Shown here: positions 1-39,686 of the stretch, in pieces | Layout: every line of letters begins with the position of its first letter | Position numbering within the stretch: the first letter of the stretch is position 1 | NCBI GenBank assembly: GCA_030066355.1 | Contig: JASJBU010000054.1 | Location: 1-39,686 of the forward strand | DNA from: Gammaproteobacteria bacterium | GTDB lineage: Bacteria; Pseudomonadota; Gammaproteobacteria; Chromatiales; Chromatiaceae | Length of the DNA: 39,686 bases | Reading direction: 5' to 3' | Made by a program: the position numbers and the translations under genes | Notes under the pieces: generated by a model | The model's database searches: none | What the model was told of the DNA's origin: nothing | Seen by the model: the letters and a program-made list of their open reading frames with translations, nothing else

Positions 1-2
1 CT

Positions 3-671
3 TGGACTCGCGGTCCTTGGTTGGCCTTCTTTACTGCATTTATAGTCGTTATCGGGATAAAGTTTTTAAAATTGAGAAAGCTAGATTTTAAACAATCTTC
101 AAGAATTATAACTACAGTGGTGTTTAGCTTTTTAGTTGTCTTTGGAATGATATACGGTTCAATGCAATCTGAACCACTTATCAATAAAATCAAACAAGAT
201 TATCAAGTTGTTGAACAAATATTTGATGGAGAAGTAGATAAAATACCCAAAACATCATTAGGTTGGCGTGTTCGAATGAATATTTTTGCGTGGAATAAAT
301 TTTGGGAAAGGCCAATATTTGGGTGGGGGCCATACGTTAAACAAGTCATTGATAATAGCAATCTTGGCTCGCCATGGGGCCATTTGCATAATAGTTATTG
401 GGAAGTTCTGCTACGTTTTGGAATTGTGGGTGGTATCCTATTCGGTGCTGGAATAATCTGGTTGTTGAGGGGTGTGTGGCTTGATTATAGAAATCATCCT
501 GATCAGGAACCCATTCTCCTAGGAATATATGGTGCATTTGTCGTTCTGTCAGTTTGGGCGTTGATCGACTATAAGTTTACCGGATGGGAGAATACTGCCT
601 TCATCTGGCTACTGGCGGGTGCAGCTGCCTCTCGTGCATTGCGTGCAAAGTTCGAATCTTCTGTCCAGTGA
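3..671 (+). CDS. O-antigen ligase family (Wzy_C/WaaL-like) membrane protein, C-terminal part, 5' truncated by window edge
   Basis: Frame is open to the window start; translation reads WTRGPWLAFFTAF..., matching the conserved SRGPW-type motif, then ...WERPIFGWGP...HLHNSYWEVLLRFGIVGGILF. The ORF-track start at 21 is an internal TTG. Confidence 0.8.
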   Translation, partial: WTRGPWLAFFTAFIVVIGIKFLKLRKLDFKQSSRIITTVVFSFLVVFGMIYGSMQSEPLINKIKQDYQVVEQIFDGEVDKIPKTSLGWRVRMNIFAWNKFWERPIFGWGPYVKQVIDNSNLGSPWGHLHNSYWEVLLRFGIVGGILFGAGIIWLLRGVWLDYRNHPDQEPILLGIYGAFVVLSVWALIDYKFTGWENTAFIWLLAGAAASRALRAKFESSVQ

Positions 672-685
672 ACAAGATCGTAGCT

Positions 686-1027
686 TTATTGATTGTCTGA
701 CGGATTTGTCTTAAATTCCAAACCCCATCGTGATATATGAGTTAGTAGATCCTGGTTGTCAATAAGATCATAGATTGACAGATCTACTTTATACGGAAGC
801 ATTAGATCATCTATCTTAAGCTCAATATTTTGTAAATCCTTCCATTCTAATTGTTTCCCTTTTATTGTTAGATCAATGTCTGATCCAGTGCGGTAATTTC
901 CTTTTGCACGAGAGCCATAAATCAGTACTTGTTCCACTTTTGGGTTTTGATTGAATATTTGGTTTAGTTTCAGAATAGTCTTGAATGGTAAACCAAACTT
1001 TTCTTTGAAGTTAGGCATTTTACTCAT
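686..1027 (-). CDS. MNT-family nucleotidyltransferase (MntA-like antitoxin)
   Basis: GSRAKGNYRTGSDID fits the GSX10DXD catalytic motif, with a later VDLS Asp. Start placed at the ATGAGTAA overlap with the upstream HEPN gene; the ORF track gives 1036. Confidence 0.85.
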   Translation of the reverse strand: MSKMPNFKEKFGLPFKTILKLNQIFNQNPKVEQVLIYGSRAKGNYRTGSDIDLTIKGKQLEWKDLQNIELKIDDLMLPYKVDLSIYDLIDNQDLLTHISRWGLEFKTNPSDNQ

Positions 1028-1445
1028 CCAGAGCATTAATCAAACGATGGAGATGGTTTTTAAGTTTGATCAGTTGTTCTAAATATTCCTGATTGATACT
1101 TTGTAAGATTTGCTCGGCTATTTTTTCATTGTATGTATGAGATGTTCTGTTCCTGTCAATCAGCATTTTCATCCAGGTTTCACCATCGGTAATCAGTTCC
1201 TTTGAGAAAGCCTCGCGAATTGTGTCGCGTGATCCGGTGATGCCTTCTATGCCTTGCCAAACGAGGTAATCTTTTAATGTATTCCAACCAAGTTCATAGG
1301 TAAACTCAAAGGCTTGTATCACACCCTGCTTTTCCAGGTCTGATAAGTCCCTTTCACGCATAAGTTCTACTGCACTCATGAGTTGGGTGAGTGCCTTCGT
1401 GTAATTGCTGAATCTCTGTATCCAGCGTATTTGTGACGTATTCAT
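1020..1445 (-). CDS. HEPN/HI0074-family nucleotidyltransferase substrate-binding protein (HepT-like toxin)
   Basis: HI0074-type helical protein with RNRTSHTY, matching the RX4HXY motif; overlaps the MNT gene. Confidence 0.85.
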   Translation of the reverse strand: MNTSQIRWIQRFSNYTKALTQLMSAVELMRERDLSDLEKQGVIQAFEFTYELGWNTLKDYLVWQGIEGITGSRDTIREAFSKELITDGETWMKMLIDRNRTSHTYNEKIAEQILQSINQEYLEQLIKLKNHLHRLINALDE

Positions 1446-1660
1446 TACTGAGAATTACATACTATGATAATCAGAAATATTACTCTTGTACTTAATACAA
1501 AACCAAGACAGGTATACATTCCATATATTCATTCATCTTTCATTTTAAGAATAAAGACACGAGTGTAAGCATTGTGTATGTGAATATTAAATTCGTAGTT
1601 AAAAACAGTAGAGCTAGCAAAATCAGTAAACCATTTACTAAGATTCATTATGAATCGGTT

Positions 1661-3151
1661 TCAGTCAATAGTGCTTCTTTTCCACTGTTTCAGAATTTTC
1701 ATGCATTTACTATTTAATTGTTGTACTCGCTCAGGTGATGCCGCTTCATTATAGCAGCGTAATTCAGGTGCATTGCCCGATGGTCGAAGATGGATCACTT
1801 CATTATTATCGAAGGTAATTCTCTGACCATCTGTTCGATCGATTGAGATGGGTTGTCCAGAAATCTCACTAAACATCTTCTCACTGTCTTGAAGATCTTT
1901 AGTCGTATCTCCTGAGTCAAAGCGTTTTAGAAGGGATTGGCTGAGCTCTGTAGGAAAGTCCTTCAAGCGATCGCTAGCCGTATAACGTTTGGGTAAAGTT
2001 TCAAGTAATTGTGAAATGCTTTGGTGTTGGTGAGTCAGTGCTAGTATTGCCAAGGGCACTATGACGGCATCTCGCGTCGGCAATGGAGATAAACTACGTC
2101 CTAACAGGATGATTTCATTATGTTGTAAGAAGCCACCATTGGCTTCATACCCAACAGTAATTCCAAACTTGTCAGCATCATTCATCGCCTCGATCACATA
2201 GGGTGAACCGATGCGTGTTCTGATGACCATTTTGAAGTAACCGCACTTCTCCACGGCTGTATTACTGCTTACAGGTGTGACAACGATATCTGCACCCAGA
2301 TAGTTAGCGCAGAGTATTCCTGCGACATCACCACGCAGCCAGTTCCCCTTCTCATCACTCACCAGTGGGCGATCTCCGTCACCATCGGTAGAAATGATGC
2401 AATCCAATGAGTATTGTTTAGCCCATTCAGAAGCCAGTTCAATATCCTCAGGACGGATTGCTTCTGTATCAACAGAGACAAAACGGTCGGAGCGACCTAG
2501 AGAAGTGACTTTGGCTCCAAGGCCTTGGAGGATTTCTTTCAGGCAGTCGCGTGCAACAGATGAGTGTTCGTACAACCCGATATGCATACCGTCTAGGCAG
2601 CTTGTGGGGAAAAATTGGAGATACCGCTGGATGTAGTGTTCTTTGGCCTCAACAGTCAATGGCGGAAGTTTGAAATCGTTAGTCAATCTGTCGTTTGCAT
2701 CAAACCGATATTCAGGTACCTCCACCAGCTGATCCCGTATCCCTTGTTCATCATTTTTGAGAATTTCACCTTGAGCAGTATTGAACTTTATGCCATTCCT
2801 ATCTTCTGGTATGTGACTGCCGGTGACCATAATGGTTGGAATGCTCTTGTATAGTCCATATAACGCGATGGCAGGAGACGGGATGTTTCCGCAATTGAGT
2901 GGATTGAAGCCAGCATCGGTGATAGCGGCAAACACAGCCCGCATAATCCGATCGGTGCTGTTTCTGAGATCACCCGCAATACCGACTCGGTCGCCTTTAC
3001 GGAGTTGCGCTTGTTGCTCGAGATATTGGAGAAATCCTGTTGTATATGTCCAACAAACCTTATCAGTCATATCCGAGACCAGGCCCCTCACGCCACTGGT
3101 ACCGAATTGAACGCCGCTATCTTGCATCAGGTCCGAGATCTTGATCTTCAT
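1661..3151 (-). CDS. Phosphomannomutase/phosphoglucomutase family phosphohexomutase
   Basis: FGTSGVRG N-terminus, catalytic-serine loop TGSHIPEDRNGIKF, metal loop STDGDGDRPLV, C-terminal RPSGNAPELRCY. Confidence 0.85.
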   Translation of the reverse strand: MKIKISDLMQDSGVQFGTSGVRGLVSDMTDKVCWTYTTGFLQYLEQQAQLRKGDRVGIAGDLRNSTDRIMRAVFAAITDAGFNPLNCGNIPSPAIALYGLYKSIPTIMVTGSHIPEDRNGIKFNTAQGEILKNDEQGIRDQLVEVPEYRFDANDRLTNDFKLPPLTVEAKEHYIQRYLQFFPTSCLDGMHIGLYEHSSVARDCLKEILQGLGAKVTSLGRSDRFVSVDTEAIRPEDIELASEWAKQYSLDCIISTDGDGDRPLVSDEKGNWLRGDVAGILCANYLGADIVVTPVSSNTAVEKCGYFKMVIRTRIGSPYVIEAMNDADKFGITVGYEANGGFLQHNEIILLGRSLSPLPTRDAVIVPLAILALTHQHQSISQLLETLPKRYTASDRLKDFPTELSQSLLKRFDSGDTTKDLQDSEKMFSEISGQPISIDRTDGQRITFDNNEVIHLRPSGNAPELRCYNEAASPERVQQLNSKCMKILKQWKRSTID

Positions 3152-3343
3152 AGTTTTGGTCGAGATGATTAGTCTAAAGTTTTTACAATGACAGTCGCAG
3201 CGTGACTAAATGTAAACGCGAAAAAAATGAACTGCGATTGTCGTATGCAGCTGAGGTATGATACTGGTTTTTACATTCTGTGACGTAATTGCATTGTTTG
3301 GCGGTTCGATAATTTGAAGTCATCAGTTTTTAAGGATAAATAA

Positions 3344-4795
3344 GTGATCCCCGTAATTCTCTCTGGCGGTACCGGTACGCGATTGTGGCCTCTTTCACGG
3401 GCACACCGTCCCAAGCAGTTTTTCCGTCTGGTCAATGATCAGAGCATGTTCCAGAACACTATCAACAGATTGGGCGGGTTGAGTCACATCGAACCCCCCT
3501 TGGTGATCTGTAATCTGGATCATCGTTTTCTCGTAGCTGAACAGCTCCATGAAATCAGTCAGGCAAAGGGGCAGATCCTACTGGAGCCAATCGGTCGAAA
3601 TACCGCACCGGCTATCGTAGCTGCAGCGCTTTGGTCAATGCAGGTCAATGAGACAGGAAATGAGAGTGTTGTCGATCCAATCCTCTTCGTACTGCCTGCA
3701 GATCACGATATCTTGGATTCAGAACGCTTTCATCAGGCCATAGCCATTGCCGAGAGACATGCCCAAGAGGGTGCTTTGGTGACATTCGGTGTGGTACCCA
3801 ATCGAGTGGAAACGGGATATGGATATATCCAGGCAGTTAACTCGGAACAGACGACTGACGATATCGCGCGGCCTGTCAAGCGGTTTGTCGAAAAGCCTGA
3901 CTATGCAACGGCCGAGTCCTATGTGGCGTCTGGTGATTATTACTGGAACAGCGGAATGTTCATGTTTCGCGCATCGGTCCTCCTCGAAGAGATGGAGAAA
4001 TTTGCCCCAGAGATCGTGAAATGTGTCTCACAGGCGGTCAAGCGGGCAGCCAAAGAGATCGATTTCAACCGCTTGGACGCCGAGGCTTTCGGGGCCTCAC
4101 CGGCTGATTCCATCGACTACGCGGTCATGGAAAAGACCGACAAGGCGGTCGTGGTGCCCCTGGATGCACAATGGAACGATGTGGGCTCCTGGACGGCCCT
4201 CTGGGAAATCGGTGAGCAAAATGCGGAAAACAACGTCATCTATGGCGATGTATACACCCATGACGTGAAGAACTGCTACATCCGCGCGGAAACCAATCTG
4301 GTGGCCGGTGTCGGTCTGGACGGTCTGATCATCGTGGAAACCCCGGACGGCATCATGATTGCCGACAAGGAGCGGGCTCAGGACATCAAGCACATCGTCG
4401 ACAAGCTGAAGAGTGATAAGCGATGTGAGGTCGTACATCATCGCAAGGTCTACCGGCCCTGGGGCCATTACGATTCGATTGATATCGAGGACACCTTCCA
4501 GGTCAAGCGGATTCTTATCAATCCCGGATCGAGCATCTCACTGCAAAAACATTTCCACCGCTCAGAGCATTGGATCGTGGTCTCCGGTACGGCGGAGATC
4601 ACGCGGGGTGATGAGACCTTTATTCTGACCATCAATCAATCGACCTACATCCCCTTGGGTACGGTTCACCGCCTGAGGAATCCCGGCAAGATCCCCTTGG
4701 AGATCGTCGAGGTCCAGTCGGGCAGTTATCTGGGTGAGGACGATATCGTGCGTATCGAAGACGAATATGGTCGGGAGCGGGAAGAGACTGGATGA
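3344..4795 (+). CDS. manC: Mannose-1-phosphate guanylyltransferase / mannose-6-phosphate isomerase
   Basis: MIPVILSGGTGTRLWPLSRAHRPKQF; FVEKPD; C-terminal cupin YRPWGHYDSID...ILINPGSSISLQKHFHRSEHWIVVSGTA. GTG start. Confidence 0.93.
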   Translation: MIPVILSGGTGTRLWPLSRAHRPKQFFRLVNDQSMFQNTINRLGGLSHIEPPLVICNLDHRFLVAEQLHEISQAKGQILLEPIGRNTAPAIVAAALWSMQVNETGNESVVDPILFVLPADHDILDSERFHQAIAIAERHAQEGALVTFGVVPNRVETGYGYIQAVNSEQTTDDIARPVKRFVEKPDYATAESYVASGDYYWNSGMFMFRASVLLEEMEKFAPEIVKCVSQAVKRAAKEIDFNRLDAEAFGASPADSIDYAVMEKTDKAVVVPLDAQWNDVGSWTALWEIGEQNAENNVIYGDVYTHDVKNCYIRAETNLVAGVGLDGLIIVETPDGIMIADKERAQDIKHIVDKLKSDKRCEVVHHRKVYRPWGHYDSIDIEDTFQVKRILINPGSSISLQKHFHRSEHWIVVSGTAEITRGDETFILTINQSTYIPLGTVHRLRNPGKIPLEIVEVQSGSYLGEDDIVRIEDEYGREREETG

Positions 4796-4820
4796 TTTCA
4801 GCCGGACTAGGCTCCGAGCC

Positions 4821-4838
4821 TGTAGGGAATATCTTACA
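4821..4838 (+). promoter_or_regulatory. Candidate GacA/UvrY upstream activating sequence
   Basis: TGTAGG-GAATAT-CTTACA versus consensus TGTAAG-N6-CTTACA (one mismatch), centred ~64 nt upstream of the predicted start site of the GGA-rich RNA; -10-like TATTAT at 4882-4887. Confidence 0.65.
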
Positions 4839-4893
4839 TGCAATTAGGCAGGTGCCTACAGTATGGAAATCCGATACGGGCTATTATTCTTTA

Positions 4894-5040
4894 CACCAAG
4901 GATGAATGTTTCGCAGAGGATGCGACCAGGGACGATCATTGGGAGAGAAGGAATCTACAGGGATGTATGAGTAATAGAGTGTGTAGGACACATGCCAACC
5001 AGCAAAACCCGCCCAAGGACTGGGCGGGTTTTCTTTTTGT
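4894..5040 (+). ncRNA. Candidate CsrB/RsmY/RsmZ-family CsrA-sequestering sRNA
   Basis: Eight GGA motifs between 4900 and 5019. GGA-loop hairpins: TCGCA-GAGGA-TGCGA (4911-4925), TACA-GGGA-TGTA (4956-4967), TGTG-TAGGA-CACA (4980-4992), plus the terminator loop AGGAC. CTACAGGGATGT at 4955-4966 matches 11/12 of the CsrA SELEX consensus RUACARGGAUGU. 5' end predicted from the -10 only. Confidence 0.78.
5004..5040 (+). terminator. Rho-independent terminator (+ strand) ending the GGA-rich RNA
   Basis: AAAACCCGCCCA-AGGAC-TGGGCGGGTTTT, perfect 12-bp stem, followed by CTTTTTGT. Confidence 0.88.
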
Positions 5041-5050
5041 GCGTCGTCGA

Positions 5051-6709
5051 CTAATTTGATGAGGCGATCCAGCTACGCAACAACACCAATCCACCGGTAA
5101 CCCCCAGGCCGCCACCCAAGAGGGTCGCTGCAGTCGCGGGGATGAGTGCACCAGGGCCGAAGACCAATAGCAGGGTGCCGCTCAGCATCAGCGCGCTGCC
5201 GCTGATCACCGCAAGGGTGTTGCGATGATTATGGTTGAGGTCTTTGCGGAGCTGAATCAGTTCGTCGGATTTCCAATTCAACTCCAGATTGCCGGTTTCG
5301 GCATCCTGGATCACCTTATGGATCTTGCCCGGCAAGTCCGGCAGATGTTCACCGAGTTTGGGTAGATTGGTCCTGATCTTGCGCAGAAAGGCCTCGCGCC
5401 CGATCTGTTCGTCCACCCAGCTCTCCAGAAAGGGTTTGGCCGTGCTCCAGAGGTCGAGTTGGGGGTAGAGCTGGCGACCCAGGCCTTCGATATTCAGCAT
5501 GGTTTTCTGCAGTAGTACCAGCTGTGGTTGTACTTCCATATCGAAGCGCCTGGCGGTCTGGAACAGGCGCAACAGAAAGTGGCCGAAGGAGATCTCACTC
5601 AGCGGCTTTTCGAAGATCGGTTCGCTGACGGTGCGGATCGCGGACTCGAATTCCTCGACCCGCGTTCCTCTTGGCACCCACTCGGATTCGATGTGCAGTT
5701 GGGCGACGCGTTTGTAGTCGCGGTTGAAGAAGGCGAGCATGTTTTCTGCCAGATAGCGCTTGTCGTCCTCGGTGAGCATCCCCATGATGCCGAAATCGAC
5801 GGCGATGAAGCGGCCACTCGGCTCCACGAAGATGTTGCCCGGATGCATATCCGCGTGAAAGAAGTTGAACTTGAAGACCTGGGTGAAGAAGATCTCCACC
5901 CCCCGCTCGCTGAGCCGTTTCAAATCGATGCCCTGTGCAACCAGGGCCGCAGTATCGCTGATGGTGGTACCGCTGATCCGCTCCATCACCAGCACGTTTT
6001 TGCGGGACAGATCCCAATAGACTTCCGGCACATAGAGCGCCCGGCTGTTGAGGAAGTCCCGCCGCAGTTGCGAGGCATTGGCCGCTTCGCGCATCAGATC
6101 CAGTTCGTCGAAGATGGTCTTTTCATACTCCTCGACCACCTCGATCGGGCGCAGCCACCGGCCCTCCTTCCAGTATTTGTGGGCCAGCCGGGCGATGGTG
6201 AACAGTAAGTCCACATCCCGGCGGATGATCTTCTCTATACCCGGTCGCAGGACCTTGACCACCACCGGTGTGCCGTCGCGCAGAGTGGCGCTGTGGACCT
6301 GGGCGATGGAGGCGGAGGCCAGCGGTTGCTCGTCGAAATCGATCAACTCGGCATCCAACGACCGACCATAGGCCTTTTCGATGATGCCGCGGGCCTGGGT
6401 GCCTGGAAAGGGGGGTACGCGATCTTGCAGCTTCGCCAGCTCTTTGGCCAGCTCGTCCGGCAACAGGTCCCGGCGGGTGGAGAGGATCTGCCCGAACTTG
6501 ATGAAGATCGGTCCGAGGTCTTCCAGGGCGCGGCGGATGCGAACCTGATATTCGGCCCGGTCCTTGTGCAGCCAATAGCCGGGGGAGAGAAAACGCAGAA
6601 AACGAATGGGCCGAAACAGATGGGTGGCGAGTACCACCTCGTCGAGACCATGGCGCAGGAGGACCAGGTTGATATGGATCAGCCGGAATGCCTGGGAGGG
6701 GCGGATCAC
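5051..6709 (-). CDS. ubiB: Ubiquinone biosynthesis ABC1/ADCK-type atypical kinase
   Basis: [19 protein letters not shown]...[11 protein letters not shown]...[11 protein letters not shown]...AVDFGIMG; C-terminal transmembrane pair. Confidence 0.95.
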
Positions 6710-7335
6710 TGCGCTGACTCTCGGTCGGCCAGCCTGCGGCGCAACCTGTCGATCCGGGCTGAGAGTCGTTCCACATCGTCGCGCAGCCGGTCTACATCGT
6801 GCAAATAGGGCTCGATTTGATAACGGTTAGGTAACAAGCGCAGTTCTTCCTGCAGGTACTCCTGCAGATTCATGCCCAAGGTCTGACCCAGCTTGTTTCC
6901 CCAGCGACCGAGATCACGCGCCAGATTGCCGACTTCATGGGCGATCACATCCCCAGTGAGGTGGGAGAGCTGTTCTTCCCAGTCAATATCGAGACTGGAG
7001 AGAAACTCACCGAAGCGGTGTGCGACAGCCGAGTCACCCTCTATCTCCACCGCCCCACTGAACAGTTGATCGGCGCTCTCCCGGCTGGAGCGCATGCGGG
7101 CCAGGTCGAGTGGCGTGCCGCGTAGCACACAGTCGGGCTCCGCCTCCAGGGTCTGCAGCACCTGAATGCCGCTGGGATCGGGGATCAGCAGCGCCGACAG
7201 TCCCAGACCGAGCAGTTCCAGTTTGATGATCTGACCATGCAAGGGTGCCAGGCGGGCCTTGGCTTCCGGGTCCAGGCGGATGGCCTGATTGAGCAGAATC
7301 TCCAAGGTGGCGTAGGCAGCGGCACTGATCGTCAT
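6706..7335 (-). CDS. ubiJ: Ubiquinone biosynthesis accessory factor, SCP2 domain
   Basis: SCP2-like N-terminus, C-terminal coiled coil, position between ubiE and ubiB, 4-nt overlap with ubiB. Confidence 0.85.
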   Translation of the reverse strand: MTISAAAYATLEILLNQAIRLDPEAKARLAPLHGQIIKLELLGLGLSALLIPDPSGIQVLQTLEAEPDCVLRGTPLDLARMRSSRESADQLFSGAVEIEGDSAVAHRFGEFLSSLDIDWEEQLSHLTGDVIAHEVGNLARDLGRWGNKLGQTLGMNLQEYLQEELRLLPNRYQIEPYLHDVDRLRDDVERLSARIDRLRRRLADRESAQ

Positions 7336-7386
7336 GGCTCATGGATTCCGAAGTGGAATGGCCTCACTTGATAATGATAGCCAGAT

Positions 7387-8136
7387 TCAAAACTTATAAC
7401 CCCGATGAATGGCGACAACCCCGGAGGTCAGGTTGAAGTATTCGCACCGTTCGAAACCGGCCTGCTCCATCATGTCTTTGAGGGTCTCTTGGTCCGGGTG
7501 CATACGGATCGATTCCGCCAGATAGCGGTAGCTGTTTTCATCCTGGGTGACCAGTCTGCCGATCTTGGGCAGTAGGTTGAAGGAGTAGAGGTCGTAGATC
7601 GCCTCCAGGGGTTTGTTGGTCGGCTTGGAAAACTCGAGTACCAGCAGTCGGCCCCCCGGCTTGATGACCCGAAAGATCGCATTCAGTGCGCGTTGTTTGT
7701 CGGTAACGTTCCGCAGCCCGAAGCCGATAGTGACACAGTTGAAATAATCATCGGGAAAGGGCAGGTGCTGGGCGTCTGCCTGGATATAGCGCAAGTTGCC
7801 CACATGGCCCTCATCCAGCATACGGGCCCGCCCCTGTTCCAGCATCGAGGCATTGATGTCCGAGAACACCACCAGGCCGTCCGGCCCGACCAGCCCGCTG
7901 AAACGGGCGGAGAGATCTCCGGTGCCCGCGGCCAGATCCAGCACCTTGCAGCCTTTGCGCACCCCGCAGATCTCGATGGCCTGCCGCTTCCAGAGCCGAT
8001 GAATGCCGAATGACATCAGATCGTTCATCAGGTCGTACTTGTCGGCGACGGAGTCGAACACGGCCCTGACCCGGCCGGCCTTCTCTTCACTCTGTACGGT
8101 TTCGAAGCCAAAGTGCGTGGTGTTATCGGTGGTCAT
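7387..8136 (-). CDS. ubiE: Ubiquinone/menaquinone biosynthesis C-methyltransferase
   Basis: [67 protein letters not shown]. Confidence 0.96.
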
Positions 8137-8201
8137 GATGGTATCGCTCCGGTGTACTGCATTGGGTGATATCGCTTTTCCCTGATAACGCTTATTCCCT
8201 G

Positions 8202-8570
8202 TCAGGCGGATGGCTGTTTACGTTCATACCCGGCATCCTGCAGGCGTTTCAGATAAGTCTGCCAGTTATGTTCGTAGTTGGCGCCGAGTCTGTATAGTGT
8301 ATCCCAGGAGTAGATCCCGGTATTGTGTTCGTCATCGAAATGCAGACAGATCGCATAATTGCCCACCGGATCGATGTGCGCGATGTTGACGTCCTCCTTG
8401 CCGACCTGCAAGACCTCCTCGCCGGGTCCGTGACCCTGAACCTCGGCCGAGGGGGAATAGACCCGCAGGTATTCTGCGGGGTAACTGAATTTTTTCCCGT
8501 CATCGAAGGTGATATCGAGTACATGGGACTGCTTGTGCAGATGAATCTCGGTTGGAATGGGATGTGACAT
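8202..8570 (-). CDS. DUF971 (gamma-butyrobetaine hydroxylase-like N-terminal) protein
   Basis: [37 protein letters not shown]... [35 protein letters not shown]. Confidence 0.88.
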
Positions 8571-8656
8571 GATTGATTTCTCACACTAGCTCTGAAAAAA
8601 AACGCCCATTTTACCTGCTGTTCGCCGCTAGAAACCCGGCAGCGCAAAGGGGTGAT

Positions 8657-9994
8657 CTACAAAATATACTGACTCAGGTCTTCATTCGCAGCCAATTCCG
8701 CGAGGTGGTCGTCCACATAGGCGGCATCGATGGTCAAGGTCACGCCGGCATGTTCGCTGGCCTCGAAGGAGATCGTCTCCAGCAGTCGCTCCATCACCGT
8801 GTGCAGGCGTCGGGCACCAATGTTTTCCGTGGTCTCGTTAACATGCCAGGCGGTCTCGGCAATCCGCTTGATGCCATCCTCGGTGAACTTCAGCTGGACC
8901 TGTTCGGTGGCCAGCAGGGCCTGGTATTGTTCGGTGAGTGAGGCGTTCGGTTCGGTGAGGATGCGGGTGAAGTCTTCCGAAGTGAGGGCCCTGAGTTCGA
9001 CACGAATTGGCAGGCGACCCTGTAGTTCGGGGATCAGGTCCGACGGTTTCGACAGATGGAAGGCGCCGGAGGCGATGAACAGGATGTGGTCGGTCTTCAC
9101 CATGCCCTGCTTGGTCGAGATGGTGCAGCCCTCCACCAGGGGCAGCAGGTCTCGCTGCACACCTTCCCGGGAGACGTCGGCCCCGCTGTGCTCGGCACGG
9201 CTGGTGACCTTGTCCAGCTCGTCGATGAACACGATCCCGTGTTGCTCGACCATTTCCAGGGCGCGCAGCTTCAGGTCTTCCTCGTTGATCCGCTTGGCCG
9301 CCTCTTCGTCACGCAGCACACTGTAGGCATCCTTGATGCGCAGTTTGCGGCGGCGGGTGCGCCCGGAACCCAGATTCTGAAACATGCCTTGCAGCTGGTT
9401 GGTCATCTCTTCCATGCCGGGCGGGGCCATGATCTCCACCCCGAGCGGTGAGGAGCTCACTTCGATCTCGATCTCCTTGTCGTCCAGCTCGCCGTTTCTG
9501 AGCTTTTCACGGAACTTCTTGCGGGTGGCGCTGGATATGCCGCTGGAGGCGGAGTCTTCCTCCCAACTGGTGGGTTTGGGGGCGGGTAGCAGGGTGTCGA
9601 GAATCCGTTCTTCCGCCGCCTGGCTGGCATCCCCGGCGACCTTCTCCATCTCCATCTCACGCACCATCTTGACCGCGGAATCGGCCAAATCGCGGATGAT
9701 GGAGTCCACCTCCCTGCCCACATAGCCCACCTCGGTGAACTTGGTGGCCTCGACCTTCAGGAAGGGGGCGTTGGCCAGTTTGGCCAGACGCCGTGCAATC
9801 TCGGTCTTGCCGACCCCGGTCGGGCCGATCATCAGGATGTTCTTCGGGGTGATCTCGTTGCGGAGCTCCTCGGGGAGCTGGGCGCGCCGCCAGCGATTGC
9901 GCAGGGCGATGGCCACGGCACGTTTGGCGTCACTCTGGCCGATGATGTGTTTGTTGAGTTCCGCGACGATTTGCTGGGGGGTGATTTCCGACAT
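8657..9994 (-). CDS. hslU: ATP-dependent protease ATPase subunit HslU
   Basis: [57 protein letters not shown]-terminal DLSQYIL. Confidence 0.97.
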
Positions 9995-10002
9995 GTTGAC
10001 TG

Positions 10003-10548
10003 TTAATGCTCGCTGTCGAGTTCTTCGAGGACCAGGTTGTGATTGGTGTAGATGCAGATATCAGCGGCGATATTCAGGCCCTTTTCGACAATCGTCCTGG
10101 CGCCCAGTTCTGTATTGTCGAGCAGGGCGCGGGCGGCGGCCTGAGCAAAGGCGCCGCCGGAACCGATCGCCATCAGACTGTGTTCCGGTTCGATCACATC
10201 GCCGGTGCCGGAGATGATCAGCGAGGCCTTGGAATCGGCCACGCAAAGCAGGGCCTCCAAGCGGCGCAGCGCACGGTCGGTGCGCCAGTCCTTGGCCATC
10301 TCCACGGCCGCCCGGGTCAGATGCCCATGGTGTTTTTCCAGCTTGCCCTCGAAACGTTCGAACAGGGTGAAGGCATCTGCCGTAGCACCGGCAAATCCAG
10401 CGATCACACTGCCTTTATGCAGGGTGCGCACCTTACGTGCATTGCCCTTCATTACGGTATTACCGAGGGAGACCTGGCCGTCACCGCCGATCACCACCTT
10501 GCCGTTGCGGCGCACCGAGAGAATGGTCGTGCCTCTGAACTGTTCCAC
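10003..10548 (-). CDS. hslV: ATP-dependent protease peptidase subunit HslV
   Basis: [39 protein letters not shown] with catalytic Thr after a short propeptide. Start reassigned to GTG at 10548; the ORF track runs to 10626. Confidence 0.95.
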
Positions 10549-10630
10549 GAAAGTCCCGCTTGAATACCCAAAGTGTTCATTGTACCCGACTGGTCGGGTT
10601 TGGGAAAAACCCACTGGGTGGGCCAATGCA

Positions 10631-11698
10631 CTAAAAATGCAGGCTCAGATAGCCTGAGATGCGAACCAGATTGGCGCTGTCGAGGACCAAGGCATCACCG
10701 GCCAGTCGGATACGCCAGGTGCTCCCTTGCAGGTCGATTTCCCAGACCTCGGTCTCCGGGTAGTAGAGCAGGGCGATCGAGGTGGCACGGTTGGCCGCAA
10801 AGCGTGTGCCCACACCGTTAAAATAGGTCTCGGCAGTGAAGTCGCTGTTATACACCAGCTGGTAACCGGGGCTGATCCGATAATCGACGGTAAGCGAACC
10901 GAAGGGATTGAGTTCCTGGGTGAAGTCCCGGTACTCCTCCAGCCCGCTGAGGCTGGGTAAAAATTTGACGTAGCCGTCTTCGTCGTAAGTCTTGTTGTCC
11001 GAACTGGCCACGGCCATGGTGTGTGGGGCCTGCTCCCAGAAGATTCGGCCCCACAGGTCATTGACCTGAAGGTGCAGGCCGAGCTCCGGTAACGGTCGCC
11101 AGTCCACTGTCAGATCCAGGCTGTAGCCCCAGCCATCCGGCGCCTCTACCTTGCGTTCGAACAGGGGGTCGTCACTGTAGTGGTAGTCGGTGCGGAAGCT
11201 GAAATCGTAGTCGTTGTCCGCAATGGCGGTGGCCTCACCGTTGAGCCGGCCGTCCATGAGTTCCCGGCCGCGAAGATAGGCGAGGCCGATATTGACCTGC
11301 AGCCTGTCGGAGAGATGCAACCAACGGCCCAGGCGCAGTCCATCGGTCTTATAGTGCTTGGCCCGCAGGTCGATGCGATAGCGGCGGCCTATCTCCAGAG
11401 GCAGTTTGTTGACAGAGCGGTAGTAGAGCTCCGCCAGGTCATCACTGAAGCTCAAGTCGTAGTCATAGCGGGTCAACATTCCCAGTTCCCAGTTCGCATA
11501 CCGCGCCCCCACTTCCAGCCATTCGTGGGCAAAGGCCTGGGTGCCGCCCTCGAAGCGGCCGTTGAATTCGTTAAGGAAGGAGTTGATCGAGGTGGGTTCA
11601 GAGTAATTGTAGGTGTTGAGCCTCACATAGGCCTCGCTTGCGAAACACTCCCCACACGCATGCATGACCGATAGGGCAAACAGGAGGTGTTTGAGCAT
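10631..11698 (-). CDS. Putative secreted/outer-membrane beta-barrel-like protein of unknown function
   Basis: N-terminal signal-peptide-like [23 protein letters not shown]; alternating aromatic/polar strands ([24 protein letters not shown]); terminal Phe (SGYLSLHF). Confidence 0.6.
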
Positions 11699-11936
11699 GT
11701 AAGGACATCCGTGTGGGAAATGACCTGGTCATTATAGGGATAAAAATCGGCGATAACAGTTATAGATATTTTTGTTTGGTTGACAGCAGCAGGATGAATT
11801 ATCGTGGCGGATGGATCAGGAAAGTCATTTTCAGGGAGCAGGGACGATGATGACATGACTCAGATTGGCCGGTGGCGGGATCGTCCCGTTCCTGGAATTG
11901 GTGTGCCACCGCCAGTCCGATCTAAGGGGAGAGAAT

Positions 11937-14387
11937 ATGGATATGCAAAGGAAGAAAACGATAAATACCCTGGCGGTATTCGCCATCACGGCCACTCTGG
12001 GACTCGCCGGTTGCGGTGGAGGCGGAGGGGGTGATGACGATCCCGCACCCACCTTCGACGGCGACACCTTGGGTACGGTCGCCAAGGGCATCGTCATCGA
12101 TGGCCCGGTGACTGCGGAAGAACTGGACACCAACGGCAACGTGCTCCGCCAGGTGGGTTCTGCTACCACCGATGCAAGCGGTGGCTACAGCCTCGATATC
12201 GCTGATGCCTACGCGGGTGGTGTGATCCGCCTGACCCTCGCTTCCGACGGCACCAGCACTCAAATGATCTGTGACGTTCAGCCAGACTGTGCTGGAGTTG
12301 CGTACGGCGCCGCCATGGCCTTGCCCGCCTCATTCAACATGACCGCTCTGCTCCCGGCGGTGCAGGACGGTGCTTCGGTCAGTGCCCAGATTACGCCGTT
12401 CAGCCACATGGCAGCGAGCAGAGTCGCAAGCGGCGGAGAATATACCTCGGATGCGGTGAAAAACGCCATTTCGGAGATCAATCAGATGGTCGGGGTGGAC
12501 GTTTTGTATACCTCGCCGGTGGATATCACGGATCCGGTGGTCGTCGATACCTCAACCACGGAAGAGCTGGTCTATTCGGCCTTCACGGCCGGTGTCGGTG
12601 CGTTGATGTTTGACGCAGTTGACTTGACGGCGGGTTTGACGGACCTGGCAGATACATTCGCTGACGGCGTCTTTGACAGTACGGACGAGGTAAGCATCGT
12701 CAGTGTTCTCGAAGCCGTGGAGAGTCAGGCCATCGAGTCAGGTATCGATTCCCTGGTACTGGATCAGATATTGGCGACTATTGAAGCCGAGCTGGTGGAC
12801 ACCGACAGCGACGGTATCCCGGACGAATACGATCCCGAGCCGACGGATACGGCAACCCTCACCGCGGTGGAACAGGCCAAGGAACTGGTCAGCGAGGTCA
12901 GAACCCTGGTGAGCAGCATCGAAGAGCCGGCTAGCGATTTCGAGGGGCAGCTCGATCTGACCAGTACGGTGATCAACCACAATACACAGGCACTCCTTGA
13001 GTTGACCAACAATGTGGTTATCGGGGTGTTTGATTACATCGGTACGAATATCGTGGTTGGTACCATCGCCTTGGACACGGAATATACAGTGACGATCTAT
13101 GATCGATACTTCAATGAGATCGGTAACGTAACAGTCGTCCTCACCGACAATAGTGGTTTATCAATGACAATCACGGGCAGCGGTTTGTTGAATGACGTCA
13201 ATCTGGCGCTGACCATCGATAGCAATCTTCCGGCTGCTTCCCTGTTGGATATGACGGCGTTCGATTCGAGCCTCGCCGAGTTTTCGTTCAATGGAACGGT
13301 CAATAATACCGAGACATCGATTGCCTTCAATGCAATGGACGCGGTGTTCACTTTGGCTGGTGATACGACGGTTGACATTGATCCAATCAACCCACTGGAA
13401 TTGACGGTCGATCAAGAGCTTGTGCTCGATGTGAGCTTGAGTGGAGGGATCTTAATCACGGATACGGCATCCAGTGCGAGTTTCTCGGGTACTACGATTA
13501 TCGAGTTCGTTGAATTACAGCCATATACAGATGGTTCAGTCAGTACTAGCTCAATCAGCCTTAGTGAAATCTCTCTGGATGGAGAATTCGCAGACGCCAA
13601 TAACAGCTTTTCAGCAGATCTCGGTCTCATGGTCAATAATGCAGCCACCTTTGATACCATCGCCTATCTGGAAGGCGAGTCAAGGTTGTTGATTGATGAA
13701 GTTGAATCAGGTGATTCACTAGACCTCGTAGCTCAGTTAGGTGTGATTCCGGATGGTTATACGGTAGAGTCGATCAGCTATAGTGCAACCAGACCTTACG
13801 ATATACAGACATGTATTGAAGGCACTTATCTGGGTACGCCAGGTGTAGAATGCTTGCCTGGTGATTTCTTCAACACACACAACTATTTTGAGGCGTTCTA
13901 TCCGGATGCTGTCGATGTCGGTGATTTTGATGTTGAGTATACGGTATCAACGGATACAACCGCATATTCAGGTGTCGTTAGTTTTCTGTTTTTTGAGACC
14001 GCGGAAAATTACCTAGAGGCAACTTTGACAGCTACCTTGGACTTGGTGGTGGATGGTTATCCAGACGCCTCTGCCGTGGTGACGGTGAATCGTACCGACC
14101 TGGATGGTGGGGATGCGATCATAACCCTGACCTCCGATGGTAGCAGCATCACTTTCAATATAGAGAAGCTAGATGGTGATGTCGCCACCGGTGTCGATCC
14201 GGTCGTCGATACCATCACTGTCACCAATCCGGATGGTGTCGTTATGGTGATCACTGCCGCAACGGATACCGATCCTATCTCTGGTGGCCTGACAGTTGAT
14301 GGAACAAACGTGGGTATTATTGAGCAGACCGATCTGGGGCTGGTACTAATACGCTACGAAGACGGCACATTTGAAACCCTGTATTGA
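11937..14387 (+). CDS. Large predicted lipoprotein of unknown function, Asp/Thr/Ser-rich, with a calcium-binding-like motif
   Basis: [26 protein letters not shown] (lipobox LAGC) then GGGGGG linker; [17 protein letters not shown] resembles thrombospondin type-3 repeats. ATG at 11937 with AAGGGGAG upstream, preferred over 11865. Confidence 0.75.
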
Positions 14388-14416
14388 GTGGTCTATAGCG
14401 ATTGAGATCGCCATGT

Positions 14417-14450
14417 GAGAGGAGGCCAGCTGGCCTCCCCTCATTTTTTT
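14417..14450 (+). terminator. Rho-independent terminator for the lipoprotein gene, overlapping the 3' end of xerC
   Basis: GGAGGCC-AGCT-GGCCTCC followed by CCTCATTTTTTT. Confidence 0.7.
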
Positions 14451-15358
14451 GCACGGGGTTTCCGCGCCCGCGGGTGCGCCTTGTCGTAGACCTCTGCCAG
14501 ATGCTGGAAGTCCAGGTGGGTGTATATCTGGGTGGTGCTGATGTTGGTGTGGCCCAGCAGTTCCTGCACCGCGCGCAGGTCGCCGGAGGATTCCAGCAGG
14601 TGGCTGGCGAAAGAGTGGCGCAGCAGGTGGGGGTGGACCTTACGGGGGGCTTGCTGTTGGACGGACCAGTAGTGCAGCCTTTTCTGTACCATACTGCGGC
14701 TGATGCGCCTGCCGCGCACCCCGACGAACAGGGCCAGCTCCGTCGGATCGGCCATCTGTCGGCGCACCTTCAGCCAGTTTTGCAGAGCCTCCCGGGCTTT
14801 GCTGCCGACCGGTACGCGGCGGGTCTTGGCGCCCTTGCCGACGACCTCCAGCATGGCGTCCTGTGGGTCGATGTCAGTCAGGTTGAGACTGATCAATTCC
14901 GCCAGGCGCAGCCCGGATGAGTAGAAGAGCTCCATGATTGCCAGGTCCCGCAGGGCCTCAGGATCGTCATCCCGGATATCGAGCAGTTGACCGATCTGGT
15001 CCACGTCCAGAGTGGTGGGCAGCTTTCGCCTTACTTTGGGTGCGCGCACCCCCTGGGCGGGATTGACAGCCACCTGGTCCTCCTGCAAAAGAAAGTCGTA
15101 CAGGCTGCGCAGGCTGGAAAGCACCCGATGCAGGCTCTTCGGTGTCAGACCTTGCCGGTGGCGATAGGCGATATAACTGCGGACGAGGGGTTGGTGCAGG
15201 TCTTGCCATTGGTCGATACCTTGCTCGGCCAGCCAGGCGGCAAGCTGTCTCAGGTCTCTGGCATAACTCTCCAGGGTGCGCGGTGAGAGCCGCCGCACAT
15301 GGTGCAGATGGTCGATGAAGCGTTCGAGCCAGTGATGCAGGGCGTCGACCTTCGCCAC
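14441..15358 (-). CDS. xerC: Tyrosine recombinase XerC
   Basis: [70 protein letters not shown] (R..HxxR..H..Y set); conserved neighbourhood. Confidence 0.95.
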
Positions 15359-15370
15359 AGGCCCGTGCCT

Positions 15371-16069
15371 TCAGATGCCCGGTAGTGAGACGGCCTTGAG
15401 GGTGCGGCTGATGATCTCACCCAGGCGGGTGAGAAACTCCGTGCCATGATGAGGGACGAAGCGCTGGGGGTCTCGGCTGCCGATCGCGAGCAGTCCCAGC
15501 ACCCCTTCACTTTTCAGGGGGATCAGCGCCGCAGAGCTGATCTGGTCTCCCTCGGCGCCGAAGATGAAATCGATCTGTTCACGGGCCAGGGGGCCGCAAA
15601 TCGGCTTGTTGTTATTGAAAAACTCTTCAAAGGTGGAGGTATGATCCGGCAGTTCGGCATCCAGATGATCCTGCAACTGAGAGGATGAGAAGAGCCGTAA
15701 TTCCACTGCGTCGGCCTGAAAGTCGTCATGCAGTTCATCCTCCAGGGCATTGAGGACTTCATCGAAGGTCGCCGCATCGATCAGTTCAAGGGTCAAGCGG
15801 TGCATGCGCTCCTGCAGGGTATCGTTGTTGCGCGCCACTTCCACCAGGTCTTCCATGCTGGCCTGATAGCTTTGGACCTGACCGCGCAGCATCTCCACCT
15901 GTTTTTCGATCAGCGAAACGGCGCTGCCGCTTTCATGTGGGATCTGCATGTCTCGGAGAATGTTCGGGTGTTTGGAGAAGAAGTCTGGATGATCATTCAG
16001 ATAGCGGATCACCTCGGCTTCAAGCTCGTCTGGCTGAGGATTGTCTGATGGGGTCTCTTGTCGATTCAT
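15371..16069 (-). CDS. DUF484 family (GAF-like) protein
   Basis: VIRYLNDHPDFFSKHPNILRDMQIPHESGSAVSLIEKQVEMLRGQ; between dapF and xerC; 4-nt overlap with dapF. Confidence 0.93.
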   Translation of the reverse strand: MNRQETPSDNPQPDELEAEVIRYLNDHPDFFSKHPNILRDMQIPHESGSAVSLIEKQVEMLRGQVQSYQASMEDLVEVARNNDTLQERMHRLTLELIDAATFDEVLNALEDELHDDFQADAVELRLFSSSQLQDHLDAELPDHTSTFEEFFNNNKPICGPLAREQIDFIFGAEGDQISSAALIPLKSEGVLGLLAIGSRDPQRFVPHHGTEFLTRLGEIISRTLKAVSLPGI

Positions 16070-16896
16070 AGCTCGATGGTTCCTTCGAAGACGGTCTCTG
16101 CCGGACCGCTCATCACAACGGGGTTGCCTTCACCCCCCCACTCTACCACAAGTTCTCCGCCGGGGAGTCGGACTTGGACCTGTCGATCGAGGATTCCCAG
16201 CAGCCGGCCGGCCACCACGGCGGCGCAGGCGCCGGTGCCGCAAGCCAGGGTTTCACCGGTGCCCCGCTCGTAGACACGTAACTTGATGTGCTGGGTATCG
16301 AGTCGTTCCATGAAGCCCACATTGACCCGGTTCGGAAAGTCAGGGTGGTTCTCGATCAATGGGCCCAGGCGAGCTACCTCCGTTTGCTCCACTGAATCCA
16401 CTTGCAGAACCGCATGAGGGTTGCCCATAGAGACTGCGCTGATGCTGAGTGTCTCATTGGGCAGTTTTAGCTCATAGGTGGTTGCCCTGTGCGGTGCGTT
16501 CATGGGGATCGACGGTGGATCCAGCAGCGGGAGCCCCATATCGACCTTGACCTGGCCGTCGTCTTCGAGTTGCAGGACGATTCGGCCGGCTGCCGTGCCG
16601 ACTGGGATCTGTCGGTGGTCGGTCAGACCCTTGTCGGTGACGAAGCGGGCAAAACAACGGGCGCCATTGCCGCATTGTTCCACCTCAGAGCCATCGGCAT
16701 TGAAGATGCGGTAGTGAAATTCTGTATCGGCCAGACGCGGTCTTTCGATGAGCAGGATCTGATCGCAGCCGATGCCGAAGCGCCGGTCAGCAATCTGTCG
16801 ATACTGCGCCTGCTGCAAGTCGATCTGTTGTTTGATGGCGTCGAACACCACGAAATCATTGCCGAGACCCTGCATCTTGGTGAAGCTGAAAACCAT
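16066..16896 (-). CDS. dapF: Diaminopimelate epimerase
   Basis: FTKMQGLGNDFVVFDA; FNADGSEVEQCGNGARCFARF; ERGTGETLACGTGACAA. Confidence 0.97.
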   Translation of the reverse strand: MVFSFTKMQGLGNDFVVFDAIKQQIDLQQAQYRQIADRRFGIGCDQILLIERPRLADTEFHYRIFNADGSEVEQCGNGARCFARFVTDKGLTDHRQIPVGTAAGRIVLQLEDDGQVKVDMGLPLLDPPSIPMNAPHRATTYELKLPNETLSISAVSMGNPHAVLQVDSVEQTEVARLGPLIENHPDFPNRVNVGFMERLDTQHIKLRVYERGTGETLACGTGACAAVVAGRLLGILDRQVQVRLPGGELVVEWGGEGNPVVMSGPAETVFEGTIEL

Positions 16897-16899
16897 GGG

Positions 16900-17034
16900 T
16901 TAACGTTCAATCTCTTCTTGCTGTTCCTGCTCGGGTAGATACAGCGGGCCTTTCTGACCACAGGCGAACAGTAGAGGGAGACAACCGATCATGGTAATGA
17001 CCAGCCAGAGAGGAAAACCGGTTCGGTGGTTCAT
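16900..17034 (-). CDS. lptM: Small LPS translocon-associated lipoprotein LptM (YifL-type), 44 aa
   Basis: Own translation: MNHRTGFPLWLVITMIGCLPLLFACGQKGPLYLPEQEQQEEIER*. Lipobox-like LFAC followed by the family signature CGQKGPLYLP; between cyaA and dapF as in E. coli. Below the ORF-track length cutoff. Confidence 0.88.
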   Translation of the reverse strand: MNHRTGFPLWLVITMIGCLPLLFACGQKGPLYLPEQEQQEEIER

Positions 17035-17090
17035 GATGGTGAAAGCGTCAATGTCATGCTGGGCCAAGTATACCATCGGTTGCAGAATGT

Positions 17091-19910
17091 TCAGGGGCGA
17101 TTGAGTCTTGCCTCGATGCGTTTCTTCAGATTCAATAATTCGACTGTGCGCGGAGGATCAATGATTTGCAAGCCCGAGAATCTGAGTGAGGTGAGATAGA
17201 TTGGGTAACTCTCATTACCTTCCCGCAGTGATTGTAGATAGTGTGCAGTGGCCTGATAAATCTCATCCCCGTATTCGATTTGATTGAAATCCCGCCCTCC
17301 GCAGACCAACGACAAGGGATGCGCGGAGGCGTCGAGCCGATCCGTCACCAGGGTCAGCTCCATGTAGTCATCGGGCCGGGTGAGCGGGACACGCTTGGGC
17401 GTACAGGTCCAACCGCTTGGCGGCACCAGGCCGATCTCGTAAAACTCCGGTTCTTTGAGTAGATTGTCTTGGTTGCCAGGCATCAGATTTCGCAACTGTT
17501 GCAGGCTGTTCAGAAAACGCCGTTGTTGCATCATGAGAAAACGGGGGCTGTCCATGGCCAGCGACTGTTGGAACAGGGCGCCTTCTTCATCCAGCAGATA
17601 GATCTGCATGTGTTTGGCTTGCCGTTGATAGAAGAGCTGGATGACATCGGGACGGTTGAGCTGATAGAGGAGGGGGTATGGGGTATCCCGCAAGATCTCC
17701 GGATCGAATGCCAGGCTGTGAAATGAGGCTTGAGGTTGCATCAACTCATCCAGCAGGCTTTCGAATGACTCGATCCTGCGCCACTCGAAGCCCTTGGCCT
17801 GTTTCTGGACGATATAGAATTCCCTGGCCAACTGAAAGGCGTACCGACAATTTTCTTCCGACCGATCGGTGAAATAGCGCAGAATGTTGTTGATCAGTTC
17901 CACCAGTCGGGCCGATATCTGACTGCCGCGCACCGATGAAAAGCAATACGCGGATATCTCCGGCAACTGCTCGTGTTGCGTATCAAGCAGGTTGAGAATG
18001 CTGCACAGGGCCCCAAGAAGGCCGTCCGGACCCTCGTGCCTGGAAATCAGCAGTTCTCCCCAGCTGGTTTGTAGCAACGCTTCCAAATTCATCACCAGGT
18101 TGGTGCGGGTAGAGGCAAAGCTGAAGGGATCGTGCCGATCGCTGGTCAGCTGCATGCCATCTTTTGACAGATGTTCGAGCGGATCGATGCCGATATTGAC
18201 GAAGAGCGATGCCTTGATCAGCGTGGCCGTCGCCGTCAGTGCCTGCATCCCTGCGGAGGGCATCCGTTGCACCGGATAGAGGTGTTTGAGGCTTTTGTAG
18301 AGGTCCAGTAGCTCTCGGCGGGACACGACACAATCCTTCGGATAGAGTGAGACCCTGGTCTGGCCTCCCCAGACCTGATTGATGTGACTCCACAACAGGT
18401 TTTCGATCAGATTCGAAGTGACTTTGATGGGGCGGTGTTCGGGGGCTTGTTCCGTTTCGACCTGACCTCTGTACAACATCCAGACAAGTTCACCGCTGCG
18501 TGAGGGACGATGATGCAACGAGAGATGTTCTTCCGCAATATTCCGTGAAATAGCTGGGTTGATATGATCGATTTTGCCTGGCCGGTGGTCCAATGCGGTG
18601 AACAGCTTACGGCCCAGTAGATTCAGTTCCATCGGGTCGATACGGCTCTGGGTGGCATATTTCCGGGTGAAATCGGTGAGCAGCCGATAGCTGCGGGAGA
18701 GCACGCCGACCAGCACATTGCGCTCGTTGATGACCTTGTCTATCTTCCACTCAGCGCGGGAGTCGAGGCTTTGTAGTTGGGATTGGCTCCAGCCCCACTG
18801 GCGGGTCATCTCGAACAGCGTTTCACTGCGCCAGTGCTGCAGATTGGAGTCACGACTCAATTGCTCTCCCACCTTGAAATAGAAGCTGCGACGGGCAAGT
18901 TCGAGGCGTTCCTGGTCATTGATTTCAGTGAGGTAGGCCTCGACCCGGCGATACAGCAGGACATAGGCATCCAGGTGCTGCAGGTCAGTCTGATCCGTGT
19001 AGATGGCCTGTTTGGCCTGTTGGGCGATCCACTGGGGATGTGGGAAGTCCCGGGAGTAGGCTTCCATGAGAAAGATCTTGAGGATGGATTTATAGGGCGA
19101 GTCTATGCCTTTGTAGAGTTGCCAGAGGGCTGCACCGAAGAACTCCTCGGCGGGAACCTGATCGAGGCCGCCCAGGTCCAGTGCCTCGCCGTTCTTGACG
19201 AAGCGTTGGTGCAACAGGTTGGCTGTGTAGGCCTGATAGTTGAGCTCCTGGTCCGGGGGTACCAACCACCACAGTGGATAGCGTCCTGCCAGCAGGATGG
19301 CACTGCGGTAAAACTCCTCCAGTAAGAGCCCATGTTGCGTGCTGCCACTGCTCTCGTGGGAGAGCTTACCTTTTTGGCCTTGGCGGAATTGTTCGGGATT
19401 GATCAGGAAGATATGCAATTCCAGGCTGACTTCCGCAGCCGCCTGTTCGATCAAGCTGGCCTTTTGTTGCAGCAGCGCCTGTTTTTCCTTGTCCAGGTCG
19501 GGGCTGTGGCAGAGCCACAGATCGAAGTCACTGCTCGATGATTGACCGACGGTGCCGGAACTGCCCATCAGATACAGGGCTTCGATCTCGAAGATCCGCT
19601 GTGCGCGCCGTTTGTATTGGAAACTGCGGCTATATTTTCTGGCGATATCCAAGACCCGTTTTGTCGGGGTGTAATCGGGCAAGCCCTTGGGGGTTTCGCT
19701 GTTCACATAACCGGGTAGCATGGGATGGTTGATGTGGAAGAGCAGAGGAAGCAGATTGAACAGGTCCTGCCTGTTCGGGTTCAATTCCGCGAGGATGCGT
19801 TGCAGGCGCTCGCGATGCAGCTTCAAAAATCGCGAGCGGATGGTTTTCAGGTCTTTGCGGCTGATGCCATCATTGAAAGTAATTGGCTGACTTTGTTTTG
19901 GCATATCCAA
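17091..19910 (-). CDS. cyaA: Class I adenylate cyclase
   Basis: LYLMGSSGTVGQSSSSDFDLWLCHSPDL nucleotidyltransferase motif; LHIFLINPEQFRQGQ; class I length and domain layout. Confidence 0.94.
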   Translation of the reverse strand: MDMPKQSQPITFNDGISRKDLKTIRSRFLKLHRERLQRILAELNPNRQDLFNLLPLLFHINHPMLPGYVNSETPKGLPDYTPTKRVLDIARKYSRSFQYKRRAQRIFEIEALYLMGSSGTVGQSSSSDFDLWLCHSPDLDKEKQALLQQKASLIEQAAAEVSLELHIFLINPEQFRQGQKGKLSHESSGSTQHGLLLEEFYRSAILLAGRYPLWWLVPPDQELNYQAYTANLLHQRFVKNGEALDLGGLDQVPAEEFFGAALWQLYKGIDSPYKSILKIFLMEAYSRDFPHPQWIAQQAKQAIYTDQTDLQHLDAYVLLYRRVEAYLTEINDQERLELARRSFYFKVGEQLSRDSNLQHWRSETLFEMTRQWGWSQSQLQSLDSRAEWKIDKVINERNVLVGVLSRSYRLLTDFTRKYATQSRIDPMELNLLGRKLFTALDHRPGKIDHINPAISRNIAEEHLSLHHRPSRSGELVWMLYRGQVETEQAPEHRPIKVTSNLIENLLWSHINQVWGGQTRVSLYPKDCVVSRRELLDLYKSLKHLYPVQRMPSAGMQALTATATLIKASLFVNIGIDPLEHLSKDGMQLTSDRHDPFSFASTRTNLVMNLEALLQTSWGELLISRHEGPDGLLGALCSILNLLDTQHEQLPEISAYCFSSVRGSQISARLVELINNILRYFTDRSEENCRYAFQLAREFYIVQKQAKGFEWRRIESFESLLDELMQPQASFHSLAFDPEILRDTPYPLLYQLNRPDVIQLFYQRQAKHMQIYLLDEEGALFQQSLAMDSPRFLMMQQRRFLNSLQQLRNLMPGNQDNLLKEPEFYEIGLVPPSGWTCTPKRVPLTRPDDYMELTLVTDRLDASAHPLSLVCGGRDFNQIEYGDEIYQATAHYLQSLREGNESYPIYLTSLRFSGLQIIDPPRTVELLNLKKRIEARLNRP

Positions 19911-20129
19911 TCAGCTCGCGACGGGCGGCTAATCTCCCTGTGGTTGACGGGTACCCACTAGTGCACCGAGATTGTCTTCATTGGGGGCGACATCGGCATG
20001 GTCGAGACAACTCAGGCGTCCAGGACATTGGGTCATCTTCCATGACCGGCCGATCGGTCGCCTGGGCCGCTGGGTTTCAGGCTGGAACCAACCGGGTGGT
20101 TAGCGGTTTTCTGGCCATCCGGTTTGTGC

Positions 20130-20942
20130 TCATCGGGCCCCGAGCAATGCCGCCAGTGTGCGATTCATGAGGCGTTGTGGATCATCGCCTTTCTCCCAGG
20201 CCGATGCGCTGACCTTGATATGCGGATAATCCCCAGCCTCCAGTCCCTGTAATGCACCCTCTTTACACTCGACCTCGATCTGTTTGAGCAGCTTGATTGC
20301 GTCATCCAGGCTGGTTTCAGGCATCACCAACAGGAAGGTGTCATCTGCATACCGGCCAATGGTGTCTGCCCAGCGCAGACGCTCCCTGAGATAGTGGGAG
20401 AAGGTCAAGACCGTATCGTCAGACAGGCCATCAGCGGTCATGTTCGGCAGGCTGATATGAGCGGCCCCCAGGATCAGTGGGTTGCCGTAGCGACGGCTGC
20501 GGGTGACCTGAACGGCCAGGGCCTGTTCTAGCGCACGCCGGTTGGCGAGTCCGGTCAGGTCGTCAGTAATGGTCAGTTCATCGACCTGTTTGCGCAGCAG
20601 ATCACTCTCCATCTGAGAGATGATCTGGTTGCTGATATCCTGATAGAAATGGAGTTGCAAGGACCGTTGATTGCCGTTTTCAACGGTTCTTACATCCCGC
20701 TGTAACCAGCGTTCACCCCGGTCACTGACTGAGAGATGCAGGACATCGGTATCATCGAACAGGGCATGCAGCTCCTCGGGGAGGGTGTTTTTGTCTTTGC
20801 CAATCAACTCATCCCCCGAAAGGTTCAGCATCTGTTCCAATGCCGGGTTGAGCCAACGGATACAAGTGTCTTGATCCATCGCCAACATGCCGGTCGGGCA
20901 GACCTCGAACAGGGCCTTGTTGAAACTGATTTGTTCCGTCAT
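20130..20942 (-). CDS. PAS-GGDEF domain protein with degenerate GGDEF signature
   Basis: DDLTGLANRRALEQAL followed by GRYADDTFLLVMPET where RYGGDEF is expected; N-terminal PAS-like ICIRWLNPALEQMLN region. Confidence 0.85.
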   Translation of the reverse strand: MTEQISFNKALFEVCPTGMLAMDQDTCIRWLNPALEQMLNLSGDELIGKDKNTLPEELHALFDDTDVLHLSVSDRGERWLQRDVRTVENGNQRSLQLHFYQDISNQIISQMESDLLRKQVDELTITDDLTGLANRRALEQALAVQVTRSRRYGNPLILGAAHISLPNMTADGLSDDTVLTFSHYLRERLRWADTIGRYADDTFLLVMPETSLDDAIKLLKQIEVECKEGALQGLEAGDYPHIKVSASAWEKGDDPQRLMNRTLAALLGAR

Positions 20943-21154
20943 CGTGTGATCCTCATCTACACGCAGGTCTCAGATTCAGCCAGTTTATTGCACCCGGCCC
21001 TGACGAGACCTCGTGGATTCAAGCAGTAGAATATCGTCAGACAGTTTGAAAACGATTGATATCCGGTTTCTACGGCAGGTGAACAAAATTCTTTAGAAAC
21101 CAGGTGCAGGGGTGCACAGGGCTTTATAGGGACGGATGCGGAAGGGGCAATGCT

Positions 21155-21625
21155 TCAATTGTAGATGGCGGTGATGCGCCATTGGGTCTCTTGCAGTGTC
21201 AGCCGGGCATGGACCGGATCATCGTCCAGCTCACCGATACGCAGTAACAGACCGTCGTGGCCGTCAAAAAAGGCGTAGCTCAGGTGTTCGAAAAAACCGC
21301 CCCGCCGATTGTCCGGGTTCTTGGAGCGCAGCTGTGCCATGACCCAGTCCAGGTTGACCAGACTGTCGATGGCGTCGTTGCCGAGGCGTTGAATGCCGTT
21401 CTGTAACCATTCGACAAAGCTGTTGGAGACATCGCCGATGCTGCTTTCCACATTTTTGTTCATCTTGCGTTTGATCTGCTGTTGAATCGATTCGATATCG
21501 ATCAGCTGTTCGATGGCTTGCGTATCATTCCGGACCAATGCTTGGTCGAGCCGGTATACAGCGGTGTAAGGCCAGGCCAGAAAGGCCGAGAAAAGGATGA
21601 TAAGGCCGAAAATCAGCGTTTTCAT
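21155..21625 (-). CDS. DUF2939 domain protein
   Basis: N-terminal membrane anchor, then WPYTAVYRLDQALVRNDTQAIEQLIDIESIQQQIKRKM. Confidence 0.75.
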   Translation of the reverse strand: MKTLIFGLIILFSAFLAWPYTAVYRLDQALVRNDTQAIEQLIDIESIQQQIKRKMNKNVESSIGDVSNSFVEWLQNGIQRLGNDAIDSLVNLDWVMAQLRSKNPDNRRGGFFEHLSYAFFDGHDGLLLRIGELDDDPVHARLTLQETQWRITAIYN

Positions 21626-21720
21626 GATGCTGTTTGAGCGGGGATGTAACTTGTGATACGGAGTGCCCCCGATATATCGGATGAAATGGATATATCGGGA
21701 GCAGGGTGATTGACAGGGGC

Positions 21721-21990
21721 TTAGTTTCTTGGTCGGCGCGGACGATCCTCCCTTGGTTTGGCTTGGTTGACGCGAAGATTGCGTCCGTTTACCTCTTTCT
21801 CATTCAAGGCTTCAATGGCTGATTCGGCATCACCGTCATTGGGCATTTCCACAAAACCGAAACCTTTCGAGCGACCGGAAAATTTGTCCATAATGACATT
21901 CGCCGTAGAGACTTCACCGAATTCAGAAAAAAGCTCTCTCAACTCATCGTCGCTTATGGCCCAGGGAAGGTTTCCAACATAGATATTCAT
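21721..21990 (-). CDS. RRM-domain RNA-binding protein
   Basis: MNIYVGNLPWAISDDELRELFSEFGEV (RNP2) and SKGFGFVEM (RNP1); Arg/Pro-rich tail. ATG at 21990 preferred over 22071. Confidence 0.93.
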   Translation of the reverse strand: MNIYVGNLPWAISDDELRELFSEFGEVSTANVIMDKFSGRSKGFGFVEMPNDGDAESAIEALNEKEVNGRNLRVNQAKPREDRPRRPRN

Positions 21991-22123
21991 GTATGACTCT
22001 CTGCAAGTGCATTGTTCATTCTCACGCTCACACCTGACCAATACACCAATCATTTGCAAGCAAGTGGCCAATCATTGGCCAACCGGGACGAGCGCGCTAC
22101 TTCAACACTCGTGCATGTCTACT

Positions 22124-24034
22124 TTAATATGTTTCCGTTGTCTGTGCAGCCTCCAATTTTTCACTGATTTCAAGCCAATTGGTTTCCGTTTCACGTATCT
22201 GTCGATCCACCAGGGCCTTCTCGGCCAGATACTGCTTTAACTCTGTTTTGAAAGATTCCTGATAGAGAGTAGGGTCAGCCAACAGGGTTTCCAACTCCTG
22301 TTGCCGATGATGGTGGCGTTCCAGTTCCGCTTCGAGTTTTTTCAGGTTGTTTCTCAAGGGTTGGAGTTTTCTTCGCTGTTCCGCCGCGAGGCGTTTGCGT
22401 TCTTTGCGTGCCCCAGCCGTATGCGCCCCTTCGGTGGTTTGTTTGTTTTCGGTTTCTTGTTGACGTCGCTGTTCGGCCAGCCAGGCCGGATAGGTGTCCA
22501 GGTCACCCGCGAAATCTTCGACTGTCCCATCGTTTACCAGCCACAGCTGGTCGGTGGTAATGCGCAGCAGGTGGCGATCGTGAGACACGATCAGCATGGC
22601 GCCGGAGAAATCCTGCAGGGCTTGCCCCAGGGCATGACGCATCTCCAGATCCAGATGATTGGTCGGTTCGTCCAGTAATAACAGATTGGGCCGTTGATAA
22701 ACCAGCAGAGCCAGCACCAGGCGTGCCTTTTCACCACCGGAAAAGGGCGCCACCGGTTCCTTTGCCCGATCGCCCGCGAAACCGAAACCGCCAAGGAAGT
22801 TACGCAGGGATTGATCGGCCGCTGTGGGATCGATGCGTTCCAGGTGGAGCAGAGGACTGGCCTGGGGATCGAGCTGCTCGAGCTGGTGCTGGGCAAAATA
22901 ACCGACATGCAAATCCTGAGCGATATTGAGTTGACCAGCGCTGGGTGAGAGCGTGCCGGCGAGCAGCTTGATCAGGGTTGATTTACCGGCGCCATTGGGC
23001 CCGAGCAGGCCGATCCGGTCACCCGGCTCGATGCTGGCCTTGATGCATTTGAGAATGGTCTGATCCGCATAACCGGCCGCCGCGTTCTCCAGTTGCAATA
23101 GCGGGTGTGGATTCTTATCCGGTGCCAGGAAGCGGAAATGGAAGGGAGAGTCCACATGGGCCGGACTGATCAGTTCCATGCGCTGCAGGGCTTTCAGCCG
23201 GCTCTGGGCCTGACGGGCTTTGGTAGCCTTGGCGCGGAAGCGGTCGACATAGGCTCGAATGTGGGCAATCTCCTGCTGTTGTTTGGCGTATTCTAACTGT
23301 TGATTGGCAAGCCGGGCGGCCCGCGTCTGTTCGAAGGTGGAGTAGTCACCGGTATACAGCTCGGCCCTATGCCGCTCCAAATGCACCACATATCGCACCA
23401 CTCGATCGAGGAATTCCCGGTCATGGGAGATCAGCAGGAGAGTACCGGCATAGCTGCGCAGCCATTGTTCGAGCCAGAGTACGGCATCGAGGTCGAGGTG
23501 GTTGGTAGGCTCGTCGAGCAGCAGGAGGTCCGAGCGGGACATCAGGGCCTGAGCCAGATTGAGGCGCATGCGCCAGCCTCCCGAGAAGCTGCTGACCGGC
23601 TGTGGTTCCTCGCGGCTGGTGAATCCCAGGCCATGCATCAGCTGACCGGCCCGGGCCCTGGCGCTGTAGCCGTCGATGGATTGCAGATGGTCGTGCAATC
23701 GGGCCTGACCCACAGGGTCATCGGTCTCCTCGGCTTCCCGCAACTGGGCCTCGATCCGCCGAAGCTCCCGATCACCGTCGATCACATATTCGATGGCGGG
23801 CCGTTCGATGGCCGGGGTTTCCTGGGCGACATGGGCGATCTGCAGCCTTGGGGGCAGGCTGATCTGTCCCTCGTCTGCCTGCAGTTCTCCGCGAATCAGG
23901 CTGAACAGACTGGATTTTCCCGTGCCATTACCGCCCGTGACACCGACCTTCCAGCCAGTATGCAGAGTGAAGTTTGCGTTGCTGAAGAGCAGTTTGGTGC
24001 CGCGACGCAGACCGAGATGTTCGAAACGCAACAT
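22124..24034 (-). CDS. ABC-F family ATPase (YheS-like)
   Basis: MLRFEHLGLRRGTKLLFSNANFTLHTGWKVGVTGGNGTGKSS; two Walker A, two LSGG-like motifs and LLLDEPTNHLDL twice. Start reassigned from 24139. Confidence 0.93.
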   Translation of the reverse strand: MLRFEHLGLRRGTKLLFSNANFTLHTGWKVGVTGGNGTGKSSLFSLIRGELQADEGQISLPPRLQIAHVAQETPAIERPAIEYVIDGDRELRRIEAQLREAEETDDPVGQARLHDHLQSIDGYSARARAGQLMHGLGFTSREEPQPVSSFSGGWRMRLNLAQALMSRSDLLLLDEPTNHLDLDAVLWLEQWLRSYAGTLLLISHDREFLDRVVRYVVHLERHRAELYTGDYSTFEQTRAARLANQQLEYAKQQQEIAHIRAYVDRFRAKATKARQAQSRLKALQRMELISPAHVDSPFHFRFLAPDKNPHPLLQLENAAAGYADQTILKCIKASIEPGDRIGLLGPNGAGKSTLIKLLAGTLSPSAGQLNIAQDLHVGYFAQHQLEQLDPQASPLLHLERIDPTAADQSLRNFLGGFGFAGDRAKEPVAPFSGGEKARLVLALLVYQRPNLLLLDEPTNHLDLEMRHALGQALQDFSGAMLIVSHDRHLLRITTDQLWLVNDGTVEDFAGDLDTYPAWLAEQRRQQETENKQTTEGAHTAGARKERKRLAAEQRRKLQPLRNNLKKLEAELERHHHRQQELETLLADPTLYQESFKTELKQYLAEKALVDRQIRETETNWLEISEKLEAAQTTETY

Positions 24035-24056
24035 AGTGTGGAGTGTAAACGGATGG

Positions 24057-25571
24057 TTACAGGCCGGCCAGTGGGCGGTCGAGTCTGCGCAGGCTGATCG
24101 CCTCGCTGATGTGCTGCGCTTGTACGGTCTCCGTGCCATCCAGGTCGGCGATGCTGCGAGCCACCTTCAAAATTCGGTGATAGGCGCGCATGGATAGACC
24201 GAGCCGGTCCATCGCCTGCCGTAGCAGCGCCCGACCGGTTGGGTCGGGGCCGGCGAATGTCTCTATCTCGCTACCTTCCAGTGCCTGGTTGGGCTTGTCT
24301 TGACGGCCCTGTTGGCGGTAGCGGGCGGCAATCACGCGCTCACGCACCCGGCTGCTCGCCTCTGCCGGGCAGTGAGTGGGGTGGTCATCGAGGATGCCGG
24401 GCTGTCGCGGTACCTCCACATGCATGTCGATGCGGTCCAACAAAGGCCCTGAGATCCGTCCGCGATAACGCGCAATCTGTTCACTGCTGCAATGACAGCG
24501 GTTGGTGCCGTCACCCAGATGACCGCAGGGGCAGGGGTTCATCGCCGCTATCAACTGAAAGCGGGCCGGGTATTCGGCCTGCTGGCTGGCCCGCGAGATC
24601 GTGATCTGACCGGTCTCCATGGGCTCCCGCAACACCTCCAGAACACGCCGCTCGAATTCCGGCAGTTCATCCAGAAACAGGACTCCATGGTGTGCCAGGG
24701 AGATTTCCCCGGGTTTGGGATGGCTGCCACCACCCACCATAGCGACCGCTGAGGCGGTGTGATGGGGGGTGCGAAATGGCCTCTGCAGCCAGTTTGCGAA
24801 GTTGAACGGCTTATCCGCGACAGAGCGGATGGCGGCGCTCTCCAGAGCCTCCTGCTCGGTCATGCCAGGCAAGATGCCCGGCAGGCGGGCAGCCAACATC
24901 GATTTACCGGTACCCGGTGGCCCGATATAGAGTAGGGAATGGGCACCCGCCGCGGCAATCTCCAGGGCGCGCTTGGCCTGTTGCTGCCCCTGTACATCCG
25001 CCAGGTCGGGTTGGGGGTCGGTCAGGGATCGCTGCGCAGGCTCCCACCGGGTTAGTCGGTCTGTGCCTGTGAGGTGAGCGCAGACCTCCAGCAGATGATC
25101 GGCGGCAAAGCAGTCGAGCTCATCCACCAGGGTGGCCTCGGCAGCGTTTCCCCTGGGCAGGATCAGGCTTCTTCCGGCCTCCCGTGCAGCCATGGCGGCC
25201 GGCAACATGCCTTTGACAGAGCGCAGTTCACCGGACAGCGCCAATTCGCCGGCAAACTCGTACTGCTGCAATACCTCCTTGGGCAGTTGACCCGATGCGG
25301 CGAGAATACCCAAGGCGATCGGCAGATCGAAACGCCCCCCCTCTTTGGGAAGGTCCGCGGGGGCCAGGTTGATGGTGATGCGGCGTGTGGGGAATTCGAA
25401 GTGGCTGTTGAGCAGTGCACCTCTGACCCGGTCTTTGCTCTCCCGCACCGCCATTTCCGGCAGCCCGACGATCGATAGGCTGGGCAGGCCGTTGGCGAGA
25501 TGAATCTCGACCGTGACCAGTGGTGCCTCAATACCGGTTTGAGCTCGACTGAACAGGATTGCCAGTGACAT
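24057..25571 (-). CDS. comM: YifB/ComM family Mg-chelatase-like AAA+ ATPase
   Basis: MSLAILFSRAQTGIEAPLVTVEIHLANGLPSLSIVGLPEMAVRESKDRVR; GPPGTGKSMLAARLPGILP; FLDELPEF; NPCPCGHLGD. Confidence 0.95.
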   Translation of the reverse strand: MSLAILFSRAQTGIEAPLVTVEIHLANGLPSLSIVGLPEMAVRESKDRVRGALLNSHFEFPTRRITINLAPADLPKEGGRFDLPIALGILAASGQLPKEVLQQYEFAGELALSGELRSVKGMLPAAMAAREAGRSLILPRGNAAEATLVDELDCFAADHLLEVCAHLTGTDRLTRWEPAQRSLTDPQPDLADVQGQQQAKRALEIAAAGAHSLLYIGPPGTGKSMLAARLPGILPGMTEQEALESAAIRSVADKPFNFANWLQRPFRTPHHTASAVAMVGGGSHPKPGEISLAHHGVLFLDELPEFERRVLEVLREPMETGQITISRASQQAEYPARFQLIAAMNPCPCGHLGDGTNRCHCSSEQIARYRGRISGPLLDRIDMHVEVPRQPGILDDHPTHCPAEASSRVRERVIAARYRQQGRQDKPNQALEGSEIETFAGPDPTGRALLRQAMDRLGLSMRAYHRILKVARSIADLDGTETVQAQHISEAISLRRLDRPLAGL

Positions 25572-25689
25572 GACGGCCTTCCATGGTTGGCTGGCGAAAA
25601 GACGATGGGGTTCTGGGTGGCACGAGGTCTTGCAGATCGTTACTGATGTTCAATCGGTCGATTTGATAGGCAGTGAATACGAGCATGCA

Positions 25690-25941
25690 TCAGACAGATT
25701 CGAATTGCTTTTCAAGTTCTGCGAGTTGGCTTTCGAGTCTGTGTAATTTTTCCCTTGTGCGCTCAAGCACGGCCGATTGCACATCGAATTCCTCACGTGT
25801 GACCAGGTCCAGCTTGGCCAACCCGGCTTCCAGGTTGACTCGCAGATTTTTCTTGAGATCGTCAGTCAGTATCTGCATGCCCCCTGGAAGGCTGCTTGCC
25901 AAGCGGCTCGCCAGATCATCGAGTGTTTTGGGATCAATCAT
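25690..25941 (-). CDS. ubiK: Ubiquinone biosynthesis accessory factor UbiK (YqiC/BMFP family)
   Basis: MIDPKTLDDLASRLASSLPGGMQILTDDLKKNLRVNLEAGLAKLDLVTREEFDVQ; coiled-coil C-terminus. ATG at 25941 preferred over 25968. Confidence 0.9.
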   Translation of the reverse strand: MIDPKTLDDLASRLASSLPGGMQILTDDLKKNLRVNLEAGLAKLDLVTREEFDVQSAVLERTREKLHRLESQLAELEKQFESV

Positions 25942-26004
25942 AGATGAGACATTAGCGATGATGTGCAAGCTTGTCCAGTTGGTCAGATGAAAGTCCTGAA
26001 CAGT

Positions 26005-26034
26005 TGCACCAAAATGAAGCGCCCAAATGGTGCA
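26005..26034 (+). promoter_or_regulatory. Tandem NtrC-like binding sites
   Basis: TGCACCAAAATGAAGCG (26005-26021) and AGCGCCCAAATGGTGCA (26018-26034) versus TGCACCAAAATGGTGCA-type sites; extra half-site TGGTGCA at 26058-26064. Confidence 0.6.
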
Positions 26035-26138
26035 TGCCAGGGTTCACAAGGCTGTGATGGTGCATTAGTAATTCTTAAAGTTCTCGGTCAAATCCACTTG
26101 TCTTTGATATCTCATTGAAAATTCATGCAATAAGAAAA

Positions 26139-26155
26139 TAGGCACGGTTTCTGCA
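26139..26155 (+). promoter_or_regulatory. Sigma54 (-24/-12) promoter candidate for torF-glnK-amtB
   Basis: TAGGCACGGTTTCTGCA: GG-N10-GC spacing exact; close to TGGCACG-N4-TTGCA. Confidence 0.65.
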
Positions 26156-26249
26156 GAGTGCTGGATGAATCTGTGGTCTGTTCATGAACAAGCACATGGA
26201 AATGAATTCGTAGATTTTTTTATTTTTTTATTTTTTAGAGGTATCGAAG

Positions 26250-26927
26250 ATGAAGATGAATAAACTTGCCATGGCCTGTGGTGTTGCATTGCTCGGCATG
26301 ACCGCCCAGTCAATGGCCGAGATCAGCATGAACGTCGGCGCCACCAGCAATTACGTATGGCGCGGTATGACCCAGACTGATAATGGTGCGGCCATCTCCG
26401 GCGGTGTGGACTGGGAGAGCGATATGGGCGTCTACCTGGGTGCGTGGGCCTCTAATGCCTGGGATGATTACGAGCTCGATCTGTACGGCGGATACGCCGG
26501 TGAGGCCGGTGAATTCGGATATGACGTCGGTTTCATCTACTACACCTACACGGAAGATTCCGAATCAAATTTCTCCGAGCTCTATTTCAATGGCAGTTGG
26601 AATTTCCTCTCCTTCGGCATTGCCTATGCACTCTCCGCGGAAGATGCCGTGGAAGCGGTTGAAGAGGATTTCTATTACTACATCGGCGGTAGTTTCGATC
26701 TGCCCCAGGACTTCTCGTTAGGCGCCACCATCGGTTTTATCGAGCCTGACGGCCATGACGATGACATGGATTCCTTCATGCATTACCAAATTGATCTGAC
26801 CAAGAGCGCCGGTGACTTCGGTGATGTAACCCTGAGTCTGTCGGACACGGATCTGGATGGTAACGACGCGATTGCCGGTGAAGATGCCGATATGCGCTTC
26901 TTCGTCTCCTGGAGCAAGGGCTTCTAA
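26250..26927 (+). CDS. TorF-family putative porin
   Basis: Signal peptide, then EISMNVGATSNYVWRGMTQTDNGAAISGGVDWES, typical of the family. Confidence 0.85.
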   Translation: MKMNKLAMACGVALLGMTAQSMAEISMNVGATSNYVWRGMTQTDNGAAISGGVDWESDMGVYLGAWASNAWDDYELDLYGGYAGEAGEFGYDVGFIYYTYTEDSESNFSELYFNGSWNFLSFGIAYALSAEDAVEAVEEDFYYYIGGSFDLPQDFSLGATIGFIEPDGHDDDMDSFMHYQIDLTKSAGDFGDVTLSLSDTDLDGNDAIAGEDADMRFFVSWSKGF

Positions 26928-26977
26928 TCAAACCACTTCAACCAGCTAACAGCGACCTGCTTAGGCAGGTTGGCTGA

Positions 26978-27334
<357 letters not shown>

Positions 27335-27363
27335 CCCAAGACTCATTTTTCTGGAGAAGTAAC

Positions 27364-28626
27364 GTGGAAGCGATTACACAGCTCAGTTACGCCCTGGATA
27401 CCTTCTACTTCCTGGTATCCGGTGCGCTTGTCATGTGGATGGCCGCGGGGTTTGCCATGCTCGAGGCCGGTCTGGTCCGAGCCAAGAATACCGCTGAAAT
27501 CCTTACCAAAAACATCGCCCTGTTCGCGGTTGCCTGCATCATGTACATGGTGATGGGCTACAACATCATGTACCCGGCGGACGGCAACGGGGTCATCCCG
27601 GCGCTGGATCTCAGTTTCATGTTCGGTGGTGACAATGCAGTCGCCGACGTGCTGGCCAGCAATGGTGAGACTTACTATTCGGGTATGTCCGATTTCTTCT
27701 TTCAGGTGGTGTTCGTAGCCACTGCCATGTCCATCGTCTCCGGTGCCGTGGCCGAGCGAATGAAGCTCTGGGCCTTCCTCGCCTTCGCAGTGGTGATGAC
27801 GGGTGTCATCTACCCGCTACAGGGCTACTGGAAATGGGGCGGCGGTTTTCTGGATGCGGCCGGTTTCAATGACTTCGCCGGATCCGGTGTGGTGCATCTG
27901 TGTGGTGCTGCAGCAGCGCTGGCCGGTGTCATCCTGCTCGGGGCACGCAAGGGTAAATACACTGCAGACGGGCGGGTTAACGCCATCCCTGGTGCCAACA
28001 TGCCCCTGGCCACCCTGGGTACCTTCATCCTCTGGCTGGGCTGGTTCGGCTTCAACGGCGGTTCCGAACTGAAGCTCTCAAACATAGAGGAGGCCAATGC
28101 CGTGGCCGCGGTCTTCGTCAACACCAACGCGGCCGCGGCCGGTGGCGTGGTGGCCGGTCTGATCACCGCCCGCCTGCTGTTCGGTAAGGCTGACTTGACC
28201 ATGGCCCTCAACGGTGCTTTGGCCGGCCTGGTGGCGATAACCGCGGAACCGCTGGCCCCAACCCCCTTGTGGGCAACCCTGGTCGGTGCCATCGGCGGTA
28301 TCCTGGTGGTCTTCTCGATTGTCACCATGGACAAGCTGAAGATCGACGATCCGGTGGGTGCCATCTCGGTGCATGGTGTGGTCGGCATGTGGGGACTGTT
28401 GGCCGTCCCGCTGTCGAACACTGATGCGACTTTCGGTGCGCAGCTGCTTGGTCTGGGTACCATCTTCGCCTGGACCTTCATCGCCAGCTTCATCGTCTGG
28501 ATGATCCTCAAGGTGGTCATGGGTATCCGGGTCAGTGAAGAGGAAGAATACGAGGGCGTGGATATCGGTGAGTGCGGCCTGGAGGCCTACCCGGAATTTA
28601 CCGGATCGCGAGGTTCGGGACTCTGA
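27364..28626 (+). CDS. amtB: Ammonium transporter
   Basis: Multi-TM Amt family: FAMLEAGLVRAKNTAEILTKN, GAVAERMKLWAF, DFAGSGVVHLCGAAAALAG, TFILWLGWFGFNGGS, SVHGVVGMWG. Confidence 0.96.
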   Translation: MEAITQLSYALDTFYFLVSGALVMWMAAGFAMLEAGLVRAKNTAEILTKNIALFAVACIMYMVMGYNIMYPADGNGVIPALDLSFMFGGDNAVADVLASNGETYYSGMSDFFFQVVFVATAMSIVSGAVAERMKLWAFLAFAVVMTGVIYPLQGYWKWGGGFLDAAGFNDFAGSGVVHLCGAAAALAGVILLGARKGKYTADGRVNAIPGANMPLATLGTFILWLGWFGFNGGSELKLSNIEEANAVAAVFVNTNAAAAGGVVAGLITARLLFGKADLTMALNGALAGLVAITAEPLAPTPLWATLVGAIGGILVVFSIVTMDKLKIDDPVGAISVHGVVGMWGLLAVPLSNTDATFGAQLLGLGTIFAWTFIASFIVWMILKVVMGIRVSEEEEYEGVDIGECGLEAYPEFTGSRGSGL

Positions 28627-28652
28627 CAACAATAATCAATCCCCCCTAATTT

Positions 28653-28680
28653 ATGGGCGCCCTCGGCGCCCATTTTTTTT
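28653..28680 (+). terminator. Rho-independent terminator of the glnK-amtB operon
   Basis: ATGGGCGCC-CTC-GGCGCCCAT followed by TTTTTTT. Confidence 0.9.
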
Positions 28681-28737
28681 GTGCCAAGATTTGCTTCGAC
28701 TATGATCTGGGTGACAGTCGCTTTGGAATGTAAGGCA

Positions 28738-29184
28738 ATGAAGAGCAGTATCTCCATCCTATTACTGATGTTCTCCGGCCTGCTGGCTGCGGCCGAAGTC
28801 TACAAGTGGACGGACGAGCAAGGCCGGGTCCATTTCAGCGACCGTCCGCTCGATGAGAAATCCGAACAGGTGCAGGTTACTCCCTCGCCCCAGCTCAACC
28901 AGTCCCCTTTGGAGCAGGCCGAACGGGAAAAAAGGCGTCAGCGCCTGCTGGAGGTCTACCGGGAGGACCGGGCGAAGCAGCAGGCTCAGGCCGCGAAACG
29001 CAAACATGCCAAATTAGAAAAACAGCAAAAATGTCGGAATGCCAAAAGACGCCACGATCGATTCAACCATGCCGGCGGCATCTACGACGAAAACGAACAG
29101 GGTGAAAGGCGTTATCTGAATCAGCAGGAGCGGGCCCGTTTCATGACCGAATTGCAGGCCGAGATTGAGCGGTGGTGCGGGTAA
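28738..29184 (+). CDS. DUF4124 domain periplasmic protein
   Basis: Signal peptide plus AAEVYKWTDEQGRVHFSDRPLDEKSEQVQV, then a charged coiled region. Start at 28738 preferred over 28681. Confidence 0.88.
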   Translation: MKSSISILLLMFSGLLAAAEVYKWTDEQGRVHFSDRPLDEKSEQVQVTPSPQLNQSPLEQAEREKRRQRLLEVYREDRAKQQAQAAKRKHAKLEKQQKCRNAKRRHDRFNHAGGIYDENEQGERRYLNQQERARFMTELQAEIERWCG

Positions 29185-29275
29185 GAGACTCAGGACCCTT
29201 CTCGCTGAAGGGGGCAAACCCGTCCAAAATCCGCTAACATCCCCTGCTTATTCACTGATTTCGACTGCCTAACCC

Positions 29276-31984
29276 ATGTCAGCATCCAAGCCCTTTGTCC
29301 TGGTGGACGGTTCTTCGTATCTGTTTCGTGCTTTTCATGTTCCCAACCTGCAGGCATTGACCAATTCCAAGGGCGAACCGACTGGTGCCATCATGGGCGT
29401 GGTCAACATGTTGCAGCGCCTGTTGAAGGAATACGATCCCGACCATATGGCGGTAGTGTTCGATGCACCGGGCGGTAGTTTTCGCAATGAGATCTATCCC
29501 GAGTACAAGGCCAACCGCCCCCCCATGCCTGAGGAACTGCGCTGCCAGATAGAACCCTTGCACGATATCATCCGCGCCATGGGGCTGCCGTTGCTGGTGA
29601 TCGAGGGGGTGGAAGCGGACGATGTCATCGGCACTTTGGCCAAGCAGGCCAGTGAACTCGGTATGGATACCCTGATCTCCACCGGGGACAAGGACATGGC
29701 ACAATTGGTCGATCAGCATGTGAGCCTGGTCAACACCATGTCCGAGACCTTTACCGATCGGCAGGGGGTGATCGATAAGTTCGGTGTCACACCGGAGCAG
29801 ATCATCGACTATCTGGCCCTGGTGGGGGATACCTCTGACAATATCCCTGGTGTACCAAAATGCGGACCGAAAACTGCCGCCAAGTGGCTCAACGAGTACG
29901 CTACGCTGGAAAATCTCATGGCCCATGCTGACGGGATCAAAGGCAAGATCGGGGAAAACCTGCGGGCAAGCCTGGAGCAACTGCCGCTCTCCAAGGAGCT
30001 GGCCACGATCAAGCTCGATGTGGAGCTGGAAAAGGGTCCTCAGGAGTATCTGCCGGAACAACCGGATAGCGAACGACTGCGGGAGCACTACACCCGTATG
30101 GAGGCCAGCCGACTGCTGTCGAGCCTGGAAGACGGGGGTGAGTACCCAACTCAAGCAACAGCCCCCCGTGTGGCGGCGGACTATGAAGTGCTGCTCGACG
30201 AACAGCGCTTTCTGCAGTGGTTGCAGCGACTCGAGGATGCCGAGCTGTTCGCCTTCGACACCGAGACCACCAGCCTGGAATACATGCAGGCGGAGCTGGT
30301 GGGTGTCTCCTTTGCAACGGAACCGGGCTATGCCGCTTATGTCCCGGTGGCCCATGATTATCCTGGTGCTCCACAACAGCTTCCGCGAGAGTGGGTGCTT
30401 ACTAAACTGAAGCCGTTATTGGAAAATCCGGCACGGAAAAAGGTCGGACAGAATCTCAAATATGACATGAGCGTGTTGGCCAATTATGGAATCGAACTGC
30501 AAGGTGTCACCTTCGATACCATGCTTGAATCCTATGTGCTGGATTCCACGGCTACCCGCCACGATATGGACTCCCTGGCGAAGAAATACCTGAACCACGA
30601 TACCATTCACTTCGAGGATATCGCCGGCAAGGGCAAGAAACAGCTGACCTTCAATCAGATCGACTTGGAACAGGCCGGGCCCTATGCGGCGGAGGATGCG
30701 GACATCACCCTGCGTCTGCATCAGACCCTCTGGGGGAGACTGGCAAGTGAGGAATCATTATCGAATCTGCTCACTGACTTGGAGGTTCGCCTGGTTCCGG
30801 TGCTCTCCCGCATGGAACGTAATGGGGTACTCATCGACACTGAGATGCTCAATCAACAGAGCCGGGAACTGGCCCAGGGCATGCACGATGTGGAACAAAA
30901 AGCTTATGAGATTGCCGGGCACAATTTCAACCTGGGGTCACCCAAACAGATCGGTGAGATCTTTTTCAACGAACTGAAGTTGCCCGTGGTGGCCAAGACG
31001 CCGAAAGGGGCCCCTTCCACCGCCGAATCGGTGCTAATGGAACTGGCGGAGCAGGGCCATGAGCTGCCTGCGCTGATCTTGGAGCACCGCAGCCTGTCCA
31101 AACTGAAGTCCACCTATACGGACAAACTGCCGGAGATGATCGATCCCGGCACGGGGCGGGTGCACACTTCTTATCATCAGGCGGTGGCGGCGACCGGTCG
31201 GCTTTCCTCTTCGGATCCCAATCTGCAGAACATACCCGCAAGGACTGAGGCAGGCCGGCGTATCCGCCAGGCGTTCATCCCTGAGCCCGGCTGGAAGATG
31301 GTGGCCGCAGATTACTCCCAGATCGAGCTGCGCATCATGGCCCATCTTTCCGGGGACCAGGGTCTGCTGTCGGCCTTTGCCGAAGGCAAGGATATCCACC
31401 AGGCCACCGCCGCGGAGGTGTTCGGTGAAACCTTGGATCAGGTGACGGCGGATCAGCGGCGCTCGGCCAAGGCGATCAACTTCGGTCTGATCTACGGCAT
31501 GTCCGCCTTCGGTCTGGCGAAACAGCTGGGCATAGAGCGCAACGCCGCCCAGGAATATGTAGACCTCTATTTTCAGCGTTATCCGGGGGTCAGGGAGTTC
31601 ATGGAGCGTATCCGCGCCGAGGCGCATGACATGGGATATGTGGAGACCCTGTTCGGGCGACGTCTCTATCTGCCCGAGATCAATGCCCGCAACCACCAGC
31701 GCCGCACAGCGGCGGAGCGGACCGCAATCAACGCACCGATGCAGGGGACCGCCGCGGACATCATCAAACGGGCGATGTTGGCGGTGGACGACTGGCTGCA
31801 ACGGGATCGACCGGCGGCGCGGCTGTTGATGCAGGTTCATGATGAATTGGTTCTGGAGGTCAAGGAGGATATGCTGGAGGATGCCTGTGGAGAACTGGTC
31901 GGACACATGGAAACGGCCGCTGAACTCTCCGTGCCTTTGGTGGTGGATCTGGGAGTCGGGGATAACTGGGATGAGGCGCATTGA
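29276..31984 (+). CDS. polA: DNA polymerase I
   Basis: 5'-3' exonuclease ([14 protein letters not shown]), 3'-5' exonuclease ([11 protein letters not shown]), and polymerase motifs ([46 protein letters not shown]). Confidence 0.98.
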
Positions 31985-32151
31985 GCACGCCAATCTGGAA
32001 ACGCAGCCGGTCCTTACGCTATGCCATCTACGCTTGTTTGGGACTGCCTTTGCTGTGGTTCAAGCTCTTTGAGGGTTTGATTTTGCTCCTATTGGTCGCC
32101 TTTGTTGTGGAGTTCGCCTGTTTTCCGGGCAAAAATGCCTCGAGGGAATGA
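31981..32151 (+). CDS. Possible small membrane protein, 56 aa, TTG start overlapping the polA stop
   Basis: Own translation: [56 protein letters not shown]. Hydrophobic core with positive N-terminus; purine-rich GATGAGG just upstream. Confidence 0.35.
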
Positions 32152-32252
32152 TCGCACACCGCCAATACATCAGGATAATGTGATTAAAATCAAGGTATTG
32201 ATGTTTAAATCGGCGGGCACTGCAGGTCGCAGGAAAAAAATCTCAAGATCTA

Positions 32253-32281
32253 GGAACTTTCGAATCATCCACCAGTCATAA
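32253..32281 (+). promoter_or_regulatory. SigmaE/AlgU-like promoter candidate upstream of the polA-engB sRNA
   Basis: GGAACTT (32253-32259), 16-nt spacer, TCATAA (32276-32281). Confidence 0.55.
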
Positions 32282-32282
32282 A

Positions 32283-32406
32283 CTGTACGTCGTACGACAG
32301 ACGGGCTGCTTTCCTCCCTTGCAGCCCACACTTCCCGGTAACCCCATCCGGGGAGATCCGGCCCCATCTGCTTTTCCCCTTTAGGCAGTGGGGCCTCCTT
32401 TTTTTT
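32283..32406 (+). ncRNA. Candidate trans-acting sRNA in the polA-engB intergenic region (positional analogue of Spot 42/ErsA)
   Basis: Four successive hairpins: CTGT(A)CGT-CGT-ACGACAG (32283-32300); GGGCTGC-TTTCCTCCCTT-GCAGCCC (32303-32327), loop complementary to SD sequences; CCCC-ATCC-GGGG (32342-32353); and a terminator. ~120 nt, no plausible ORF. Confidence 0.72.
32360..32406 (+). terminator. Rho-independent terminator of the polA-engB sRNA
   Basis: GGCCCCA(T)CTGC-TTTTCCCCTTTAG-GCAGTGGGGCC, then TCC and an 8-T run. Confidence 0.88.
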
Positions 32407-32409
32407 ACC

Positions 32410-33012
32410 TCAATGTTCTCCCAGGTCAAACCAGCCATCGAGTACCCGATGGGCCTCGTCGATCCCCAGTTTCTTGGGTGAAGAAAAGAGCTGGACAGTG
32501 ATCTCGGGTTGGTCATCGAAGGCTTTGCGAATCTGTAGCAGGGTATTGCTGGCGGCCCCCCGCTTCAGTTTATCGGATTTGGTCAGGAGTATATGGGTTG
32601 GCAGGCCGTAGTGAATATTCCACTCCAGCATCTGCATGTCGAATTCTTTCAACGGATGGCGGGTATCCATCAGGAGAATCATGCCGCGCAGACAGGTCCG
32701 GTGTTCTATGTAGTCTGCCAGGGCGCCCTGCCATTGCCTTTTGATCTTTTCCGCCACCTTGGCGAAACCATAACCGGGCAGGTCAACCAGGCGACGCTGC
32801 TCATCCAGTTCGAAAAAGTTCAATAATTGAGTACGGCCTGGTGTCTTGCTGGTGCGCGCCAGACTCTTTTGGTTGCACAGGGTATTGAGTGCACTGGATT
32901 TGCCAGCATTGGAACGGCCAGCCAAGGCGACTTCCAGGCCTTCATCGGTAGGGGCTTGGTTGAGTCTCGCTGCGCTCGTCAAAAAGTGCGCCCGATGATA
33001 GTAAGGGTTCAT
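32410..33012 (-). CDS. engB: Ribosome biogenesis GTPase EngB/YihA/YsxC
   Basis: [63 protein letters not shown]. Confidence 0.96.
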
Positions 33013-33069
33013 GAGGACAGGTTATCTTGCAGGCATCTCATGAACCCTAATGCACAGCGCAGTGCCGGG

Positions 33070-33525
33070 TCAACTGCTCCAGAGCCGCTGGATCCAGGAT
33101 TTCTTTTTTAATTTGGCTTGGGCGCCAGCTTTTAGAAAGAAATCGCTGTAGGCCATATCTTCTTCCATGATGTGCTTGGTCAGCCAGTTCTTGAGAAAAT
33201 ACATCAGTTCGAAACCAATCGCGGTCTTTCCCGACGCGACCTTCTCCTGCAAGTCGACGACATGCTGCAGGAGCTCTTCATGCACGGCCTTGTGATTTTC
33301 ATAGTCCGGATAGTTGAGGATGCGCATCAGGCTCTCTTCAACGGCAAAATGGATGCGGGTGTATTCGGCCAACTCAGTGAGGATATCCTTGACGACATCA
33401 CTGCCATGGCGTTCATGAATTGCCTGATGCATGCGATTGACCAATTCGGCCAGGACCTTGTGCTGCTCATCAATCTCTTCGATGCCGACGCTGAGGGCGC
33501 CAGACCATTCTACGAATTTACTCAT
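33070..33525 (-). CDS. Bacteriohemerythrin
   Basis: EIDEQHKVLAELVNRMHQAI...EYTRIHFAVEESLMRILNYPDYENHKAVHEELL...NWLTKHIMEEDMAYSDF: hemerythrin iron ligands. Confidence 0.94.
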   Translation of the reverse strand: MSKFVEWSGALSVGIEEIDEQHKVLAELVNRMHQAIHERHGSDVVKDILTELAEYTRIHFAVEESLMRILNYPDYENHKAVHEELLQHVVDLQEKVASGKTAIGFELMYFLKNWLTKHIMEEDMAYSDFFLKAGAQAKLKKKSWIQRLWSS

Positions 33526-33556
33526 TGATCTTCCCTTGATATGTAAGATTTGGTCG

Positions 33557-33580
33557 AGACTTTATGCCGGCATAGAGTCT
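33557..33580. promoter_or_regulatory. 24-bp near-perfect dyad upstream of the bacteriohemerythrin gene
   Basis: AGACTTTATGCC|GGCATAGAGTCT, one mismatched pair, 32 bp upstream of the start codon at 33525. Confidence 0.5.
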
Positions 33581-33699
33581 GTGACAGAAAATATGTGATT
33601 TATAAGTATAGGTGAAGGCCGTTCAATTGACTGAGAGTGCCTGTTCATTGGGTATAGGTGGCTTAATAAAGCAAACCTTGAAGCCGTAGATCGACGAAG

Positions 33700-34179
33700 T
33701 CAGTCAGAGCGTTGCCAATGGCCGGATTTCCCGCCCGATTTTTCGACCAGACGAACTCGGTTGATGGTCATGCCGCGATCCACCGCTTTGCACATGTCGT
33801 AGATGGTCAGCAGGGCGATCTGAGTGGCGCAGAGTGCTTCCATCTCCACGCCGGTCTGTCCTTTCGTCTCCACCTGACTGACACAATGGACCCGGTTGGT
33901 TGTCGGGTCCGGTGTGAGTTCGATATTCACCTTGGTGATAGCCAAGGGGTGGCAGAGTGGAATCAAGTCCGAGGTCTTCTTTGCCGCCATGATACCGGCA
34001 ATGCGGGCGATGCCCAGGACGTCTCCTTTCTTGTGTCCACCCTGCAGGATCAGTTCGAGTGTCTCGGGCTGCATGCTGATCCAGCCATCCGTGATGGCCA
34101 CCCGGTGGGTTATTGACTTGTCGCCCACATCCACCATATGGGCCTCACCGGAGGCGTTGAAGTGGGTGAGGTCGGACAT
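33700..34179 (-). CDS. moaC: Cyclic pyranopterin monophosphate synthase
   Basis: [72 protein letters not shown]. Confidence 0.97.
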
Positions 34180-34718
34180 CAGTAGCCTGCCTCACGCTCG
34201 ATGGCCTTGTCGACCTCCCGTTGTTCGAAACGCATGGTCTCGAGATCGGCGATCGCGAAGGTTGCGGGTGCGCGACCCACGCCGCCGATGGTGCCGGGAT
34301 TGATCAAGGGTGTCTTGCCACCCTTGATATTGTCCAGCTCTTCGTATTTGTACTTGTGGCTGTGACCGCAACAGACCAGGTCCCAGTCTCCGGTCGCGGC
34401 CATGGCGCGGGCATAGTGTGGATAATGGACAAGAAAGATTGAACGGCCGGCCAGCTGTACCCCTGCATCCATGCCGTGATAGTGAATGTTGGAGTCTTCA
34501 CGGTTGGCCAATCGGGCCAGGGAATAGAGATCACCGGTATTGTTGCCGTGGATCACGTGCACCGGTAGTCCGTATTTATCCAGGCAGTGCAGAGTGCTTG
34601 GGGCGACTACGTCACCACAGTGCAGCACCGCATCTACCCCCTCGTCCTTGGCGGCGGCGACCGCCGCATCCAGCAAAGGTATGTGATCATGACTGTCGGA
34701 TAGGATACAGACTTTCAA
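34179..34718 (-). CDS. YfcE/MJ0936-family metallophosphoesterase
   Basis: [19 protein letters not shown]...[10 protein letters not shown]...VIHGNNTGD...[11 protein letters not shown]...LINPGTIG. Confidence 0.9.
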
Positions 34719-34781
34719 TTCGTTGCGCCTCGATATTGCGTTAGCGAGCTAGTCTAGCCGTCCAGGTCGCCTCAAAGCCGT

Positions 34782-35330
34782 TTAGAAATTGGGTTTTTCC
34801 GGTGCGTCCTGGTACATCTGGACGCTGTCGTTGATCTCCTGTTTGGCCTCATCGACACCATACCAGCCGTCCACGCGCACCCATTTGCCTTCGTCCAGAT
34901 CTTTGTAGTGTTCGAAGAAGTGCGAGATACGATTGAGCACCTCACCGGACAGGTCGCGGAATGTCTGCACGCTGCGGTAGGTCTTGCACAGTTTGTCCAC
35001 CGGCACTGCCAGCACCTTGGCGTCGTCACCTGATTCATCTGTCATCTTCAGAACCCCGACCGGCCGGCATCTGATTACTGAACCCGGGATCAGTGGGTAA
35101 GGGGTCAAGACCAGGACGTCCACCGGGTCGCCATCCGCGGAGAGGGTGTGGGGGACATAACCGTAATTGCAGGGGTAGTGCATGGCGGTGGACATGAAAC
35201 GGTCGACGAACATCGCGCCGGTATCCTTGTCCAGCTCATATTTCACCGGGTCGGAGTTGGCCGGTATCTCGATGATGACATTGATCTCATTGGGAAGGTT
35301 GGAGCCTGAGCTGACTCTGTCCAGGTTCAT
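34782..35330 (-). CDS. ppa: Soluble (family I) inorganic pyrophosphatase
   Basis: [62 protein letters not shown]. Confidence 0.96.
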
Positions 35331-35752
35331 GCAGATGCCCTCGGGTGAAGTTTGAAGCGGCTATTATACGCAGGGCATCCGTTCCTACGCCACTGAGTAC
35401 ATGCTCTGCAACAATACGGTCGCCGGGGACTGACAAATACAGGCGAATGGTGGAGCGATCAACGATACGTCTTCTGCAATGAGTTGCCTGCCATACAGAT
35501 CCATCTCTGAATCGTTGCGCGGCAATGTACTAACCAGCTTGATGATACAAAGTCCTTGAGTACGCTAAGCAAGCGGAAATTGCACCCTATTGGAGATGGT
35601 TTTCTTAATTTCGGCAATCTGACCGGTGCCTTGTCTGATGTGCAGTCGTGTTGCTTATCGATATTTCCGGGAGCAGAGCCGCTTATGCGAGGATCTGTCT
35701 TATTGAATCCAGCGATACAGAGAGCCAGTCGTGGTGATCCATCTATTCTCAG

Positions 35753-36160
35753 CTAAGAGGCCTTTGACTCGTCCCAATAAGTGGCCTCTATCTTGTTCCC
35801 GTCCAAATCTCGTACGAAACAACCGTAGTAAGCATCGGTATACGCCGGTCTTGGTCCGGGAGGCCCGTCATCCACGCCTCCTTCACTGAGTGCAGCGTCA
35901 TAAAAGGCATGCACGGCTTCGCGCGAGTTCGCTATGAAGCCAATATGTGAACCGTTTCCAACGGTTGCCGGTTGTCCATCGATGGGTGTTTGCACCCAAA
36001 ACTCGGGATATTCACGCCCATATGCCACTGCGCCAGGATGCAGCATGATCTGCCTGCAACCCAGGGTCGCCAGGACTTTGTCATAAAAGGCGACAGCCCG
36101 GTCAAAATCGTTCGTGCCGACTGAAAGGTGTGAAATGATGCTAGGGTTTTCGTTCTGCAT
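35753..36160 (-). CDS. VOC (glyoxalase/bleomycin resistance-like) family protein
   Basis: ISHLSVGTNDFDRAVAFYDKVLATLGCRQI...YAFYDAALSEGG...YGCFVRDLDGNKIEATYWDE. Confidence 0.88.
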   Translation of the reverse strand: MQNENPSIISHLSVGTNDFDRAVAFYDKVLATLGCRQIMLHPGAVAYGREYPEFWVQTPIDGQPATVGNGSHIGFIANSREAVHAFYDAALSEGGVDDGPPGPRPAYTDAYYGCFVRDLDGNKIEATYWDESKAS

Positions 36161-36305
36161 TATGACATTCCCCGCTGGTTGTTCTCAGTTGATCACCAAA
36201 TGGTCGAAGCCTGCTTCCGTAAACTCAGCGCTGCATTGGCGTATGTTTCGGATGATAATGCAGATAGGAATATCGATTCCAGTTCAGGCGGGTGGTCCAA
36301 GCCAC

Positions 36306-36333
36306 AAAAAAGGGGACGCAATGCGTCCCCTTT
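36306..36333 (-). terminator. Rho-independent terminator of hppA
   Basis: AAAGGGGACGCA/TGCGTCCCCTTT stem with a T run in the minus orientation. Confidence 0.85.
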
Positions 36334-36355
36334 CAATCGCTCCCTGGAGCTGCTT

Positions 36356-38407
<2,052 letters not shown>

Positions 38408-38513
38408 GGTTTATTTCTCCTCAAAGGTATAAAAAAACGGTTCGTTGCAGGGCTGTTGCCTGCTCCTGGCGACCAACGGGCTTTCGGCTTTGTAGTGGCC
38501 AGGTTATAAAGCG

Positions 38514-38536
38514 AGGGGGGCGATGATGGCCCCCCT
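38514..38536 (-). terminator. Terminator-like hairpin downstream of the PFK gene
   Basis: AGGGGGGC-loop-GCCCCCCT, 8-bp GC stem; weak T tract. Confidence 0.55.
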
Positions 38537-38555
38537 AATATTTATCTTTTGCTGC

Positions 38556-39686
38556 TTAGAATTCGAAGGAATCGAGCTTCTTCGGCACCGACATGCCTTT
38601 CAGCGTGACGTACTCCGGCATGCCCTTGGAGTTGTACGGAGGATAGGCCTCACCCTGAATCAGCGGATAGAGATACTCCTTGCAGCCATCGGTAATACCA
38701 AAGCCGTCCTCGGTGATGAATTCCATCGGCATCATCTTCTCCACGTTGGCGACCTCACTCAATGGTGCCTTGCCGATCTCCCACTCATAGGGTGTGCTGG
38801 ATTTGCGTACCACGGTGGGCATGATGGAGTTGTGTCCCTCCAGGGCCATCTCCACACCGGCCTTGCCCAGTGCATAGGCCTGTTCGACATCGGAGGCGGA
38901 GGCCAAGTGGCGCGCGGCGCGTTGCAGATAGTCAGCTACGGCCCAGTGGAACTTGAGGCCCAAGGCATCCTTGATCATGTTGGCAACCACCGGGGCGGCA
39001 CCACCCAACTGGGCGTGACCGAAGGAGTCGCGGGTGCCCTGTTCGGCGAGGAACTTGCCGTCCGGCCAATGGGTACCCTCGGAGACCACGATGGTACAGT
39101 AGCCGAACTCCTTGACCTTCTCGTCGACCTTGGCGATGAATTTCTCCTGGTTGAATTCGACCTCGGGGAACAGCACTACGACCGGAATGCCGTTGTCTTC
39201 CACCAAGCCACCGGCAGCGGCAATCCAGCCGGCATGGCGGCCCATCACCTCGATGACGAAGATCTTGGTGGAGGTGGCGGCCATCGAACGGACGTCGAAG
39301 GAGGCCTCCAGGGTGGAAACAGCAATGTATTTGGCCACTGAGCCGAAACCAGGGCAGTTGTCGGTGATCGGCAGGTCGTTGTCCACCGTCTTGGGTACGT
39401 GGATGGCCTGTACCGGAAAGCCCATCTTCTCCGACAGCTGCGAGACCTTGTAGCAGGTGTCGGCCGAGTCGCCGCCGCCGTTGTAGAAGAAATAGCCGAT
39501 GTCGTGCGCCTTGAAGACCTCGATCAGGCGCTCGTACTCACGCTTGTTGTCTTCCAGGCTCTTCAGCTTGAAGCGGCAGGAGCCGAAACCACCGGACGGG
39601 GTCTGCTTGAGCGCGGCGATGTCCTCGGCCGACTCCTGGCTGGTGTCGATCAGGTCCTCGGTCAGGGCGCCGATGATGCCGTTGCG
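38556..39686 (-). CDS. 6-phosphofructokinase, pyrophosphate-dependent type (5' end beyond window edge)
   Basis: Frame stays open to the window edge; IGYFFYNGGGDSADT and PKTVDNDLP (GGGDS and PKT typical of PPi-PFK), then SMAATSTKIFVIEVMGRHAGWIAAA. Confidence 0.93.
   Translation of the reverse strand, partial: RNGIIGALTEDLIDTSQESAEDIAALKQTPSGGFGSCRFKLKSLEDNKREYERLIEVFKAHDIGYFFYNGGGDSADTCYKVSQLSEKMGFPVQAIHVPKTVDNDLPITDNCPGFGSVAKYIAVSTLEASFDVRSMAATSTKIFVIEVMGRHAGWIAAAGGLVEDNGIPVVVLFPEVEFNQEKFIAKVDEKVKEFGYCTIVVSEGTHWPDGKFLAEQGTRDSFGHAQLGGAAPVVANMIKDALGLKFHWAVADYLQRAARHLASASDVEQAYALGKAGVEMALEGHNSIMPTVVRKSSTPYEWEIGKAPLSEVANVEKMMPMEFITEDGFGITDGCKEYLYPLIQGEAYPPYNSKGMPEYVTLKGMSVPKKLDSFEF

Follow-up and report, generated by a model that had tools for sequence, protein, structure and literature searches.

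A putative sigmaE-type small RNA gene between polA and engB, apparently one member of a broad gammaproteobacterial family with ErsA, sX13 and anti-hemB

What occupies the interval between polA and engB in this genome, and is it related to the small RNAs (sRNAs) already known from the same position in other bacteria? The window, the whole 39,686-nucleotide stretch analysed here (contig C187), comes from a genome that is 82% complete. Its host is a marine sulfur bacterium, with Candidatus Thiodiazotropha (lucinid symbionts, 75-78% EngB protein identity) and Sedimenticola (71-73%) as nearest named relatives. polA, encoding DNA polymerase I, lies at 29276-31984 on the + strand, and engB (yihA/ysxC), encoding a ribosome biogenesis GTPase (TIGR03598, 241.9 bits), lies at 32410-33012 on the - strand. 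Between these convergent genes, at 32253-32406, is what is very probably an independent non-coding sRNA gene of sigmaE type, specifying a C-rich-loop repressor from an ancient polA-engB family to which sX13, ErsA and anti-hemB also belong. Elsewhere in the window, a 56-codon TTG-start frame (31981-32151, +) shares bases with the stop codon of polA; its product would be small and hydrophobic, and no Pfam match was found for it. A soluble inorganic pyrophosphatase (34782-35330, -) and a membrane proton-pumping pyrophosphatase (36356-38407, -), both named from sequence only, are encoded close together.

The gene begins with a sigmaE/AlgU-type promoter at 32253-32281 (+), comprising a -35 element GGAACTT (32253-32259) and a -10 element GTCATAA (32275-32281), which can also be read as GGAACTT-N16-TCATAA with the last motif at 32276-32281. 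The predicted transcript start, at about 32286-32290, falls within a short 5' hairpin (32283-32300, +) that is found in most relatives with varying sequence. Three further hairpins follow on the + strand. Hairpin 1 (32303-32327), supported by folding and covariation, has a perfect 7-bp stem formed by GGGCTGC (32303-32309) and GCAGCCC (32321-32327) around the DNA loop TTTCCTCCCTT (32310-32320); in the RNA this loop, UUUCCUCCCUU, includes CCUCC, as in the anti-Shine-Dalgarno sequence of 16S rRNA. Hairpin 2 (32331-32355), read as CTTCCCGG-TAACCCCAT-CCGGGGAG, presents the C-rich loop UAACCCCAU on a covarying predicted stem. Hairpin 3 (32360-32406), visible in both letters and fold, is an intrinsic terminator in which 32360-32366 and 32368-32373 pair with 32383-32395 around the DNA loop TTCCCCTTT (UUCCCCUUU in RNA), and eight T residues at 32399-32406 supply an eight-U tail. 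A 128-nt stretch folds with a minimum free energy of -56.2 kcal/mol compared with -35.1 +/- 3.4 kcal/mol for dinucleotide shuffles (z -6.2; none of 200 as stable). The sequence-only reading from which this work started had given the letters and positions of promoter, hairpin, terminator and T-run exactly; its string of hairpins is likewise present, although it had not singled out the middle C-rich hairpin, hairpin 2. No ATG was found in the transcript, and a small peptide was rejected as the gene product; one TTG frame of 21 codons opens where the loop of hairpin 1 closes. A bidirectional terminator was ruled out as well, the T-run being present on the + strand side only.

The element is conserved well beyond this genome. 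engB loci were collected from 97 genomes, representing 62 genera of the GTDB family to which the window belongs, and about 30 of them carry a GAACT promoter, C-rich hairpins and a terminator between polA and engB. The RNA is 84-88% identical to the Thiodiazotropha copies over 112-116 nt, whereas the end of engB, where enough of it could be aligned, is 64-71% identical and the upstream spacer is barely alignable. The covariation that the sequence-only reading had proposed to look for was found in related loci: in a MAFFT alignment unfitted to structure, 15 of 21 base pairs show double changes, with 49 double-change cells against 14.2 +/- 3.9 in shuffled alignments and 4-12 in slid controls. In a fitted alignment of 36 sequences the figures rise to 19 of 21 pairs and 134 cells versus 35. 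All seven pairs of the hairpin 1 stem covary while UCCC in its loop is 88-100% conserved, and the hairpin 2 stem covaries around a retained CCCC loop. Overall, the UCCC/CCCC loop cores are 81-100% conserved at most positions and are the best conserved internal segments, whereas the stems vary; variable, covarying stems with conserved loops are the pattern expected if the loops do the work. In two Thiodiazotropha relatives (L006 and L007), the -35 element and the stop codon of polA share bases (TGAACTTT), such that the sRNA promoter begins inside polA.

The promoter is conserved as well. The motif GAAC[TC]-N14-17-[AG]TC occurs upstream of 85 of 124 distinct copies (shuffled mean 1.7, maximum 6) and in 34 of 945 random windows from those loci. 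Spacing is identical in 71 of the 83 copies measured, and the consensus is tGAACTTT ... GTCttA, which is of the sigmaE/AlgU type. The window's own genome encodes rpoE, rseA and rseB in order, with RpoE cut by a contig end, and it also encodes Hfq. The earlier claim of a sigmaE-dependent promoter is thus borne out in the letters and in the regulatory genes present, and transcription of the gene under sigmaE control is probable.

How far the family extends was examined with a covariance model, R2, built from the 36 sequences of the window's GTDB family and containing no Pseudomonas or Xanthomonas sequence. In the window's own genome, only one site scores strongly with R2 (72.6 bits, E 3e-18), the runner-up having E 0.2. 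Across the class it matches 160 of 369 gammaproteobacterial genomes and 123 of 271 genera. With polA positions determined independently of R2, a match follows polA on its own strand, at a distance of 32-1388 nt, in 75 of 135 genomes, among the matches listed, where chance would place about 0.03 such genomes (1.5-kb target, roughly 3-Mb two-stranded genome). Most matches without a nearby polA face engB in the 29 class-wide loci checked. Together, the polA-side and engB-facing matches tie the gene to the polA-engB site and indicate that it keeps one partner after the two have separated. A second model, R3, drew on 66 sequences, none of them from the window's family, and recovered the window with a score of 56.8 bits (E 3.3e-12 in 117 kb); this lends support but falls short of full independence, because the R3 alignment was fitted with R2. 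Weak R2 matches in other Pseudomonadota (E 6e-6 to 7e-4) have no known context, and therefore a weak match alone proves nothing. These include L250, L255, L256 and L257, with neither polA nor engB beside them within the fetched stretch, and L255 also weakly matches ar14; alphaproteobacterial matches, which lack an adjacent polA or engB, were not counted.

Some lineages carry the gene in several copies. Two genomes of one genus have four tandem copies downstream of polA (L187, G266:C33, 348-1106; L190, G373:C8, 357-1294), nearly all with their own GAAC-type promoter, and at least two copies are also present in G117, G264, G371, G220, G224 and G429. In all, the family is matched in roughly 40% of the sampled gammaproteobacterial genomes, mostly with a promoter of envelope-stress type. 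What had been noticed as a local finding is a real sRNA gene, but it is no local oddity: it is one member of a very large family.

Which of the known sRNAs does it resemble? When the region was searched against Rfam with E values up to 10, only sX13, Pxr and a microRNA model (mir-1296) were returned, and the latter two were taken as chance matches. Judged by model score, sX13 is the only named Rfam match in the right gene context: RF02232 scores 21.8 bits (E 0.16), below its gathering score of 50, and is collinear over model positions 1-115. In Xanthomonas, sX13 is encoded 175 bp downstream of polA, forms three stems with 4C/5C loops, does not depend on Hfq and represses mRNAs that carry a G-rich motif close to the start codon (PMC3771888). 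Like the window RNA, it lies just past polA on the same strand and has about 115 nt and three stable stems with C-rich apical loops. The match also holds in the opposite direction, as R2 recovers sX13 genes with E values of 3e-6 to 1e-5. The two differ in that regions upstream of sX13 lack the standard GAACTT-GTC promoter present in the window. In a scan of the class with the Rfam sX13 model, the matches L098-L100 had no nearby polA or engB and are apparently due to chance.

ErsA (Pseudomon-1) shares with the window RNA the polA-engB locus convergent with engB, a GAACTT promoter of sigma22 type and C-rich loops, including that of the terminator, and it is sigma22-dependent (PMC5819304; PMC7565897). 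By the sigma22/sigmaE (AlgU) criterion used for ErsA, the window's promoter reads GGAACTT-N15-GTCATA, and the cognate sigma operon is present in the genome. With the ErsA model (RF01719, gathering score 50) the window gave no match up to E 10, yet R2 picks out the gene that Rfam assigns to ErsA in each of nine Pseudomonadaceae loci checked (29-35 bits, against 127-139 bits for RF01719), each of which adjoins polA and/or engB. In a tenth Pseudomonas (G257), R2 gave a match, of 25.7 bits, only when a short stretch was searched. When aligned to R2, ErsA shows no counterpart of hairpin 2, and the three-hairpin layout of the window is closer to sX13. The original proposal of a divergent, ErsA-like, sigmaE-dependent anti-Shine-Dalgarno sRNA outside Pseudomonas stands as far as sequence can carry it, with the qualification that the likeness to ErsA appears through R2 and not through RF01719.

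A third named family, anti-hemB (RF02837, gathering score 49.5), does not match the window itself, and its model scores 44 and 41 bits in two loci of the window's GTDB family (L035 and L043). R2 in turn matches betaproteobacterial anti-hemB genes, which face engB or, in one case (G405, L199), lie 65 nt past polA. Both RNAs have a hairpin with a UCCCUCCCUGA-type loop and a terminator; the anti-hemB model is shorter (81 positions) and lacks the 5' part. The tandem copies of L187 score with the sX13, anti-hemB, ErsA and ar14 models, and when the named families were aligned together with the window's group, 172 cells changed on both sides versus 43 +/- 6 when shuffled, a figure that leans towards pairing since the alignment was fitted. 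By cut-off the window RNA is in no Rfam family, but by these scores it appears to fall within a broad polA-engB family that includes ErsA, sX13 and anti-hemB.

Other accounts of the locus can be weighed against this evidence. The polA-engB site might have been filled repeatedly by unrelated sRNAs converging on C-rich loops, without common descent with ErsA or sX13. C-rich loops do occur in unrelated sRNAs such as RNAIII and HPnc5490 (cited in PMC3771888), and both the missing hairpin 2 of ErsA and the nonstandard promoter region of sX13 would fit such an origin, as would the presence at the same locus of Spot 42, which matches neither R2 nor R3. We nevertheless regard convergence as unlikely, given collinear matches in both directions over the full model length, a common strand and position, a promoter with its spacing shared by most lineages and intermediates that score with several Rfam models at once, as at L187. 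Spot 42 itself, to whose synteny the sequence-only reading had appealed, does occupy the same position in enterics; orthology with it is the least probable of the readings and already largely refuted, as RF00021 does not find the window even at E 10, neither R2 nor R3 hits the spf locus of E. coli, and its promoter is of another type. Position is all that the two have in common.

It is also highly improbable that the element is a mere structured 3' end of polA, terminating polA or polA and engB and having no regulatory role. Its place after polA and its strong terminator would fit such a role, but it has its own conserved promoter, its loops are conserved beyond what the stems need, copies persist beside engB where polA is not adjacent, nearly all tandem copies carry a promoter, the T-run is on one strand only and known sRNAs belong to the same family. 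A general growth brake, in which the CCUCC loop mimics the 16S anti-Shine-Dalgarno sequence and titrates many mRNAs, would draw on a different precedent, the betaproteobacterial 'toxic' or double-hairpin sRNAs of RF02278. These contain CU-rich reverse complements of ribosome-binding sites in their loops, and one of them slows growth when overexpressed (PMC5688073); they have two hairpins and are scattered in the genome away from polA-engB. The loop CCUCCCUU closely resembles the 3' end of 16S rRNA, and duplex energies are similar for most of the start regions tested in the window. sX13, however, shares this architecture and yet regulates a defined set of 63 genes, with effects that are specific to the loops (PMC3771888), and we consider a general brake quite unlikely.

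The favoured reading, a loop-acting repressor of the polA-engB family, suggests how the RNA might work. Under envelope stress, sigmaE would be released from RseA and turn on a + strand sRNA of about 115-120 nt, running from the sigmaE (RpoE/AlgU) type promoter to its own intrinsic terminator. Its three GC-rich hairpins would keep the CUCCC/CCCC loops open for pairing with Shine-Dalgarno regions rich in G, or with runs of G that closely follow the start codon, and ribosome entry would be blocked, as has been shown for sX13. The anti-Shine-Dalgarno loop by itself has little specificity, and duplex energies of the three loops over 12 start regions are too unspecific to name a target. Among those regions, the best duplex of the terminator loop is at hfq (-12.1 kcal/mol). 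In the genome's own hfq (L260), which begins ATGTCTAAGGGG, positions +9 to +12 are GGGG; the sX13-responsive motif of Xanthomonas hfq sits at about this place, 9-12 bp beyond its ATG (PMC3771888). This site is only suggestive of hfq as a target because GGG is already dictated by the conserved MSKGQ beginning of the Hfq protein and few regions were tested.

Taken together, the synteny, loops, promoter and model matches argue that one ancestral sigmaE-driven sRNA has probably resided at polA-engB since early Gammaproteobacteria (Burkholderiales included). Of its descendants, ErsA, sX13 and anti-hemB would be the best known; the remainder would comprise the window RNA together with well over a hundred copies not yet catalogued, and in some lineages the gene would have formed tandem arrays. 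What is new here is the breadth of this family and the bridge between three RNAs that are separate in Rfam; our literature search found no mention of ErsA and sX13 together. The discoverers of sX13 considered it specific to Xanthomonadaceae and asked whether comparable sRNAs are encoded at polA in other bacteria (PMC3771888), a question that can now be answered yes, in sequence space. The R2/R3 family provides a covariance model usable for annotation. If the common origin is true, ErsA, sX13 and anti-hemB, which have been studied separately, would become one comparative system, in which it could be tested across lineages whether the C-rich loops of one regulate the targets of another.
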